Positions 1 through 64,000 of a stretch of DNA of 64,000 nucleotides are shown piece after piece (position 1 is the stretch's first letter; each line of letters starts with the position of its first letter). This DNA is from Riemerella columbina DSM 16469 (lineage in GTDB: Bacteria; Bacteroidota; Bacteroidia; Flavobacteriales; Weeksellaceae). A program made the translations under genes and the position numbers. The notes below the pieces were generated by a model. It saw only the letters and a program-made list of their open reading frames with translations. It was not told the origin of the DNA and searched no databases. The stretch lies in NCBI RefSeq assembly GCF_000374405.1, contig NZ_KB894283.1, positions 1 through 64,000 of the forward strand, written 5' to 3'.

Positions 1-200
1 GTAGGCAAAAGTATAGATTTTAGAAATAAGAGCTTAGAAATTAGATATTGGAAAGCATTATGCCGTAGGCTAAATACTTCAGGCAATCACTCATCACTCA
101 AAACTCATCACTTATCCCTCGCCGTAGGCAAAAGGCTTAGAGCTTTATACAACAACTCATTACTTGCTACTGGCAATTTAAAACAATTGGTTCAACTCCT
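1..200. repeat. Low-complexity left edge with a recurring GCCGTAGGC word
   Basis: The word GCCGTAGGC followed by A or T and two or three A occurs at 62-70 and 121-129, and its last part (GTAGGCAAAA) opens the window at position 1, giving a spacing of about 59-64 bases. Between the copies lie short echoing words such as ACTCATCACT and TTAGAAAT. No open frame or RNA structure is evident. It looks like a decayed intergenic repeat; function unknown. Confidence 0.4.
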
Positions 201-266
201 AGTTGCAGGCTTTAGTCCTGTAGCTACTAAACAAATAAATTATTAACAACTTTAAATTTAATTTTT

Positions 267-902
267 ATGAAAAAAACAATTATCAATTTAGCCGTATTCG
301 CCGCAGTAGGCTTGAGTACACAAGTGTTTGGACAGCAAGAAAAAACACAAGGAGTCGTAGGGGTTAACATAGACAAACCGCACGCAACTTTAGAAGTTAA
401 AACTTTTGATGAGAACGGAACCAGTGTAGAGGGTGTTTTGATCCCAAGAGTGAGCCGCCAAAGAGCCGCTAGTATGGGAACTACTGTTGCAGAATCTACG
501 CTTATTTATGTAGACGATGTATCCAACGGAAGCCTTACTGGTACTACTTCTCTAGTAAATGAAAAAGGGTTTTATTTCTTTAAAGAAAAAGTTTGGCAAA
601 AATTAGGAGGAAGTCCGTCTAATACTCGATATGTGTGGAACACGCGAACAGATAACGGAACCACTGTAACAATACTTCCTACTGATGATTTAGTTCGTCT
701 AACCAATAACCAAGGAGGAACTATCAATATGCCTGATGTTATGAGTAATAAAGGAAGGCAGATTTGTTTTTATAATCAGGGTAACGCTAATTTTAGATTT
801 GTGCCAGATATAGCGGTGGGACAATCACAATCAGCAGAGGCAACACTTTCATCTTGTTATATTTCAGATGGTACTAATTGGGTAAATATCACGGCATATT
901 AA
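267..902 (+). CDS. Secreted hypothetical protein, surface/fibre-like
   Basis: A 211-residue protein not recognised as a named family. Residues 1-22 form a clear signal peptide (lysine-rich start, hydrophobic core, cleavage after VFG), so it is exported. The mature start has the pattern GVNIDKPHATLEV and later GVLIPRVS, words common in flavobacterial surface proteins whose genes sit next to tail-fibre-like proteins. The C-terminal half is rich in Thr, Asn and Gly and resembles in style the last domain of the next protein. It is the first of three co-directional genes with gaps of about 21 and 13 bases, so an operon for cell-surface proteins is inferred. No sorting domain of type IX secretion was recognised. 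No promoter with a TAnnTTTG element was found upstream. Confidence 0.75.
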   Translation: MKKTIINLAVFAAVGLSTQVFGQQEKTQGVVGVNIDKPHATLEVKTFDENGTSVEGVLIPRVSRQRAASMGTTVAESTLIYVDDVSNGSLTGTTSLVNEKGFYFFKEKVWQKLGGSPSNTRYVWNTRTDNGTTVTILPTDDLVRLTNNQGGTINMPDVMSNKGRQICFYNQGNANFRFVPDIAVGQSQSAEATLSSCYISDGTNWVNITAY

Positions 903-923
903 TAAAATTTGAAATTAAAAATT

Positions 924-2987
924 ATGAAAAAAACATATATTTTAATAGGAATATTGGGAATAACTTATTTTACCCAAGCACAGATAAGAACTAACGAAAA
1001 TGTTAAGGGTGGAACGATAAATACATCTTCTTCTTTTCTAGACGCTTCTTCATCCACTACATGGAATGGTAGTCTAAATTTAGGAAAAGGTCTTGTATTT
1101 CCTCGTACAGATTTAGTAGCATTAACTACATTAGTTCAGTCGGGACCTAATGTGGCTAATAATTTTCCTACTCGTATGGACGGTATGGTGGTCTATAATA
1201 CTGCGACGGGAGTTTCTGGGATTGGGAGTGTACAGGTGAAGCCAGGCTTTTACTACTACGAAAACAAAAGCAATAGTCTTAACGGCGGTACTTGGAAAGC
1301 CATGGGAGAAGGAGTAAGTGTAAAAGGAGAAGATGGCAAGACTTTGCTAAGCGGCACAACAGCTCCAAGTACAAGCACTGGAAAGATAGGCGATTTTTAT
1401 ATCAATACCACAACAAACCAAATCTACGGACCTAAAACTTCTTCTTCGTGGGGAGCTTCCACAAGTTTGATAGGACCAAGAGGTGCGACTGGTGCTACAG
1501 GAGCTAGAGGACCACAGGGCGTTGCTGGTCCAGCAGGACCAAAGGGCGATAAAGGCGAAAAAGGCGATGCAGGACCAAGAGGTTTAACAGGTATACAGGG
1601 TCCGCAAGGTCCTCGTGGAGTAGCAGGCCCTGTAGGAGCACAAGGCCCAAAAGGAGAGAGAGGTGCGACTGGAGCTGCTGGGGCAAGAGGTCCACAAGGT
1701 GTTGCTGGTCCAGCGGGTCCTAAGGGAGACAAAGGAGAGCCAGGAGCTAAGGGTGCTACTGGAGCCAGAGGCCCAGAGGGGCCATCAGGGGTGGTAAATG
1801 CTACTAGAGGGATTACCTACGACGCTAAAAGCAAAACCGTATCCTTGCCAGCTGGAACGAGTACAAGCCAAGTCTTAAAATGGAATGGCTCTACATGGGC
1901 ACCAGCGACTGATGCGAATACCATTGTAGGAGCTGCGAATGGTTTAACCAAAAGTGGAAACAATATAGAGTTAGGCGGAACGCTTACGAAAGAAACGACC
2001 ATTTATACAAATGACAAGCAATTGATTTTTAAGAAAAATAGTAGTGAGAAAAACAATCTAACTATTACTCAGAGTAGTATCATTTTTAATAATAATACTG
2101 GCTCGGATGTGGTAGCGTTAACTAAAATCACTAATGGGATATTGTTAATGAATTCACTTAAAAGCAGTATTAAATTAGAGCAGGAAAATATATCATTATA
2201 TGGCAATGTAGGAATAGGAACAGACACACCAACTGCAAAGCTAGATGTAGATGGAAATATGAAGGTAAAGACGGATGCCGGCTCTTGGCTTACAGGGAAA
2301 ACAGGAACTTCTGGGATTACGGGGTCAGGTCAAACTTCTAGTTCGTATCATCCATTTTTAAGACAAAAGACCTCTAGTGGACATGTTGTAAATATAGGCG
2401 GTTTGGGAGATGTGTTTGGTTTTTATGGCTATGATAAAGGAAGAACACAAAATGGCTATGACTATACAATGGTTATGAATTTAGCGAACGGAAACATAGG
2501 TATAGGAACAGATAAACCTTCTGAAAAGTTAGAAGTAAACGGCAAGATAAAAACCACGAGCCTCAAAGGTACTGGTGACCGCGTCGTGATGGCAGATGCT
2601 AATGGGGTGTTGAAAATAGGTAATGCGAGTTCTTTAGGTAAAACCTATACCGCGGGTACAGGTATTCAGATAAGTAGTTCAAATGTTATCTCTACAAAAA
2701 GTCCAGTAAGAGTAGTTACAGGTAGTACTACATTATCGGCTTCTGATAATGGGGGCTTTGTTTATGTTAACAGTTCTGCAGCAGCTAAGGTTACTGTACC
2801 ATCTGCATTGCCTATTGGGTTTAGTTGTGTGGTAGTACAAGAAGGCGCAGGGCAAGTTACTATTGTAGGAAGTGGTGTTACACTAAGAACGGCACGAGGT
2901 ACTAAAACGAGAACCAGATATTCTGCTGTAGGTGTAATTAAATATACCGGAAATGCAGCAACCGTTACAGGAGATGCTATTAAATAA
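924..2987 (+). CDS. Secreted protein with collagen-like Gly-X-Y tract
   Basis: The preferred start is the ATG at 924, giving 687 residues that begin with a typical signal peptide ([12 protein letters not shown], cleavage near TQAQ); an ATG at 909 would only add five residues in front of it. After an N-terminal region ending in a short FYINT segment there is an uninterrupted Gly-X-Y tract of about 35 triplets (bases about 1473-1790) in which a 20-residue block starting GARGPQG occurs twice, identical in protein but different in third codon bases. Two later segments read NVGIGT.TP..KLDVDGN and [17 protein letters not shown], a motif common in bacterial and phage fibre-like proteins. The C-terminal 90 residues form a beta-rich domain. 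A trimeric stalk on the surface is an inference from the collagen-like tract. The function is unknown. Confidence 0.85.
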
Positions 2988-3000
2988 CAAATAATGACTT

Positions 3001-4440
3001 ATGAAGAGATTAATATATATAGTAGCTTTGTTTTGTTGTGGTTTTAGTTCGGTAAAAGCACAAGTGGTGCTGGAGGCGTTGGATGCTCCAGATGCGGAAT
3101 TTATTGTCCCAGACGGATGGGATGTTAATGTACAGCCCGTACGATATTTAGCCTCTGTTTATGATGATAATTATTATCCGTTTAATTCGCTTGATTTAAG
3201 TTCTCAGCCTGCCACGGCACAATTAGGAAAAAAAGATGCTAATGGCAAGAAAGATCCATTGCTCAATTATCAAGGGAAAATAGGGGACTTTAGAGGAGGG
3301 AGTGGTATTACTATGTTTACGCCAAATGAAGCATTACAAAAACATGTATACGCTGTAAATGTGACTTTCACTGCAAGCTCATCCAATGCAAAAGAATTAG
3401 AAATTCCCTCTACGATTGCCACGGCAAGAATACCAGCTAAGTATATAAAAAATTCCGATACAGATGTAGAAGTATATTTAAAATCTTATTTTTCTACAGA
3501 ACCAACATCTCAAAATTCTTTAAGAGCTTCTGGCGATATTAGTATGCTCCTTTATATATCGGCTGAAAAGCCTATAGATCTTGTTCAGTTAGATATGAAT
3601 AATGGCATAGGTAAAGATGGAAAAGGGATTCTATTGACTACTTTTGAAATTCCTAGATTAAATGAAACCACTACAACACTTGAAGATGTATTGTTTAACA
3701 GAAAATTAGAAGTAAGACTACTACCAGGGATACCAGACAGATATGCTAATCAGAAAACTAGAGATTATGCAGGAAATAGAGCGGAAAATGCTTATGAGCA
3801 TGATATGTTTTATATGCCAATTTTAGGAACGGACGGAAAAATATGGCTTAATAATAATTTAGGTGCGAATTATTCTAAGCTAGAGGAACCTGTGTTTTAT
3901 CCTTTTCAAAGAGCTAAAAATATTAGAGATAAAGATGCTTTTGGTTCCCATTTTGAGTGGGGGCGTATGCCAGATGGACATGAGTTATTATCTGGCTTAA
4001 CTGATGAGAATGAAATTGAAGCGAAACTAAAAAAAATTGGATGGATTAAAAAGGAAGATTTAAAGGAATTTCATAACCCTTGTCCTACAGGCTATCATGC
4101 TCCGTCTATAAAAGAATACAAGACATATGTATATAGAGGTAAGATAAAAACAGTGTGGGATTGGCACGAAGATGTATTTAAGGGAAGTGGAAATGGAAGA
4201 TTTGAAGGTCCTTTTTTCAATAGATACTTTCCTTATGTTAGAGATTTAGTAGGTGAGCTATATTTATGGACATCATCAAATGATTATGAAGATAGTTATG
4301 ATAATAATACAGGGACTAAAGATGGGAGACATGCTGTAGTTGTTGCTTATTGGAATCTGGGGGGAGTCGTTAGGCATATAGTAAAACATGGTTGGCAGCC
4401 AAAAGATGCAGGATACGGCATACGTTGTATTAAAGATTGA
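3001..4440 (+). CDS. Secreted protein with Fibrobacter major paralogous-like C-terminal domain
   Basis: A 479-residue protein with a signal peptide (residues 1-21, cleavage after VKA). The last 200 residues match the style of the Fibrobacter succinogenes major paralogous domain: GTDGKIWLNNNLGA, then CPTGYHAPS, an LWTSS segment and the ending GYGIRCIKD. In other proteins this domain is a surface or secreted module with a C-type-lectin-like appearance; its ligand is generally not known. The middle part (residues 100-270) is not recognised. It lies 13 bases after the collagen-like gene and is the last gene of the surface protein operon. No terminator of classical form follows directly. Confidence 0.75.
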   Translation: MKRLIYIVALFCCGFSSVKAQVVLEALDAPDAEFIVPDGWDVNVQPVRYLASVYDDNYYPFNSLDLSSQPATAQLGKKDANGKKDPLLNYQGKIGDFRGGSGITMFTPNEALQKHVYAVNVTFTASSSNAKELEIPSTIATARIPAKYIKNSDTDVEVYLKSYFSTEPTSQNSLRASGDISMLLYISAEKPIDLVQLDMNNGIGKDGKGILLTTFEIPRLNETTTTLEDVLFNRKLEVRLLPGIPDRYANQKTRDYAGNRAENAYEHDMFYMPILGTDGKIWLNNNLGANYSKLEEPVFYPFQRAKNIRDKDAFGSHFEWGRMPDGHELLSGLTDENEIEAKLKKIGWIKKEDLKEFHNPCPTGYHAPSIKEYKTYVYRGKIKTVWDWHEDVFKGSGNGRFEGPFFNRYFPYVRDLVGELYLWTSSNDYEDSYDNNTGTKDGRHAVVVAYWNLGGVVRHIVKHGWQPKDAGYGIRCIKD

Positions 4441-4824
4441 TAGTTTAACGTCTCTGTGAATAGTTATTTTTCTGTGGGGATAACCATTACTCGCTCTGCG
4501 TACGCAAACTCACCTACAGCTCGCTCAAGCGAAGCCTTACCGAGCAAGAGATGGGCAGTAGGCGGAGTGGTGCGCGTCCGAGGGATAAGCCTAGGGAGAA
4601 AGGGAGGCAAGCCCGTGTAGTCCTACGGTACGCAGTAGCCCATTTCACTTGCTCTTGATTTTTTTGCAACTTTTTTCATCAAGGAAAAAAGTTGGTTGAA
4701 AGAAGAAGTCTGCAAAAGTGGATTATGTGGAGCAAGCGTAAAGAAATGAGGAAAGTACCCCATGGGAATTAAGAAACAAAAAGAAGAATTATGAATATGA
4801 ATTATAAATATAAACAATAAAATT
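4441..4824. other. G+C-rich non-coding island with nested inverted repeats
   Basis: This 384-base gap has no convincing gene. Its middle is much richer in G and C than the surroundings. It contains the palindrome TGCGTACGCA (4497-4506); a long-range pairing of GAGCAAG..ATGGGC (from about 4546) with GCCCAT..CTTGCTC (ending about 4655) that encloses about 80 bases; and a perfect 11-base inverted repeat, 4667-4677 with 4684-4694, with a six-base loop. A T-run follows the long-range stem. A structured RNA, or the remains of a mobile sequence, are both possible. A minus-strand open frame through this region is not supported. Confidence 0.45.
4667..4694. repeat. Perfect 11-base inverted repeat, six-base loop
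   Basis: CAACTTTTTTC and its reverse complement GAAAAAAGTTG flank the loop ATCAAG. An alternative pairing of CTTGAT upstream with ATCAAG in the loop is possible, so the element could switch between two hairpins. It lies between the G+C-rich stem and the DUF4469-type gene. Role unknown. Confidence 0.6.
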
Positions 4825-5544
4825 ATGAACAACTTAAAAGCATGGCTTCGTCCTAATCTTTTAACCAAAGACGACAAGGCAGATTTTATTGCCGTGCCGC
4901 TGATGAACGGGAGTCTTGGGCTGAAAGAAGTGGTCGAGGCGCTACAAAAAGAGGGTATGGAAATCCAAACCGAGACTGCCATAGACATCATCACACGCTT
5001 TAACCGCAAGGCATCGGAATTGGTACTCAATGGGTATAGCGTAAACACAGGCTTGGTGTATATGCGCCCAGCCATCAAAGGGGTGTTCTATGACAAGTCT
5101 TTTGACAAGGAAAAACACTCGGTGTATGTAAATGTAAACCAAGGGTTGGAGCTTAGAAAAGCCAGCGAGGACACCAAAGTAGAAATCCTTGGTGAACAAG
5201 CCAGCCCGATGAGCCTTTTCAGCATTACCGACAAGGCAACAAACAAAACCGACGGTACCCTCACCAAAGGTAAAAACGCCGAAATCAAAGGGACTTATAT
5301 TAAGGTAGAGGGCAGCGACCCTAAAAATGGTGTGGTGTTTAAAAACTTAGACAACAGCCAAGAAACCAAGCTTCCAATGGAAAACATCGTTCTTAATGAG
5401 CCTTCAAGATTATTGATATTAGTTCCTGCAGATTTAGCGAGTGGTAACTATGAGGTGAGCGTAACCACGCAGTTTAGTAGTGGCAAGACGGTTCTAAAAA
5501 CCCCACGCACGGAGACTTTATCTACTCCTGTAGTAATCGCTTAG
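4825..5544 (+). CDS. IHF/HU-like DNA-binding protein with DUF4469-type C-terminus
   Basis: A 239-residue protein without signal peptide. The first 120 residues resemble the IHF/HU-like domain known from Bacteroides proteins of the Bvu_2165 type (segments AWLRPNLLTKD, GLKEVVEALQKEG, DIITRFNRKASELVLNGYSV). Residues about 130-239 form a beta-sandwich-like region typical of DUF4469 (LVPADLASGNYEVSVTTQFS). Such proteins are presumed to bind DNA; no defined target is known to me. Codons are richer in G and C than in neighbouring genes, and the gene sits alone between a structured island and three palindromes, which suggests it is a self-contained unit, possibly acquired. Start chosen at the only ATG near the front; no ribosome site is expected in this phylum. 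Confidence 0.8.
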   Translation: MNNLKAWLRPNLLTKDDKADFIAVPLMNGSLGLKEVVEALQKEGMEIQTETAIDIITRFNRKASELVLNGYSVNTGLVYMRPAIKGVFYDKSFDKEKHSVYVNVNQGLELRKASEDTKVEILGEQASPMSLFSITDKATNKTDGTLTKGKNAEIKGTYIKVEGSDPKNGVVFKNLDNSQETKLPMENIVLNEPSRLLILVPADLASGNYEVSVTTQFSSGKTVLKTPRTETLSTPVVIA

Positions 5545-5593
5545 AAATTGGGGAGGATTCTTACAATAGAAAATTTAATAAGGTTAATAAGTG

Positions 5594-5629
5594 AATTTCG
5601 GCTTTGGTCGTACGACCAAAGCCGAAATT
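5594..5629. repeat. Perfect 36-base palindrome
   Basis: Left arm AATTTCGGCTTTGGTCGT and its exact reverse complement meet without a spacer between 5611 and 5612. The core is GGTCGTACGACC. The next bases are TG rather than a long T-run, so it is only a mediocre terminator for the DUF4469 gene upstream. It shares the TCGTACGA core with the next palindrome. Confidence 0.85.
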
Positions 5630-5723
5630 TTGTTATCTATAGGGTTGGGTTTGCAGGATTATACGGGTAATTATGACCGTTAGTCCATTGGTTATTAAAG
5701 CTTTCAATTAGAGGTTAGTTTGT

Positions 5724-5759
5724 AAAGGGTGTCTTTGTCGTACGACAAAGACACCCTTT
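5724..5759. repeat. Second perfect 36-base palindrome
   Basis: Left arm AAAGGGTGTCTTTGTCGT and its exact reverse complement meet between 5741 and 5742. Same total length and same central TCGTACGA as the palindrome 130 bases upstream, although the outer arms differ. It overlaps by four bases the third inverted repeat. Confidence 0.85.
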
Positions 5760-5796
5760 GCTTGCCGACAAACGATGCGTTTGTCGGTAAGCAAAG
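5756..5796. repeat. Third inverted repeat, 19-base arms, 3-base loop
   Basis: Arms 5756-5774 and 5778-5796 (CTTTGCTTGCCGACAAACG and its near-complement) enclose ATG; the only non-Watson-Crick pair is a G-U. The arm begins inside the right half of the second palindrome, so the two hairpins compete for CTTT. No T-run follows. Confidence 0.8.
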
Positions 5797-5895
5797 TCTC
5801 TAAGTGGAAAAATATAGGAGTATGCAGTAATGGATAGAAACAAAACCTTGCGCCACCACAAACTCTAAGCTTTTTTACCCGCTCTATTTAAGTGA

Positions 5896-5931
5896 AAAAA
5901 TCCCCAGACCGCTTTGCGTCTGGGGATTTTT
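5896..5931. terminator. Hairpin terminator, downstream of trigger factor gene
   Basis: AAAAATCCCCAGAC (5896-5909) pairs with GTCTGGGGATTTTT (5918-5931) around an eight-base loop. A-run and T-run on the two sides make it bidirectional. It ends 20 bases from the stop codon of tig on the minus strand. Confidence 0.85.
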
Positions 5932-5951
5932 GGAATTTATATTATGGAAGA

Positions 5952-7286
5952 TTATTTTTGTAATTCTTTCAAGAAATCTTCGTGAGAGATTTTTTCTTCT
6001 TTTTTAGTGGCTTTTTCTAAGATCACATCTTTTAACTTAGCCATAGCAACTTCAGAAGAAATTTGTCTTACTTGCTCTTGGTTTTTCAACATTTCCACAG
6101 CATATTTCTGAATTTCTTCATCAGATAAATGGTGGATACCATAGATCGCCAATTGGTTTCTTACCAACTGTTCTGCTTGGGCAAGTACATCGGCATAGTC
6201 AATAGTAATACCATTATCGTTCATCAATTTACTTTCGATGATTTGATATTTAATTTGGTCTTTTTCAGCATCGAAAATTTCTTTTGCTTGTGCCTCGTTG
6301 GTAATGTTTTGGTTAGAGAACATTAACCATTTTACTAAAAAGGCTTCAGGAAGCTGGACTTCTTCTTTTTCAGTAATTTGTTCTAATACTTTGTTTACAA
6401 AGTGAACATCGGCATTTTGTTGGAAGTACTCGTCTAACTCTGATTTTACTTTTGCTTTCAATTCTTCTTCAGATTTTACGGTATCTTTACCATACACATT
6501 GTCGAATAAGTCTTGATTCAACTCAGCAAGATTCAATTTATAAATGTCTTTTACGGTAACTTCCACTTCATTGTGGTGTAGGTGTTCTGCTTCGTCTTTA
6601 GAGAGTCCTAAGCCTTTAGCCAATTCTTCGTCTTTAGTTAAGTCTTCTTTAGATACTTTTACGCTTTCGTCTTTTTTAAGTTTTTTAACTAAAGCGAAAG
6701 CAGGTTTATTTTCAGCGTTGATTACTGCATGCTTAGGTGCGTGGTTATGCTCGCCTTCTGCGTCTTCTTCTACCACTTGTTTTACCTCTACGGCGATGTA
6801 AGAGTCTTTAGTCGCTTTATCTTGAGGATCTCTTTCTGCAAATCGCTTCTGCATATTTTCTATGCTGGTGTTGATTTCCTTATCAGAGGCTTCAATATTA
6901 TAGTGTGGTGCTTCGTATTTTGCCAAATCAATAGTAAATTCAGGCTCGAAACCTACCTCAAATGGTAGTTCAATTTGCTCTTGGTTGGTATCCAATTCTT
7001 CTACTGGAACAGGTACTGGCTGACCTACCAATCTTAGTTTTTTCTCAGTAATATAGTTGTTAAGACCTTCTGAAACTTGCTTATTGATTTCTTCGTAAGT
7101 AAGTCCCGCTTCATACTGTCTGCGGATCATTCCTAGAGGGGCTTTCCCTTTTCTAAATCCAGGAATAGTCGCATTCTTTGCGTAGTTAATCAGTTGTTTT
7201 TCAACTTTGTCTTTATAGTCTTTCTTATCCAAAGTAACGGTAAGCAATGCACTTACCTCGTCGTGATTTTTAATCGTAACCTTCAT
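5952..7286 (-). CDS. tig: Trigger factor, ribosome-associated chaperone
   Basis: A 444-residue protein, close to the usual length of trigger factor. Residues 43-50 read GFRKGKAP, the ribosome-docking signature of the N-terminal domain, and the preceding stretch (dense in Lys and Asp) matches the family start. The central region carries the His-rich insertion EGEHNHAPKH rather than a clear FKBP active site, as is common in Bacteroidota where the prolyl isomerase part is divergent. The long helical C-terminal part is the client-binding arm. It binds nascent chains at the exit tunnel in the cytoplasm. Transcribed alone, from a TATTTTTG element at 7308-7315, and closed by the hairpin at 5896-5931. 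Confidence 0.95.
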   Translation of the reverse strand: MKVTIKNHDEVSALLTVTLDKKDYKDKVEKQLINYAKNATIPGFRKGKAPLGMIRRQYEAGLTYEEINKQVSEGLNNYITEKKLRLVGQPVPVPVEELDTNQEQIELPFEVGFEPEFTIDLAKYEAPHYNIEASDKEINTSIENMQKRFAERDPQDKATKDSYIAVEVKQVVEEDAEGEHNHAPKHAVINAENKPAFALVKKLKKDESVKVSKEDLTKDEELAKGLGLSKDEAEHLHHNEVEVTVKDIYKLNLAELNQDLFDNVYGKDTVKSEEELKAKVKSELDEYFQQNADVHFVNKVLEQITEKEEVQLPEAFLVKWLMFSNQNITNEAQAKEIFDAEKDQIKYQIIESKLMNDNGITIDYADVLAQAEQLVRNQLAIYGIHHLSDEEIQKYAVEMLKNQEQVRQISSEVAMAKLKDVILEKATKKEEKISHEDFLKELQK

Positions 7287-7307
7287 TAGTTCATTTTTTT
7301 ATGAGTG

Positions 7308-7315
7308 CAAAAATA
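7308..7315 (-). promoter_or_regulatory. -7 element of the tig promoter
   Basis: On the minus strand the bases read TATTTTTG, matching TAnnTTTG, about 22 bases before the tig start codon. No good TTTG was seen 19 bases upstream. Confidence 0.5.
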
Positions 7316-7348
7316 AGAAATTTTTATGTTTTTATCAGTATATAATAT

Positions 7349-7381
7349 AAAAAATCTGCTCCTTAAAAAATAAGAAGCAGA
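7349..7381 (-). terminator. Terminator of first receptor/lipoprotein cassette
   Basis: TCTGCTCCTTA (7355-7365) pairs with TAAGAAGCAGA (7371-7381) with one mismatch; on the minus strand a run of six T follows. It lies 28 bases after the stop of the lipoprotein gene. Confidence 0.7.
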
Positions 7382-7408
7382 CCAACAAATAAAATGTATT
7401 ATGGAATT

Positions 7409-7981
7409 TTATTTGATATTATAAACTGCGTTGATGTCTTCTTCGCCACCTTTAGCGCTTCCAGCTTCGTTGCCATTGGCATCGGCTACACTTACAGATG
7501 CAGGTTTGTGGTGAAGTTTAATATTGACTTTAGCGCCATCTTTCGGTGCAGAATTTACAGTCCATTGGGTTTTAAGTCCAATTTTAGTCCCATCTTTTCT
7601 CGTGGTATTAGCATCGTCTGTTCTTTTGATATTAACGCTCACCTCAGCAAAACGATAAGTAAAGAAGTGGTCTTCTTTTTCCTCAATGATTTCTTCGGTA
7701 ACATTGTGGGTGTGGTCCTCGTGCGGCTCTTCTAGAGAAAGGGTAACATCATAAACATTTCCATTTTTTAGGATAATGTCTTTGCTGGCATCTTCTCCTT
7801 TAAATGTGGTCACTTGTACATCGTTAGCATCAGCTTTGTTGACGATAGTTGCCGTTAGATACTGTACTTCATCATGATTGTGAACATCTTCTGGAATTTT
7901 GTGGTCATCGCTTCTACAAGAGTTTAATGCGAAAACTGTAGCTAATGATAATGCGAATGGTTTTAAAAATGATAGTTTCAT
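7409..7981 (-). CDS. Histidine-rich lipoprotein, first cassette
   Basis: A 190-residue lipoprotein: the lipobox ends at Cys22 (ALNSC), followed by RSDD, so it probably stays attached to the outer membrane. The mature N-terminus (residues 25-38) and a later segment (EPHEDHTHN) carry clusters of His, Asp and Glu typical of metal binding. The remaining beta-rich sequence is not recognised. It lies 35 bases after the TonB-dependent receptor gene and is the last gene of a three-gene minus-strand unit. A role as metal-capturing partner of that receptor is inferred from context and composition only. A comparable lipoprotein occurs in the second cassette at 13958-14854, but the two are not obviously homologous along their length. 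Confidence 0.8.
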   Translation of the reverse strand: MKLSFLKPFALSLATVFALNSCRSDDHKIPEDVHNHDEVQYLTATIVNKADANDVQVTTFKGEDASKDIILKNGNVYDVTLSLEEPHEDHTHNVTEEIIEEKEDHFFTYRFAEVSVNIKRTDDANTTRKDGTKIGLKTQWTVNSAPKDGAKVNIKLHHKPASVSVADANGNEAGSAKGGEEDINAVYNIK

Positions 7982-8016
7982 AATGTTTGTGTTTTTTAAT
8001 TAGTTTAATGTTTGTT

Positions 8017-10380
8017 TTAAAAATGATAATTAATGGTAAGGGTTACATTTCTACCCAGTGCATCAGAGAAAAACCTTAGTCGATTAAGATAATCTCGATA
8101 AACGGTATTGAATAGATTGTGAACCCTTAGATTCAACTTAAGATGTTGGTTAAAAGCGATTCCTGTATTGAGGTTTACCAATTGATACCCCGCTGGTGGT
8201 GTACTTAAATCTAACCATTCTGTGCGTACGGTATTATTCTCGTAAACATCATAGGGAATAGCTCTTAAGGGAAATCTTTGTTGTTTAAATATAATTAAAT
8301 GCTCTACGCCGATATGCCAAGGGTTCTTAGTTTTAGATTGATAAGTCAATGTATTTTTTACCTGCATTGGTGGCATCAAAATTAAAGGTTCGTTGTGGGT
8401 GTCGTCTTGTCCGTAGACATAACTAAACGCTGCATTCCATTGCCATTGAGGATTTATTTTTGCAAAAGCCTCGGCATCTACACCCCACATTTTGGCTTTA
8501 ATTTGCTGATACTGCCATACAGGAAAATTCCCTTTAATGGTACTTTGCACACCATTAGGCGTTTGATTAATAAACGAATCCGACCATAAGATATAAGGAC
8601 TCACGCTGACCCCTAGTTTTTGATTATTAAAATCTAAATGTAATTGGGCTTGATAGGTGTTTTCCTTTTGTAAAGAAAGGTCGCCTTGTTCTATAATCGC
8701 TGCCGCATGGTGCAAGCCATCGGCGAAAAGTTCTGCCGCATTGGGCGTTCGGCTATTGTGTACGATATTCAACTTAGCATTGAGGTATTTCATCATTTGA
8801 TAATGAACTCCCACCGATGCCGAAATATTATGATAATACAACTGTGGATGGACTAAAGTTTTAACGCCTTTTTCTTCTAATACAAACTGAGGATAGCGAG
8901 AACTAAACTTTGCCCAGTCTTTATTGAGATAATATTTATACGCATCATAATAGTTGAAATCGTACCGAGCCCCGATTTCTGTATGCCATTTTCGTTGATG
9001 GTATTTTAAAATCGAGAACACGCCTGCTTCATACTTTTCGTAATCGGGAATTAATCGAGAACGCTCGGTTTTTGGGTCGGGATAGTTGACTTGATAACCA
9101 CCAGATACACCGCTTTCTAATGTCCAGCCTTGTCTTTGTAACAAATGTGTTAAACTAAGATTTTGGGTGGTCAATAGTAAATCCGTAGCGGGTTTTGGGT
9201 TGTAATGGCCTCTACGAATATCAAATTCATAGCGGTGATTTTGCTGATAAGCATATGCCAAACTGAATTTTCCCCAAGCGCCAAAGCGTTTATAGGCCTC
9301 AATTTTAGCCGTCTGATGGCTGACTTCTTGTTTAGGGTTTTCAATGTTATAACTGAAGTTTCCCGTATAGAACGCCAATCCATGATTGATGGCATCGGCA
9401 AAATTGCCTGCATTGCTGATGTGTGCCCCTTTATAGATTCCAAAATTTTGGTGGATTAGGCTGTATTTAGCACTTATGCCATATTCATATTCCTTTTTTT
9501 GGATGGCAATATGGAAGGCATTTTCTTCCGTTCCAGTATTTTGTAAACTATAATGTGGGGTTTGCAAATCGCCTAGCTTTTTGGCAGACCCTTGCGTCCG
9601 CACCGACCAACCATTTTGCCAGGTTTTTGCTACATCAGTATTTAGGGCTAATCCTTTACCATTACTAATTCCAGAAAGGCTAACTTTACCTATAATAGTA
9701 TCTTTTTTTGGATAGTTTGGCGATTCCAAAAGCACTGCGCCACCTATAGCATCGCCACCGTATTTTAAGGCTTCGGCACCTCTTACTAAGTCGATGTGTT
9801 CATAGGCGTTTGTATCTACATTAGGCGCGTGTTCTACACCCCATTCTTGTTCTGCCATTCGTACGCCATTATTCAAAACTAAAATTCTACTGCCATAGAG
9901 TCCATGGATAACAGGTTTAGAAATATTATTCCCCGTTTTCAGTGTATGAACCCCAGAAATATTGGATAATATATTCCCCAAATTTTCTGTCGTTTTTTCC
10001 TCTAATGCTGTTTTATCTAAAGTTTTAATGATTGCCGTACTTCGGTTTTGATGGAGTCCGTGTAATACTACGGTTTTTATCTCTTGGGTATGGTGTTCTA
10101 AATAGATATTGATGTGTAGCGATTGGGCTACACGAATGGTTTTAGTATAAGGCTGGCACTCACTATGGGTAACATGGATTTGGTATTGTCCTTCTTTTGC
10201 GGAAAAACTAAAAAATCCTTTAGTATTCGTGTGTGCGACTACTTTTCCATCAAGTTGAATGGTAGCATGGCTTAGTGCGGAATTGTCGTGTAAGTCTTTG
10301 ACTTGACCTTCCACACGATACTGCTGTGCGTAGAAACTATTACTCCATACGAGTAACAGACCTATCCAAAAAAGTTTCAT
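8017..10380 (-). CDS. TonB-dependent receptor, probable metal uptake, first cassette
   Basis: The start is taken at 10380, where a signal peptide begins (MKLFWIGLLLVW, cleavage near FYAQ); the open frame continues 17 residues upstream without one. The 787-residue product has a carboxypeptidase-regulatory-like beta domain (about residues 8-80), then a plug with LGNILSNISGVHT, PVIHGLYGSRILVLNNGVRM and the pattern EHAPNVD..AYEHIDLVRGAEALKYG, and a long beta-barrel that ends in an aromatic residue (NYHF). The plug wording resembles zinc receptors of the ZnuD type. The outer-membrane location and energy coupling by TonB-ExbBD follow from the family; zinc or another metal as substrate is inference, supported by His-rich neighbours. 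It is in one unit with the upstream small protein (69-base gap) and the downstream lipoprotein. Confidence 0.85.
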   Translation of the reverse strand: MKLFWIGLLLVWSNSFYAQQYRVEGQVKDLHDNSALSHATIQLDGKVVAHTNTKGFFSFSAKEGQYQIHVTHSECQPYTKTIRVAQSLHINIYLEHHTQEIKTVVLHGLHQNRSTAIIKTLDKTALEEKTTENLGNILSNISGVHTLKTGNNISKPVIHGLYGSRILVLNNGVRMAEQEWGVEHAPNVDTNAYEHIDLVRGAEALKYGGDAIGGAVLLESPNYPKKDTIIGKVSLSGISNGKGLALNTDVAKTWQNGWSVRTQGSAKKLGDLQTPHYSLQNTGTEENAFHIAIQKKEYEYGISAKYSLIHQNFGIYKGAHISNAGNFADAINHGLAFYTGNFSYNIENPKQEVSHQTAKIEAYKRFGAWGKFSLAYAYQQNHRYEFDIRRGHYNPKPATDLLLTTQNLSLTHLLQRQGWTLESGVSGGYQVNYPDPKTERSRLIPDYEKYEAGVFSILKYHQRKWHTEIGARYDFNYYDAYKYYLNKDWAKFSSRYPQFVLEEKGVKTLVHPQLYYHNISASVGVHYQMMKYLNAKLNIVHNSRTPNAAELFADGLHHAAAIIEQGDLSLQKENTYQAQLHLDFNNQKLGVSVSPYILWSDSFINQTPNGVQSTIKGNFPVWQYQQIKAKMWGVDAEAFAKINPQWQWNAAFSYVYGQDDTHNEPLILMPPMQVKNTLTYQSKTKNPWHIGVEHLIIFKQQRFPLRAIPYDVYENNTVRTEWLDLSTPPAGYQLVNLNTGIAFNQHLKLNLRVHNLFNTVYRDYLNRLRFFSDALGRNVTLTINYHF

Positions 10381-10449
10381 TGAATTAATATATAAAATGT
10401 TAAGAACCCTTGTCCTATTGAAATAGAACAATATAATTATTGAGTGATA

Positions 10450-10860
10450 TTAGGCTATCGTAGGTGGGGCTCTTAGCGAGAAATAGATTTTTTCTGATAC
10501 TAAATGTTCTAAAGTATAGGCATCAGAAATTTTATGATAAGCGACGACTTCTAAAGTATTGAATTCCGTTTTTTCAGGGATTAAAGAATGCCCAGTGGAA
10601 AAAAAGTGACAAATTAAACAGTCGTCTAATGTTTTAGATATTTGAGTCTTTACCGCGTGGGTATGGTCTTTAGTGTAAGATGCTAATTCTAAATTGTCAA
10701 TGCCACTATCGTGATGCTGGTGCAAAACACTAGACAATACCAACAGCAATGCATAGAAACTAGAAAGTACAATGCTCACCTGGTTTTTAATATGTCGTGT
10801 TTTACTAAACATCTGTGCAAAGGTAGAGAATGCATTTATAAAATCTAAATACTTTAACAT
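10450..10860 (-). CDS. Small histidine-rich membrane-associated protein, first cassette
   Basis: A 136-residue protein not assigned to a named family. A hydrophobic segment (VSIVLSSFYALLLVLSSVLH, about residues 28-47) is followed by HQHHD, then DHTHAVK, then CLICHFFSTGH, a Cys/His cluster that could bind metal, and an ending SLRAPP. The membrane segment would place the His/Cys part in the periplasm. The ATG at 10860 is the longest start; an internal ATG 16 residues on (MFSKTRHIKNQ) is equally plausible. First gene of the three-gene unit. The gene in the same place in the second cassette (17101-17481) has the same plan and the matching ending RGPP. Confidence 0.65.
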   Translation of the reverse strand: MLKYLDFINAFSTFAQMFSKTRHIKNQVSIVLSSFYALLLVLSSVLHQHHDSGIDNLELASYTKDHTHAVKTQISKTLDDCLICHFFSTGHSLIPEKTEFNTLEVVAYHKISDAYTLEHLVSEKIYFSLRAPPTIA

Positions 10861-10892
10861 TTTTTATAATTAAAGTAATGGGACGATTTATG

Positions 10893-10911
10893 TTCAAAGA
10901 TAATATTTGAA
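10893..10911. promoter_or_regulatory. Promoter -7 element overlapped by an operator-like inverted repeat
   Basis: TTCAAA (10893-10898) and TTTGAA (10906-10911) form a perfect inverted repeat with seven bases between them. On the minus strand TATCTTTG at 10902-10895 matches the -7 consensus TAnnTTTG for the first cassette, whose first start codon is at 10860. A repressor bound here would cover the promoter. Whether a metal regulator such as Zur or Fur uses it is unknown. Confidence 0.45.
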
Positions 10912-10954
10912 TGTGAAAATTCCGCACTTTATCAAAAATTAAGCCAATTTTTTT

Positions 10955-10962
10955 TACATTTG
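10955..10962 (+). promoter_or_regulatory. -7 element of the asnS promoter
   Basis: TACATTTG matches TAnnTTTG and ends 22 bases before the asnS start codon. The region 19 bases upstream has no TTTG. Confidence 0.55.
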
Positions 10963-10984
10963 CAGTTAGAGATTTTAAAATACA

Positions 10985-12433
10985 ATGGAAAAACAAACGA
11001 TAAAAGACATATTAAGCGATTACAAAAGTTTATTACATCATGATATTACCGTGCAAGGATGGGTAAGAGCTTTCCGTTCTAACCGATTTATTGCACTTAA
11101 TGATGGTTCTACAATTAACAACCTTCAAGTGGTGGTAGACTTTGAACAATTTGATGAAGATACCATTAAGAAAATTAATACCGCAGCTTCGCTAAAGGTA
11201 ACGGGCGAAGTTGTAGAAAGCCAAGGCGCAGGGCAGTCGGTAGAGATTGTGGCGAAGAAAATAGAATTATTAGGCGACCATTATTTTGATGAGCTGCAGT
11301 CAACGATTCTTCAGCCTAAAAAACACTCTTTAGAAAAATTAAGAGAGCAGGCACACCTTCGCTTTAGAACCAATTTATTTTCTGCCGTATTTAGAGTAAG
11401 AAGTGCGGTGAGTTTTGCGATTCATCAATTCTTTAATGAAAATCAATTCTATTATATCAATACACCCATTATCACAGGCGCCGATGCAGAAGGAGCAGGT
11501 GAGATGTTTGGGGTGAGCAATTTTGACCTTAACCATATTCCAAAGGATGAAAATGGTGCGGTAGATTATGCTCAAGATTTTTTTGGTAAAAAAACTAACC
11601 TTACCGTATCTGGTCAGCTAGAGGCAGAAACAGCGGCAATGGGCTTAGGTAGAGTGTACACTTTTGGACCAACATTCCGTGCGGAAAATTCTAATACTAC
11701 GCGCCACCTTGCTGAATTCTGGATGGTAGAGCCAGAAGTGGCTTTTAATAATTTGGATGATAATATTGATTTAGCAGAGCGTTTCTTAAAATATGTGATT
11801 CAATATGTGCTAGACCATTGTCAGGATGATTTGGCATTTTTGGATAAGCGTTTTGCAGACGAGCAAAAACAAAAACCAGAAAAAGATAGAGCGAAAGAAG
11901 GCTTAATAGAAAAGCTTGAAAATATTGTAAAAAAACGCTTTAAGCGCGTAAGTTATACCGAAGCGATAGAAATTTTGCTTCACTCTAAAGAAAATAAGAA
12001 AAAGAAATTCCAGTTTCCTGTAGAGGAGTGGGGCGCCGATTTACAATCGGAACACGAACGCTATTTAGTAGAAAAACACTTTGAGTGTCCAGTAGTATTA
12101 TTCGATTATCCAAAAGATATTAAAGCATTCTATATGCGTTTGAATGAAGATGGCAAAACAGTAGCGGCGATGGATGTACTATTCCCAGGTATTGGCGAAA
12201 TTATTGGAGGTTCGCAGAGAGAGGAGCGCCTAGATGTTCTAAAACAAAAAATGAACGAAATGAATGTAGATGAACACGAACTTTGGTGGTATATGGATAC
12301 CCGAAAGTTTGGTTCTGTACCGCACGCAGGCTTTGGCTTAGGCTTGGAACGCTTGGTACTTTTTGTAACGGGAATGACGAATATCCGCGATGTGATTCCT
12401 TTCCCTAGAACCCCTAAAAATGCAGAGTTCTAA
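10985..12433 (+). CDS. asnS: Asparaginyl-tRNA synthetase
   Basis: A 482-residue class II aminoacyl-tRNA synthetase that attaches asparagine to tRNA-Asn. The N-terminal OB-fold anticodon-binding domain covers roughly residues 15-105 ([21 protein letters not shown]). Class II motif 2 is seen as [21 protein letters not shown] and motif 3 as [16 protein letters not shown] followed by [12 protein letters not shown] at the C-terminus, the usual ending of this enzyme. The length is normal for bacteria. rpoN follows after three bases, so the two genes share a transcript. Transcribed away from the first metal-uptake-like cassette. Confidence 0.97.
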
Positions 12434-12436
12434 ATT

Positions 12437-13906
12437 ATGCTGAAACAAAACTTACAAATGAAATTGGGGCAAAAATTAGCCCCTCAACAAATACAACTGA
12501 TGAAACTCATCCAGTTGCACACCCTTGATTTTGAAAAAGAACTGGAGCGAGAATTGGAGGAAAATCCAGCCCTAGAAAAAGATGGGGACGAGGAAGCATC
12601 AGAGGATGATTATGCAGAAATTTCAGAATTAAATGATGAAGATTCGGAAACCATAGAAACGGATTTTGATGTAGACGAATATCTTTTTGACGATGAACCG
12701 TCTTATAAAACGGCATCTAGCAACTATTCCCCAGATGATGAGGAATTTGACCAGCAAAGTTTGCTTACCGAAGGACAAACCATCTACGATTATTTGATGG
12801 AACAAATTCACCTAAGACGCATTTCTGGGGACGATTTAAAAATTGCAGAATACATCATCGGTAACTTGGATAACGACGGCTACCTTCGTAGGGAAGTAAA
12901 ATCTTTGGTAGATGATTTGGCATTTTCTCAAGGAATTTACACTACGGAGGCGCATGTCTTAGATATTTTACTTAAAAGGGTTCAGAAGTTAGACCCGCCA
13001 GGGGTTGGGGCAAGAGATTTGCAAGAATGCTTATTGCTTCAAATTCGATTTAAGCTCAATACCAATCCTGATGAGTATACCGAACTGGCAGAGGAAATAT
13101 TAGAAACCCAATTTGATGCGCTGACGAATAAACATTACAAAAAGATAATGCAACGCCTCAGTTGTTCGGAAGAGGAACTGAAAGAGGCGATTGATGAAAT
13201 CAGCCACCTTTCCCCACGATTGGGCGGTAATTTTGATACGCAAACCATTACCATTAACCAAGAAATTATTCCAGATTTTACCATTCAGGTTAAGGATAAT
13301 AAGGTGATTCCATTACTCAATAGTAAAAATGCACCACAATTGCGAGTATCCAACGAATACCGCGATATTTTGGATACCTATTCCCAAGATAAAGATTCTA
13401 AAGAGCATAAAAAAGCGGCGTTATTCATTAAGCAAAAGTTGGATGCGGCTAAATGGTATATAGATGCCGTTAATCAAAGACAAAATACGCTGATGCAAAC
13501 CATTTCGGCGATTATTAAATTGCAACACGACTATTTCTTAACGGGCGACGATAAGTCTTTAAAGCCGATGATTCTAAAAGATGTAGCCGATATTACTGGG
13601 TTTGATATTTCTACCATTTCTCGTGTGGTAAAAAGTAAGTATGCGGATACTCCAAACGGAATTTTATTACTAAAGGATTTATTTTCGGATAGTTTGACCA
13701 ATGAAGATGGTGAGGAGGTGTCTACTAAAGAAATAAAAACTTACCTTCAAGAGGTGGTAGACAACGAAAATAAACGCAAACCTTATACCGATGATGCTTT
13801 GGTAAAAATTCTAAAAGAAAAAGGCTACAATATTGCCAGAAGAACTATTGCCAAATATAGAGACCAACTGAATATTCCAGTGGCAAGATTAAGGAAAGAG
13901 TTGTAA
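12437..13906 (+). CDS. rpoN: RNA polymerase sigma-54 factor
   Basis: A 489-residue sigma-54. Region I (residues 1-50) is rich in Gln and Leu (LGQKLAPQQIQLMKLIQL), region II is acidic (residues about 50-120), followed by the core-binding domain, a helix-turn-helix (ITGFDISTISRVVKSKYADTP) and the RpoN box ARRTIAKYR at residues 467-475, which contacts the -24 promoter element. Known role: directs polymerase to promoters opened by AAA+ activators. It starts three bases after asnS. The frame is intact and ends just before the hairpin at 13913-13949. No sigma-54 activator gene lies in this window. Confidence 0.97.
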   Translation: MLKQNLQMKLGQKLAPQQIQLMKLIQLHTLDFEKELERELEENPALEKDGDEEASEDDYAEISELNDEDSETIETDFDVDEYLFDDEPSYKTASSNYSPDDEEFDQQSLLTEGQTIYDYLMEQIHLRRISGDDLKIAEYIIGNLDNDGYLRREVKSLVDDLAFSQGIYTTEAHVLDILLKRVQKLDPPGVGARDLQECLLLQIRFKLNTNPDEYTELAEEILETQFDALTNKHYKKIMQRLSCSEEELKEAIDEISHLSPRLGGNFDTQTITINQEIIPDFTIQVKDNKVIPLLNSKNAPQLRVSNEYRDILDTYSQDKDSKEHKKAALFIKQKLDAAKWYIDAVNQRQNTLMQTISAIIKLQHDYFLTGDDKSLKPMILKDVADITGFDISTISRVVKSKYADTPNGILLLKDLFSDSLTNEDGEEVSTKEIKTYLQEVVDNENKRKPYTDDALVKILKEKGYNIARRTIAKYRDQLNIPVARLRKEL

Positions 13907-13912
13907 AAATTT

Positions 13913-13949
13913 AAAAAGCCAGTTCAATAAAATATTGAACTGGCTTTTT
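13913..13949. terminator. Bidirectional terminator between rpoN and second cassette
   Basis: A 17-base perfect stem, AAAAAGCCAGTTCAATA with its complement, and a three-base loop. A-run and T-run flank it, serving convergent rpoN and the lipoprotein gene at 13958. Confidence 0.92.
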
Positions 13950-13957
13950 GGTAGTAA

Positions 13958-14854
13958 TTACATCCAGTATTTACTACTATCATGAGGTGCGTCAAAGGAT
14001 TTATCCCAATCATCAAAGGCTTCATCATAAGAGATGTTAAATTCTTTAGCAATATCTTTTACTAAGTCTTCCGAAGTATAGCCTGTTGAATCCCCGCCTG
14101 GGTGTTCCCCATAGACTCTTACTGGGATTTTGATATTTAAATCCTGAACCCCTAATATTCTTTTGCTTGGGTTATAGAATGGATAAGGGTTACCATTATC
14201 GTCTAGTTTAGACCCTTTTATAACATGTACTAATACTACATTTAAGTCATATTGTAGATATTTTTCTTTAATAGTAAAGTACCCTTTTAAACCTATTGGA
14301 TCTTTCTCGTCTCTAAGTTGTCCACCGAATCTGAACATTTGATCCCAAGGATTGGTATCTCTATATAAATAGTCTAAAAGAGTATTGGTAGGTTTTTCTA
14401 CCCCTTTCCCTTCTAAAGTTTTAATGTTTTTAGCCATAAAAAAATGCTGGTGAATAGGTGCCATTTCTGCAGTTACAAATTCTCCATTGATAGCTTCTCC
14501 TTTTTTATTGTAATAAGTGATTTCTAAAGCATATTGTGTATCTTTTATAAAGCGAATAGGCTGGTCAGTACTTACTTTAAGATCACCTTTTTCATCTACC
14601 TCGTACGAGATTTCTTGTACCGATTTAAAGTATTTTATTTCTGGGTTAATCGGATCGCCATGGAAATTTTTCCCATGTAGATGTCCTTTTGTAAATTTAA
14701 AAGTAACTTTAGACCACTCTTCGTGTCCTTTATCGGTTACTTCATTTGTGGGCTTTATAGGATCGTCATCTCTATTACAAGATTGTAACCCTAATAAACT
14801 TAGTACAGTTAGTAGTACTACGAACAATTGGTTTAAAGAAATTAATCTTTTCAT
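13958..14854 (-). CDS. Histidine-containing lipoprotein, second cassette
   Basis: The start at 14854 is chosen because it gives a proper lipoprotein signal (lipobox ending GLQSC, Cys26); the frame extends 22 residues upstream over the receptor stop without a signal. The 298-residue product has His groups in KGHLHGKNFHGDP and PIHQHFF and a C-terminal EHPGGD segment. It is not assigned to a family. It starts 19 bases after the TonB-dependent receptor. Metal or metallophore capture at the outer membrane is inferred from the parallel with the first cassette (7409-10860). Confidence 0.8.
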   Translation of the reverse strand: MKRLISLNQLFVVLLTVLSLLGLQSCNRDDDPIKPTNEVTDKGHEEWSKVTFKFTKGHLHGKNFHGDPINPEIKYFKSVQEISYEVDEKGDLKVSTDQPIRFIKDTQYALEITYYNKKGEAINGEFVTAEMAPIHQHFFMAKNIKTLEGKGVEKPTNTLLDYLYRDTNPWDQMFRFGGQLRDEKDPIGLKGYFTIKEKYLQYDLNVVLVHVIKGSKLDDNGNPYPFYNPSKRILGVQDLNIKIPVRVYGEHPGGDSTGYTSEDLVKDIAKEFNISYDEAFDDWDKSFDAPHDSSKYWM

Positions 14855-14873
14855 AATGTAAAAATTTATAAAG

Positions 14874-16964
14874 TTAAAAATTAATGATTGTTTTAAATTG
14901 TATATCCAGTCCTTTACCATGTATAAAATAGCGGTAGTGATCGGTATAATTTTTATAAAGTTGATTCGTTAGATTATCTATTTTTAATAGAAAAAAGCAA
15001 GTATTCTTTTTATTATAATAAATTTCGGTACCTATATTTATTCCTAACAAATGGTATGCGTTTGGCGAATCTGTTACCAAATCTTGTTTCTTATCAAAAC
15101 GATTTTGTTTTGCTTGATAATAATGGCTTAGTGCTATATAGAGGTCTTTAGTTTTGTTATTTGGAATATTCCAAGTAAAATTTTGATTGATGGTTAATGG
15201 CGGAATCATAGGTAGATAGCCATTGGTTTTTGTATCATTAGCCATTACTAAAGATGCATTGGCTTCATATTTAATATTACGAATAGGCGTCCACTCTAGA
15301 GAAATATCTCCACCTCTAAAGTAAGCATTTGTTTGTTTAGTTTGAAATAGAGCTGCTGGTCCAGAAAATAATTGCTTATACTGTTTATTCGGTACATGAT
15401 AAATGTAATTTTTAATAGGTTGAATAAACACTGAAGCACCTATGCCGAAAGTTTCTGCTTTGTACTCTATTTTATTAGTGATTTTTAACCCTCTTTCTGA
15501 ATCCAGTTGCTGGTCACCTATATAATAAATAGGAAGCCCATGTTGTTTACCATTAACATATAATTCATAGGGTTCTGGACTCCTCCATGCCATACCTATA
15601 TCTGCAAAATACTGCCATTGATTATTAATTTGATATTTTACAGCGAGTTGATAAGAGGTATTGGTGAATTTTCTCCTACTTCCATATAATTGCCCTAGCC
15701 AATTGTACCCCAAAGCATTAGTAGTTCTATAATCATAGCGAGCTCCTAACGAGACTCCAAGTTTATTAGTTTGGTATTCTGAAATAAGGAATATACCATA
15801 ATTATGTAATTTATAGTTGGGAATGGAAGGAACAACACCAGTACCAGGCTTATTATAATTATTTTGATATTGGTACTGAATTCCAATTTTGGGACTAAAC
15901 CATTGGTAATGATGTGTCCATATTCCTTCGATAAAATGGGAGGTGAGTACCATATCTTGTGCAGGTATTTCGGTTCTATCCATTCTTCTAACCTCAAATT
16001 CTTTTCTTATATTCTTTTGGAAACTATATAAGAGTTCTATCTTATCATTAGTATTTATGTTCCATTCGTTATCTGATTTTACTACCCAATGTTCTACATT
16101 TTGTTTTGGTGCAGTAATTTGGCTTGAAAATGCCAGTGTTCTACTTGGGCGTCCTAATAAGATTCGATTTTCAAACTCTTCTATATTGCCAGTCAAGGCT
16201 CCATAGAACACTCCATTTTCCAAAGAAAATCGGTTGATAGATATTTGACTTTTGAATTGAGAAGATTTATATGCCAATGCCAAAGCGGTATTAAGTTGTT
16301 TTAAGCCCGTATTATTAACATAGTATTCTCTTGTTTTATAATCTCCAGCAGTATAATAACTTTGCTGTAAACGCCAAGCATAACGATTCTTAAATCCACC
16401 TTCTAGTGTAGCATTCATTTGTGTTTTATTGGCATTAGAACCACCAGATACTTCTGCACTACCACTAATAAATTTATGGTAAGTAAATGGCTTCGGTTCA
16501 AATAAGATAACACCACCCAGTGCCCCAGCACCATAGCGAACACTCTTAGCTCCTTTCAGGATTTTAATATTTTGAAAAGCCGAAACATCTACCTCTGTTG
16601 CATGCTGATCAGACCAATCTTGTCCCACTAATTTTACCCCATCAGTAAGGACTAAAATTCTATTATTTCTAAGCCCTTCTATAATTGGTTTAGACTGATG
16701 TGCGCCTACTTGTAATAAGTTGATGCCAGGTTGTGTAGATACTACATCTGCCAATGTACCACCCGTATATGTTTTTCTTTGTTTTAATTTAATTACAGAC
16801 TCTATTGAGCCTTTTTGTTTTATATGCACGGTATCTATCGCTACAGTTTTTCCATCTTTCGGTTGTGTTTGGGAGTAGTAAATACCAAAAGAGAAAAGGA
16901 AAAGATACACTAAAATTGTTTTAATGAAGTCCACCTTTTTGAATTTTTGTAAAACATTTAGCAC
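14874..16964 (-). CDS. TonB-dependent receptor, second cassette
   Basis: A 696-residue outer-membrane receptor with signal-like N-terminus (hydrophobic residues 14-30, then YYSQTQ). Unlike the first cassette's receptor it lacks the carboxypeptidase-like front domain. The plug contains TLADVVSTQPGINLLQVG, PIIEGLRNNRILVLTDGVKL and NIKILKGAKSVRYGAGALGGVI. The plug matches the first receptor in order and spacing of these words, with DQHATEVDVSA where the first has EHAPNVD, so they are paralogues. The barrel ends in IINF. Uptake substrate is not shown; a metal or metallophore is inferred. Confidence 0.85.
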   Translation of the reverse strand: MLNVLQKFKKVDFIKTILVYLFLFSFGIYYSQTQPKDGKTVAIDTVHIKQKGSIESVIKLKQRKTYTGGTLADVVSTQPGINLLQVGAHQSKPIIEGLRNNRILVLTDGVKLVGQDWSDQHATEVDVSAFQNIKILKGAKSVRYGAGALGGVILFEPKPFTYHKFISGSAEVSGGSNANKTQMNATLEGGFKNRYAWRLQQSYYTAGDYKTREYYVNNTGLKQLNTALALAYKSSQFKSQISINRFSLENGVFYGALTGNIEEFENRILLGRPSRTLAFSSQITAPKQNVEHWVVKSDNEWNINTNDKIELLYSFQKNIRKEFEVRRMDRTEIPAQDMVLTSHFIEGIWTHHYQWFSPKIGIQYQYQNNYNKPGTGVVPSIPNYKLHNYGIFLISEYQTNKLGVSLGARYDYRTTNALGYNWLGQLYGSRRKFTNTSYQLAVKYQINNQWQYFADIGMAWRSPEPYELYVNGKQHGLPIYYIGDQQLDSERGLKITNKIEYKAETFGIGASVFIQPIKNYIYHVPNKQYKQLFSGPAALFQTKQTNAYFRGGDISLEWTPIRNIKYEANASLVMANDTKTNGYLPMIPPLTINQNFTWNIPNNKTKDLYIALSHYYQAKQNRFDKKQDLVTDSPNAYHLLGINIGTEIYYNKKNTCFFLLKIDNLTNQLYKNYTDHYRYFIHGKGLDIQFKTIINF

Positions 16965-17100
16965 CTATTCTAAACATAGGAATAGACCTAAATTTATTGT
17001 AAAAGTCAACAATTGATTTTTAATGATTAAAATAAACTCCTCAATATCTTTTATTGATTAAATAAGATGATGAGAGTATAGATAATCATCACATTTTAGG

Positions 17101-17481
17101 TTATATGTGTTGAGAAAATTCAGGGGGACCCCTATAGTCTATTGATAAAGGTATCTTGTAAGTAATATTAAGCCATACTAAAGCATAATTAGTGTGTGGT
17201 TCAATATAATCTAATACTTGAAACTCTTGTGGGAGACTAAGGATATAAGGAGAAAAATAAAAATGATCCTTTTGATAGTTCCCTTTTTCAATATGAGAAT
17301 GATGATGGCAAATTCCTAAAGAACATTTATTCTCTTGGTTTATTTGATATTCTGTAGTCTCATGTCCTAATAAAATATCGCGAGTATAAGAGTAATTTTC
17401 GGAAAAGAAAGTTCTAATGAATACCGTGAAAAATAGTATCCAAACAAAAAATATCTTGTATTTTCTTTTACTGCGATTCAT
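17101..17481 (-). CDS. Small histidine-rich membrane-associated protein, second cassette
   Basis: A 126-residue protein with an N-terminal hydrophobic segment (FFVWILFFTVFIRTFF), then CSLGICHHHSHIEKG, another His at KDHF, and an ending YRGPPEF. Family unknown. The plan, one membrane segment followed by His/Cys motifs and a terminal R(A/G)PP, matches the product of 10450-10860. It precedes the receptor with a gap of 136 bases that shows only a short inverted repeat (CTATTC / GAATAG). Confidence 0.6.
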   Translation of the reverse strand: MNRSKRKYKIFFVWILFFTVFIRTFFSENYSYTRDILLGHETTEYQINQENKCSLGICHHHSHIEKGNYQKDHFYFSPYILSLPQEFQVLDYIEPHTNYALVWLNITYKIPLSIDYRGPPEFSQHI

Positions 17482-17491
17482 ATTCGTGGTA

Positions 17492-17499
17492 CAAATATA
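17492..17499 (-). promoter_or_regulatory. -7 element of the second cassette promoter
   Basis: Minus strand TATATTTG fits TAnnTTTG. The start codon at 17481 lies about 10 bases downstream, so the leader would be only a few bases long. No TTTG at the expected distance. Confidence 0.5.
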
Positions 17500-17640
17500 A
17501 GTGATTTTTTTATAATATCTAATATCACAACTGAAGGAATGGATGCAAAAGGACTGGTAAGTGTTTGTTTTTTTAGACTCCCCAAAGACCCAATATGAAT
17601 TAAATTATTTTCGTGTTCGTATTTGTTGTTACAGAAAAAC

Positions 17641-17949
17641 GATAACAAAGACGATAAGCCGGATTCTGTATCTATTAAAATAGGTGCCTGTTATTTATCT
17701 ACGCAAACCATTACTGATTTGTTCTAGCTGCTTACCCCTCGGCATTGGACGAGCCACCCTTAATTGCCGATATACTTAGCATTGCACCGCATAGAGTTTA
17801 CCGGATTTCACTACAGCCGAACTGTACTTGCTTTCTGTTGCACTGGTCCTCATATCACTATGGATGGCGGTTAGCCACTATGCTGCCCTATGGTGTCCGG
17901 ACTTTCCTCTTGATGCCTATGCACCAAGCAACAGGCTGTCTTTGTTATC
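17641..17949 (-). ncRNA. rnpB: RNase P RNA
   Basis: On the minus strand the gene contains GAGGAAAGTCCGGACACC (17909-17892), the conserved core of bacterial RNase P RNA, and ends with AGAATCCGGCTTAT. The two ends pair perfectly over 12 bases (GATAACAAAGAC at 17949-17938 in the RNA sense with GTCTTTGTTATC at 17652-17641), which is helix P1. About 309 bases in all, a normal size. It is the catalytic RNA that trims the 5' ends of tRNA precursors. The start fits a TATCTTTG promoter element at 17961-17954. A plus-strand open frame across it (17745-18026) is not a gene. Confidence 0.95.
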
Positions 17950-17953
17950 TCGG

Positions 17954-17961
17954 CAAAGATA
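17954..17961 (-). promoter_or_regulatory. -7 element of the rnpB promoter
   Basis: Minus strand TATCTTTG lies five bases before the P1 helix begins, fixing the probable transcription start near 17949. Confidence 0.65.
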
Positions 17962-18071
17962 AATATTTGTTAAGAAATTCTATTAGAAATTACGAAAAAT
18001 ATAGCATTAATATGAATAGAATTTAATATAAGATTCATTTTTAGTTAAAATACAATAGTCGCTTAGCGGTG

Positions 18072-18079
18072 TATATTTG
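18072..18079 (+). promoter_or_regulatory. -7 element of receptor-phytase promoter
   Basis: TATATTTG ends 11 bases before the ATG at 18091. The expected start of transcription is within a few bases of the start codon, so the mRNA would be almost leaderless. Confidence 0.6.
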
Positions 18080-18090
18080 CACAAAAACCA

Positions 18091-20910
18091 ATGAAGAAAT
18101 TAGTTTGTTCTATTTTGCTGTGCGCATCGGTATGGCTCTCTGCCCAAACGGGAACGCTATCGGGGAATATTAACGATAATTCTAAAATTGCACTTCCTGG
18201 TGCAAAACTCATCCTAAAACCGGGTAATCACTACACAGCATCAGATGAAAATGGGGATTTTGTATTTCTGAATGTTCCAACTGGAGATTACGAATTGGTT
18301 GCCGACTACTTGGGGTATGGGGGTAAAACATTTAAAGTGCATATTAGCGATAATAAAAATACGCATCAGTTGATTGTATTTAATGAAAAACTAACTTCAA
18401 AAGAAAAGGTTAAAAATATAAAAAAAGTCCAAATTATAGGTTTTTCTAGACAAAGCCAAGCAAGAGCACTTAGTAAACAAAAAAGTAATGCCAATATCTC
18501 GAATGTGGTATCTTCCGACCAAGTGGGGAAGTTTCCAGATGCTAATATAGGTGACGCACTAAAAAGAGTGCCAGGGATTACCATGCAAAATGACCAAGGT
18601 GAAGCTAGAAATATCATCGTAAGAGGACTATCCCCAGAACTAAATTCGGTAACGCTGAATGGTAGCCGTATTCCTTCTGCAGAAGGGGATAACAGGAATG
18701 TGCAAATGGATTTAATCCCTTCGGATATGATTCAGATGATAGAGGTAAATAAAACCCTTACGCCTGACCAAGATGCTGATGCGATTGGTGGTTCTGTGGA
18801 CTTAATTACCAAATCAGCGTCTAGTAAAGAACGAATTTCTATATCTACCGCATCAGGATATAATCCTATTCGTAGTAAGGCCTTGTTTACAAATAGTTTT
18901 TTGTATAGCAATCGTTTTTTTAACCATAGCCTAGGTTGGGTCATTAATGGCTCTTATAATAACAATACTTATGGTTCGGATAATGTGGAAGCACAGTGGA
19001 CAAGCAAAAAAGGTAGAGAATATATTTCAGAATTAGATATTAGAAAATACGATGTAAAAAGAGAACGCAAAAGCATCGGTACAGATATCGATTGGAAACC
19101 GAATAATAGAAATAGTTTGAGGATTTCTGCGATGTACAATTGGAGAGACGATTGGGAAAATCGTTATCGTGTGAGAATGAAAAAAATTGCACCCACCAAA
19201 AATGGATATGAAGGCAGAATAGAGCGACAAACCAAAGGCGGTATCGCTAATAATAAAAATAAAGGCGCGAGGTTAGAAAGGCAAATCATGCAGAACTACT
19301 CCATTAAAGGAGAACATCTATTCGGAAGCAAGGTAGAGCTTAATTGGAATGCCTCTTATTCTAAAGCAGAAGAACAACGCCCTAACGAACGCTATATTTC
19401 GTTCTATACAGATAAGAAAAACCTTATTGAATTTGATTCGGATTTTGGTACAGAACGAGAGCCACTGTATACTCCAACCTTGATACCAGATTTAAATCAA
19501 TACAAATGGGATAAACTTTCCGAAGAAAACAAAATGACTTTTGAAGAAGAAATTACGGGTAAGTTTAACCTAAGAATGCCATTTTCTATTGTTTCTGGTG
19601 AGAAAGGAAGACTAAGAATAGGAGGAAAGACCAGACTAAAATTTAAAAAACGAGATAATAATTTCTTCGACTATAAACCTACAGCATCCAATCCTATCTC
19701 GGATTTATCGGTGGTGGATAAGATATTTTGGAGTGGAAGCCACTGGCAGCCAGGTACTAAATATGAGCCTGGATATTTTGCTTCAAAGGATTATTTAGGA
19801 CAATTGGATCTCGAAAATGCAACGCTTTTTGATAAGAAAGATCAGCCGTCCAAATATTTATCTGCTAACTATCGTGCAAAAGAAGATATCTACGCTGGGT
19901 ATATAAGATGGGATCAAAATCTATCGCGTAATTTTTCTTTTATTACAGGACTTAGAATAGAAAATACACAAACCAATTATTTGGGGAATGTTATTCAAGA
20001 TGAAGATAATCTGCAAGGCAGTCGAGAAATTACAAATAACTATACTAACTATTTGCCAAATATCAGTTTTAAATATACGCCAGAACGCTATACTGTTATT
20101 AGACTTGCCTATACCACTGCTATTGCCAGACCCAATTACTATCGCCTTTCGCCGTTTGTAAGCGTAATTCCTGGGGATAGAGATATTACAGCAGGAAATC
20201 CTAATTTGAAATCTTCTTATGCCCATAATTATGATGTGATGGCAGAATATTACTTTAAATCTGTAGGGTTAATTTCATTAGGTGGATTCTATAAGAAAAT
20301 TAATAATTTCATCTACGATTATAGAGACCCTCAATATACTTATGATAAATTTCAAAATGATTTTCCAGATTTAAAAAATCAATTAGATCCTAATGAAACC
20401 TACACCTATCTACAAGCCAAAAATGGTGAAAGTGTTGCGGTCTATGGATTTGAAGCGGCATTCCAAAGACAGCTAGATTTTCTACCAGGGTTTCTATCCA
20501 ATTTTGGTATTTACGCCAACTACACTTATACCCAATCTAAAACCAAAGGAATCTACACCTCAGATGGCATAATGCGTGAAGATCTTATGCTACCGGGAAC
20601 AGCACCCAATATGTTCAATGCATCACTATCTTGGGAAAATAAAGTATTCCAAGCCAGAGTTTCTCTCAATCATACTTCTGCGTACCTTGATGAGTTAGGC
20701 GATAATGAGTTTAATGACCGCTATTACGATAAGCAAACATTTGTAGATGCCAACGCGTCTTATGCCGTTAATGATTGGATGCGTATATTTGTAGAAGCAA
20801 ACAACCTTACCAATCAACCGTTGAGGTATTACCAAGGTGTAGAAAGCAGAACCATGCAAATTGAATATTATAGACCACGCTATACGATGGGAGTTAAGTT
20901 TGATTTTTAA
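18091..20910 (+). CDS. TonB-dependent receptor linked to phytase
   Basis: A 939-residue outer-membrane receptor. Signal peptide residues 1-19 (cleaved after LSA), carboxypeptidase-like beta domain about 20-95, then a spacer rich in Lys and the plug: SDQVGKFPDANIGDALKRVPG, GLSPELNSVTLNG and DADAIGGSVDLITKSA. This wording is that of the TonB receptor group TIGR01782 known from Xanthomonas and Caulobacter. The barrel ends with MGVKFDF. A phytase gene follows 57 bases later in the same direction, so uptake of an inositol phosphate or another phosphorus-containing nutrient is inferred. The promoter would give an almost leaderless message. Confidence 0.88.
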   Translation: MKKLVCSILLCASVWLSAQTGTLSGNINDNSKIALPGAKLILKPGNHYTASDENGDFVFLNVPTGDYELVADYLGYGGKTFKVHISDNKNTHQLIVFNEKLTSKEKVKNIKKVQIIGFSRQSQARALSKQKSNANISNVVSSDQVGKFPDANIGDALKRVPGITMQNDQGEARNIIVRGLSPELNSVTLNGSRIPSAEGDNRNVQMDLIPSDMIQMIEVNKTLTPDQDADAIGGSVDLITKSASSKERISISTASGYNPIRSKALFTNSFLYSNRFFNHSLGWVINGSYNNNTYGSDNVEAQWTSKKGREYISELDIRKYDVKRERKSIGTDIDWKPNNRNSLRISAMYNWRDDWENRYRVRMKKIAPTKNGYEGRIERQTKGGIANNKNKGARLERQIMQNYSIKGEHLFGSKVELNWNASYSKAEEQRPNERYISFYTDKKNLIEFDSDFGTEREPLYTPTLIPDLNQYKWDKLSEENKMTFEEEITGKFNLRMPFSIVSGEKGRLRIGGKTRLKFKKRDNNFFDYKPTASNPISDLSVVDKIFWSGSHWQPGTKYEPGYFASKDYLGQLDLENATLFDKKDQPSKYLSANYRAKEDIYAGYIRWDQNLSRNFSFITGLRIENTQTNYLGNVIQDEDNLQGSREITNNYTNYLPNISFKYTPERYTVIRLAYTTAIARPNYYRLSPFVSVIPGDRDITAGNPNLKSSYAHNYDVMAEYYFKSVGLISLGGFYKKINNFIYDYRDPQYTYDKFQNDFPDLKNQLDPNETYTYLQAKNGESVAVYGFEAAFQRQLDFLPGFLSNFGIYANYTYTQSKTKGIYTSDGIMREDLMLPGTAPNMFNASLSWENKVFQARVSLNHTSAYLDELGDNEFNDRYYDKQTFVDANASYAVNDWMRIFVEANNLTNQPLRYYQGVESRTMQIEYYRPRYTMGVKFDF

Positions 20911-20967
20911 CCAATCCAATGATCTATAAAAATTTTAAAATATAACTGATACAACAATATTTACAAG

Positions 20968-21999
20968 ATGAACAAATTTTTTAAGGCGATAAGCATTCTA
21001 GCTATTTTAAATGGATTGCAACATTGCACTGTTAATCAATCGGCACAAAATAAAGTAAAACCCAGTGTTATTACTCAAAAAGTAAACCACGATACCGATG
21101 ATCCTGCCATATGGATTAATCCAAAAGACGCTTCCAAAAGCCTTATTGTAGGAACTGATAAAGATACCGATGGTGGACTATTTGTATTTGACTTAGATGG
21201 AAAAATAGTCAATAAAGTGCTAGGTATTAAAAGACCTAATAATGTAGATATAGAATATGGCTTTGTCCTAAATGGTAAACCGATGGATATTGCACTAACT
21301 ACGGAAAGAGAAACGAATAAAGTGCGTATTTTTGAACTGCCAAGTATGAGAGAAGTGGGTAGTTTTAGTGTCTTTGATGGTGAAACAGAAAGAAGTCCTA
21401 TGGGGATTTCTATGTATAAAAATCCAAAAACTGGCAATATTTATGCTATTGTAGGAAGAAAATCAGGTCCATTAGATAATTATTTGTGGCAATATCAACT
21501 GGTTGAAAATCAAGGTAAAATTGATGGTAAGTTGGTAAGAAAATTTGGTAAATATAGTGGGGGAAAAGAAATAGAAGCTATTGCTGTGGATGATGCATTA
21601 GGCTATATTTATTATTCCGATGAAAAGTATGGCGTTCATAAATACTATGCAGACCCAGAAAAAGGAAATCAGGAATTGGCTGTTTTCGGAATTGGGGATT
21701 TTGTTTCGGATGTAGAAGGACTTTCTATTTATCCTACATCGGCTACCGAAGGGTATATTTTGGTTTCTAACCAGCAGGCGGATACCTTTAATGTGTATCG
21801 GCGAGAAAACCCTACCGCAGGAAGAATTGCAGAAATTCCAGTATCTACTTTAGAAAGCGATGGCTCAGAATCTTCTGCCACTTATTTTAATGATAAATTT
21901 CCAAAAGGTATTTTTGTAGCGATGAGTAGTGGGAAAGTATTCCACATCTACGATTGGCGAGATATAGAACAAAGAATTTTATCAGCACAAAAACCTTAG
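20968..21999 (+). CDS. Beta-propeller phytase, lipoprotein
   Basis: A 343-residue enzyme; Cys20 ends a lipobox-like LQHC, so a surface lipoprotein is likely. The signature TDDPAIWINP (residues 43-52), AIAVDDALGYIYYSDEKYG and DVEGLSIYP belong to calcium-dependent beta-propeller phytases (3-phytase), which release phosphate from phytate (inositol hexakisphosphate). The Asp and Glu residues in these stretches are the expected calcium and phosphate ligands. It is paired with the upstream TonB-dependent receptor, a pairing recorded for other bacteria, pointing to phosphate scavenging. The terminator at 22018-22052 closes the unit. PHO-box control cannot be judged here. Confidence 0.9.
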   Translation: MNKFFKAISILAILNGLQHCTVNQSAQNKVKPSVITQKVNHDTDDPAIWINPKDASKSLIVGTDKDTDGGLFVFDLDGKIVNKVLGIKRPNNVDIEYGFVLNGKPMDIALTTERETNKVRIFELPSMREVGSFSVFDGETERSPMGISMYKNPKTGNIYAIVGRKSGPLDNYLWQYQLVENQGKIDGKLVRKFGKYSGGKEIEAIAVDDALGYIYYSDEKYGVHKYYADPEKGNQELAVFGIGDFVSDVEGLSIYPTSATEGYILVSNQQADTFNVYRRENPTAGRIAEIPVSTLESDGSESSATYFNDKFPKGIFVAMSSGKVFHIYDWRDIEQRILSAQKP

Positions 22000-22017
22000 C
22001 AGAGTGACTAACTAAAC

Positions 22018-22052
22018 ATCCCTACTTAGAAAATTTAAGTAGGGATTTTTTT
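22018..22052. terminator. Hairpin terminator between phytase and cbpM
   Basis: ATCCCTACTTA (22018-22028) pairs perfectly with TAAGTAGGGAT (22036-22046), then seven T. The convergent cbpM stop is at 22056. Confidence 0.9.
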
Positions 22053-22055
22053 ATT

Positions 22056-22343
22056 CTATTCCTCAAAACTTTTAAATCCTACACTTAAGCGCTGATTCAG
22101 ATTTTGAAGGTGGTCAATTTTCTTTAATAAATGATGGATGACTTCCAGTCCTGCAATATTGATATCTAAATCATAATGCCAGTTGGCAAATTTTTCCAAA
22201 GCCCCTAAATCATCATAAATAATGTATTTAACATTGTTCTCGATATAAGGTGTAATCAATCCTGAATCCTCTAAAGCCTCAATAAAATGGAGGTCTATTT
22301 TATATAATTGTACACAATCTTGTGTTGTAATTTTATCTTTCAT
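22056..22343 (-). CDS. cbpM: Chaperone modulator CbpM, MerR-like
   Basis: A 95-residue protein that begins with a helix-turn-helix-like segment (ITTQDCVQLYKIDLHFIEALEDSGLI) and then an ENNVKYIIYDD stretch and a helical C-terminus, the plan of CbpM. CbpM is known to bind the J domain of CbpA and inhibit its DnaK co-chaperone work. It starts two bases after the end of the cbpA gene, so the two are translated from one message. Confidence 0.88.
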   Translation of the reverse strand: MKDKITTQDCVQLYKIDLHFIEALEDSGLITPYIENNVKYIIYDDLGALEKFANWHYDLDINIAGLEVIHHLLKKIDHLQNLNQRLSVGFKSFEE

Positions 22344-22345
22344 TG

Positions 22346-23257
22346 TTAAAGGGTGTTTTTAAGTTGTTCTACCAATTCTTTTTGCTTGTCGCTTAAGTTG
22401 GTAGGGAGTACCACATTATAAGTTACAAATAAGTCGCCATGCTGATTTTCTTTTTTGTATATAGGAAATCCTTTACCTTTTAGGCGTACCTTGGTGCCGT
22501 TTTGGGTTTCTGGTTTCACTTTCAAGTTTACGCTACCGTCTAAAGTTTGGACGAGTACATCGCCACCCAATAAGGCAGTATAAAGGTCAATATCTACGCT
22601 TGTATAGAGGTCGTTACCTTTTCTTTCAAATTGCTTGTCCTCATCGATATGGAAGGTAATGTATAAGTCGCCTTTAGGACCACCATTGATGCCTTCATGA
22701 CCGTAATTTTTTAGTTTAATTTTTAGTCCTTCGTAAACGCCAGCAGGAATGGTAATTCTCACTTTTTTACCATTAATTTCAAAGGTTCTTTGGTGTGGTG
22801 TTGCAGCTTTTTTTAGCGAGATGGTAAGCTCCGCAGCGATGTCTTGACCTTTAAATTTCCCCGATGCTCTACCGCGACTACTTCTGCCAAAACCATTGCT
22901 ACCGCCACCAAACATACTTTGGAAGAAGTCTGAAAAATCACCTTGGTCGCCAAAATCTTCTCCAGAAAATCCTTGTCCGCTATAACTTTGGTATTGTTGT
23001 TGCTGTTGCTGAGCTTTTTCGTATTCTTCGCCGTGTTTCCAGTGTTCGCCATACTTATCGTATTTCGCCCGATTGTCGGCATCGCTGAGCACTTCATTAG
23101 CTTCGTTGATTTCCTTAAACTTTTTTTCTGCCTCTTTGTCATTCGGATTTAGGTCGGGGTGGTATTTCCTTGCCAGTTTCCGATAGGCTTTTTTTATGTC
23201 ATCTTGGGACGCGTTTTTGTCTACGCCCAGTATATTATAATAATCTATATATGCCAT
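22346..23257 (-). CDS. cbpA: J-domain co-chaperone CbpA
   Basis: A 303-residue DnaJ-family protein. The J domain is residues about 5-60 with the HPD motif at 33-35 (KYHPDLNP), needed to stimulate DnaK ATPase. A linker with a run of Gln and Gly/Phe (residues about 75-135) leads to the C-terminal substrate-binding domains ([15 protein letters not shown]). There is no CxxCxGxG zinc finger, so it belongs to the CbpA type rather than DnaJ. Acts in the cytoplasm, perhaps on nucleoid-associated clients as in Escherichia coli. The partner cbpM follows directly. Confidence 0.93.
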
Positions 23258-23370
23258 ATATTCTTAATATTTTATTCAAATTTAGTTAAAATGTTTTGAT
23301 TTTTAAGGCGCTAATTCTATGCCAAAAGAATTAATTAACTATATTTGTCAGTCATCAAACACCAAATATT

Positions 23371-23592
23371 ATGGGAAAAGCCAGTATCAATTTCCAATTC
23401 CGATGCCATGAAAACTTTGACGAAATGCAGCCCGATGCAATGGGTAAATTTTGTGATAAATGTTCAAATGTCTAAAAATGATAGTGTAGAATCGGTCATT
23501 TTGTTGGAAGGCGAGGAGGTAAAGTAACCTTTAAAACCTATATTTCCAAAATTCCTTATTTTAGCCGTTTCAATGTAATAGCAATCGATTGA
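23371..23592 (+). pseudogene. Decayed small gene with a CHENFD...CDKC zinc-ribbon-like start
   Basis: An ATG at 23371 opens a frame of 34 codons whose product contains CHENFDEM and KFCDKCSN, wording of a family of short flavobacterial proteins (CHENWD ... FCxxCxK). The frame then meets stops at 23473, 23479 and 23482 and continues in the same reading phase with VTFKTYISKIPYFSRF until a stop at 23590-23592, which overlaps the recG start. Three stops within ten codons with protein-like sequence on either side suggest a once longer protein. The four Cys/His residues suggest zinc binding in the ancestor. If sequence is correct, only the 34-residue front could be made. Confidence 0.5.
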
Positions 23593-25679
23593 CTTTAGAA
23601 ACTTCCATAGAATTTGTAAAAGGAATAGGCTCCGAGCGTGCTAAACTCATCAAAAATACTTTAGGATTAGCAACGGTTGAGGATTTGCTGACCTTTTACC
23701 CTATCCGTTATTTGGATAAAAGTAAAGTCTATACCATTGCAGAATTACAGAGAAATTCAGAGGTAGAACTTCAACTTAAAGGACAGATTACGGAACTTAA
23801 AGAAGTGGTTTATGGCAAAGGTCAGAAACGCTTAACGGCTAAATTTAAAGATAAGACGGGTGTCATAGATTTAGTGTGGTTCCGCTATACTAAATGGATG
23901 GTGGAGCAAATCCCATTGAACAAAGAATTGTATATTTTTGGTAAAATCAATTGGTTTAATGGCGTGTTTTCTATGCCGCATCCAGAGATTGAGGTCGATG
24001 AAAAAAAAGCACTTTTAGGAACGCTACTACCCGTCTATTCAGGGAGTGAGAAATTAGCTAAAAGAGGGATTAATAACAAATTTTTTAAAAATATCATATT
24101 TGAATTATTAAAGCAATTGCCTCAACTCATTTATGAAAATATTCCCGAAAATATATTAGACAAACTCCAATTGATGCCTCGTGTAGCGGCGTATCAAACT
24201 ATACATTTTCCTAAAAATCAAGCAGTCATAAAGGAGGCAGAACGCCGATTGAAGTTTGAAGAAGCCTTTTTCTTTCAACTAGGTTATGGGTTTAAAAAGC
24301 AATTTCAGCAAACGCATAATGTAGGGACGCCTTTTCCCATCGTGGGGGAAGCATTCAATAATTTTTATCAACATCATTTACCTTTTGATTTAACGAATGC
24401 TCAAAAGCGTGTACTTAAAGAAATTCGCCACGATTTAAAAAATCCTATCCAAATGAACCGCCTTCTACAAGGCGATGTAGGTTCGGGTAAAACAATGGTG
24501 GCCCTATTATCTATGCTTTTAGCGATTGATAATGGTATGCAAGCCTGCATGATGGCACCTACGGAAATATTGGCGCAGCAACATTTTAATAGCATTAAAG
24601 ACTTATTAAAAGAAACCGATATTGAGGTAAAGTTACTCACAGGTTCTACAAAAACTTCGGAAAGAAAGGAAATTCACGAAAAACTATTGAATGGTACATT
24701 GTCTATTTTGGTGGGAACACACGCAGTTTTAGAGGATGTGGTGCAGTTTAAAAATTTGGGCTTAGCGATTATTGATGAGCAACATCGTTTTGGTGTGGCA
24801 CAGCGGGCTAAACTTTGGGGTAAAAATAAAATTCCGCCACATATTTTAATTATGACGGCTACGCCTATCCCTAGAACTTTGGCGATGAGTTTCTATTCTG
24901 ATTTAGAAGTTTCGGTCATTGATGAATTACCTATGGGAAGAAAACCGATTATTACTGCGCATCGTAGAGAAAAAGACCGTTGGTCGGTTTATCAATTTGC
25001 GAGAGAGGAACTGGCAAAAGGAAGGCAAGTTTATTTTGTATATCCATTAATTGAAGAATCAGAAACTTTAGACTATAAAAATCTAGAGGCGGGATTAGAG
25101 CAAGTGGTGGATTTCTTTAAAAACTATGAAACGGTAATGCTTCATGGCAAAATGAAACCTCAAGAAAAAGAAGATGCCATGCAATATTTTGCATCTGGAA
25201 AAGCACAAATAATGGTGGCTACTACTGTGATTGAAGTTGGGGTAAATGTACCCAATGCTTCCGTAATGGTCATCGAAAGTGCTGAACGCTTTGGGTTGTC
25301 TCAACTGCATCAATTAAGAGGGCGTGTAGGGCGAGGCGCAGAGCAGAGTTATTGTATTTTAATGACTTCGGATAAACTTTCCACAGAAGGAAGAAAACGC
25401 ATTAAAACAATGTGCCAAACCAATGATGGCTTTAAAATTTCTGAAGTGGATATGGAGTTGAGAGGTCCAGGTGATATTTTAGGAACGCAGCAGAGCGGTA
25501 TTGTAGATTTTAAAAAATTAGACCTTTCAAAAGATGCCACGATTATCAAACAAGCCAAATATTTAGTGGAATTATTAGTAAAGGCTGACCCAAATTTGCA
25601 ACATCCTGCTCATCAAGGGCTTCGGGCATACTATACCAAACAATATAAAGGCAAAAATAGATGGAGCAAAATCAGTTAA
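23589..25679 (+). CDS. recG: ATP-dependent DNA helicase RecG
   Basis: A 696-residue helicase of the normal length. The N-terminal wedge/OB domain (residues about 40-150) is followed by the helicase core: Walker A GDVGSGKT near residue 295, the DEQH box (IIDEQHRFG) near 396, TATPIPRTLA, and late motifs including QLRGRVGRG. RecG remodels stalled replication forks and branched recombination intermediates. The start is the TTG at 23589; no ATG lies in frame upstream, and family members start MTLETSIEF. The TTG overlaps the last codons of the decayed small gene. Confidence 0.95.
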   Translation: MTLETSIEFVKGIGSERAKLIKNTLGLATVEDLLTFYPIRYLDKSKVYTIAELQRNSEVELQLKGQITELKEVVYGKGQKRLTAKFKDKTGVIDLVWFRYTKWMVEQIPLNKELYIFGKINWFNGVFSMPHPEIEVDEKKALLGTLLPVYSGSEKLAKRGINNKFFKNIIFELLKQLPQLIYENIPENILDKLQLMPRVAAYQTIHFPKNQAVIKEAERRLKFEEAFFFQLGYGFKKQFQQTHNVGTPFPIVGEAFNNFYQHHLPFDLTNAQKRVLKEIRHDLKNPIQMNRLLQGDVGSGKTMVALLSMLLAIDNGMQACMMAPTEILAQQHFNSIKDLLKETDIEVKLLTGSTKTSERKEIHEKLLNGTLSILVGTHAVLEDVVQFKNLGLAIIDEQHRFGVAQRAKLWGKNKIPPHILIMTATPIPRTLAMSFYSDLEVSVIDELPMGRKPIITAHRREKDRWSVYQFAREELAKGRQVYFVYPLIEESETLDYKNLEAGLEQVVDFFKNYETVMLHGKMKPQEKEDAMQYFASGKAQIMVATTVIEVGVNVPNASVMVIESAERFGLSQLHQLRGRVGRGAEQSYCILMTSDKLSTEGRKRIKTMCQTNDGFKISEVDMELRGPGDILGTQQSGIVDFKKLDLSKDATIIKQAKYLVELLVKADPNLQHPAHQGLRAYYTKQYKGKNRWSKIS

Positions 25680-25692
25680 GTTTTTGCTCCAT
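25661..25692. terminator. Hairpin covering the recG stop codon
   Basis: ATGGAGCAAAA (25661-25671) pairs with TTTTGCTCCAT (25682-25692) around a ten-base loop that contains the recG stop. It probably ends both recG and the convergent lipoprotein gene at 25716. Confidence 0.6.
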
Positions 25693-25715
25693 AAAAGTTA
25701 TACTATCTTAATGTA

Positions 25716-26438
25716 TTAATTTGCTGTTCTATCCGCAGTCTTATAGACTTGGAAATTGAAAACAAAAGTTCTATCATTTAGAGAATAACCTGCATAGTTA
25801 AAATGTGGATCTCTTGCAAAAGCCGCTTTAGATGGCACTATAATCACCCCTTGAAGATTGTAGTCAGCGTCATCATTTAAGTCAAAGCTTTTGAAATGTT
25901 GTAGTGCTTCATTAAAGCCTTCTATTTCATAGAAATTTCTATTTTTTCCAGATTTATCTAAAACAGATTGTTTTACATAGAAAAATGAAGGGTCTTCTTG
26001 TGGAACACCTGTACCATCTATGGTATTATAGAATGGATAACCACTTCTTAATTTTACAACACCACTTTCGTTTTTAGTTGCTAGGTAAGTGTAAGTTCGA
26101 TGCATAAGGGTGATTTGGTCATTAGCCTTAATCGTTTTACCCGCTGTGGGCTGTGCATTGGTTCTTACGACATACACTGTACCATTGGACAAAGTTTGTG
26201 GCTGATAGTCGGAAAGTGGTTTTTCATTGTCATCAGCAGTATCTTTTTCGTCGAAAGCTACGATATTACCTTTGCTATCAAAATAATGTTCTTTTAGAAA
26301 TGTAGTGATTGCTTCGGTGTCGTACTCATTTTGAGTTTGTAGGTCTACGGTTTCCACTTTTTTTTCTTCCTCATCTTTTCTACACGAAGTGGCGATAAGC
26401 CCTAAAGATAATACACTTAAAATAATATTCTTTTTCAT
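25716..26438 (-). CDS. Lipoprotein, possible FKBP-like
   Basis: A 240-residue lipoprotein with lipobox LIATSC (Cys19) followed by an acidic and Lys-rich linker. The middle and end (LQGVIIVPSKAAFARD, SLNDRTFVFNFQVYKTADR) resemble flavobacterial FKBP-type peptidyl-prolyl isomerase lipoproteins, but the catalytic residues cannot be checked by eye. It is transcribed alone, from a TATTTTTG-like element at 26504-26497, divergently from hslR. Confidence 0.55.
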   Translation of the reverse strand: MKKNIILSVLSLGLIATSCRKDEEEKKVETVDLQTQNEYDTEAITTFLKEHYFDSKGNIVAFDEKDTADDNEKPLSDYQPQTLSNGTVYVVRTNAQPTAGKTIKANDQITLMHRTYTYLATKNESGVVKLRSGYPFYNTIDGTGVPQEDPSFFYVKQSVLDKSGKNRNFYEIEGFNEALQHFKSFDLNDDADYNLQGVIIVPSKAAFARDPHFNYAGYSLNDRTFVFNFQVYKTADRTAN

Positions 26439-26514
26439 AATTTTTTTTAATTAGAAACAAATGGTTAAATTGCCATTCTATTTTTATTTACAAGGACAAA
26501 AATATAAATAAAAT

Positions 26515-26949
26515 ATGAGAATTGATAAATTTTTATGGAGTGTTCGCTTTTTTAAGACCAGAAGTATCGCTTCAGACGAGATAAAAAAGAATAGAGTTTC
26601 GGTATCAGGGCAAGTGGTAAAGCCGTCTAAAGAAGTGGTAGAAGGCGACGAAATTACCATTAGAAAGAATCAAATTAATTATAAAATTAAAGTCATTCAA
26701 CTTCCTAAAAGTAGGATAGGGGCTAAGTTGGTGCCTTTGCACATAAAAGATATTACCAATAAAGAACAATACGAAATCTTAAAAATGCGAAAGATGTCCC
26801 AAGACTATTACCGAAGAAAAGGTGAGGGTAGACCGACTAAAAAAGACCGAAGAGAGATGTCATCATTCGTAGAAAATGAGGGCAATGATTTTTCAGAAGA
26901 AGATTGGGATAATTTCTTTAATGCTCAAGATGAGGAATTAGATTTTTAA
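26515..26949 (+). CDS. hslR: S4-domain RNA-binding protein, Hsp15-like
   Basis: A 144-residue protein. Residues 1-60 are an S4 RNA-binding fold (MRIDKFLWSVRFFKTRS, KPSKEVVEGDEITI), the arrangement of heat-shock protein 15. Hsp15 in Escherichia coli binds the 50S subunit carrying a blocked nascent chain and helps recycling. The tail (residues 100-144) is strongly acidic (SEEDWDNFFNAQDEELDF). Its 3' end overlaps the convergent aroK by 32 bases. Confidence 0.85.
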   Translation: MRIDKFLWSVRFFKTRSIASDEIKKNRVSVSGQVVKPSKEVVEGDEITIRKNQINYKIKVIQLPKSRIGAKLVPLHIKDITNKEQYEILKMRKMSQDYYRRKGEGRPTKKDRREMSSFVENEGNDFSEEDWDNFFNAQDEELDF

Positions 26950-27442
26950 TTTCTTCCACAAGACTTTCGGGGCTTTTACGATCTGTGTCGATTATGTATT
27001 GCGCCTGACTATAATAAGGCTGTCTTTCAAAAAGATGTTTGGCTATAAATTCGGGTAAATCCTCATCACTAAGGTGGGCAATCATAGGGCGTTGTGCTTT
27101 TTCGGATCGTAATCGATTAAATAGTGTGCCCACAGAAGTTCTAAGGTAGATACTTGTAGAATGTTGGTTGATGGTAGACATATTATCATAATATGCTGGA
27201 GTGCCACCGCCAAGACTCAATACGATGTTGTTTTTCGTAGAGAGGTGATGCTCTAAAGTTTGTTTTTCTAGTTTACGAAAGAAAATCTCGCCTTTTTCCT
27301 TAAAAATTTCTGGGATAGGGGCTCCATAAGATTTAGAAATTTCTTCATCTAAGTCAATTAACGAAAAATTGATAGAATGACTTAAGGTTTTAGAAATGTG
27401 AGATTTACCGCATCCCATATAGCCGAGTAGGGTAATAATCAT
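26918..27442 (-). CDS. aroK: Shikimate kinase
   Basis: A 174-residue kinase that phosphorylates shikimate at O3, the fifth step of the shikimate pathway. The P-loop GYMGCGKS is at residues 7-14, DLDEEI and a Glu-rich EKGEIFFRKLE segment follow, and LSLGGGTPAYY is the shikimate-binding GGGxP. The length fits bacterial AroK. No neighbour belongs to the same pathway. Convergent overlap with hslR at the 3' end. Confidence 0.93.
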   Translation of the reverse strand: MIITLLGYMGCGKSHISKTLSHSINFSLIDLDEEISKSYGAPIPEIFKEKGEIFFRKLEKQTLEHHLSTKNNIVLSLGGGTPAYYDNMSTINQHSTSIYLRTSVGTLFNRLRSEKAQRPMIAHLSDEDLPEFIAKHLFERQPYYSQAQYIIDTDRKSPESLVEEIKNLIPHLEH

Positions 27443-27473
27443 AATTTATTTTTAAACAAAATTGCAGAAAAAT

Positions 27474-27503
27474 TTTGAGATAACAAAAAAATCTGTATCT
27501 TTG
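27474..27503 (+). promoter_or_regulatory. Promoter of Lys-Leu-Lys tRNA cluster
   Basis: TTTG at 27474-27477, 18 bases, then TATCTTTG at 27496-27503; near-perfect Bacteroidota promoter. The first tRNA starts 48 bases later. Confidence 0.8.
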
Positions 27504-27551
27504 CACCACTTTTGAAAAACACAAATGCACTTTGTTTTTTGCATGAGTAAA

Positions 27552-27624
27552 GACTCGGTAGCTCAGCTGGTAGAGCAATACACTTTTAATGTATGGGTCC
27601 TGGGTTCGAGCCCCAGCCGAGTCA
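27552..27624 (+). tRNA. tRNA-Lys (UUU), first copy
   Basis: Acceptor arms GACTCGG and CCGAGTC pair; the loop CTTTTAA puts TTT at positions 34-36. GGTTCGAG T-loop is present. 73 bases without an encoded CCA. Nearly identical to the copy at 27755-27827 (one D-loop base). Confidence 0.96.
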
Positions 27625-27634
27625 CTTTTTTTAA

Positions 27635-27717
27635 GCCTGTGTGGTGAAATTGGTAGACACGCCATCTTGAGGGGGTGGTATCCTAAGGATGTGCTGGTTC
27701 GAATCCAGTCGCAGGCA
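27635..27717 (+). tRNA. tRNA-Leu (GAG)
   Basis: Acceptor GCCTGTG pairs with CGCAGGC (one G-U). The anticodon loop TTGAGGG carries GAG at positions 34-36, and a long variable arm follows. 83 bases, no encoded CCA. Confidence 0.95.
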
Positions 27718-27754
27718 CACAGAGACTTTAAATTACAACTAGTACAAAACACTA

Positions 27755-27827
27755 GACTCGGTAGCTCAGTTGGTAGAGCAATACACTTTTAATGTATGGG
27801 TCCTGGGTTCGAGCCCCAGCCGAGTCA
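27755..27827 (+). tRNA. tRNA-Lys (UUU), second copy
   Basis: Same sequence as the tRNA at 27552-27624 except one base in the D loop (T in place of C). Anticodon TTT. The two copies bracket tRNA-Leu. Confidence 0.96.
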
Positions 27828-27880
27828 CAATTTGCTGAAAAGTAAATTTTTTTCATATTAATATTTTGTGATTTGGTGTT

Positions 27881-27915
27881 CAAAAGCCTTCCCAATAGGA
27901 AGGCTTTTGATTTTT
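27881..27915. terminator. Terminator between tRNA cluster and panC
   Basis: CAAAAGCCTTCC (27881-27892) pairs perfectly with GGAAGGCTTTTG (27898-27909) around CAATA, with T-run following on the plus strand. The panC stop on the minus strand is three bases away. Confidence 0.88.
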
Positions 27916-27917
27916 TA

Positions 27918-28766
27918 TTAGTCCAAATGTCTGTTATCAATAAGTCTTACATCACCTACATGAACCACAATGAACGCTCTGTAACTTCTGTCTTTATAGA
28001 AGAAATCGGTTTCTTTTAAGGTAGCTTCATCGGCTATTGTAAAATATTCTAATGCAAAGCCTTTTTTGTTTTTAAAAATATCTGTGACACGGTCTTTGAT
28101 TTCTGGAATACTAATCACTCTAAACCAATCGTTTACCAATTCTAAAGTTTCATATATGATTTTTGCATCTTGCTTTTCTTGCTCAGAAAGTCTTTGGTTT
28201 CTAGAGCTCATCGCCAGTCCATTGGATTCTCTATGGATCGGTGCCCCATGTATGGTGATTGGTAGATTTAATTTTTCTACTAGAGTTTCAATAATTTTTA
28301 GCTGCTGGAAATCTTTTTCACCAAAATAGGCGTTGTCGGGTTGTATTTGTCGGAAGAGTTCTTCCACCACAGTGCCTACACCATCGAAATGTCCTGGGCG
28401 CATTTTGCCTTCCATTTCGTGTTCTAAACCATCAAATTCGTAAGATTTAGAAACGGCATTTTCGGGGTAGATATCTTCAACGCTTGGAGTGTATACGGCA
28501 TCTACCAAACCAGATTGTTCTAACTGCTCTAAATCTTGCTCCAGAGTTCTAGGATATTTTTCTAAATCTTCGGGATTGTTGAACTGGGTAGGATTTACAA
28601 AAATAGAGGAAATAACGATGTCGTTTTCTGGTCTGGCTGCTTGGTATAGCGAGAGGTGTCCTTGGTGTAAGGCACCCATAGTGGGTGCAAAACCAATAGT
28701 TTTAGATTGAGATTTAAGGTCTTTTATATAAGCCAATAAATCGGTTTTATTTTGGATAACTTTCAT
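27918..28766 (-). CDS. panC: Pantothenate synthetase
   Basis: The start at 28766 gives 282 residues and the usual beginning of PanC (MKVIQNKTDL); an extra 15 codons upstream have no support. It joins pantoate and beta-alanine using ATP. Signatures: APTMGALHQGHLSL (HxGH nucleotidyltransferase motif), FVNPTQF, GKMRPGHFDGVGTVV, NAYFGEKDFQQL and RESNGLAMSSRN. Transcribed divergently from the glycogen synthase-like gene; a TAATTTTG element at 28788-28781 may serve it. Confidence 0.95.
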   Translation of the reverse strand: MKVIQNKTDLLAYIKDLKSQSKTIGFAPTMGALHQGHLSLYQAARPENDIVISSIFVNPTQFNNPEDLEKYPRTLEQDLEQLEQSGLVDAVYTPSVEDIYPENAVSKSYEFDGLEHEMEGKMRPGHFDGVGTVVEELFRQIQPDNAYFGEKDFQQLKIIETLVEKLNLPITIHGAPIHRESNGLAMSSRNQRLSEQEKQDAKIIYETLELVNDWFRVISIPEIKDRVTDIFKNKKGFALEYFTIADEATLKETDFFYKDRSYRAFIVVHVGDVRLIDNRHLD

Positions 28767-28828
28767 GTAATTGATTTTGCCAAAATTATAAAAAAATGTT
28801 AATACAATCATATTAGTTTAAAATTTTG

Positions 28829-28836
28829 TATTTTTG
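28829..28836 (+). promoter_or_regulatory. -7 element upstream of the glgA-like gene
   Basis: TATTTTTG matches TAnnTTTG, 40 bases before the ATG at 28877; no good TTTG upstream. Confidence 0.5.
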
Positions 28837-28876
28837 CATAATAACAATCTTTTATTTAAAGAGTAAAAAGTAAATT

Positions 28877-29650
28877 ATGCCAGACAAGAAAATTTTATAT
28901 GTTACCACACAGATGAACCCCTATCAAGAAGAAAGTTCAATGTCGGATGCGGTAAACAAAATGGCTCTTAAAATGCACAATGATGGCAATGATGTCCGTG
29001 TATTTATGCCGCGTTTTGGCTATATCAGCGAAAGGAAATTTCAACTTCACGAAGTCATCAGACTTTCAGGAATGAATATCATCATCAATGATTTAGATCA
29101 ACCTTTAATTATTAAAGTCGCTTCTCTACCAGGTGAGCGATTACAAGTTTATTTTATAGATAATGAAGATTATTTCAAAAGAAAATTTGACTATGTAGAC
29201 GAGGAAGGTACGCCTTTTGAAGATAATGACGAAAGAGCCATGTTTTTTGCTAGAGGCGTTATAGAAACCATTAAAAAATTAAATTGGGTGCCAGATGTGG
29301 TGCATCTACACGGTTGGATGTCTGCCTTTGTGCCGATTTACCTTAAACATTATTATAAAAACGATTCTTATTTTAACGATACGAAATTCGTTCTTTCAGT
29401 ATACAATGAGGAAGATTTAGCATTGACTAAAGATATTTTAGAAAAATTCAAATTTGATAATATGTCTAAAGTTAAAGCTTTAAAATCGCCAAGTTTCCAT
29501 AGTTTTATTGAAGAAGGAATGAATTTGGTAGATATTGTAGTAAAAGGCGATGAGTTTCTAGTGGACGAATTATACGAGCGATTTGATAAGGCAAAAGCTG
29601 AAAAATCGGAATATGTAAATCCAGAGGAAATTGATACGGTCTATAGCTAA
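28877..29650 (+). CDS. Half-length glycogen/starch synthase-like protein
   Basis: A 257-residue protein resembling the first half of family GT5 glycogen synthases (VLYVTTQ start, FMPRFGYI, DVVHLHGWMSAFVPIYLK). True synthases are about 480 residues and have a KxGGL motif near the start for ADP-glucose; here the corresponding stretch reads EESSMSDA. The second Rossmann domain is absent. Enzymatic activity is therefore doubtful and a regulatory or binding function is possible. It lies divergent from panC and is followed after 24 bases by the DUF4270 lipoprotein and then glmS, an order I associate with flavobacterial genomes. Confidence 0.75.
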   Translation: MPDKKILYVTTQMNPYQEESSMSDAVNKMALKMHNDGNDVRVFMPRFGYISERKFQLHEVIRLSGMNIIINDLDQPLIIKVASLPGERLQVYFIDNEDYFKRKFDYVDEEGTPFEDNDERAMFFARGVIETIKKLNWVPDVVHLHGWMSAFVPIYLKHYYKNDSYFNDTKFVLSVYNEEDLALTKDILEKFKFDNMSKVKALKSPSFHSFIEEGMNLVDIVVKGDEFLVDELYERFDKAKAEKSEYVNPEEIDTVYS

Positions 29651-29674
29651 GTAATAAATACATTTAGAAAATCA

Positions 29675-31180
29675 ATGATAAAACAAGCAAAAAATATTCT
29701 AAAATTTGCCGCAGTAGTAAGTTTTGGAAGTATAGCATTAGTGAGTTGTGAGTCGGAAATAGACAATCTAGGCGAGCAATTCTTTTTAGGGAACGAGGCA
29801 GAGGGTGTGGTAAAGGATTATGAAGTAGTTGCCTATAACCTTAATCACAATGATACTATTCAGTCCGATGCTTCTAAGTTAGTACAAGCTACACTAGGAG
29901 CATTTAGTGAGTCTGAATTTGGATTGCAGAAGTCAAGTTATGTAACTCAGGTGCGACTTACCGACTATAATCCTAATTTTGGCACTAACGCTAAGGTGGA
30001 TTCTGTAACCTTAGAGCTTCAGCCACTTTATGAAAAGGATTCTGCTACCACCATAACCAAAGATGATGAGAAATTTGATGGTGTAGATGCTAAAAAAGTC
30101 TTTACCTCTTTTCCTATAAAAAAGTATGGCAAACATAAAAAGCCTATGACCATAAAGGTAGAAGAAGTGAATGATTTTCTATACGCTAAGGATAAAACCT
30201 ATTTTTCTAATCAGCAAGTGAATGTGGGCAGTACATTAGCCAACTATAATTTTGATGGAACTATTACTGAGGTAAAAATCACAGCTAAAAGTGATAATAA
30301 AGATTTGTTTTCTAGAACGGCAGCTATACGAGTGCCTTTAGATAAAAATTTCTTTCAAACTAAAATTATAGACCAGCAAAATAGTGGCAATCTAAAAGAT
30401 GTAGCGAGTTTCATTAGGTATTTCAAAGGGTTAAGAATTTCTGTTGCAGAAAATGATGGTTATATTTTTAACTTTTTACCTAATGCCACAGCGGTTAAAA
30501 TCTACTATAAACACGAGGTAACCACCGATGATAAAACGGAACAAAAACCTGCGGTTTATACATTGGATTTAGGTGCAGATAATACGCATTTTAACCAAAT
30601 TCAATACCAAAGACCTTCTCAATATACTACCGCAATGGCGAATATTAATACGACAAATGGTGATGAGAAACTCTATATGCAAGGTATGGGTGGGGCAGGT
30701 GCTGTGGTAAAGATTCCAGCCACTACCATTGCTGAGCTAAAAAAGCTTTATAAGGACAAGAAAGTAGCAGTACTATCGGCTAAAGTGAGATTATATAGTG
30801 ACAAGTCTGTTTGGGATAATTCATATGCTAAACCTTCAAATTTCCTTGTAAAATATGCTAATCTTAATGAATTTTTAGCAGATGTTACAGCATTTTCTGG
30901 ATTAAATAATTTTAGTCTGGTGAAAGCTTATAATCTAAAGGAAAATCCAGCTTACTATGATATTACAATCACACAAACGATAAAAGATATCATAGAAAAA
31001 GAACAAATGAATAGAGATTTAGAAATTAATGTAGGGAATTATCTACTTAATGCTAAAGGTGGTTTGGTAGGACAAAAGTATAATTCTAGAGCCTATGCTA
31101 CGGAAAGAGTCGTATTGATTGGTTCTAATACTACTAATGATAAAAAAGCTCAATTAAAAATTACTTACGCTAAAAAATAG
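29675..31180 (+). CDS. DUF4270-family lipoprotein
   Basis: A 501-residue lipoprotein, lipobox LVSC with Cys25, then ESEIDNLGEQFF, the hallmark of the DUF4270 family of Bacteroidota. The rest is predicted beta-rich, with SVTLELQPLYEK and SFIRYFKGLRISV as family words. Function unknown. It lies 24 bases after the synthase-like gene and eight bases before glmS, so it is probably co-transcribed with both; a link to cell-envelope sugar metabolism is inference. Confidence 0.85.
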   Translation: MIKQAKNILKFAAVVSFGSIALVSCESEIDNLGEQFFLGNEAEGVVKDYEVVAYNLNHNDTIQSDASKLVQATLGAFSESEFGLQKSSYVTQVRLTDYNPNFGTNAKVDSVTLELQPLYEKDSATTITKDDEKFDGVDAKKVFTSFPIKKYGKHKKPMTIKVEEVNDFLYAKDKTYFSNQQVNVGSTLANYNFDGTITEVKITAKSDNKDLFSRTAAIRVPLDKNFFQTKIIDQQNSGNLKDVASFIRYFKGLRISVAENDGYIFNFLPNATAVKIYYKHEVTTDDKTEQKPAVYTLDLGADNTHFNQIQYQRPSQYTTAMANINTTNGDEKLYMQGMGGAGAVVKIPATTIAELKKLYKDKKVAVLSAKVRLYSDKSVWDNSYAKPSNFLVKYANLNEFLADVTAFSGLNNFSLVKAYNLKENPAYYDITITQTIKDIIEKEQMNRDLEINVGNYLLNAKGGLVGQKYNSRAYATERVVLIGSNTTNDKKAQLKITYAKK

Positions 31181-31188
31181 AAAGAAAT

Positions 31189-33042
31189 ATGTGTGGAATT
31201 GTAGGATATACAGGACATAGAGACGCTTACGAGGTGGTTGTAAACGGTCTTAAAAGATTAGAATACCGTGGTTATGACAGTGCGGGGATTGTTTTAGAAG
31301 ATACCAATCAAGAATTTGAGGTAAAAAAAACTAAAGGTAAAGTTTCAGATTTAGAAGCCATTGCCGAGTCTTTAAAAGGCACTTCTCACTTAGGAATGGG
31401 GCATACACGATGGGCAACACATGGTGTACCTAGTGATAGAAATTCCCACCCACATATTTCGAATAATGGTAAAGTGGCTATCGTTCATAATGGAATTATC
31501 GAAAATTATGACACTATTAAAACGGTGCTTAAAGACCAAGGCTTTACTTTTGCATCAGAGACTGATACAGAAGTATTGGTTAATCTGATTCAGTATTTTT
31601 TGGATAAACAATCTCATTTGGATTTTCCAGAAGCAGTTCGCTCTACTTTGAATGAGGTGCATGGGGCTTACGCTATAACGGTTATGCATAAAGATCATCC
31701 TCAAGAGTTGGTGGTAGCGCGCTTAGGTTCGCCACTAGCAATTGGATTGGGGGATAGAGAATATTTTATTGCTTCGGATGCATCTCCATTTGTGGAATTT
31801 ACAAAAGAGGCGATTTATCTAGAAGAAGGTCACATGGCTACCATTTCCTTAGACAAGGGGGTTGACATTAGAACCATTAAAGACAATTCTAAAATTAGCC
31901 CAGAAGTTCAAGAATTGAAACTGAACCTTGAACAAATAGAAAAAGGTGGCTACGAACACTTTATGTTAAAGGAAATTTTTGAACAGCCTAAGTCTATCCA
32001 TGATACAATGCGTGGGCGTTTGCTAGTAGACGAAGGTATCATAAAAATGGCGGGCATTTGGGATCATTTAGAAAAATTAAATAATGCTCATCGCATCATC
32101 ATTATTGCATGTGGTACTTCTTGGCATGCAGGGTTAATTGGGGAGTATCTGATTGAGGAATTTGCTAGAGTGCCTGTAGAGGTGGAATACGCTTCTGAAT
32201 TTAGATACAGAAATCCAATCATTACCGATAAAGATGTGGTTATTGCCATTTCCCAATCTGGAGAAACAGCTGATACCATGGCAGCAATAAAAATGGCGCG
32301 AGAAAAAGGCGCGTTTATCTTTGGTATTTGTAATGTGGTAGATTCTTCTATTGCGAGATTTTCGGATGCTGGTGCTTATACCCATGCAGGTCCAGAAATT
32401 GGGGTGGCTTCTACTAAGGCGTTTACTGCACAATTAACCATCTTGACTTTAATTGCCTTAAAATTAGGTAAGCATAAGGGTAATATTGGTAATCAAGAAT
32501 TTATGCGTTTAATTACAGAATTAGATGCATTGCCGAAGAAAGTGGAGGAGGTATTAAAAGATACTCACGATAATGTAAAAACCATGGCACATGATTTTGT
32601 AGATGCCACTAATTTCCTTTATTTAGGTAGAGGATATAATTTCCCAGCTGCTTTAGAAGGCGCTTTAAAATTAAAGGAAATATCTTATATCCACGCAGAA
32701 GGTTATCCTGCAGCAGAAATGAAACATGGACCTATTGCGTTGATTGATGAAAATATGCCAATTGTCATTATTGCTCCTAAGAATAAGCATTACGACAAAG
32801 TGGTAAGTAATGTACAAGAAATTAAAGCAAGAAAAGGAAAAGTCATTGCCGTGGTGAGTAAAGGAGACGAACAAGTGGCTTCTATGGCAGATTATGTGAT
32901 AGAAATTCCAGAAACTTCGGAGTGTTACTCGCCAATTGTTGCTTCTGTACCATTACAGTTATTGGCTTATTATATTGCAGTTTATAGAGGGGCTAATGTA
33001 GACCAACCTAGAAACTTAGCTAAGTCTGTAACTGTGGAATAA
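31189..33042 (+). CDS. glmS: Glutamine-fructose-6-phosphate aminotransferase
   Basis: A 617-residue enzyme that makes glucosamine-6-phosphate for peptidoglycan and lipopolysaccharide. The N-terminus is MCGIVGYTG, with Cys2 as the glutaminase nucleophile; RWATHG and HNGIIENY follow. Two SIS isomerase domains cover the second half (SQSGETADTM near residue 350), and the end PRNLAKSVTVE is the standard C-terminal loop. No upstream ribozyme is possible in the eight-base gap, so control by a glmS riboswitch is excluded; the gene seems to be expressed from the operon promoter. Confidence 0.97.
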   Translation: MCGIVGYTGHRDAYEVVVNGLKRLEYRGYDSAGIVLEDTNQEFEVKKTKGKVSDLEAIAESLKGTSHLGMGHTRWATHGVPSDRNSHPHISNNGKVAIVHNGIIENYDTIKTVLKDQGFTFASETDTEVLVNLIQYFLDKQSHLDFPEAVRSTLNEVHGAYAITVMHKDHPQELVVARLGSPLAIGLGDREYFIASDASPFVEFTKEAIYLEEGHMATISLDKGVDIRTIKDNSKISPEVQELKLNLEQIEKGGYEHFMLKEIFEQPKSIHDTMRGRLLVDEGIIKMAGIWDHLEKLNNAHRIIIIACGTSWHAGLIGEYLIEEFARVPVEVEYASEFRYRNPIITDKDVVIAISQSGETADTMAAIKMAREKGAFIFGICNVVDSSIARFSDAGAYTHAGPEIGVASTKAFTAQLTILTLIALKLGKHKGNIGNQEFMRLITELDALPKKVEEVLKDTHDNVKTMAHDFVDATNFLYLGRGYNFPAALEGALKLKEISYIHAEGYPAAEMKHGPIALIDENMPIVIIAPKNKHYDKVVSNVQEIKARKGKVIAVVSKGDEQVASMADYVIEIPETSECYSPIVASVPLQLLAYYIAVYRGANVDQPRNLAKSVTVE

Positions 33043-33087
33043 AGATAAATTTAATAGACTTTTATAATTGACTTACTCTAATAAGTT

Positions 33088-33109
33088 AAAATAGAAATCT
33101 ATTTTTTTG
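33088..33109 (+). terminator. Weak A+T-rich hairpin after glmS
   Basis: AAAATAG (33088-33094) pairs with CTATTTT (33099-33105), then T-run. The stem has only one G-C pair. Confidence 0.45.
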
Positions 33110-33236
33110 ATACTAAGGAAAATATTTAGATTAAATTTTCGTTTAGCAAATAAAACTGAGCATTTAATTTTAAAAAAAGTTTATCTTTACCCACTTTAAA
33201 GACGACTAAAATTATTAATAAAAATTACATCATAAG

Positions 33237-34652
33237 ATGAAAAAAATATTTTTTGCACTTCTTTCCGTTTCATTGGCGGTTTCCTCATGTTCTCGAGGTA
33301 AAAACTCTTCTGGTAAACCTGGGAGTAATGGAGAATTGATCCCTAAAACCAAAGCTAAATCCTTTGTGGCAGAGCGCCCCTATGGTATGGTCGCTATTCC
33401 AGGTGGTTCTTTTGTAATGGGTATGGCAGATATGGATTATACCAATATGCCAGAAAAAGCACCATTGAAAACCGTAACGGTATCGTCTTTTTTTATGGAC
33501 GAAACTGAAGTTACCAATGCGGAGTATAGAGAATTCATTAACTATGTGAGAGACTCTATCGCTAGAACACTACTAGCTGAGGCTGCAGGGGATGTGTCTT
33601 CTGGAGGTGGTAATGGAACTGGGATTGCAGATTATGCCTATTTGGCTAAAAAAGATGGTAATGCAAATGCTTATCAAGAATATTTAGAATCTCAAGGCGG
33701 TAGAGGTGGTTACGATGAATCTAAAAGATTAGATTGGAGTGTGCCATTAAAATGGAATACTTCGGACTATCCTGATGTTCAGTATGCAGAGGTTTTAGAA
33801 TCTATGTATTTGCCACCAGCTGAGCGTATTAATAACGAAAGGTTACTAGATACTAGAAAATTACAATACGCTTACCAATGGGAAGATTTGGAATCGGCAG
33901 TGAAAGATGGTAAAAGAAGTTCAAAATATCTTAAAAAAGAAAGTATCGCAGTATATCCAGATACCACAGTTTGGATTAAGGATTTTAATTATGCTTATAA
34001 CGAGCCTTTATATGATGGCTATTTTTGGCATAAGGCTTATAAAAATTATCCAGTAGTAGGCGTAACTTGGGACCAAGCCAGAGCGTTCTGCGATTTTAAA
34101 ACTAAGTTGAAAAGTGATTACAATAAATCTCTAAAAAAGAGAAAAGAAAAACCAATGGCATTCCGTTTACCGACTGAGGCAGAATGGGAATATGCCGCTA
34201 GAGGAGGTAAAGAAAATGCAACTTACCCTTGGGGTGGTCCATATTTAATGGATGATAGAGGGTGCTATTTGGCCAACTTTAAACCTAAAAGAGGGAACTA
34301 TATAGAAGATGAGAAAAAGGGAACTTATACCTATACTGCACCAGTAAAATCTTTTTCTAAAAATGGATTTGGACTTTATGATATGGCTGGAAATGTAGCA
34401 GAATGGACAGAGTCCCCATATAATAATGCAACTTATCAGTTTTCATCAACTTTGAATCCTCACTTGTCGAATCAAGTTTATAGAGATGTGAAAAAATCTG
34501 TAAGAGGTGGTTCTTGGAAAGATGTAGGCTATTTATTGATGACAGGGTATAGAGATTGGGAAAGAAAAGACTCGGCGAGAAGTTACATTGGTTTTAGAAC
34601 CGTACAAGACATTCCAGAAGGAACGGCAAGATTTAAAAGAAAATCAAAATAA
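33237..34652 (+). CDS. gldK: GldK, type IX secretion/gliding motility lipoprotein
   Basis: A 471-residue lipoprotein (lipobox VSSC, Cys18). The body is a formylglycine-generating-enzyme-like (SUMF1) domain: MVAIPGGSFVMG, FRLPTEAEWEYAARGG, MAGNVAEWTES, VRGGSWKD and GFRTVQ. GldK and GldN form the periplasmic ring of the type IX secretion system beneath the outer membrane, and the FGE domain is not thought to act as an enzyme there. First of four genes gldK-gldL-gldM-gldN in the conserved order. A TATCTTTA element at 33182-33189 could be the promoter. Confidence 0.96.
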   Translation: MKKIFFALLSVSLAVSSCSRGKNSSGKPGSNGELIPKTKAKSFVAERPYGMVAIPGGSFVMGMADMDYTNMPEKAPLKTVTVSSFFMDETEVTNAEYREFINYVRDSIARTLLAEAAGDVSSGGGNGTGIADYAYLAKKDGNANAYQEYLESQGGRGGYDESKRLDWSVPLKWNTSDYPDVQYAEVLESMYLPPAERINNERLLDTRKLQYAYQWEDLESAVKDGKRSSKYLKKESIAVYPDTTVWIKDFNYAYNEPLYDGYFWHKAYKNYPVVGVTWDQARAFCDFKTKLKSDYNKSLKKRKEKPMAFRLPTEAEWEYAARGGKENATYPWGGPYLMDDRGCYLANFKPKRGNYIEDEKKGTYTYTAPVKSFSKNGFGLYDMAGNVAEWTESPYNNATYQFSSTLNPHLSNQVYRDVKKSVRGGSWKDVGYLLMTGYRDWERKDSARSYIGFRTVQDIPEGTARFKRKSK

Positions 34653-34680
34653 CACTTAAACAAAATATTTATTATATACT

Positions 34681-35364
34681 ATGAAATTAAGCGACAAAAC
34701 TTTGAACTTCATCTACTCGGTAGGTGCTTCAATCGTAATTTTAGGTGCATTTTTTAAAATGACACATACCACTTTTGGCGGATTAGTAAATCCTAACTGG
34801 ATTCTTGGGGCAGGGTTGATTACAGAGGCATTAATTTTCTTGCTTTATGCGTTCAATCCACCAGTAGAAGAGGAAAAATATGCTTGGGAAAATGTATATC
34901 CCGAATTAGTAGATCCTAATGCTCAGCCAAAACCAAGAAGAAATTTAGTAGCTCAGACTGAAGAAGTAAAACAACTTGAGGTTTCGCTTTCAGATAAATT
35001 AGACCAAATGCTTTCTGAAGCTAAGTTGGATGTACAGTTGTTTGAAAAACTAAAATCAGGGATTGATAAATTCTCATCTTCTGTAGAGCAAATCAATCAA
35101 ACGGTAGATGTTACCGCGTCTACTCAAAAATACAATGATCAATTGACTCTAGCAGCGAGCCATTTAGAAAGTATGAATGCATTGTATGCTTTACAATTGG
35201 AACATGGCAAAGCACAATCAGAATATCATCAAAAATATGTAGCGGATTTACAAAAATCAGCTCAGCAATCTGAGAAGTTTAACGAGGAGTTAAATGGCTT
35301 AACGGCAAACCTTAATAGCCTTAATAGAGTCTATGGCGGTATGCTAAGTGCAATGAAAGGATAG
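34681..35364 (+). CDS. gldL: GldL, proton-driven motor protein of type IX secretion
   Basis: A 227-residue inner-membrane protein with two membrane segments near the start (residues about 8-28 and 40-58) and a long soluble coiled-coil C-terminus. With GldM it forms the rotary motor that powers secretion and gliding. The second membrane segment retains a Glu (LITEALIFLL), the acidic residue expected in the proton path. It starts 28 bases after gldK. Confidence 0.96.
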   Translation: MKLSDKTLNFIYSVGASIVILGAFFKMTHTTFGGLVNPNWILGAGLITEALIFLLYAFNPPVEEEKYAWENVYPELVDPNAQPKPRRNLVAQTEEVKQLEVSLSDKLDQMLSEAKLDVQLFEKLKSGIDKFSSSVEQINQTVDVTASTQKYNDQLTLAASHLESMNALYALQLEHGKAQSEYHQKYVADLQKSAQQSEKFNEELNGLTANLNSLNRVYGGMLSAMKG

Positions 35365-35414
35365 ATTTTCTTTTACAAATCAGTTTAATTAAATTTTAAC
35401 TCTAAAAAACTAAG

Positions 35415-36965
35415 ATGGCAAAAGAAAAACTTTCCCCGCGTCAGAAGATGATTAACTTGATGTATCTGGTATTCATTGCAATGTTAGCCATGCAGATAGA
35501 TCAAGAAATCATACGCTCGTACAATGATACTAAGGATTCCTTAAGAGCCAGTACAGCACTTACGCAATCCAAAAATAAAATATTTGAAGAAACACTTCGT
35601 CAAAAAGCAGAAAATTCGCCAGATTCTTTCTCACAACCTTATGAGCAATACAAGCAACTCAAAGAGAAAATTGATGATTTGGTTAAGTTTATTGAAGGAT
35701 CTAAAACAGAAATGAGAAAATTCGCTGGTGACAGCGACAATGCTAAAGACTTCGATTTTAATGCACTCAATAATACTGATGCATCTACCTTATATTTCTT
35801 TGATAATGCAAATGAGGCTAGCCCAAGTCAAAATGCACAAAAACTAAAATCTTTAATGGAAGCCGTAAAGCAGTTGACTTTACAAGTGTTTCCAAAAAAC
35901 TCTCAGAATACTGCTATTATAGAAAGAGCTAATGCTTCTTTCAATACAGGAAAAGTGAATGATAAAGATTGGATGGTAGCGAAGTTTTACAATCAGCCTT
36001 TGGTAGCAGCTTTAGCAAATTTAGAAATTTTACAATCGGAAGCAAGAAATCTTCAGTCCGATGCTTTGGCGAATATGCTTAAAGAAAAAGTAGATGCTGA
36101 TATTAAATTCAATGCATTTGAAGCGATTGTAGCAGCACCTACCGTAATTTTACAAGATGATAAAGTAGATGCTAAAGTAGTAGTGGGAACTTATGCAAAC
36201 TCTATTCCGGGTATGACTTTTTCAGGTGTAGATAGACAATCTAATGGACAAGGTTTTAAATCTTTAAATACTAGCAATGTTGGAGACTTTAGTTTTAGTG
36301 GGCAAATTTCATTTTTGGATGCAAATAACAAAGAAATAAAACTTCCGTTTTCACACAATTACCGTGTAATAGCTGGTCCTAAAGAAGTAGCGTTGCAAAG
36401 TGGTGCGGTAGTTTCTGCTGATAAAATGAATGTCCTTTATAGAGGAGTAGATAATCCTGTATCAGCAACAATGCTTGGTGTGGATAATTCTGCGGTAAAA
36501 CTTTCTGCCGCAGGAGCTTCTGTATCCGGTGGTAGAGGTAAGTGGGTGATTAGACCTAGTGCTGGAAATATGGTTAACATTACTGTATCTGGAACATTGC
36601 CTAATGGTAAAGTTACTACAGCCTCTTTTCCATTCCGTGTGAAGAGTGTTCCTGCGCCACAAGGGCAGATCAGAGGGCAAAATGTGGTCTCTATGCCTGC
36701 AAGTTCAATTAAGAACCAAACGATTTCTGCGGCAATTCCAGATTTTGAATTTCCAGTAAGTTTTGCGGTTACAGGCTTTAGAGTAAAAGTGCCAGGGAAA
36801 GCGGCCTCGTTTATCAGTGGTAATAATTTGAGTTCTATTGCAGGACAAACAGCAAACTTAAGAGCTGGTGATGTGGTGTATGTGTATGATATCCAAGCAA
36901 CAGCCTCTGGACTTGGTGGACAAATGCTTAAAAATATTTCTCCAGTGGTGATTAATGTTCAATAG
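35415..36965 (+). CDS. gldM: GldM, motor and periplasm-spanning protein of type IX secretion
   Basis: A 516-residue protein with one membrane segment at residues 12-27 (MINLMYLVFIAMLAMQ) and a large periplasmic part of repeated beta domains. GldM is the rotor partner of GldL and reaches up to the GldK-GldN ring. The gap to gldL is 50 bases. Length matches the family. Confidence 0.96.
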   Translation: MAKEKLSPRQKMINLMYLVFIAMLAMQIDQEIIRSYNDTKDSLRASTALTQSKNKIFEETLRQKAENSPDSFSQPYEQYKQLKEKIDDLVKFIEGSKTEMRKFAGDSDNAKDFDFNALNNTDASTLYFFDNANEASPSQNAQKLKSLMEAVKQLTLQVFPKNSQNTAIIERANASFNTGKVNDKDWMVAKFYNQPLVAALANLEILQSEARNLQSDALANMLKEKVDADIKFNAFEAIVAAPTVILQDDKVDAKVVVGTYANSIPGMTFSGVDRQSNGQGFKSLNTSNVGDFSFSGQISFLDANNKEIKLPFSHNYRVIAGPKEVALQSGAVVSADKMNVLYRGVDNPVSATMLGVDNSAVKLSAAGASVSGGRGKWVIRPSAGNMVNITVSGTLPNGKVTTASFPFRVKSVPAPQGQIRGQNVVSMPASSIKNQTISAAIPDFEFPVSFAVTGFRVKVPGKAASFISGNNLSSIAGQTANLRAGDVVYVYDIQATASGLGGQMLKNISPVVINVQ

Positions 36966-37041
36966 AACCACCACTTGAGATGGAAATTAATCATTCTAAA
37001 TAGGACAACAAAACTATTTAGTTTAAAATAAAAATATACAA

Positions 37042-37956
37042 ATGAAAAAAATCATTTTTAGTGCTTTAGTGTGCTGTTCTGGTTTGGTTTTTGCTCAAAA
37101 TATTTTGAATGCAAAATCGCCAGAAGAGTTTCGCCAATTGAGAGAAGAAAATAAAGTCCAAAAAGGGGATTCTATTTTCTCAACTAAGGTAGAGCCTTTG
37201 GAGTACGGTTTTATAGAAGATAAAGATATTTTGAGAAGTATGGTGGTTTGGGAAATCATTGATATGAATGAAAAAATCAACCAGCCATTTTACCATAATT
37301 CGGATGGTTTAGTCTCTCAAAATAAGTCGCTATATCAATTACTTTTAGATGGTATTAATAGCGGTAAGATAAAAGAAGTCTATGATGATGAAATGTTTAC
37401 CGTAAGATTAACACCAGAGCAAATCCAGCAGAGAATGAGCCGTGTGGTAACTTCGGATTGGTTGATTGATAAAATTAATAGTGGTGAAACCGTATCAGAA
37501 GAGGATAAAAAGGCAGGTACCGATGTTTACGAAACTAAATCTGAGCAAGTAAGATTGCTTAAGATTAAAGGGATGTGGTATATCGACAGACGAGATGGAC
37601 AAATGAAGTACCGTCTACTCGGTATTGCTGCGATGGGACCTGATCCACAAACTATGGGACAACAGTTTGCCGATAAAGAAGAATTAATTGATTTATTTTG
37701 GGTATTCTATCCAGATGCTAGAGAATTGACGGCTAATGCTGTTGTTTTCAATAATAAAAATCTTTCTTCTGATATCAGTTTTGATGATATTTTGAATGCA
37801 AGACGATTTTCTTCTATCATCTATAAATCTGAAAATGGACTAGGTAATGGGGTAATCAAAGATTATATTCCAAACGATGCTGAAGCTCAATTAGAGGAAA
37901 GTGATAGAATCAAAAATCAAATTCTTGAAATGGAAAATGATATGTGGAATTACTAA
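37042..37956 (+). CDS. gldN: GldN, periplasmic ring protein of type IX secretion
   Basis: A 304-residue protein with a signal peptide (residues 1-18, cleaved after VFA). It closes the gldKLMN operon and with GldK forms the outer-membrane-proximal ring. Family words include SMVVWEIIDMNEKINQPF and LRLTPEQ-like stretches. The terminator at 37980-38018 ends the operon. Type IX substrates in this window are not shown to carry the sorting domain, including the surface proteins at 267-4440. Confidence 0.95.
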   Translation: MKKIIFSALVCCSGLVFAQNILNAKSPEEFRQLREENKVQKGDSIFSTKVEPLEYGFIEDKDILRSMVVWEIIDMNEKINQPFYHNSDGLVSQNKSLYQLLLDGINSGKIKEVYDDEMFTVRLTPEQIQQRMSRVVTSDWLIDKINSGETVSEEDKKAGTDVYETKSEQVRLLKIKGMWYIDRRDGQMKYRLLGIAAMGPDPQTMGQQFADKEELIDLFWVFYPDARELTANAVVFNNKNLSSDISFDDILNARRFSSIIYKSENGLGNGVIKDYIPNDAEAQLEESDRIKNQILEMENDMWNY

Positions 37957-37979
37957 TAGTTGATTCTACCATTTAAATT

Positions 37980-38018
37980 AAAAACGGTCTTAAAAATAGT
38001 TTTAAGACCGTTTTTTTA
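37980..38018. terminator. Strong bidirectional terminator after gldN
   Basis: A 16-base perfect stem (AAAAACGGTCTTAAAA, 37980-37995, with its complement 38000-38015), four-base loop and seven T. It also serves the convergent DUF1343 gene. Confidence 0.93.
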
Positions 38019-38036
38019 GTTTTTAATATTTATGGA

Positions 38037-39293
38037 TTAATCTTCATACATAATATATTTTTGTCGGATACGCTCAAAGTTTTGTAAATCTTTTTGCCAA
38101 GATTTTCGAATTTCGTCTTCGGAAGCACCATTTAATATTTGGTATCTTAGTTGGTCGGTACCGGCTAATTTATCGAACCATAGGTTTTTTATGAAGAAAG
38201 GTTTTCTAGAGTTTTTATAATTTTGATAGGCTTTAATGATCCATTCAAGGTTAAGTTGCCTTAAGTCTTCTGGATAATTTTTTAGGTTTTCACCATAGCA
38301 TACCTCACCATTAAATAATGGATTTTTAGCTCCAAAGTTAGGCTCGGGTACAAATTTGTAGTCCATTTTTTTAGTCCAAGGTGAGCCGTAGATTTGGAAT
38401 GGCAAGTCGGTGCCGCGTCCTACCGAAACTTCGGTTCCTTCAAAAAAACATAGTGAAGGGTAGAGGTTGATAGATTTTTCGTTAGGTAGATTAGGGGATG
38501 GTCTTTTCAAAAGTGGATAGCGTTTGGTCTTATGATAATTGTGCATCGGAATGACGGTATAGTTCGCCTTAACACCATTCTTTAACCAACCTTCGCCATT
38601 GACCATATTCCCGTATTCCCCAATTGTAAGTCCATAGATGACTGGAACGGGATGTAAGCCTACGAAGCTCGTCCATCTGGATTTCATAACGGGTCCATCT
38701 GTATAGCCATCGTGAGGGTTGGGACGGTCTAATACGATAACTTCTACGCCTTGTTCTGCTGCGGATTCCATTACATAGGCAAGGGTAGAAATGTAGGTGT
38801 AAAAGCGGACACCCACATCTTGAATATCAAATACGATAACATCTAAATCTTTGATTTGTGAAGGCGTAGGTTTTTTATTATTTCCGTAAAGAGAAATGAT
38901 AGGAAGTCCCGTTTTAGTATCAATGCCATTTTTTACATGCTCGCCAGCATCGGCATCGCCACGGAAACCATGTTCTGGAGCAAATACCCTTTTTACATCG
39001 ATATGGTTGTCTAATAAAAAATCAACGGTACTAATGGTATCTATTTTAATGCCTATTTCACATCCATTTTTGGTTACTAATACTTGATGTTTTACTTTTT
39101 TTAATATTAGTCCCGTTTGATTGGTTACCACGCCTACTTTTTTGTTTTGAAGTAAAGGTAGATAGAGTTCTGGCTGGTCGGCACCCGTTTTAAATTGATT
39201 GGTTTCTTGAGACTTGTATTGGTTTTGAAGTCCAATGCCAAAATAAATTAGGCAGATAAGCAGTAAATTTTTAAATTTGAAGTTTAAATACAT
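38037..39293 (-). CDS. DUF1343/NamZ-like exported protein
   Basis: The start at 39293 gives a 418-residue protein with a signal peptide-like beginning (KFKNLLLICLIYFGIGLQ); the longer frame would overlap the neighbouring gene. The words VGVVTNQTGLI, FAPEHGFRGDADAGEHV, VFDIQDVGVRFYTYISTL and DRPNPHDGYTDGPV mark DUF1343, for which Bacillus NamZ has been shown to remove terminal N-acetylmuramate from peptidoglycan fragments. Cell-wall recycling is inferred. Its start codon lies only four bases from the divergent LolC/E-like gene. Confidence 0.88.
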   Translation of the reverse strand: MYLNFKFKNLLLICLIYFGIGLQNQYKSQETNQFKTGADQPELYLPLLQNKKVGVVTNQTGLILKKVKHQVLVTKNGCEIGIKIDTISTVDFLLDNHIDVKRVFAPEHGFRGDADAGEHVKNGIDTKTGLPIISLYGNNKKPTPSQIKDLDVIVFDIQDVGVRFYTYISTLAYVMESAAEQGVEVIVLDRPNPHDGYTDGPVMKSRWTSFVGLHPVPVIYGLTIGEYGNMVNGEGWLKNGVKANYTVIPMHNYHKTKRYPLLKRPSPNLPNEKSINLYPSLCFFEGTEVSVGRGTDLPFQIYGSPWTKKMDYKFVPEPNFGAKNPLFNGEVCYGENLKNYPEDLRQLNLEWIIKAYQNYKNSRKPFFIKNLWFDKLAGTDQLRYQILNGASEDEIRKSWQKDLQNFERIRQKYIMYED

Positions 39294-39297
39294 AGTT

Positions 39298-40527
39298 TTG
39301 AAATTTCCATTATATTTTTCTCGCAAGATAGCATTTTCCAAAGATAATAAAAATAATCTTTCGTGTGTGATTGTCTTTATTGGTAGATTATCCGTAGCGT
39401 TGGGCGTTATTGTATCTTTAATTACAGTAGCAACGGGGCTTGGGTCCAAAGAAGCCATTAAAACCCGTATGGGTGATTTTGCGGGACATATTTCCATTAA
39501 ATCTACAAAAACTAATACCTCTTATAATTCTTCGGTTTTAGATTTAAAAGAGTTGAAAAAAAATGATATCCAAGCATTGCCAGAGGTAGAAGGGTTGCAA
39601 TCTTATGCCACGGTGAGTGGGATTTTAAGAACTGAAAAGAGTTTTTCGGGAATTATACTAAAGGGTGTTGCCAAAGATTTTAATACAGAACGCTTTAAAA
39701 AATTCATGGTCAGTGGTAGCATTCCTGATTTTAATGAAGAAGGTTATAACAATCAAGTGATATTGCCTGAAAAAATAGCGATAGATTTAAACCTGAAGCC
39801 TAAAGATAGCATTGTGGCTATTTTCTCTAAAGAAGACCAAAAGCCCATTTATAGAAAGTTTGAAGTGGCAGGGCTTTACAAAACCGATATCAAGTTGATA
39901 GACGATTTGTATATCATTGGCGATATCAACCATGTGCGAAAAATTCAAGATATGGGGAAAACGGATATTGGTGGTTTAAATGTATTTCTTGATAATACCA
40001 ACACGATGGATGAAGTGCTTCCTAAAATAGATGCCTTAATAGGTTATAAAAACTATGCCGAGAAAATAACCGATAGATTCCCACAAATTGTAGACTGGAT
40101 TAATATTTTTGATACCAATATTTCTTTGATTATCAGTATTATGATGGTGGTGGTCATCATTAATATTATTATGGTATTACTGATTCTAATTATTGAAAGA
40201 ACCAATTCTATCGGTATGCTCAAGACTTTAGGGGCAACCAATGGACAAATCCGAACAATCTTTATCAATTATACCTTGTTGATTATGGTGCCAGGTTTAC
40301 TGATTGGAAATGCAATAGGGATAGGTTTATTATTAATCCAAAAATTCTTTGGCGTAGTGAAACTTAACCCAGAAAATTATTATGTTAGTGAGGTACCCGT
40401 AGAGCTGGATCCCATTTATATTTTTATGATTTCTTTCGGAATTTTACTGATTTCTGCAATAGCTTTGATTTTACCGAGTTATCTCATCAGTAAAATTTCC
40501 CCTGTGAAAGCCATTAGGTATAACTAA
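39298..40527 (+). CDS. LolC/LolE-like permease of an ABC transporter (FtsX family)
   Basis: Starting at TTG 39298 the product has 409 residues and begins MKFPLYFSRKIAFS, the common form; a TTG at 39277 in the same frame would add seven. Four membrane segments with a large periplasmic domain between the first and second, then IERTNSIGMLKTLGATNGQIR, the FtsX/LolE cytoplasmic helix, and VKAIRYN at the end. Family members extract lipoproteins from the inner membrane with LolD and LolA. No ATPase gene is adjacent. The divergent start codon lies four bases away. Confidence 0.88.
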   Translation: MKFPLYFSRKIAFSKDNKNNLSCVIVFIGRLSVALGVIVSLITVATGLGSKEAIKTRMGDFAGHISIKSTKTNTSYNSSVLDLKELKKNDIQALPEVEGLQSYATVSGILRTEKSFSGIILKGVAKDFNTERFKKFMVSGSIPDFNEEGYNNQVILPEKIAIDLNLKPKDSIVAIFSKEDQKPIYRKFEVAGLYKTDIKLIDDLYIIGDINHVRKIQDMGKTDIGGLNVFLDNTNTMDEVLPKIDALIGYKNYAEKITDRFPQIVDWINIFDTNISLIISIMMVVVIINIIMVLLILIIERTNSIGMLKTLGATNGQIRTIFINYTLLIMVPGLLIGNAIGIGLLLIQKFFGVVKLNPENYYVSEVPVELDPIYIFMISFGILLISAIALILPSYLISKISPVKAIRYN

Positions 40528-40528
40528 A

Positions 40529-41170
40529 CTACCTTATCTTTTTTCCTGAAAAAATATGGTATGCCAAATAGATAAGGGGTAATGACATAATGCCTAAATA
40601 TAAAGCGTTTGTTAATGCCGCTACTGGATATAGGGCGAATACAAAACCTAGCCCAAATGCCGCACCACCTAAGTGGGCAGAGTGACCTAAATTGTCCCAT
40701 TGTTTAGGGTTGAGCATCATATAAACGGAGTAACCAAAATAAAGTGTTCCAAATAGCCAGCCGGGTAGAAAGTTGACTTCTATTTCGTTGGGTGCCATGC
40801 CAATAGCGGCAAAAATAATTCCTGAAACCGCACCAGATGCCCCAATCGCGGAATACCATGGTTGGTGTTTGTATATATAAAGACTGAATAAATTCCCTAG
40901 CAACATAGAACCAAAATATAAGGCTAAAAATCCACCAGTGCCAAAGTAATATTCTACTATACCTTGGAAGAAATAGAGCGATAGCATATTGAAAAATAAA
41001 TGCATCCAATCGGCGTGGAGGAATCCTGAACTTAGCAGACGAATATATTCTTTCTTCCGCGTAATGGCAGCGACATTAAATTTATACTTTTCAAAAAATG
41101 CTCTATCCTTAAAGCCTTGATAGGAAATGACAGTCGTGATAGCAATGATAATGATACAAATCGTACTCAT
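40529..41170 (-). CDS. Rhomboid-family intramembrane serine protease
   Basis: A 213-residue protein with six or seven membrane segments. The catalytic dyad is visible as GASG with Ser112 and AHLGG with His166; the HADWMHLFFNM segment (residues 52-62) is the conserved oxyanion-side region. Rhomboids cut substrate membrane helices within the bilayer. Its stop sits two bases from the end of the convergent LolC/E-like gene. Its start follows the parC stop by 26 bases on the minus strand, suggesting co-transcription with parE and parC. Confidence 0.92.
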   Translation of the reverse strand: MSTICIIIIAITTVISYQGFKDRAFFEKYKFNVAAITRKKEYIRLLSSGFLHADWMHLFFNMLSLYFFQGIVEYYFGTGGFLALYFGSMLLGNLFSLYIYKHQPWYSAIGASGAVSGIIFAAIGMAPNEIEVNFLPGWLFGTLYFGYSVYMMLNPKQWDNLGHSAHLGGAAFGLGFVFALYPVAALTNALYLGIMSLPLIYLAYHIFSGKKIR

Positions 41171-41196
41171 AAATTTTACCTTTTAATGTTTCGGGT

Positions 41197-43755
41197 TTAC
41201 CCTTCAAAAAGATTGCCAATGATGCCCTCTTCTGGAATTTCATCATCATCTAGAGGTTCAGGCTGTTCTTCTTCCTCTTCTTCAATAATTTCTGGAATGG
41301 TAATATTGATGCTTTTCACCTTATCTTTAATGAATTGATTCCCCATCGCTTTAATGCCTTTCACGGAGATGAATTCGTCAATATCGACTACTTCGTTGTC
41401 TTTATCTTTTTTGGAAAATACAATCTCGGCGGTACAGCCATCTCGTGTGCCTACAAATTCTATAAACGATTTTGGATGCTCACTCGGCATAAAATGTTGT
41501 GGATTAGTGTGGTTATCTAGCAAAAATCGTTTGATATAATAGATATCTTTTTCGCCATCATAATAAATACAGGCAACGGGTTGCTCTGGACGCCATTTTT
41601 CTAAGACCAGATACTCATCATCAAAGCGATTCATCAAATCAAAGGTCATTAGCTTAGCTTCACCTTGGGTGTTGATTGTCAATATTTTATCGTCGCCTTT
41701 AAAACTTCCAAGCAAGGTGCCACGCGCTTCAGCATTAAGGCGGCGTACGGTTTCATCAAACCAAATCTTCCTCGGTGCAAGGGTAGAAACACCTTCTTCT
41801 TTTAAATCAACTTTTTTTACGGCGTATTTTGTTACCAGATTACCTCTGGAATTTCTTCCTTTAATGGCTAAATCTGCAAAATCAATTTCGATTTTATGTT
41901 TACGGATTCGGGCATTCGGTTTTAATAGTACGCTCACGACTTCTGCTTCGCCATTAGGATTGGCAGAAAAATAAAGCACTTCTGAGCCTTTTTTGTCAGA
42001 GGCTAATGGATATTCAGTATTTCTGGTTATAGAAGTTACCGAGAATCGTTTCATATAGTAAGGTCCCGTTTTGCCTTGTCTATAAATCATATTATAGACT
42101 GTGCGTTTGTCACCTTTCTTAAATATGCCTACATGGATGATATCCTTACCCACAAAGGTTTTGGAATCCACTTTGGTCACTTGCATTACGCCATCTTTTC
42201 TAAAGATAATGATGTCGTCAATATCCGAACAATCGAAAACATACTCATTTTTCTTCAATGAAGTTCCAATGAAACCTTCGGTTCTATTCACATAGAATTT
42301 TTCATTGGCTACGGCGACTTTCGTTGCATCAATGGTGTCGAATACTCTAAGTTCGGTGCGGCGTTCTCTACCATTGCCGTATTTCTTTTTAATGCCTTGG
42401 AAATAGGCTACAGCATAGTCTACCAAATGTTCTAAATGGTGTTTTACTTGCTCCATTTTGCCTTCTAAAGCGGTAATGTTTTCCAATGCTTTATCTCTAT
42501 CATATCTAGAAATACGCATGAAAGGCAACTCCGTAAGTCGGATGATATCTTCTACTTTTACCTCTCTCATAAGGTTTTTAGTAAAAGGTTTTAAGGCTTT
42601 GTCAATGGCTTCATACACGGCCTCTTTAGAATCTTTACCTTTAATTTCTTGATAGATTTCATTTTCGATAAAGATTTTTTCTAATGAAGCAAAATGCCAT
42701 TTGTCTTCAAGTTCGCCTAACTCAATTTCTAATTCTCTTTTTAGGAGCGATACGGTATGGTCGGTATTTTGTTTAAGAATATCAGAAACGCTAAGAAACA
42801 TCGGTTTATCGCCCACAATAACACATGCGTTCGGCGATAGAGAGATTTCACAATCGGTAAAGGCATAGAGGGCATCAATCATCTTGTCTGGCGAAACATC
42901 GTTGTTAAGATGAATATTGATTTCTACTTCATCCGAAGTATTATCCTCTATTTTTTTGATTTTAATTTTACCTTTATCATTCGCCTTTAGAATGCTATCA
43001 ATCAGGTCGCTTGTCGTTTTGGAATAGGGTAATTCTGTAATGCAAAGGGTATGTTTATCTTTTTGAATAATTCTGGCTCTCGCCCTTAATCTACCCCCTC
43101 TTTCACCGTCGTTGTAGTTGGTAACATCTAGCATACCACCCGTTGCAAAATCGGGAAATATTTGAAACTTTTTACCTTTAAGATAGACAATCGACGCATC
43201 AATGAGTTCATTAAAGTTGTGTGGCATTACCTTAGTAGATAAGCCCACACCAATTCCCTCAACGCCTTGGGCTAAAAGTAAAGGAAATTTTACGGGTAAG
43301 TCTACGGGCTCATTATTTCTACCGTCGTAAGATTTAGTCCAGTGGGTTGTTTTAGGATTAAAAACCACCTCTAATGCAAAAGGGGTGAGTCTTGCCTCAA
43401 TATATCTCGCGGCAGCAGCAGAATCGCCAGTGTAAATATTGCCCCAGTTCCCCTGAGTGTCTATTAATAAATCCTTTTGACCAATCTGAACCATAGCATC
43501 GGTAATGGATGCATCACCATGGGGGTGGTATTTCATAGTATTTCCCACGATATTGGCAACTTTGTTGTAGCGTCCATCTTCTAATTCTCGCATCGAGTGC
43601 ATAATACGCCTTTGTACAGGTTTAAATCCATCAAAAATTGAGGGAATGGCACGATCGAGAATTACATAAGAGGCATAATCCAAAAACCAATCTCTATATA
43701 AACCTGAAACTTTCTTTAGGCTTTCACCTTCCGGCATGTGTTGTTCTTCTGTCAT
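41197..43755 (-). CDS. parC: DNA topoisomerase IV subunit A
   Basis: An 852-residue type IIA topoisomerase A subunit; with ParE it unlinks daughter chromosomes. The catalytic tyrosine is Tyr118 in AAAARYIE. The quinolone region reads HPHGDASITD at 78-86, so the place of the usual Ser (GyrA Ser83) is Ala82. I believe this alanine is common in Bacteroidota ParC. The C-terminus is a divergent beta-propeller ending in an acidic tail (EEEEEEQPEPLDDDE). ParC rather than GyrA because it is paired with the 621-residue ParE-type subunit nearby. It overlaps the gene before it by four bases. Confidence 0.94.
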   Translation of the reverse strand: MTEEQHMPEGESLKKVSGLYRDWFLDYASYVILDRAIPSIFDGFKPVQRRIMHSMRELEDGRYNKVANIVGNTMKYHPHGDASITDAMVQIGQKDLLIDTQGNWGNIYTGDSAAAARYIEARLTPFALEVVFNPKTTHWTKSYDGRNNEPVDLPVKFPLLLAQGVEGIGVGLSTKVMPHNFNELIDASIVYLKGKKFQIFPDFATGGMLDVTNYNDGERGGRLRARARIIQKDKHTLCITELPYSKTTSDLIDSILKANDKGKIKIKKIEDNTSDEVEINIHLNNDVSPDKMIDALYAFTDCEISLSPNACVIVGDKPMFLSVSDILKQNTDHTVSLLKRELEIELGELEDKWHFASLEKIFIENEIYQEIKGKDSKEAVYEAIDKALKPFTKNLMREVKVEDIIRLTELPFMRISRYDRDKALENITALEGKMEQVKHHLEHLVDYAVAYFQGIKKKYGNGRERRTELRVFDTIDATKVAVANEKFYVNRTEGFIGTSLKKNEYVFDCSDIDDIIIFRKDGVMQVTKVDSKTFVGKDIIHVGIFKKGDKRTVYNMIYRQGKTGPYYMKRFSVTSITRNTEYPLASDKKGSEVLYFSANPNGEAEVVSVLLKPNARIRKHKIEIDFADLAIKGRNSRGNLVTKYAVKKVDLKEEGVSTLAPRKIWFDETVRRLNAEARGTLLGSFKGDDKILTINTQGEAKLMTFDLMNRFDDEYLVLEKWRPEQPVACIYYDGEKDIYYIKRFLLDNHTNPQHFMPSEHPKSFIEFVGTRDGCTAEIVFSKKDKDNEVVDIDEFISVKGIKAMGNQFIKDKVKSINITIPEIIEEEEEEQPEPLDDDEIPEEGIIGNLFEG

Positions 43756-44252
43756 AGGGTGCGTTGTTCTTTTATTGAGGCTGTTTCTTTATTCTGTTTG
43801 ATTACTTTGTTTAAAGAAATCTTTAAATCTCTAATCTCTTTTTTTCCAAGATAAGAAATATCGTATTTTAAAATCGTTTTGTTACTTTTTTTACTTGAAA
43901 TTTTAATATACAGTTTTTTGAATAAAATTGTATTTACAATTTCGTAGGATAGCAGTTTGTATTTTGGAAATTCATCTTTAGCATCTTTGAATAGAATGGG
44001 AACAATACTTCGATTATAAAAATTAAGCGTTTCGCCATCGCTATCGTATTCGAACACTTGCTTACCTCTAAGGTAAAATATTAGATGCAATACGATGGGT
44101 GGAAATAACAATAATCTATCAATCAAAGGTTTAAAAATATTAATGTCATTGAATTTTAAGATATAAGCAAATATGCCAATCAGTAACCATACATTAATAA
44201 AAGTAAAGATAAATTGATAAATAGGGATGTTTTTTTTGTTACTGAGCCTCAT
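43752..44252 (-). CDS. Small membrane protein between parE and parC
   Basis: A 166-residue protein with two membrane segments (residues about 13-32 and 44-62) and a Lys-rich cytoplasmic C-terminus. Not assigned to a family; the folding pattern (two helices then short beta strands) recalls small PH-like membrane proteins. Six bases after parE and overlapping parC by four bases, so it is translationally coupled to both subunits. A role linked to topoisomerase IV is unproven. Confidence 0.75.
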   Translation of the reverse strand: MRLSNKKNIPIYQFIFTFINVWLLIGIFAYILKFNDINIFKPLIDRLLLFPPIVLHLIFYLRGKQVFEYDSDGETLNFYNRSIVPILFKDAKDEFPKYKLLSYEIVNTILFKKLYIKISSKKSNKTILKYDISYLGKKEIRDLKISLNKVIKQNKETASIKEQRTL

Positions 44253-44258
44253 AATAAT

Positions 44259-46124
44259 TTATTTTTCAGGTATTAAATCAGCGTCCTCTACAACTAGGTT
44301 TTCAAGGATAAACTGCTGGCGGTCAGGGGTGTTTTTACCCATATAAAATTCTAAAATCTCAGCAATGGTTTGGTCTTTACCTACTACCACTGGCTCTAAT
44401 CTTATATCTTTACCAATGAAATGTTTAAACTCGTCAGGCGAAATTTCCCCTAACCCTTTAAATCGTGTTATTTCTGGATTTTTACCCAATTCTGCTAAAG
44501 CGCTGAGTCGTTCTTCATCGGTATAGCAGTAGCGGGTTTCTTTTTTATTTCTTACCCTAAACAAAGGCGTTTGCAGAATATATAAATGTCCATTTTTAAT
44601 TAAATCTGGAAAGAATTGTAGAAAAAAAGTAATCATCAATAGTCGAATGTGCATACCGTCTACATCGGCATCGGTAGCGATGATGACTTGGTTGTACCTT
44701 AAATCTTCCAAACTATCCTCAATATTTAGTGCCGCTTGTAGCAAGTTGAACTCTTCATTTTCGTACACCACTTTTTTGGTCAAACCATAGCAATTTAGGG
44801 GTTTCCCTTTTAATGAAAATACGGCTTGCGTTTCCACATCTCTCGACTTGGTAATAGACCCAGATGCGGAATCTCCCTCAGTAATGAAAATTTGCGTTTC
44901 CGATTTGCGCTCGGCTTTTTGTTCGTTATAGTGTTGACGGCAGTCGCGGAGTTTTTTATTGTGTAGTGATACCTTTTTAGCCCGCTCTCTAGCCAATTTT
45001 TGAATACCTGATAACTCTTTCCTTTCCTTTTCGGAAACGAGAATTTTTTTATGTAGAGCTTCTGCCACCTCAGGATTTTTATGGAGGAAATTATCGAGTT
45101 TAGTTTTAAGAAAATCGATAACAAAAGTTCTTACCGTGGGTCCATTAGGTCCAATATCGTTAGACCCGAGTTTGGTTTTAGTTTGAGATTCAAAAACAGG
45201 TTCTTCTACGCTGATGGATATAGCAGCGGTAATGGATTTCCTAATGTCCGAAGCATCAAAGTTTTTGTTAAAAAATTCTCTAACAGTTTTTACATAGGCT
45301 TCTCTAAATGCGTTGAGGTGCGTTCCCCCTTGGGTGGTGTTTTGCCCATTAACGAATGAAAAATAAGTTTCCGTTTGGGACTTATCCGAATGGGTAATGG
45401 CCACCTCTATATCATCCCCTCTTAGATGGATAATAGGGTAGAGGACTTCGTTTTCCATCTCTTCTTCCAAAAGGTCTTTTAGTCCATTTTCGGAATAGAA
45501 GGTTTCACCATTAAAAATGATTTTAAGTCCGGGGTTAAGGTAGGCGTAGTTTCTCAACATACGCTCGATGTATTCTTTTCTGAACTTGAAGTTTAAGAAT
45601 ATATCTTGGTCTGGCACAAAGGTAATTTCTGTACCATTTCTACCAGAATCTTGTTGTTCGGGAAAATTTTCGGTAATGTTACCTCGTCTAAATTCAGCAA
45701 TTTTAGCTTGATTATCGCGGACGGATTTTACCTTAAAGTATTCTGATAAGGCATTAACGGCTTTAGTACCTACACCATTAAGTCCCACCGATTTTTTAAA
45801 GGCTTTGCTATCGTACTTTCCTCCCGTATTCATTTTGGAAACGGCATCTACCACTTTACCCAAAGGAATCCCACGACCATAATCGCGAACGATTACTTTT
45901 TTATCGTCTATTTTAATTTCGATGCGCTTACCGGCTTTCATTCGGAATTCGTCGATGGAGTTATCTAGAATTTCTTTTAATAAAATATAGATACCATCAT
46001 CAGCAGAAGAGCCATCGCCTAGTTTACCAATGTACATCCCTGGTCTTAGGCGGATATGTTCTTGCCAATCTAAAGTTCTAATGTTGTCTTCTGAATAGTT
46101 TACCTGTTGCAATGCGTCGCTCAT
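44259..46124 (-). CDS. parE: DNA topoisomerase IV subunit B
   Basis: The start at 46124 gives 621 residues starting [18 protein letters not shown]; the frame extends 13 residues further without support. The GHKL ATPase domain shows [10 protein letters not shown], a DNS motif ([10 protein letters not shown]) and [19 protein letters not shown]; the TOPRIM region carries [14 protein letters not shown] and [12 protein letters not shown]. It provides ATP hydrolysis for decatenation. A TAAATTTG element on the minus strand at 46170-46163 is a likely promoter for parE, the small membrane gene, parC and the rhomboid gene. Confidence 0.95.
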
Positions 46125-46265
46125 AAAATTGGTACTAAAAAGTCTATAAATACAATAACCCACAAATTTAAGGAAACCTTATCTAAGATAAAAATTTTTG
46201 TGGTGGTTTTTGAGATGCTACAGTTTGGTATTTTAATTTTAAAGTTATAGTATCAAAAATAAAAT

Positions 46266-46296
46266 AAAAAATGCAGCAAGCTTTAACTTACTGCAT
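46266..46296 (-). terminator. Terminator of initiator tRNA transcript
   Basis: On the minus strand ATGCAGTAAG (46296-46287) pairs with CTTGCTGCAT (46280-46271), one G-T pair, then seven T. Located just after the tRNA. Confidence 0.75.
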
Positions 46297-46307
46297 TAGT
46301 GCTTTAG

Positions 46308-46380
<73 letters not shown>

Positions 46381-46391
46381 ATATTGTGGTG

Positions 46392-46422
46392 CAAATATAC
46401 GGCGATATTTTTAAATAGCAAA
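46392..46422 (-). promoter_or_regulatory. Perfect consensus promoter of initiator tRNA
   Basis: Minus strand TTTG (46422-46419), exactly 19 bases, then TATATTTG (46399-46392). It is an exact match to the Bacteroidota consensus and begins 12 bases from the tRNA. Confidence 0.92.
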
Positions 46423-46511
46423 TTTATTCACCTAAAAATTTTTGTATATATTTTTTAACATTGATAATCAGTTAAATAAATTATTATTTGTGATAAAAAA
46501 CTATTTTGGTA

Positions 46512-46542
46512 GTTGTATTATTAGAAAATTACCCTATATTTG
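46512..46542 (+). promoter_or_regulatory. Promoter of BlaI-M56 operon
   Basis: GTTG (46512-46515), 19 bases, then TATATTTG (46535-46542). The ATG of the regulator follows 23 bases later. Confidence 0.8.
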
Positions 46543-46547
46543 TAAAA

Positions 46548-46561
46548 ACTAAATAAATAGT
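46548..46561. promoter_or_regulatory. Operator-like inverted repeat ACTA-N6-TAGT
   Basis: ACTA (46548-46551) and TAGT (46558-46561) lie between the promoter and the regulator start codon, where BlaI-type repressors usually bind. BlaI/MecI sites often have ACTA/TAGT ends. Inferred target of the regulator's own product. Confidence 0.4.
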
Positions 46562-46565
46562 CGTT

Positions 46566-46928
46566 ATGAGAAAATTACAACTTACAAAAGCGGAAGAACA
46601 AGTAATGCGCTACCTTTGGAATATTGACAAGGGTTTTCTAAAGGATATTCTAGAACAATATCCAGAGCCTAAACCGCATAGCAATACGGTAGCGACCATC
46701 CTTAAAGTTTTAAAAGAGAAAAAATTTGTGAATTATCAAGTGTTTGGTAGGCAGCACGAGTATTATCCATTAGTTTCTCAAAAGGATTATAGTAAAAATT
46801 CTTTAGGTGGTTTAGTAAACAAGTATTTCGGCGGGTCATATAAAGAAGCGGTATCGTTCTTGGTAGAAGAAAATCAAATGTCCGTAGACGATTTAGAATT
46901 ATTACTAAAAGAACTTAAAAATGATTAG
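46566..46928 (+). CDS. BlaI/MecI/CopY-family repressor
   Basis: A 120-residue winged-helix protein (LTKAEEQVMRYLW, HSNTVATILKVLKEKKFV) of the BlaI family. These proteins repress their operon as dimers and are cleaved when a partner M56 membrane protease senses its signal. The M56 gene starts two bases after its stop, giving the classic pair. There is no beta-lactamase gene nearby, so control of drug resistance is not claimed. Confidence 0.93.
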   Translation: MRKLQLTKAEEQVMRYLWNIDKGFLKDILEQYPEPKPHSNTVATILKVLKEKKFVNYQVFGRQHEYYPLVSQKDYSKNSLGGLVNKYFGGSYKEAVSFLVEENQMSVDDLELLLKELKND

Positions 46929-46930
46929 TC

Positions 46931-48730
46931 ATGGAGGCGCTGTTCTATATCGTAAAGGTAATAGTTGGCTCGGGGCTGATGTATGGCTATTATCTGGTAT
47001 TCTTAAAGGATAAAACTTTTCATCATTACAATCGCTTTTATCTATTGGCTACGGTGGTAATAAGTTTACTATTGCCGTTGATAAAAGTGAAGTATTTTAC
47101 GATAAAAGTCCATCCTAAATTATATACCTTATTGAGTTATAATACTCAAACGGCGAGTGCAAGTTCAGAGCATGGTGGCGTGGATTACCTTGCGATTTTG
47201 TTTAGCGTTATGGCTTTGATAGCTTTATATCATTTGGCTAAGATGGGAATAGGGATTTTTAAGGTGTATCAGTTAAAGCAACAGTACCCTAAACAAGATT
47301 TGGAGGGGGTTCAATTTTACCAAACAGATTTGTCTACGGCACCATTTTCTTATTTCAAAAATCTATTTTGGAAAGAATCGATTGCATTAAATTCGGATGT
47401 GGGCAGGCAAATACTTAAGCATGAAATGGTGCATATTACCCAGAGGCACTCTTTGGATAAATTCTTATTGTCATTGGTGCAGGCGGTGTTTTGGTTTAAT
47501 CCTATTTTTTATTTTCTGAAGAAAGAACTTTATCTGATTCATGAGTATTTGGCGGATAAGCAGTCGGTGCAAAATACCGATACTAGATTGTTTGCAGAGA
47601 TGTTATTGACTAGTCATTTTTCTACCAATCCATCGGTTTTAGCCAATCCGTTATTTTCTTCGGATATTAAAAAGCGATTGATGATGCTCAAAAAATCGCA
47701 TACCAAATTTGCGTATTTAAGAAAAGTGGCGGCATTACCAATGGTGTTTATATTGACTTTTGCATATGCAGTGAATACTCAAAATAATGAGATTAAAGAA
47801 CTCAATGCCATAGTTGATGAAGCTGTAAGTGCCGAGGATACCATTCGTCTTAATTCTATTCAAGATATTAGCGATGCCATAGAGCAACAGCATGATATTA
47901 TAGATCAACATCGAAGCACGATAAATCAAGAATACAAAAAAATCTCTAAACTTCGTCAAAAAATAGAGGATAAGAGAGCGGAACTATTGACAATTGAAAA
48001 TACTAAAGGTAGGGATTCAAATGCTTTTATAGAAAAAGGTAACGAATTAGCCAAGCTATATCAAAAAGTAGATGCAATCTATAATTCACCTCAATATACA
48101 ACGGCTACTAAAGAAATTGAGACGGCTTATGAACTTATAAATGCCTATTATCAAAGAAAAGATGAAGTTCGTAATGCCATGAGAAAAGTGGAGCAAGAGA
48201 AAAGAGAAAAAGAACTGGCTCAGCGTGAAAAGCAAAGAGCAAAAGAATTGTTCCAAAGACAGCAAGAATTGAAAAATCGTCCTTTAGAATTAAAGCAAAG
48301 AGTTAAAGAGTTAAACGAAAATTTTTCGGAGGTTGAGATGGCTGAAATTGAAAAGATTGCGGCAGAAGCAGAGAAGATAGCTGAAGAATCTATAAAAGCT
48401 GCTGCGAAAGCTGAAAAAGTTGCTATTAAAGCTACTAACGCTTCCAAAGAGGCTGAGAGAGCGGCAAAAGAAGCCGAAGTTATATTAAATTCTAAAAAGG
48501 TTAAAAAAGGTTTAAAATTGATAGAAATTTCTTCTGACCAATTAAAAGCGAATCCTAAGTATATGGATATTACCTTACTGAATGCTAAAGATGGTGGAAA
48601 AGTACAATTGTATGTTAATGGAAAAAAGGTGGAGGATTTAGAGGCTTTTGCTTTAGATAAAAATACACTCAAAAAAATTAATATAAAACAATCTAAAAAG
48701 AATAAGGAGGTTTGGATTTTCACAAAATAA
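46931..48730 (+). CDS. M56-family membrane metallopeptidase with long coiled-coil tail
   Basis: A 599-residue protein. The N-terminal 290 residues carry at least three or four membrane segments and the zinc motif HEMVH at 164-168, typical of BlaR1/MecR1-type sensors. A last membrane segment near 267-283 (LPMVFILTFAYAVN) is followed by a long charged helical part of about 300 residues rich in Ala, Glu and Lys (for example EAERAAKEAEV near the end), not a penicillin-binding domain. The signal is unknown. Paired with the BlaI-type repressor upstream and followed eight bases later by a GLPGLI gene. Confidence 0.9.
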   Translation: MEALFYIVKVIVGSGLMYGYYLVFLKDKTFHHYNRFYLLATVVISLLLPLIKVKYFTIKVHPKLYTLLSYNTQTASASSEHGGVDYLAILFSVMALIALYHLAKMGIGIFKVYQLKQQYPKQDLEGVQFYQTDLSTAPFSYFKNLFWKESIALNSDVGRQILKHEMVHITQRHSLDKFLLSLVQAVFWFNPIFYFLKKELYLIHEYLADKQSVQNTDTRLFAEMLLTSHFSTNPSVLANPLFSSDIKKRLMMLKKSHTKFAYLRKVAALPMVFILTFAYAVNTQNNEIKELNAIVDEAVSAEDTIRLNSIQDISDAIEQQHDIIDQHRSTINQEYKKISKLRQKIEDKRAELLTIENTKGRDSNAFIEKGNELAKLYQKVDAIYNSPQYTTATKEIETAYELINAYYQRKDEVRNAMRKVEQEKREKELAQREKQRAKELFQRQQELKNRPLELKQRVKELNENFSEVEMAEIEKIAAEAEKIAEESIKAAAKAEKVAIKATNASKEAERAAKEAEVILNSKKVKKGLKLIEISSDQLKANPKYMDITLLNAKDGGKVQLYVNGKKVEDLEAFALDKNTLKKINIKQSKKNKEVWIFTK

Positions 48731-48737
48731 ATTAATT

Positions 48738-49614
48738 ATGAAAAACATTATAACATTATTTTTAGTAGGGTTTTTTAGCATATTCAATGCACAAAATCAG
48801 AAATTTATCTATGAGTTTAGTTATGTAACCGATTCTACAAAAAGAGATGAGGTGAAAACAGAATTGATGAATTTAGATGTTACGCCTGAAGGTTCAAAAT
48901 TTTATTCCTATATTAAAATACCAAATAGATTCTACCATGCGTGCCGATATCAAAAAACAATTGCAAGGTATAAGTGGTAATGCTAAAATTTCATCGGTGA
49001 ATTTAAAAAAGCCTAATGTTGAAGGTGGTAATATTTCTTATATGGTAGAGAAAATCTATCCAGATTATAAAGTGTTTTATCATGATAAACTGGGTTCAGA
49101 TGCTTATAAAGTCTTAGAGGATAGAACTATGGAGTGGACTATATTGCCTGATAAAACAAAAGTTGGTGAATGGGAAGCGCAGAAGGCAACAACTAATTTT
49201 GCTGGAAGACAATGGACGGCTTGGTTTACTACGGATATACCTATTCCAGATGGTCCAAATTTCATGGTTTACCAGGACTTATTGTAAAAATGCAGGATTC
49301 AAAAAATGATTTCAACTTTGAATTAAAAGCTACAGAACCAATTAAAGGAGTGTTACCAGACCTATTGAATAATAAAGAGGTTTCCGTTAATAGAACACAA
49401 TTTGTGAAACTTTTTAGAGAATACCGCAAAGACCCAGTAAAGTCATTAAGAATGCTTTTAAATTCTAATTCAAGTGCCGGTGGCTATGTGAAATTCCAAC
49501 AAAATGGACGAGAGATTTCTTCAGATGAGATGTTAAGAAGAATAGAAAAGAAGAAAAAATTAAATTTTAAATCTAAAAAATATCTTTATAGAACAAGATT
49601 GGTTAGAAAATTAA
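48738..49614 (+). pseudogene. GLPGLI-family gene broken by three frameshifts
   Basis: The protein-like text is split over phases. The signal peptide (MKNIITLFLVGFFSIFNAQ) is in the first frame, which runs to a stop at 48980; from about 48912 the text continues in the second frame (KYQIDSTMRADIKK ... AWFTTDIPIPDGPN), and near 49260 it moves back to the first (KFHGLPGLIVKMQDS). At the end, the first frame runs across a terminator, whereas the other phase gives NIFIEQDWLEN and a stop at 49612-49614, just before the terminator. The family word GLPGLIVK is present. In other flavobacteria GLPGLI genes accompany BlaI-M56 pairs; the function is unknown. Sequencing errors are possible but three separate ones are unlikely. 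Confidence 0.8.
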
Positions 49615-49615
49615 T

Positions 49616-49652
49616 AAAAAAACCGAAAGTATTAGATGCTTTCGGTTTTTTG
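49616..49652. terminator. Terminator between GLPGLI pseudogene and fabI
   Basis: AACCGAAAG (49621-49629) pairs with CTTTCGGTT (49639-49647) with flanking A and T runs on both sides. The fabI stop on the minus strand is 14 bases away. Confidence 0.8.
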
Positions 49653-49665
49653 TATTGTTTTGTGA

Positions 49666-50478
49666 TTATTTTTCAGTATCGTATTTGTCCACTACTTTCT
49701 GGGAAACCCCTGTATTGCTAAACCCACCATCGTGGAAGAGGTTTTGCATTGTTACTTTTCGTGTAAGGTCAGAGAACATGGCCACACAATAGTTAGCACA
49801 CTCAAGAGCGGTTGCATTACCTAGTGGTGACATGTCTTCAGCATAGCCTAAGAAGCCACCAAAACCTTTCACACCGCTACCCGCAGTTGTAGGTGTTGGC
49901 GATTGAGAAATGGTATTGACCCTTACTTTTCTTTCACCCCAGTAGTATCCAAAACTTCTGGCAATACTTTCAAGGTAAGATTTATTATCTGCCATATCAT
50001 TATAGTCTGGGAATGTTCTTTGTGCGGCAATATAGGTCAGTGCAAGGATAGAGCCCCATTCGTTCATACAATCCTTATCCCAAGCGGTTTTCATAACTTT
50101 GTGGAACGATACGGCAGATACATCCCAACCTTTTTCAAGAAAATTATAGTTGATATCCGTATAGGCTTTTCCTTTTCTTAAATTAACAGACATTCCGATA
50201 GAGTGTAGGATAAAGTCTAGTTTTCCAAATTTTTCTATCGCAATATCAAATAGTTTTTCTAGATCATCCATAGAAGTGGCATCGGCACCTACTACTTCAG
50301 AGCCAGTTTTTTCTGCCAGCGCGTTGAGTTCGCCCATTCTCATAGCGATAGGGGCATTGGATAGAATAAACTCTGCGCCTTCTTCGTGGCAACGCTCAGC
50401 CACTTTCCAAGCGATAGATTGCTCATTTAGCGCACCAAATATAATTCCTTTTTTTCCTTTTAATAATCCGTTTGACAT
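49666..50478 (-). CDS. fabI: Enoyl-[acyl-carrier-protein] reductase FabI
   Basis: Start at 50478 gives 270 residues beginning MSNGLLKGKKGIIFGALNEQS, the usual start; a longer frame of 14 residues is unsupported. It is an SDR-fold reductase of the last fatty-acid elongation step. GIIFGALNEQSIAW holds the NADH-binding turn and Tyr-x6-Lys appears as YNDMADNK. The Y-x6-K form marks FabI rather than FabL. A perfect consensus promoter lies upstream (50495-50525). Confidence 0.94.
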   Translation of the reverse strand: MSNGLLKGKKGIIFGALNEQSIAWKVAERCHEEGAEFILSNAPIAMRMGELNALAEKTGSEVVGADATSMDDLEKLFDIAIEKFGKLDFILHSIGMSVNLRKGKAYTDINYNFLEKGWDVSAVSFHKVMKTAWDKDCMNEWGSILALTYIAAQRTFPDYNDMADNKSYLESIARSFGYYWGERKVRVNTISQSPTPTTAGSGVKGFGGFLGYAEDMSPLGNATALECANYCVAMFSDLTRKVTMQNLFHDGGFSNTGVSQKVVDKYDTEK

Positions 50479-50494
50479 AATTTTATATTTTAAA

Positions 50495-50525
50495 CAAATG
50501 TAATAAAAATCCACCATCAAACAAA
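50495..50525 (-). promoter_or_regulatory. Perfect consensus promoter of fabI
   Basis: Minus strand TTTG (50525-50522), 19 bases, then TACATTTG (50502-50495); the ATG of fabI is 17 bases on. Short leader. Confidence 0.88.
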
Positions 50526-50556
50526 AAAGAGTTAGAAATTAATTTCTAACCCTTTT
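50526..50556 (-). terminator. Terminator of the small charged-protein gene
   Basis: GTTAGAAATT joined to AATTTCTAAC is a perfect 20-base palindrome (50531-50550), flanked by AAAAG / CTTTT and, on the minus strand, a T-run. Confidence 0.7.
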
Positions 50557-50585
50557 ATTATATGAAGAAAAACTTATACTTAGTC

Positions 50586-50879
50586 TTAGTTTGTGGCTTT
50601 TCTGATTTCTGCTTTTACATCTTCAGAAAAATCTTTTGTTTTTTCCCAAGCGTCTGATACGGCATCTTTGGTATCTTCCCAAGCGTCTGCCATTTTATCT
50701 TTCATTCTTTCGAAGAATCCTTCTTCAGTTGGTTCTTCATTTTTTTCTTTTTGCTCTCGGATGTATTCTTTTACATCATTTGCATATTTATTAGTTTTAC
50801 ATTTTACATCGTTCGCAACTTCTTCAATTTTGTTTTCTGCTTTATTTACTGCTTTTTCAGCATCGTTTAAATTACTCAT
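50586..50879 (-). CDS. Small charged helical protein (LEA/CsbD-like character)
   Basis: A 97-residue protein very rich in Lys, Glu, Asp and Ala with no hydrophobic segment; sequences such as KAVNKAENKIEEVAND and KDAVSDAWEKTKDFSEDV repeat an 11-residue-like helical pattern as in late-embryogenesis-abundant or YtxH-like stress proteins. No defined family is claimed. It has its own terminator and a long divergent gap before the next gene. Function unknown, probably a stress-related soluble protein. Confidence 0.7.
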   Translation of the reverse strand: MSNLNDAEKAVNKAENKIEEVANDVKCKTNKYANDVKEYIREQKEKNEEPTEEGFFERMKDKMADAWEDTKDAVSDAWEKTKDFSEDVKAEIRKATN

Positions 50880-51051
50880 AATAGTTTATTGTTTTAAGTT
50901 AATTGATTTCAATGTTGCAATTTTAATTCCAAAAATCCGATGTAAAGGTTAAATATTTGTTAAAATAAAATCTTCCCGTTCATTATCTAAGGGTTAAGTT
51001 TTCGATTTTAAATAAATAATAAAAACACTTTAGCAACCAAATAATTTTTCA

Positions 51052-51059
51052 TACTTTTG
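51052..51059 (+). promoter_or_regulatory. -7 element of coiled-coil/zapA promoter
   Basis: TACTTTTG matches TAnnTTTG; TTTA lies 19 bases upstream (51029-51032). The first ATG is at 51085. Confidence 0.65.
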
Positions 51060-51084
51060 TATCAAGGTTAGAACAACCCCTGAA

Positions 51085-51387
51085 ATGCTAAAAGACTTAG
51101 ACCATCGTTTTTCAGATTTAGAGCAAAAGGTAGTTCAGTTAAAACATGACTATCAGCAACTTAAATCGGATTATGATCAACTTTTAGAGAGCCACAGCCT
51201 ATTGAAGCAGAAGTTAGATGAAGAAAAAAAGGCTCATCAGGAATTAATTGAAGAATATAAAGATATAAAATTAGTCTCTGCAATATCGGGAAATCCCAAT
51301 TACAATCGTTTGATGAAAAATCATATCAACCGTTTGATTAAAGAGATTGACGCTTGCATAGCACAACTTCAAAATAGTAATTTATAA
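51085..51387 (+). CDS. Coiled-coil protein preceding ZapA
   Basis: A 100-residue protein that is almost all heptad-like helix (LEQKVVQLKHDYQQLKSDYDQLLESH). Its stop codon touches the zapA start (the TAA at 51385-51387 shares its last base with ATG), so it is translated together with zapA. A coiled-coil partner in Z-ring organisation, comparable in position and type to ZapB, is inferred but not demonstrated. Confidence 0.75.
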   Translation: MLKDLDHRFSDLEQKVVQLKHDYQQLKSDYDQLLESHSLLKQKLDEEKKAHQELIEEYKDIKLVSAISGNPNYNRLMKNHINRLIKEIDACIAQLQNSNL

Positions 51388-51665
51388 TGGAAATGCGAAG
51401 AATCAATATTACCATTGCTGGTCGTAGATATCCATTAAATGTGCCTTCCGAAGAAGAAGAAACTTTGCGGAAAGTAGGGAAGGAGATAGAAGCGATGATT
51501 AAAGATTTTGAAGCCAACTATGCGATAAAAGATAAACAAGATGTTTTGGCAATGTGTGCCCTTAAATTAGGGACTAACGCCCAATTGGCAAAGCTGAATG
51601 GAGACAAAAATTTAGAATATGTTCAGAAGAAAATTGATGCATTGCATCAGGTTTTGGATGAATAA
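51387..51665 (+). CDS. zapA: Cell division protein ZapA
   Basis: A 92-residue protein with the ZapA start (INITIAGRRYPLNVPSEEEETLRKVGKEI) and a short coiled-coil end. ZapA bundles FtsZ protofilaments at midcell. Shares a base with the stop of the upstream coiled-coil gene. A probable 6S RNA follows within about 30 bases. Confidence 0.9.
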   Translation: MEMRRINITIAGRRYPLNVPSEEEETLRKVGKEIEAMIKDFEANYAIKDKQDVLAMCALKLGTNAQLAKLNGDKNLEYVQKKIDALHQVLDE

Positions 51666-51694
51666 AACGATAAAGATATAATCGATATCTTACC

Positions 51695-51870
51695 TTCGAC
51701 CTACAATTGTTCTAACACATTAAGGTAAACTCAACGCTGATAAAATTACCGAGTAAATGCTTTCTGAATGGCGTGCCGTATTTTGCGGATTACAGACAGA
51801 AGAACTTAGCTCAAATCGTGTTGATTAGGAGTTTACTCTTTAATCATATAGAATGATTGTAGGTTTTTTT
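51695..51870 (+). ncRNA. ssrS: Probable 6S RNA (flavobacterial type)
   Basis: A 176-base stretch between zapA and rny. The ends pair over 14 bases with only two G-U pairs (51700-51713 with 51850-51863), then seven T. Further in, GTAAACTC (51725-51732) pairs with GAGTTTAC (51829-51836) and CAACGC (51732-51737) with GTGTTG (51818-51823), leaving a large central bulge as 6S RNA has. TATCTTAC at 51686-51693 may be its promoter. 6S RNA mimics an open promoter and binds RNA polymerase with the housekeeping sigma factor. In Escherichia coli ssrS also sits beside zapA. Family assignment is inferred from structure and place. Confidence 0.75.
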
Positions 51871-51900
51871 GTGAATAATATAAAATAAAGTATATATAAA

Positions 51901-53472
51901 ATGACAACATCTGTAATTATAGGAATCTTAGTAGGATTGGTGGTTGGTGCTATCGTCAGCATGCTGTTCTCTAAAAGTTCCCTCAACTCAAAAGCAAAAT
52001 TCATTATTGAAGATGCTAAAAAGAACGCGGAAAATATTTTAGAAAAAGCGAATGTTCAAGCCGAGAGTATTAAAAAAGAAAAAAACATCCAAGCCAAAGA
52101 GCGTTTTTTAGAGCTTAAATCTGAACATGATGCCCATATTCAGCAACGCGAAAAGAAAATGCAAGACGCTGAAAAAAGGATTAAGGACAAAGAACATAAA
52201 CTGAATGATGAACTTAGCAAAACGGGAAAACTAGAGAAAGAACTCGATAAAAAACTCAACGACCTTTCTAGAAAAGAAGAACAAATCGATAGAAAACAAG
52301 CCGAACTCGCTGCTACAATTGCTAAAAAAGTAGATTTATTAGAAAAAGTTTCGGGGTACTCTGCAGAGGAAGCCAAAGAGGAATTGGTGGAAACTATGAA
52401 AGCAGAGGCTAAGACTAAAGCGCAGGCTTATGTTCAAAACATTATGGAGGAGGCACATCTGAATGCAAAAACCGAAGCTAAAAAAATTGTGATTCAAACC
52501 ATCCAAAGAATAGGAACAGAGCAGGCGATTGAAAACTCGGTATCGGTATTTAATATAGAATCCGATGATGTGAAGGGTAGAATTATCGGTAGAGAAGGTA
52601 GAAATATCCGTGCGATAGAAGCGGCTACTGGTGTGGAAATTATTGTAGATGATACCCCAGAGGCGATTTTATTGTCTTGTTTTGACCCTGTAAGAAGAGA
52701 AATTGCAAGATTATCGTTGCACCGTTTGGTTACCGATGGTAGAATCCACCCTGCGAGAATTGAAGAAGTGGTAGATAAAACCCGAAAACAAATTGAAGAA
52801 GAAATAATTGAGGTTGGTAAACGCACCATTATAGATTTAGGAATTCATGGATTACACCCAGAATTGGTGAAAATCGTTGGGCGTATGAAATACCGTTCGT
52901 CTTACGGACAAAACTTATTGCAACACTCTAGAGAGGTAGCGAATATTGCAGCCACTATGGCAGCAGAATTAGGTTTAAATGTTAAACTAGCTAAGCGTGC
53001 TGGTTTGTTACACGATATTGGGAAAGTTCCAGAGCAAGAATCAGAACTTCCTCACGCACTTTTAGGAATGCAATGGGCGGAGAAATTTGGAGAAAATCCA
53101 GAAGTGGTTAATGCAATTGGTGCACACCACGATGAAATAGAAATGACTTCGCTATTATCTCCAATTATTCAAGTTGCAGATGGTATTTCGGGGGCAAGAC
53201 CAGGGGCAAGACGCCAAGTGCTAGAATCTTATATCCAAAGATTAAAAGATTTAGAAGCGGCGGCATTAAGTTTTGATGGCGTGTCTAGTGCGTACGCCAT
53301 TCAAGCGGGTAGAGAACTTAGGGTAATGGTAGAAAGTGGCAAGGTGAATGATAATGTAGCTGCCCAATTGTCTTACGATATTTCTGAAAAAATCCAAAAT
53401 GAATTGACATATCCTGGTCAAGTAAAGATTACCGTAATCAGAGAAACCAGAGCAGTCAATATTGCCAGATAA
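51901..53472 (+). CDS. rny: Ribonuclease Y
   Basis: A 523-residue membrane-anchored endoribonuclease that starts mRNA decay. One membrane segment (residues 5-22), a long coiled coil (about 30-200), a KH RNA-binding domain ([21 protein letters not shown]) and an HD metal-binding nuclease domain ([11 protein letters not shown], then AHHDE). All parts are intact and the length fits. It follows the probable 6S RNA. Confidence 0.96.
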
Positions 53473-53494
53473 GTATTGGTTTTATAAAAAAATT

Positions 53495-53530
53495 ACCCCT
53501 CCAAATTATTGCAACTCGGAGGGGTTTTTA
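53495..53530. terminator. Terminator between rny and amidase
   Basis: ACCCCTCC (53495-53502) pairs with GGAGGGGT (53518-53525), loop of 15 bases, with T-run following. Serves two convergent genes. Confidence 0.82.
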
Positions 53531-53539
53531 TGTCGGTTA

Positions 53540-54544
53540 TTATCTAGGGTATTTTACTAGTAATGCTTGCAAAATAGCCCAAGTTTCAGCATCTAAAATA
53601 CCATTGTGTATTTCGGGTCTAAAATGGTATTGGAACGCTTCTATAACCTTTGAGGTTTGGTCGTCCCAAACTCCTGTGGTATTAATATCATAGCCGAAAT
53701 TTTTAAACGCATTCTGAACTTTAAATATGAATGGGGCTGCATTATAATTAAAATCTACCTCACCCGTTGCCGTAGCATAAAAATTTTGTTTCGTAGGCTC
53801 ATCGTACCACATCCCAATATGATACTCATTGTAGAGTCTTTTCCAAGGAAATAATGGACCTGGGTCTTGCTTTCTAATAGGCGCTACATCAGAATGTCCT
53901 AAAACATTAGTTGGCGGAATGTTATAGCGTTCTACAATGTCTTTCGCCAAAGCGGCTACTTTTCTAAATTGATGCTCTGGAAATGGGAAAAATTGTCTTT
54001 CGCCATTAGCATTTTTTATAAAACCTTTATTTACGATTTCTATCCCGATAGAATTATCATTCATCCCCGTTGTATTACGCCAATAACTGATGCCAGAATG
54101 GTAGGCTCTTTTATTTTCGTCTACCAATTGCCAAATCTCGTGGTCGTTGATGTCGCTCACTAAATAATGGGCGCTTACATTTTTTTGTGTTAAGGCTCTT
54201 ACGGAAACTTCGTTGTCTATGGCGGTATAATGAAGGATTAAATAGCGCTGTCTAAAGTTTTGGGCTACTGATGGAAAATGTTCATAGGAAATTTTATAGC
54301 CTTTAGGGTTTGCGGAAACAACGGAGCCATAACTTGTGGTATTGTCGTTTTTATTAATGTCACCAATGTTGTCTTTGAAAAAGATTAAATTCCCTTGGTG
54401 ATTAATTTTTGGAGTGCTAGGTTTAGGTTTTTGAGTAGAAGCTACTGTTTTTTTAGGTTGAGAATTTTGATGTGTCACATTTTTTTGTGAACCACATGAA
54501 ATATTTAATATTCCTAAACCTGTGATAAATAATATCTTACGCAT
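53540..54544 (-). CDS. N-acetylmuramoyl-L-alanine amidase, lipoprotein (Amidase_2)
   Basis: A 334-residue lipoprotein (lipobox NISC, Cys17, then a Ser/Pro/Lys-rich linker). The amidase_2 domain covers about residues 90-245: LILHYTA, SAHYLV, GIEIVNKG, LGHSDVAPIRKQDPGPLFPW, with His and Asp zinc ligands. A C-terminal peptidoglycan-binding domain (about 265-330) follows (VQNAFKNFGYDI). The plan is that of AmiD, which cleaves muropeptides in the periplasm or at the outer membrane. Convergent with rny. Confidence 0.92.
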   Translation of the reverse strand: MRKILFITGLGILNISCGSQKNVTHQNSQPKKTVASTQKPKPSTPKINHQGNLIFFKDNIGDINKNDNTTSYGSVVSANPKGYKISYEHFPSVAQNFRQRYLILHYTAIDNEVSVRALTQKNVSAHYLVSDINDHEIWQLVDENKRAYHSGISYWRNTTGMNDNSIGIEIVNKGFIKNANGERQFFPFPEHQFRKVAALAKDIVERYNIPPTNVLGHSDVAPIRKQDPGPLFPWKRLYNEYHIGMWYDEPTKQNFYATATGEVDFNYNAAPFIFKVQNAFKNFGYDINTTGVWDDQTSKVIEAFQYHFRPEIHNGILDAETWAILQALLVKYPR

Positions 54545-54603
54545 AAATGATTTGAATTTTTAAATTAAGGTGTCAAAGATAATGATATTTTTTTACATAT
54601 TTT

Positions 54604-54635
54604 TTTGGTACTTTTAAAAAAACATTCTATATTTG
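54604..54635 (+). promoter_or_regulatory. Promoter of Ser-Pro-Arg tRNA cluster
   Basis: TTTG at 54604-54607, 20 bases, then TATATTTG at 54628-54635; the first tRNA begins 45 bases later. Confidence 0.8.
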
Positions 54636-54679
54636 CACTCGCAATTACAGAACAGAAGATAGTTGAATCATACATAATC

Positions 54680-54764
54680 GGAGGGTTGCCGGAGTGGTTA
54701 ACGGAGCAGTTTGCTAAACTGTCGACTCGCAAGGGTCGCATGGGTTCGAATCCCATACCCTCCG
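54680..54764 (+). tRNA. tRNA-Ser (GCU)
   Basis: Acceptor GGAGGGT pairs with ACCCTCC; loop TTGCTAA places GCT at 34-36. The long variable arm (GTCGACTCGCAAGGGTCGC) is typical of serine. 85 bases. Confidence 0.96.
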
Positions 54765-54780
54765 CAACTAGTACAATATT

Positions 54781-54855
54781 CGGGGCGTAGCGTAGTCCGG
54801 TCATCGCGCCTGGTTTGGGACCAGGAGGTCGCAGGTTCGAATCCTGCCGCCCCGA
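54781..54855 (+). tRNA. tRNA-Pro (UGG)
   Basis: Acceptor CGGGGCG pairs with CGCCCCG; the anticodon loop TTTGGGA carries TGG. 75 bases. Confidence 0.96.
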
Positions 54856-54875
54856 CTATTTTTTTACAACGCAAT

Positions 54876-54949
54876 GGGTGCGTAGCTCAGCTGGATAGAG
54901 CATCTGCCTTCTAAGCAGACGGTCCCAGGTTCGAATCCTGGCGCGCTCA
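54876..54949 (+). tRNA. tRNA-Arg (UCU)
   Basis: Acceptor GGGTGCG pairs with CGCGCTC (one G-U); anticodon loop CTTCTAA carries TCT, reading AGA. 74 bases. Last gene of the cluster. Confidence 0.95.
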
Positions 54950-54952
54950 CTT

Positions 54953-54985
54953 AAGCCATCTCATTTTTTGAGGTGGCTTTTTTTA
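54953..54985 (+). terminator. Terminator of Ser-Pro-Arg tRNA cluster
   Basis: AAGCCATCTCA (54953-54963) pairs with TGAGGTGGCTT (54969-54979) around five T, followed by T-run. One G-U pair. Confidence 0.85.
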
Positions 54986-55210
54986 TTATTGAGTTTTGAG
55001 TTTGCTTATTGCTTTTAGAGTATAACCGACTACTTTTTTAATTTCATATCGTACTTTCGTATTCATATCCATATAATATAATACTTATTTTTTAATCGTG
55101 CTTTTGTTTTACACTTATCGCCCGCTGCTTTCGGCTTAAAATAATCGTTTTTAAAGTCTAAAATTTTTTGTATTTTGGCAAAGTAAAATTTTAAATATAA
55201 AAGAATAAAA

Positions 55211-56389
55211 ATGAAAGAAGTATTTATAGTATCAGCAGTAAGAACACCAATGGGTAGTTTTTTAGGTAGTTTGGCTAATGTGCCAGCAACTCAACTGGGA
55301 GCTACGGCGATTAAAGGCGCGTTAGAAAAAATTAATCTAGATTCTAAAGCGGTAGATGAGGTCTATATGGGCAATGTGCTACAAGCTGGAGAGGGGCAAG
55401 CCCCTGCAAGACAAGCGGCTTTAGGAGCGGGACTTTCTAAAGAAGTGCCTTGTACAACTATTAATAAGGTATGTGCATCAGGTATGAAAGCGGTAATGAT
55501 GGCGGCACAAGCCATTAAAAGTGGTGATGCCGATGTAGTAGTTGCAGGAGGAATGGAAAATATGAGCTCGGTACCACACTATTATCATGCTAGAAAATCG
55601 GTGAAATTGGGTGATGTAAAAATGCAAGATGGAATGGTGCTGGACGGCTTAACCGATGTTTATAATAAAGTGCATATGGGTGTTTGTGCAGAAAAGTGTG
55701 CCGCGGAATACCAATTTTCTAGAGAAGCACAAGACGAATTTGCAATACAATCTTATAAAAGAGCAGCTAAGGCTTGGAAAGAAGGAAAGTTTAAAGAGGA
55801 AATAGTTCCCGTAGAAATTCCTCAGCGTAAAGGTGAGCCTATTGTCTTTTCTGAAGACGAAGAATATAAAAATGTTAATTTCGATAGAATAGGAAGTTTA
55901 CCAACGGTATTCCAAAGAGATAATGGTACGGTAACGGCAGCCAATGCTTCTACACTTAATGACGGTGCATCGGCTTTGGTATTGATGTCTAAAGAAAAAA
56001 TGGAAGAGCTAGGATTGAAGCCTTTAGCCAAAGTTTTAGGTTACGCAGATGCCGCTCAAGAGCCAGAATGGTTTACAACAGCACCTGCGAAAGCACTTCC
56101 TAAGGCATTAGCCAAAGCAGGGGTTTCACAATCGGATGTAGATTTCTTCGAGTTTAATGAAGCGTTTTCTGTGGTAGGTTTAGCCAATAATAAAATTTTA
56201 GGCTTAGATGATGCTAAGGTTAATGTTAATGGTGGTGCAGTGGCTTTAGGGCATCCGCTTGGAAATTCAGGGGCTAGAATTATCGTGACATTAATTAATG
56301 TTTTAAAACAAAATAATGGTAAAATAGGTGCCGCAGCGATTTGTAATGGTGGCGGTGGCGCTTCGGCTATTGTGATTGAAAAGTGCTAA
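55211..56389 (+). CDS. Acetyl-CoA C-acetyltransferase (thiolase)
   Basis: A 392-residue thiolase. Cys88 in NKVCASGMKA is the acyl-binding nucleophile, His348 in GHPLGNSGA and Cys378 in CNGGGGASA complete the active site. The NEAFSVV segment is present. The enzyme condenses or cleaves acetoacetyl-CoA; biosynthetic (acetyl-CoA to acetoacetyl-CoA) or degradative use cannot be told apart here. A near-consensus TATTTTGG lies at 55171-55178. It is transcribed alone. Confidence 0.93.
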   Translation: MKEVFIVSAVRTPMGSFLGSLANVPATQLGATAIKGALEKINLDSKAVDEVYMGNVLQAGEGQAPARQAALGAGLSKEVPCTTINKVCASGMKAVMMAAQAIKSGDADVVVAGGMENMSSVPHYYHARKSVKLGDVKMQDGMVLDGLTDVYNKVHMGVCAEKCAAEYQFSREAQDEFAIQSYKRAAKAWKEGKFKEEIVPVEIPQRKGEPIVFSEDEEYKNVNFDRIGSLPTVFQRDNGTVTAANASTLNDGASALVLMSKEKMEELGLKPLAKVLGYADAAQEPEWFTTAPAKALPKALAKAGVSQSDVDFFEFNEAFSVVGLANNKILGLDDAKVNVNGGAVALGHPLGNSGARIIVTLINVLKQNNGKIGAAAICNGGGGASAIVIEKC

Positions 56390-56415
56390 TTTATCCCCTA
56401 TAAATCAGAACATTG

Positions 56416-56467
56416 ATAAACCATTAAGATAATTTATAAATCATTGTATAAATTCTTAATGGTTTAT
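56416..56467 (+). terminator. Long A+T-rich hairpin after the thiolase gene
   Basis: The arm at 56416-56438 (ATAAACCATTAAGA, TA bulge, ATTTATA) pairs with 56447-56467 around AATCATTG. The next bases start the promoter of the transporter gene. Confidence 0.7.
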
Positions 56468-56468
56468 T

Positions 56469-56476
56469 TATATTTG
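56469..56476 (+). promoter_or_regulatory. -7 element of transporter gene promoter
   Basis: TATATTTG directly after the thiolase hairpin, 21 bases before the ATG at 56498. Confidence 0.65.
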
Positions 56477-56497
56477 TCCCATAAAATCTAAAAGACC

Positions 56498-57976
56498 ATG
56501 TCTGATATTTCTAAAACAAAACCACAGTCTCAACTCAAAAATAATCCTAAGATTATGCGAGCTTGGGCGGTTTACGATTGGGCTAATTCCGTCTATTCTT
56601 TAGTTATTACCTCTACGATTTTCCCAATTTATTACAGCATTATTACTACGGCTTACGAAAAGAATGAATATGTAGCCAAAACGGGCGATTGGATAAAAGT
56701 TCCAGTCCGTAATACCATTAAAATTTTTGGCAATCAATACCACCCTGATGCCGTATACGGCTATTCGCTGACGATATCATTTTTAATTGTAGTGATTTTG
56801 TCTCCCATTTTATCTTCCCTAGCCGATACCATTGGAAATAAAAAATCATTTTTGCAGTTTTTCTGTTATCTTGGTGCCACTTCTTGTATGGGGCTAGCAC
56901 TATTTGTAAATATGAATACGGTATTTTTAGGACTTTTATTTAGTATTACTGCGAGTGTTGGGTTTTGGGGAAGTTTGGTATTTTACAATTCTTTTTTACC
57001 AGACATTGCTACGCCTGACAAGCAAGATGCACTTTCCGCAAAAGGCTATGTCTTTGGATATATCGGTTCTGTGATTTTGGTGGTGATATGTTTGGTGTTA
57101 ATCCAAGTTGTGGCACAAACTCCAAAGCAGGCATTACTGATGACGCGTTTAAGTTTCCTATTAACGGGAGCTTGGTGGTTTGGATTTTCGTATTATACCT
57201 TTAAACACTTGCCCACTTTTGGATTTATAAAAGACCAATTGCCGAAGGATTTGGTATTACTTAACCTTAAAAATGTCTTTAAAAACCATAAGCAGAGTGG
57301 GGGATTTCTTAATGTATTAAAGGAAAATATCATCTTTTATAAGGAAATTGTACGAGAGAGCTTTAGAGAATTGTATAAAGTTGGGGCTAAATTATTTGAA
57401 ACACCGAATTTAAAATACTTTCTGGCGAGTTTTTTCTTTTATAGTGTGGGGATGCAGACTATTTTTCTCATGGCGACTTTATTTGGGAAAAGCGAGATTA
57501 ATCTAGCTCAAGATAAATTGATTCTTACTTTATTAGTTATTCAGATAGAAGCGGTAGTAGGGGCGGTATTTTTCTCTAGACTTTCCAGAAAAATCGGTAA
57601 TAAAAATGTGATTTCTATCGCGGTAATTTTATGGATTTTGGCGTGTGTTTCTGCCTATTTTCTGAATAAAGAAAATCCTAATGTGGAGTATCAGTTTTAT
57701 GCTATTGCAGGGGTCATAGGTTTGGTTATGGGTGGTTTACAAGCCATGTCTCGTTCTACATATTCTAAACTACTACCTGAAGATGGTATGGAAAATACGA
57801 CTTATTTCAGTTTTTACGATGTGTTGGAGAAAATTGCTATCATACTAGGGACTTTTATTTTTGCAACCTTAATAGAACATTTTAACAACATGCGCTATGC
57901 AGCATTGTCCATGGTAGTATTTTTTGCTTTAGGTTTGGTATTTATCAGATTTTTAAAAGAGAAACGAACAAATTAA
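56498..57976 (+). CDS. MFS transporter, UMF1 (Atg22-like) family
   Basis: A 492-residue membrane protein with about 12 membrane segments. MRAWAVYDWANSVYSLVITSTIFPIYY is the family start of UMF1 transporters, related to yeast vacuolar Atg22; GGLQAMSRSTYSKLLPEDG is another family word. The substrate is unknown; amino-acid export has been assigned to yeast Atg22. A lipoprotein gene follows 19 bases later. Confidence 0.88.
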   Translation: MSDISKTKPQSQLKNNPKIMRAWAVYDWANSVYSLVITSTIFPIYYSIITTAYEKNEYVAKTGDWIKVPVRNTIKIFGNQYHPDAVYGYSLTISFLIVVILSPILSSLADTIGNKKSFLQFFCYLGATSCMGLALFVNMNTVFLGLLFSITASVGFWGSLVFYNSFLPDIATPDKQDALSAKGYVFGYIGSVILVVICLVLIQVVAQTPKQALLMTRLSFLLTGAWWFGFSYYTFKHLPTFGFIKDQLPKDLVLLNLKNVFKNHKQSGGFLNVLKENIIFYKEIVRESFRELYKVGAKLFETPNLKYFLASFFFYSVGMQTIFLMATLFGKSEINLAQDKLILTLLVIQIEAVVGAVFFSRLSRKIGNKNVISIAVILWILACVSAYFLNKENPNVEYQFYAIAGVIGLVMGGLQAMSRSTYSKLLPEDGMENTTYFSFYDVLEKIAIILGTFIFATLIEHFNNMRYAALSMVVFFALGLVFIRFLKEKRTN

Positions 57977-57995
57977 TATTTTTAAATAAATTATT

Positions 57996-58556
57996 ATGAA
58001 GAAAATTATTTATCCATTATGCTTAGCATTAACTTTAGGCTTTATGACTAATAGTTGTACTGTAATGAAAGTATCTGAGAAAAATGATAACGGTTATTTT
58101 GATTCCACTAAAAAGGCGGAAACCGTTGCGAGTATACCTTTTGATTTGGATGCAAACAAATCGTTATTGGTTGTTCCCAGTGGTGGTTTCATGAAAGGAA
58201 TGGCTGAAAATATCGGTTACTTTGATAAAGTAATAACCTTTGAAGAGTTAGAAAAAGATATTATTCGAGATAATAAGCAGGACGAAGTTGGCAATACTTC
58301 GGGTAAAATAGGTATCAATAATATTTATAGAAAATATAAAAAATTCCTATATTTAAGGTTTGATGAAAGTGAACAAAAGAAAAATAGAATACAGCTAAAA
58401 TTAATCAATCCAGAAAATTTTGATGAATTATTTGTAGGAGAAACACTTTTTGATGTTGTTTGGTCTGGTGTCAATGATCAAAATACTTTTAATCCTTTAT
58501 TTAATTCCTTTATAGATTATATTGAGAAAAATTCAAAAACTTATAAGAAAAAATAA
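57996..58556 (+). CDS. Hypothetical lipoprotein
   Basis: A 186-residue lipoprotein: the signal ends MTNSC (Cys21), then TVMKVSEKNDNGYFDS. The body contains FDLDANKSLLVVPSGGFMKGM and LFVGETLFDVVW; it is not recognised as a family. It lies 19 bases after the transporter gene and ends before the terminator at 58573-58603. Confidence 0.7.
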   Translation: MKKIIYPLCLALTLGFMTNSCTVMKVSEKNDNGYFDSTKKAETVASIPFDLDANKSLLVVPSGGFMKGMAENIGYFDKVITFEELEKDIIRDNKQDEVGNTSGKIGINNIYRKYKKFLYLRFDESEQKKNRIQLKLINPENFDELFVGETLFDVVWSGVNDQNTFNPLFNSFIDYIEKNSKTYKKK

Positions 58557-58572
58557 TCACCATTCAATATAT

Positions 58573-58603
58573 AAATCCTCGCACAATAGCGAGGATTTTT
58601 TTT
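58573..58603. terminator. Terminator between lipoprotein gene and rlmH
   Basis: AAATCCTCGC (58573-58582) pairs with GCGAGGATTT (58589-58598) around ACAATA with T-run. It overlaps the rlmH stop codon. Confidence 0.88.
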
Positions 58604-59075
58604 AGTCATTATGATAAGGTTTACCTTGCAAAATTTGGTCGGCACGGTAGAGTTGTTCTACAAAAAAAAGCCTTACCATTTGGTGGGTAAAGGTCATTTT
58701 AGATAATGAAATTTTCCCATTGGCTCTTTGGTAAATTTCTTCGGAAAACCCATAAGCACCACCGATTAGAAAGTTGATTCTTTTAACCGAATTGAGCATC
58801 CATTGGTCGAGTTTTGCTGCAAAGGCTCTGCTGGTATAAACCGTGCCTTTTTCATCAAGAAGAATTACCATATCGGCAGATTCTATATGATTGAAAAATA
58901 ATTTAGCTTCCTCTTTTTTTTGTAATTCTGGGGCGGTGTGTTTAGAGGTTTTAACATCTGGAAGTTCCAAAAGTTCAAAATTGAAATGCTTAGGCAATCG
59001 TTTTTGATAATAAGAGATTAAGTTTTTGATTTCTTTTTGGTCTGTTTTTCCGATACATATTAACCTTAGCTGCAT
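58602..59075 (-). CDS. rlmH: 23S rRNA pseudouridine-1915 N3-methyltransferase RlmH
   Basis: Start at 59075 gives 157 residues beginning MQLRLICIGKT, matching the family; the upstream part of the frame has none of the fold. SPOUT-class methyltransferase: LLDEKGTVYTS, LIGGAYGFSEEI and HQMVRLFFVEQLYRADQI with the ending KPYH. It methylates pseudouridine 1915 in helix 69 of 23S rRNA. The promoter overlaps the divergent one of the BrkB gene (59108-59128). Confidence 0.95.
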   Translation of the reverse strand: MQLRLICIGKTDQKEIKNLISYYQKRLPKHFNFELLELPDVKTSKHTAPELQKKEEAKLFFNHIESADMVILLDEKGTVYTSRAFAAKLDQWMLNSVKRINFLIGGAYGFSEEIYQRANGKISLSKMTFTHQMVRLFFVEQLYRADQILQGKPYHND

Positions 59076-59107
59076 AGAATGAAAAGTTTTAGATATATTT
59101 TTTTTAA

Positions 59108-59128
59108 TATATTTGTGCTGCAAATATA
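59108..59128. promoter_or_regulatory. Overlapping face-to-face promoters of rlmH and BrkB gene
   Basis: TATATTTG at 59108-59115 points right and TATATTTG on the other strand at 59128-59121 points left, with TGCTG between. Each -7 element lies at the likely transcription start of the other. The whole 21 bases form an inverted repeat. Confidence 0.65.
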
Positions 59129-59134
59129 GAGGAT

Positions 59135-60076
59135 ATGCCTAAAAAATTACCCAAGTTTATTGTAAAAATTCATGATTATTTAGATGGAGTTCATATTCCA
59201 TTTTTAGGGATATCGCTATGGAAAATGTTTGAAATTTACGGACAAGGTATATTTAAGAATCAAGTGATAAAGCAAGCCGCTAGTATTTCTTGGAGTTTCT
59301 TTTTAAGTTTATTTCCATTTATTCTGTTTTTACTATCAATATTGCCCTATATGCCGCATTACGATAAGCTTCAATTCTATATTTTCGAGGTGCTGATGCC
59401 AAATATTTTACCCGCTCATATGCTGCATGATGTGACCACCTATATACAAGAGAGTATAATTCCTAATATGAAGAGCATCAGTAAACTCACGATATTGCTT
59501 GCTTTGGTTTTTGCAACGAATGGTACTTATTCTATCATTAATGGATTTAACGAAAATACCGATTCTAAAAGGGGGTTTATTAGAGAATATACTATTTCTT
59601 TTTTTGTAACCATAGCATTTATAGCTCTAATCTTATTTTCTATCTTTGGGGTGTATTACTCGGAAGTGGTACTGAAATTATTTACCCCACAATACGACAT
59701 CAACTGGTTGGTTAAAAACCTTTCTAGTATTATAGGGTTTATATCTTTTCCGTTGTTTTATTTTATTCTACTCACTTTGTTTTATTGGGTTGGCTGTGTT
59801 AAAATTAAGTCATGGAAATCTACAATTCCAGGGGCTATATTTACCACGATTTTATTTCTCATCACAACCTATGGATTTGTCTTCTATGCGACTAATTTTG
59901 CGAAATATAATGTGTTGTATGGCTCTATTGGCACTATTATTTTAGTAATGATTTGGGTCAATCTAAATATTGTACTGATACTATTTGGCAATGAGCTTAA
60001 TTTATCCATCGATAAAGTACGACGACAAAAAATTATAGGTTTAAATGCTAATAACGAACCCAATGAACCCTGTTAA
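59135..60076 (+). CDS. YihY/BrkB-family membrane protein
   Basis: A 313-residue protein with six membrane segments and the family words AASISWSFFLSLFPFILFLLS, IFGVYYSEVV and GSIGTIILVMIWVNLNIVLILFGNEL. The family was once called ribonuclease BN, but RNase activity belongs to another protein; a transport or exclusion function is likely. The following acetyltransferase gene overlaps its end by 14 bases. Promoter shared with rlmH as described. Confidence 0.88.
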   Translation: MPKKLPKFIVKIHDYLDGVHIPFLGISLWKMFEIYGQGIFKNQVIKQAASISWSFFLSLFPFILFLLSILPYMPHYDKLQFYIFEVLMPNILPAHMLHDVTTYIQESIIPNMKSISKLTILLALVFATNGTYSIINGFNENTDSKRGFIREYTISFFVTIAFIALILFSIFGVYYSEVVLKLFTPQYDINWLVKNLSSIIGFISFPLFYFILLTLFYWVGCVKIKSWKSTIPGAIFTTILFLITTYGFVFYATNFAKYNVLYGSIGTIILVMIWVNLNIVLILFGNELNLSIDKVRRQKIIGLNANNEPNEPC

Positions 60077-60572
60077 TTTTAACTTAGCGACCATAGAAGA
60101 TATTGATGAGATTTGGCAACTTTTGCAACTTGGGATAGAAAAAAGAAGACGCGAACGCAGTAATCAATGGCAAGACGGCTATCCCAATTTGGAAACGGTA
60201 AAGCGAGATGTTAATCATCAATGTGGTTTTGTTTTAAAAGATAATGAGGTGCTACTTGCCTATATGGCACTCATTAAAAATAATGAACCAGCCTATCAAA
60301 ATATTGAAGGACAGTGGCTAAGCGATGGTGACTTTGTAGTGCTACACCGATTAATTGTTAATCCTAATTATGCAGGGCAGGGCTTAGCAAAAAAGGCGAT
60401 GCTATGGGCAGAAGATTGGGCAAAACAACAGCAAATCGATAGTCTAAAAGTGGATACTAATTTTGATAATGAGGCAATGTTACATATTTTCAAAACATTA
60501 GGCTATACCTATTGTGGAAAGGTCTATTTTAGAGGGAGTCCCAGGCAGGCTTTTGAAAAACGACTATCTTAG
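60063..60572 (+). CDS. GNAT-family N-acetyltransferase
   Basis: The start at 60063 gives 169 residues (MNPVNFNLATIEDIDEIW), a normal GNAT start; an ATG 18 bases earlier adds six residues. The acetyl-CoA binding loop is NPNYAGQGLAKKAM and the end FKTLGYTYCGKVYF fits. The substrate is unknown. It overlaps the BrkB gene by 14 bases and the convergent isochorismate synthase-like gene by nine. Confidence 0.88.
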   Translation: MNPVNFNLATIEDIDEIWQLLQLGIEKRRRERSNQWQDGYPNLETVKRDVNHQCGFVLKDNEVLLAYMALIKNNEPAYQNIEGQWLSDGDFVVLHRLIVNPNYAGQGLAKKAMLWAEDWAKQQQIDSLKVDTNFDNEAMLHIFKTLGYTYCGKVYFRGSPRQAFEKRLS

Positions 60573-61538
60573 TACTAAATGATTTCCAATCGCTTGAGAT
60601 TTTAATTCTGTTTCTACCCATTCCTTTTCTGGGTCGCTCATTGCCGTAATGCCACCACCTACATAGGCTAGTATTCGGTTACGAAATACTTCGGCACATC
60701 TTAGATTGACAAAAAAATATTGCTTGTCATGATGCTGAATTTGAATATACCCCGAATAAAGCGAACGCTCATGAGGTTCAAACTGCTGTATGGCTTCTTT
60801 GCATAAGACTTTAGGAATTCCACATACCGCTGGCGTGGGATGCAAAGTTTTAATAAGAGAGGGTAGTTGGTCGGCAGAAAGCTGTGCTTTGAAATCGTTT
60901 CTAAGGTGCTTGATATTCCCACTCGTAGTCGAATAGGTTTCAGATACCAAAACTGAACTGGCAACTTGTTCTAAAGTCTGCTGGATATATTCGGTGACGG
61001 GTTTTTGTTCTTCTATTTCTTTGGTGCTCCATTCTTGTTCTAGGGGTAGTGTACCTGCTAAACTCATTGTTTCAAACACTTCGTTTTCAGCATTGTATTT
61101 ACCCAATATTTCTGGTGTAGCGCCTATCCAGCAAACAGTATCTTTTATAAAGAGATAGATAAAAGCACTGGGATAAACTTCACTTAATTTTAAAAAAGTC
61201 TCGATGAGATCAAGCGATGAGACTTCAACTTCAAAATATTTTTGCCTAGAAATAACCAGTTTTTTTATGTCTTTAGCGTTGATAAAATCCATCACTTCTC
61301 TAATCGTGTCGATGTAGTTTGCCTTATCGAATAAAACTTCAGAATTATGAGTTTCTAAACTTTCGGTTGGAATAGTTTGATTCTTAAGTTGCTCAATAGT
61401 AATTTCTTTAGGTATACCTTTAAACCCTGTTTTCTTTTCGCCATCAAAATTAAAAAAACTAATGGTTTCCTTGTCTTCAGAAGGTTCTAAAGTATAGATA
61501 GGTGTATGGTTGGGCAGTTTATAAACGATATAATCCAT
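60564..61538 (-). CDS. menF: Isochorismate synthase-like chorismate-binding enzyme
   Basis: A 324-residue enzyme of the chorismate-binding family. Characteristic pieces: WIGATPEILGKY, MSLAGTLPLEQ, LHPTPAVCGIPK, ERSLYSGYIQI and VGGGITAMSDPEKEWVE. The size suits isochorismate synthase of menaquinone synthesis in Bacteroidota better than anthranilate synthase, which is longer. The hotdog thioesterase upstream on the same strand (four-base gap) may be the DHNA-CoA hydrolase of the same route. Assignment to MenF is by family and context. Confidence 0.82.
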   Translation of the reverse strand: MDYIVYKLPNHTPIYTLEPSEDKETISFFNFDGEKKTGFKGIPKEITIEQLKNQTIPTESLETHNSEVLFDKANYIDTIREVMDFINAKDIKKLVISRQKYFEVEVSSLDLIETFLKLSEVYPSAFIYLFIKDTVCWIGATPEILGKYNAENEVFETMSLAGTLPLEQEWSTKEIEEQKPVTEYIQQTLEQVASSVLVSETYSTTSGNIKHLRNDFKAQLSADQLPSLIKTLHPTPAVCGIPKVLCKEAIQQFEPHERSLYSGYIQIQHHDKQYFFVNLRCAEVFRNRILAYVGGGITAMSDPEKEWVETELKSQAIGNHLVLR

Positions 61539-61541
61539 AGG

Positions 61542-61964
61542 TTATTTTGCAATCACTTGATTGGTCATAGTCGTAAAGTTAATGAGTGCACCATTTTCAT
61601 CTTTTATTTCAATTTCAGAGACATGCACCGTTTTACCTTTTCGGATGAATTTGGCAGTTCCTGTGACCACGCCATCGCGTTTAGATTTTAGGTGGTTAGA
61701 ATTAATATTAGTACCTACGGCGTAATATTTTTCTTGATTGATGCTAATATTCGATAGGCATGAGCCCAAAGTTTCCGCCAATACACAACTTGCTCCACCA
61801 TGTAAAATTCCAAATGGTTGGTGGACATCTGAGGTCACGGGCATGGTTGCAGTTAGGCTATCGTCTGAAACCGCAGTAAATTCAATATGCAATAGCTTTC
61901 CCATATGGTGTTCACCCCAGTTATTGAGGAACTGTAAAATATCTTGTTGTCTTTGCTCAGTCAT
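61542..61964 (-). CDS. PaaI-family hotdog thioesterase
   Basis: A 140-residue hotdog protein: HMGKLLHIEFTAVSDDSLTATMPV, then HGGASCVLAETLGSCLS with the catalytic region of the PaaI/MenI group (HGG..xxxAE). Such enzymes hydrolyse aryl- or acyl-CoA thioesters. It lies three bases before the isochorismate synthase-like gene on the minus strand, so a role as 1,4-dihydroxy-2-naphthoyl-CoA thioesterase in menaquinone synthesis is reasonable. Confidence 0.85.
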   Translation of the reverse strand: MTEQRQQDILQFLNNWGEHHMGKLLHIEFTAVSDDSLTATMPVTSDVHQPFGILHGGASCVLAETLGSCLSNISINQEKYYAVGTNINSNHLKSKRDGVVTGTAKFIRKGKTVHVSEIEIKDENGALINFTTMTNQVIAK

Positions 61965-61970
61965 AATTTA

Positions 61971-62543
61971 TTATTGAATATTTGGGTTCCAATTTTCGGG
62001 AATTTTAGGTTGGATATTTCGTTCTTTAAAATAATCACTGATGATTTTTAGAATCTCTTCATATTTTAAAGTTTCGATTTGCTTTACACTAATTTTTCGT
62101 CCTAAGTAAATGGTTTTAGTACCAAAATCACCCGCTGCCATTACAATAGGGACTTTGGCTTTTAGTGCCATATGGTAGAAACCTTTACGCCATTTGGGAA
62201 CCCAGCTTCTGGTGCCTTCTGGGGTAATGACTAAACTAAAATTTTCTTTTTCAAACTGTTGTGTTACGAAATTGACTAAGTCGTTTTTCTGACTTCTATC
62301 AATCCCAATACCGCCCATCGCTTTGATGGCACCGCCATACCAAGCTTTGGTATGTGCGTCTTTGATGATGACTTTTAATGGTTTATCCAAAGACCAATAG
62401 GCTAAATTGCCCAGCATATATTCTGAATTGTGTGTATGCGGTGCTACTACTAAAATGCAGCGGTCTAGGTTGTTTACATCTCCATCTAAAACGACTTTCC
62501 AACCAATAATTTTTAAGATTAATTTTGCGAAAAATTTTTTCAT
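61971..62543 (-). CDS. 1-acyl-sn-glycerol-3-phosphate acyltransferase-like protein
   Basis: A 190-residue PlsC-like protein. The third motif VITPEGTRS is standard. The catalytic HxxxxD motif appears as H36-T-H-N-S-E41, so aspartate is replaced by glutamate. The front membrane segment is short (FAKLILKIIGWKVVLD). It transfers an acyl chain to a glycerol or other hydroxyl lipid in family members. It lies six bases before the thioesterase gene and shares its transcript. Confidence 0.8.
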   Translation of the reverse strand: MKKFFAKLILKIIGWKVVLDGDVNNLDRCILVVAPHTHNSEYMLGNLAYWSLDKPLKVIIKDAHTKAWYGGAIKAMGGIGIDRSQKNDLVNFVTQQFEKENFSLVITPEGTRSWVPKWRKGFYHMALKAKVPIVMAAGDFGTKTIYLGRKISVKQIETLKYEEILKIISDYFKERNIQPKIPENWNPNIQ

Positions 62544-62566
62544 GTGTCTTTTGTATTAAATAAAAA

Positions 62567-62594
62567 CAGATAGCCTAAATGCTTAGACTATCTG
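62567..62594 (-). terminator. Hairpin between PspC-domain gene and acyltransferase gene
   Basis: CAGATAGCCTAA (62567-62578) pairs with TTAGACTATCTG (62583-62594) with one mismatch, followed on the minus strand by five T. A TATATTTG element directly upstream (62602-62595, minus strand) could start the acyltransferase-menF transcript. Confidence 0.6.
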
Positions 62595-62667
62595 CAAATA
62601 TAGTATTTTTATATGGAATGCTTAGTGGCGGCTTCCTTCTAAAAATTTCTTAATCAGGATGATTTGA

Positions 62668-64000
62668 TTATTTTCCTTTACTTTTCTTGATACTGATGAT
62701 AAAGTCTTCAATATCTTTTAAGTCATTAGGAATTAAATTCATTTTATCTAAAACTTTTTCGGCTTCATCTTCATCGTACATTTTGCCATTAATTTTAATA
62801 GAATCACTATCTGAATTCACTTCTATTTTAGTACCATTCAAGTTGAAAGATGCTTTCGTTTTAGAACTTTCTTTTGATTTAATCTTAATTCCATTACTAT
62901 TAATGGTTACGGATTGCGTTGTATCCTCCTCATCGTCTTCATCACTATCATTATTTTGATTTACATTGTCCATAGAAATAGGGTCCCCTTTTACTTTAAA
63001 AATAGACATACGCTTTGGCACTACCAGTTCATAGGCTACATTATGATTACGCTTACGGTCGCTGTATGGATAGTTATAATAATTAGGTACTAATAGTTTG
63101 TTACCTTCTATTTTTATAGGAACAGTCATTTTAATAGGTAGATTATACCCAGAGGCTTCACGCTTTACAATAAGGTAAGGGGTATCCAAACTGTCTTTCT
63201 GTGTAATGTCTACATAAGGACGGTCTTTTTCAAATATGGTTTTATCGTCTGTATAGACATCATTCCATTTCGCTTGGAAGTTTGGAGGAATCACCACTTT
63301 ATTCGTCCCAATCCAAAGGCTGTCTGAAGTGGTATTGATGGCAATATTTTCGCTGTCTTCATTGGTTCCAGTATAAAGATTTTCATAGCTAATAGCATAA
63401 TATGCAAATACCGAAAGCAGAATAATCCAAAGTAAAGATAACCCTCCAATAATATAACTTACATATTTAAGTTTGGTTTTAGGTGAAAATAGTTTGATGG
63501 TTAAGAAAAGGAATATCAATGCAGGGATTAAAATAGTAATGAATATTAATCCGATAACAATATACTTTTCGGGTGCTTCAAATAGTAGAAATCCTAAAAA
63601 GCCTGGTAGTTTGAAATGTCCTCCCGTCACACTAGAACCTAGTACAACAAATGCAGAGACTAATAATGATAAACCAATCATCCCTGTAATAGCCCCTAAA
63701 ATATAGCGTAGTGCATTGCCGATGCTACTGCCTGCTTCTCGTATTACAGGTCTGTTATCATTATAGAGTTCTGTCACTCTTTTAGAGGAATCGTTGGCAA
63801 ATTTTACAATTTTGCTGGATTCACTTTTTAAGTTATCGAAATTTAGAGGTTCCCCTCTCATTTTTAAGAAATCAGCGGCGGTAATAGCTTTAGGCAAGAT
63901 TAACCAAAGTATAGCATAGAGTAATACCATCAACATGGGTGAGCCAGGCAATGGAATTAACACTAAAAATAGAATAACCCATATCACGCGCATCAAGGTC
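62668..64000 (-). CDS. PspC-domain membrane protein, N-terminus beyond the window
   Basis: The minus-strand frame is open to the right edge (TTG and ATG codons at 63996 and 63993 are probably internal). The visible 440 or so residues begin in the second half of a PspC domain (RVIWVILFLVLIPLPGSPMLMVLLYAILWLILPK), followed by a Ser-rich linker, three more membrane segments, and a soluble C-terminal half rich in Ser, Asp and Lys. PspC proteins sense or respond to envelope stress in other bacteria. The missing front part prevents a fuller description. Confidence 0.8.
   Translation of the reverse strand, partial: TLMRVIWVILFLVLIPLPGSPMLMVLLYAILWLILPKAITAADFLKMRGEPLNFDNLKSESSKIVKFANDSSKRVTELYNDNRPVIREAGSSIGNALRYILGAITGMIGLSLLVSAFVVLGSSVTGGHFKLPGFLGFLLFEAPEKYIVIGLIFITILIPALIFLFLTIKLFSPKTKLKYVSYIIGGLSLLWIILLSVFAYYAISYENLYTGTNEDSENIAINTTSDSLWIGTNKVVIPPNFQAKWNDVYTDDKTIFEKDRPYVDITQKDSLDTPYLIVKREASGYNLPIKMTVPIKIEGNKLLVPNYYNYPYSDRKRNHNVAYELVVPKRMSIFKVKGDPISMDNVNQNNDSDEDDEEDTTQSVTINSNGIKIKSKESSKTKASFNLNGTKIEVNSDSDSIKINGKMYDEDEAEKVLDKMNLIPNDLKDIEDFIISIKKSKGK

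Follow-up and report, generated by a model that had tools for sequence, protein, structure and literature searches.

Two sets of three genes in the window (the whole 64,000-nt stretch of Riemerella columbina DNA analysed here) each place a small protein with His and Cys residues ahead of a TonB-dependent receptor and a lipoprotein, which raises the question of whether the small protein is a third component of uptake or a regulator of the genes behind it. Regulation by an arrest-peptide leader is most likely the better fit: judging from sequence comparison, the small proteins are probably metal-sensing leaders of the CruR/CutF (DUF2946-like) type that control the receptor cassettes.

Two receptor cassettes and their components

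The two parallel trios at 7409-10860 and 13958-17481, each on one strand in the order small protein, TonB receptor, lipoprotein, were recovered as given in the preliminary description of this DNA, with the small gene first in both, as in a metal-homeostasis operon. The order recurs more often than chance would allow: a search of 197 family genomes gave 133 matches to small protein A, and 113 of them were followed by a same-strand match to lipoprotein A (gap 2472-3188 nt). The placement of the trios around asnS-rpoN is incidental, as A and B lie ~130-840 kb apart in four other Riemerella genomes carrying both cassettes. From alignments, the likely start codons are 10812 for small protein A, 10380 for receptor A, 16934 (GTG) for receptor B and 14854 for lipoprotein B. 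The genes are listed here, with the small proteins entered as putative leaders:

10450..10812, minus strand: putative leader A (uORF), 120 aa; ORF open from 10860
8017..10380, minus strand: receptor A, TonB-dependent receptor with CarbopepD_reg_2, plug and barrel, ZnuD-like
7409..7981, minus strand: lipoprotein A, 190 aa, HNHDE motif
17101..17481, minus strand: putative leader B (uORF), 126 aa
14874..16934, minus strand: receptor B, TonB-dependent receptor with plug and barrel; ORF open from 16964
13958..14854, minus strand: lipoprotein B, 298 aa, GHLHG..FHG and HQHFF motifs

Comparison of the two receptors confirmed that they are akin, with plug and barrel in both (27% identity over 705 columns, E 2e-70), and that the front domain (CarbopepD_reg_2) belongs to receptor A only. 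For both, the nearest solved relative is the zinc transporter ZnuD and the second is the copper transporter OprC; solved haem receptors stand below these two for B and are absent among the matches listed for A. The earlier suggestion of metal uptake agrees with these relatives and with the ZnuA and RND operons headed by relatives of the small proteins, but not with the NCBIfam ranking, in which TIGR01785 (TonB-hemin), a haem model whose cut-off neither receptor reached (E 2e-35 and 2e-36), came first for both, ahead of the ZnuD model by a narrow margin for A and a wide one for B. Scores for NF038289 (ZnuD) were 115.9 and 65.5 bits for A and B, vs. a cut-off of 950. At the positions of ZnuD Asp99, His100, Glu340 and His499 (hand-counted residue offset of 14), receptor A has Glu, His, an unaligned position and His, and receptor B has Gln, His, an unaligned position and a His one residue off. 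A rough pattern scan of receptors for ligand motifs gave 49/67 for the plug and 42/67 for the barrel but picked some places wrongly, and was relied on only for five literal SPDHA motifs.

The lipoproteins had been thought to share composition only, a view that the profiles do not bear out: hhalign of the two families gave 97.4% probability, and the mature domains alone gave 70.7% (E 3.8e-5), compared to at most 0.8% in 20 column-shuffled controls, although alignments of only five genus sequences each gave 20%. The profile comparison indicates that the two are distant homologues. Their description as His-bearing holds for B, which keeps GHxHG..FH and HQHFF, and not for A, in which His-richness is unconserved (2-4 His in nine among the relatives listed, only two His invariant). 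A Foldseek search with the lipoprotein models found no match at E <= 0.001 for either protein. The best VIA-align matches (Z 7.0, rmsd 2.7, 94 aligned for A; Z 6.0, rmsd 3.9, 109 aligned for B) may reflect merely a common beta-sandwich in the models. Profile searches against proteins of known structure yielded no credible relative for either, and neither matched the HmuY family in Pfam up to E 10.

The small proteins and their relatives

Leader A has a hydrophobic helix at its N-terminus, H31/H33/H34, C65-x2-C68-H69, and RAPP at 114-117 with 3 residues after PP; leader B has C53-x4-C58-HHH and RGPP at 117-120, followed by 6 residues, the longest such tail in the cassette set described below. 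From C68 to R114 the spacing in leader A is 45 residues, and from C58 to R117 in leader B it is 58. The R(A/G)PP end noted previously is indeed common to both, and of the 132 window ORFs of at least 60 aa, leaders A and B are the only 2 with R[AG]PP no more than 8 residues from the C-terminus. Direct hhalign of the two leaders covered only 34 columns around the Cys region (probability 40%); we take them as kin because of their joint alignment and shared context. The combination that marks CruR and DUF2946, a CxxC and a C-terminal RAPP about 45 residues apart, was found in leader A and not in leader B (Cx4C, RGPP, 58), which is drifted and the weaker case.

The profile search of all six proteins that had been proposed identified the plug and barrel domains of the receptors, whereas the small proteins gave nothing above cut-off in Pfam or NCBIfam, and assignment to a curated family was dropped; members of a broad alignment of the small-protein family also had only weak curated-family matches. 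For DUF2946 (PF11162), neither window leader had a Pfam match up to E 10; compared directly, leader A gave none up to E 1, and 3 of 34 relatives matched weakly (best 0.035). The best DUF2946 match of the window's genome (E 0.039, below cut-off) is another locus.

In the family alignment C, R, P and P are invariant, and HxH and the second C nearly so. Among 120 cassettes, a set chosen for an R[AGSP]PP ending, 99 end in RGPP, 18 in RAPP and 3 in RPPP, with 2-6 residues after PP. Of the 95 cassettes with CxxC, 71 have a CxxC-to-R spacing of 45, the value published for CruR (PMC9426467), and 93 fall within 43-46; in the 55-cassette subset at <50% identity, 34 have CxxC, 32 of them with a spacing of 43-46. 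Leader relatives lie upstream of TonB receptors across Bacteroidota, and sometimes upstream of ZnuABC or RND-efflux genes instead. At 40 phylum loci the next gene was a receptor in 24, ZnuA in 5, an efflux OEP in 2 and untyped by profile in 9, of which two (L193, L207) hold Pfam-confirmed receptors and two (L206, L212) stop at the contig end. The preliminary description had held small-protein relatives apart from receptors to be evidence against a joint role; such relatives do exist, before ZnuA operons (5/40) and efflux genes (2/40), but these neighbours are still metal genes. Lipoprotein B, in turn, keeps a receptor but has no RxPP gene at 4 of 9 loci outside the genus. The distribution of the leader family is patchy (343 of 395 phylum genomes without a match). 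Searched against 914 ORFs from three stretches of Cupriavidus metallidurans pMOL30, the family profile ranked CzcI first (E 0.0013; runner-up 2.2).

Both leaders are preceded by a TAnnTTTG (-7-type) box:

10818..10825, minus strand: TAnnTTTG box TACCTTTG, 5 nt upstream of the leader A ATG
17492..17499, minus strand: TAnnTTTG box TATATTTG, 10 nt upstream of the leader B ATG

The leader A box is kept in 5/5 Riemerella A cassettes. Of the 120 cassettes, 90 have a TAnnTTTG no more than 45 nt from the leader start, 62 of them with a gap to the ATG of 4-5 nt; in the 116 cassettes whose leader-receptor gap is at least 45 nt, none has the box in the 45 nt before the receptor. An alignment made to look for operators upstream of the leaders, five from A and five from B cassettes, showed the -7-type box as the only conspicuous feature.

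Pairing between leader tails and receptor starts

Shine-Dalgarno signals are mostly absent in Bacteroidota. A perfect helix of at least 7 bp between the leader tail and the receptor start was found in 47 of the 120 cassettes, compared to 3 of 166 control gene pairs; helices of this size arose in 7.6% of shuffles and 21% of mismatched pairs. In the non-redundant set the frequencies were 11/55 vs. 197/2970 mismatched pairs. The window's own cassettes have no start-codon helix (longest pairing 3 and 4 bp). Cassette A has these elements:

10467..10475, minus strand: 5' arm, across the RAPP codons, pairing with 10401-10409 in a 9-bp helix (one G-U)
10401..10409, minus strand: 3' arm GGGTTCTTA, ending 21 nt upstream of the receptor A ATG
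10410..10431, minus strand: hairpin in the gap between leader A and receptor A

The RAPP-codon helix of cassette A (z -3.2; 5 of 1000 shuffles equally strong; RNAfold/RNAduplex) shows a matched change in one relative (L020). The gap hairpin is present in 4/5 Riemerella A cassettes, and in the fifth (L022) its 5' arm is deleted. In cassette B the corresponding RxPP-codon helix appears only with the receptor start at 16964 (z -3.7) and not with the start at 16934 (z -0.8). As a family-wide rule, RxPP-codon pairing was rejected (mean z -0.21, n=104), as was gap structure as evidence, since control gaps were equally structured (mean z -2.19, n=104 vs. -2.50, n=110). At Rfam gathering thresholds no known RNA element was found in the gaps, the sole match being RNase P, upstream of leader B.

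A proposed metal switch and its known counterparts

From the computed motifs and spacing, operon and promoter-box positions, complementarity in relatives, and receptor and lipoprotein relationships, we infer arrest of the following kind. Each cassette would be a single transcription unit for regulated metal uptake, in which the small gene is a uORF and its peptide acts during its own synthesis. While being exported, the leader's His and Cys residues would sample metal beyond the inner membrane, and scarce metal would let the ribosome arrest on the C-terminal R(A/G)PP. We propose that the stalled ribosome, by covering the leader's last codons and stop, blocks the pairing mRNA structure, so that the downstream receptor is expressed. 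Bound metal would relieve the arrest, the ribosome would leave and the inhibitory pairing would form, turning receptor and lipoprotein off. In many relatives this pairing would take in the receptor start codon itself; the RAPP-codon helix of cassette A may play a similar role. The receptor would be a ZnuD-like importer, and the lipoprotein, presumably at the cell surface, would supply it with captured metal, free or as a chelate.

Alternatively, the small protein could persist as a stable metal chaperone in the periplasm, or as a membrane partner, and pass metal from the receptor to inner-membrane importers, with R(A/G)PP as a folding or docking motif. Its conserved HxH and CxxCH are plausible metal ligands, its N-terminal helix is a possible anchor, and metal-transport genes adjoin it wherever neighbours could be typed; we nevertheless consider this unlikely, as it leaves unexplained both an RxPP 2-6 residues from the stop at a fixed 43-46 spacing and the complementarity between its final codons and the start codon of the gene behind, and RAPP and RGPP are described as avoided in proteomes and ribosome-arresting (PMC12992588). 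Sec-related arrest peptides are reported to have RAPP/RGPP in common too (PMC10987492), which would suit a general secretion monitor or structural spacer with Fur/Zur regulation of the promoter as the only control, and a promoter box does lie upstream of the leader. The conserved metal-type residues and metal-gene neighbours make such a role quite improbable, and promoter control may be additional to the leader.

If the small proteins are arrest-peptide leaders, they could, like CruR and CutF, respond to copper, with receptors that import it: the described leaders of this type are copper sensors (PMC9426467, PMC9973294), CxxC is a recognised Cu-binding motif (PMC9426467), and OprC ranks second for both receptors. 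We give copper a somewhat less than even chance, because HxH adjoins CxxCH, ZnuA operons follow at 5/40 phylum loci, receptor A has the His100 and His499 equivalents, and the available text of PMC12992588 reports Cu-related R(A/G)PP leaders as absent from Bacteroidota. For A, zinc is the likeliest metal, copper being possible; A and B differ in sensor cysteines (CxxC vs. Cx4C), receptor ligands and lipoprotein His sets, and possibly in substrate. Haem import, with the lipoproteins as haemophores, would accord with the top-ranked, sub-cut-off TIGR01785 and with the haem receptors with a haem-binding partner described in Riemerella (PMC10986502). It is improbable given the position of the solved haem receptors relative to ZnuD and OprC, and shared motifs are reported to have caused ZnuD itself to be misannotated as a haem transporter (PMC4557270). 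The available parts of published zinc and iron work on Riemerella could not be mapped onto these cassette genes.

Extended to the phylum, we tentatively envisage a widespread, near-leaderless, zinc-responsive arrest peptide whose stalled ribosome opens the tail-start helix, together with a new receptor-linked lipoprotein family; if true, this would be a translational metal switch that makes an outer-membrane metal receptor's start codon accessible. For many unnamed receptor operons of flavobacteria and their relatives there would be a regulatory logic open to testing and a probable class of substrate, profile-labelled haem receptors could be re-assigned, and the start-codon helix would offer a route to reading mechanism from sequence alone.

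As far as the accessible descriptions go, the closest known system is CruR (BP2923, DUF2946) of Bordetella pertussis, in the operon cruR-bfrG-bp2921, likewise a small exported leader first of three genes with a TonB transporter second; it shares with leader A a Cys pair and, 45 residues further on, a RAPP that leaves three residues before the C-terminus, and works via Rho and copper (PMC9426467). Its third gene encodes a PepSY_TM protein, whereas the Riemerella cassettes encode a lipoprotein (PMC9426467); HxH is extra in the Riemerella leader family, and the window leaders fall under the Pfam DUF2946 threshold. CutF of Rhodobacter capsulatus cutFOG, with CutF-like proteins reported in Bacteroidota, likewise encodes a Cys motif and a proline-rich end in an exported leader, and in cutFOG the site where translation of the next gene begins is masked by mRNA structure (PMC9973294). 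There, however, copper lengthens stalling and turns cutO on, opposite in sign to our proposal; a gap stem-loop shields a Shine-Dalgarno site, whereas in many cassette relatives the leader tail pairs with the start codon; and the C-terminal motif alone caused no arrest in a fusion test (PMC9973294). CzcI is similarly small and exported, with a His cluster and DCxxCH, and heads a metal operon, but it ends in RAPDRP rather than RxPP, belongs to an efflux operon and aligned directly with the leader family over 12 columns only (hhalign 16.5%). ZnuD of Neisseria meningitidis (PDB 4rdr; PMC4557270) has its plug His100 matched in both receptors and His499 in A, and differs in Asp99 (Glu in A, Gln in B) and in the front CarbopepD domain of receptor A. 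Taken together, this kind of leader is already known from Proteobacteria, whereas the start-codon helix and the lipoprotein partner appear new.

Cassette arrangement and conservation

The window holds two trios of genes, each on a single strand, on either side of genes for a class II tRNA synthetase (which we take to be asnS, as in the preliminary description) and sigma-54 (Pfam), and the order within each trio is small exported protein (leader), TonB-dependent receptor, lipoprotein:

10450-10812, minus strand: leader A
8017-10380, minus strand: receptor A
7409-7981, minus strand: lipoprotein A
17101-17481, minus strand: leader B
14874-16934, minus strand: receptor B
13958-14854, minus strand: lipoprotein B
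17639-17947, minus strand: RNase P RNA, bacterial class A (RF00010, 221.8 bits), next to leader B on its upstream side

Beyond this RNA gene lie a large TonB receptor at 18091-20910 and then a phytase-family protein (PF02333) at 20968-21999 on the plus strand. The host genome is 2.44 Mb, and Riemerella is represented by six genomes in our set. That the cassettes flank asnS-rpoN is true in the window but merely local, because A and B are ~130-840 kb apart in the four other Riemerella genomes having both. A trigger-factor gene directly follows lipoprotein A in the window (Pfam) and lies within ~2 kb downstream of it in 3 of 4 other Riemerella A loci. The receptors share 27% identity over 705 columns and, as originally proposed, only receptor A carries the front CarbopepD_reg_2 domain (Pfam).

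Leader A was detected in five of the six Riemerella genomes, and leader B in all six by profile (five by single-sequence query). Across the family, in 197 genomes from 33 genera, matches to the leader A (small-A) profile were found in 129, to lipoprotein A in 144 and to lipoprotein B in 17; the narrow profile for leader B (small-B) matched seven, namely the six Riemerella genomes and one weak match with internal stops. For 113 of the 133 small-A matches, a lipoprotein-A match lay 2472-3188 nt downstream. Nine of the 20 unpaired small-A matches were fetched with long flanks: a receptor was next to the small gene in eight (split over two ORFs in L130), and none adjoined the weak match L138. Similarly, 12 of the 34 unpaired lipoprotein-A matches were fetched; an RxPP small gene and a receptor lay upstream in 11, and no RxPP gene was seen at L140. 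In the lipoprotein-B loci outside the genus (L121-L129), a receptor-sized gene (679-775 aa) was just upstream in 9/9 and an RxPP small gene was present in 5/9. At two of these, in one genus (L121:2291-2692 and L122:4750-5151), a 133-aa Cys/His-rich ORF (CHKCHH) that looks like a transposase-type zinc-ribbon protein stands in the leader's place, just before the receptor and lipoprotein B. A leader, a receptor and lipoprotein B also occur together in Capnocytophaga (L233), where one gene separates the receptor from the lipoprotein.

The lipoproteins, previously thought to share composition only, are distant homologues by family comparison. Their His-bearing character held for B, which retains many His, but the A family varies, with His-rich HEHD/HNHD-bearing and His-poor PQEE-type forms in the alignment. 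Most rows have an acidic stretch after the lipid Cys, presumably fitting a surface-export signal. The structure models of A and B (mean pLDDT 86.6 and 77.7) are chiefly beta-stranded, and searches of solved structures with them gave no convincing match.

The leader family across the phylum

An alignment of 34 leaders reveals a hydrophobic helix at the N-terminus, followed by HxH, (D)CxxCH and, at the C-terminal end, RxPP; C65, R114, P116 and P117 are invariant. Its profile matches 52 of 395 phylum genomes (25 of 171 genera), so that the family is widespread but patchy. We fetched 40 phylum loci, all outside the window's family. Although the small protein had been tied to receptors, and a receptor came next in 24 loci by profile, a ZnuA operon followed in five and outer-membrane efflux genes in two, so what the small gene tracks is metal genes, not receptors in particular. 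Pfam confirmed ZnuA with ABC parts in L198, ZnuA in L211, and OEP, HlyD and ACR_tran in L224. None of these types was assigned in the other nine, of which L193 and L207 have Pfam receptors and L206 and L212 reach contig ends. The window's own genome has 28 receptor plug matches vs. three leader matches: A, B and a broken leader-B relative close to the end of a 10-kb contig (L028, G000 contig C36 9257-9613), with one in-frame stop beyond which RGPP is still encoded.

At L193, L194, L195, L213 and L222, an RxPP leader precedes three genes, for an ABC ATPase, a receptor-sized protein and an ABC-2/DUF3526 permease of ~482 aa, possibly a receptor-plus-ABC metal system; the Pfam assignments come from L193. 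At L197, L201, L202, L203 and L217, a lipoprotein-like gene of 155-171 aa (an EEHFE lipoprotein in L197 and L203) lies between the leader and a receptor whose plug bears a literal, ZnuD-like SPDHA motif.

Promoter placement and RNA pairing

We examined 120 cassettes chosen for the RxPP ending. In 90 of the 120, a TAnnTTTG box, which we take to be the Bacteroidota -7 element, lies no more than 45 nt before the predicted start of the leader (ending 4-5 nt before the ATG in 62), and in none of the 116 with a long enough gap does it lie within 45 nt before the receptor start. Because of this placement, the mRNA may begin almost at the start codon of the leader, with the receptor apparently lacking a separate promoter.

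Perfect Watson-Crick helices of at least 7 bp between the leader tail (from the final Pro codon to 12 nt beyond the stop) and the receptor start region were found in 47 of the 120 cassettes vs. 3 of 166 control gene pairs, the background rate being 7.6% for shuffles and 21% for leaders paired with mismatched receptors. In the subset below 50% identity, the frequency was 11/55, compared to 197/2970 mismatched pairs (Fisher P = 0.001) and 3/166 controls (P = 1.9e-5), both with loci taken as independent; the 30 nt before RxPP formed such a helix in 1/55. Pairing is matched though sequence differs, as in L210 (ATTTATGCG with CGCATAAAT) and L131 (AACAAAATG with CATTTTGTT). Start-codon occlusion as the chief output in relatives is a plausible reading to which we give slightly less than even weight.

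The start-codon helix is absent from the window's own cassettes. In cassette A, it is the RAPP codons that pair, their partner site lying upstream of the receptor ATG and ending 21 nt short of it (z = -3.2; equalled in 5/1000 shuffles). L020 carries a matched change, and an adjoining hairpin is present in 4/5 Riemerella A cassettes. Pairing in cassette B hinges on the start codon chosen (GTG 16934, the likelier, or 16964), with z = -0.8 or -3.7. RxPP-codon pairing was not general among cassettes, and leader-receptor gaps did not fold more strongly than control gaps.

Metal specificity and comparison with known leaders

Among solved proteins, ZnuD is the nearest to both receptors, followed by OprC; solved haem receptors ranked lower for B and were absent among the matches listed for A. 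The top NCBIfam model for both was TonB-hemin, below cut-off (receptor A: 2e-35 vs. 2e-33 for ZnuD; receptor B: 2e-36 vs. 4e-18), and ZnuD itself, according to the text available, was once labelled a haem transporter (PMC4557270). Of the ZnuD ligands described there (Asp99, His100, Glu340 and His499), receptor A aligns a plug Glu-His and the barrel His, whereas receptor B aligns a plug Gln-His, with the barrel His one residue off. The literal SPDHA plug motif occurred in five phylum loci. Zinc is marginally favoured as the metal for cassette A and is a more tentative candidate for cassette B.

The reading we consider most likely is that the cassettes are operons for metal uptake, each controlled through the nascent chain; the small protein is probably an arrest leader. 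Under metal scarcity, the leader would arrest and the receptor would be expressed; with metal present, the ribosome would be released and the receptor repressed. Leaders of this kind are already known; in the article texts and listings searched, we did not find the Bacteroidota variant (HxH, lipoprotein partner, start-codon helix) described. Within the text available, RAPP/RGPP supports arrest in varied contexts, is avoided in proteomes and is found upstream of TonB-related genes throughout Gram-negative bacteria, with no Cu-related leaders of this type seen in Bacteroidota (PMC12992588). The available account of CutF describes an exported leader governing a stem-loop that covers the ribosome site of the following gene, with CutF-like proteins 55% in Pseudomonadota and 40% in Bacteroidota when normalised (76% and 19% unnormalised; PMC9973294).

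Known models matched the 34 leaders weakly: CzcI in nine (best 0.0025), LIC10965 in seven (best 0.0013) and DUF2946 in three (best 0.035). Conversely, the leader profile ranked CzcI first among 914 ORFs from three pMOL30 stretches (E = 0.0013, next 2.2). CruR, as far as the available text describes it, is a DUF2946 protein that acts as leader in a TonB-transporter operon; it senses copper via CXXC and requires RAPP three residues before its end, with 45 residues between the two motifs (PMC9426467). CxxC is present in 95 of the 120 cassettes, with a CxxC-to-R spacing of 45 in 71 and 43-46 in 93. Riemerella leader B has Cx4C, a spacing of 58 and a six-residue tail, and several B-type leaders outside the genus keep CxxC; judged by sequence, Riemerella leader B has drifted in Cys motif and spacing. 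Agreement in motif, spacing, position and operon partner is the main ground for the identification, which is strong for leader A and weaker for leader B. The spacing in leader A is exactly 45, as described for CruR, and the sign of regulation proposed for both cassettes is that of CruR.
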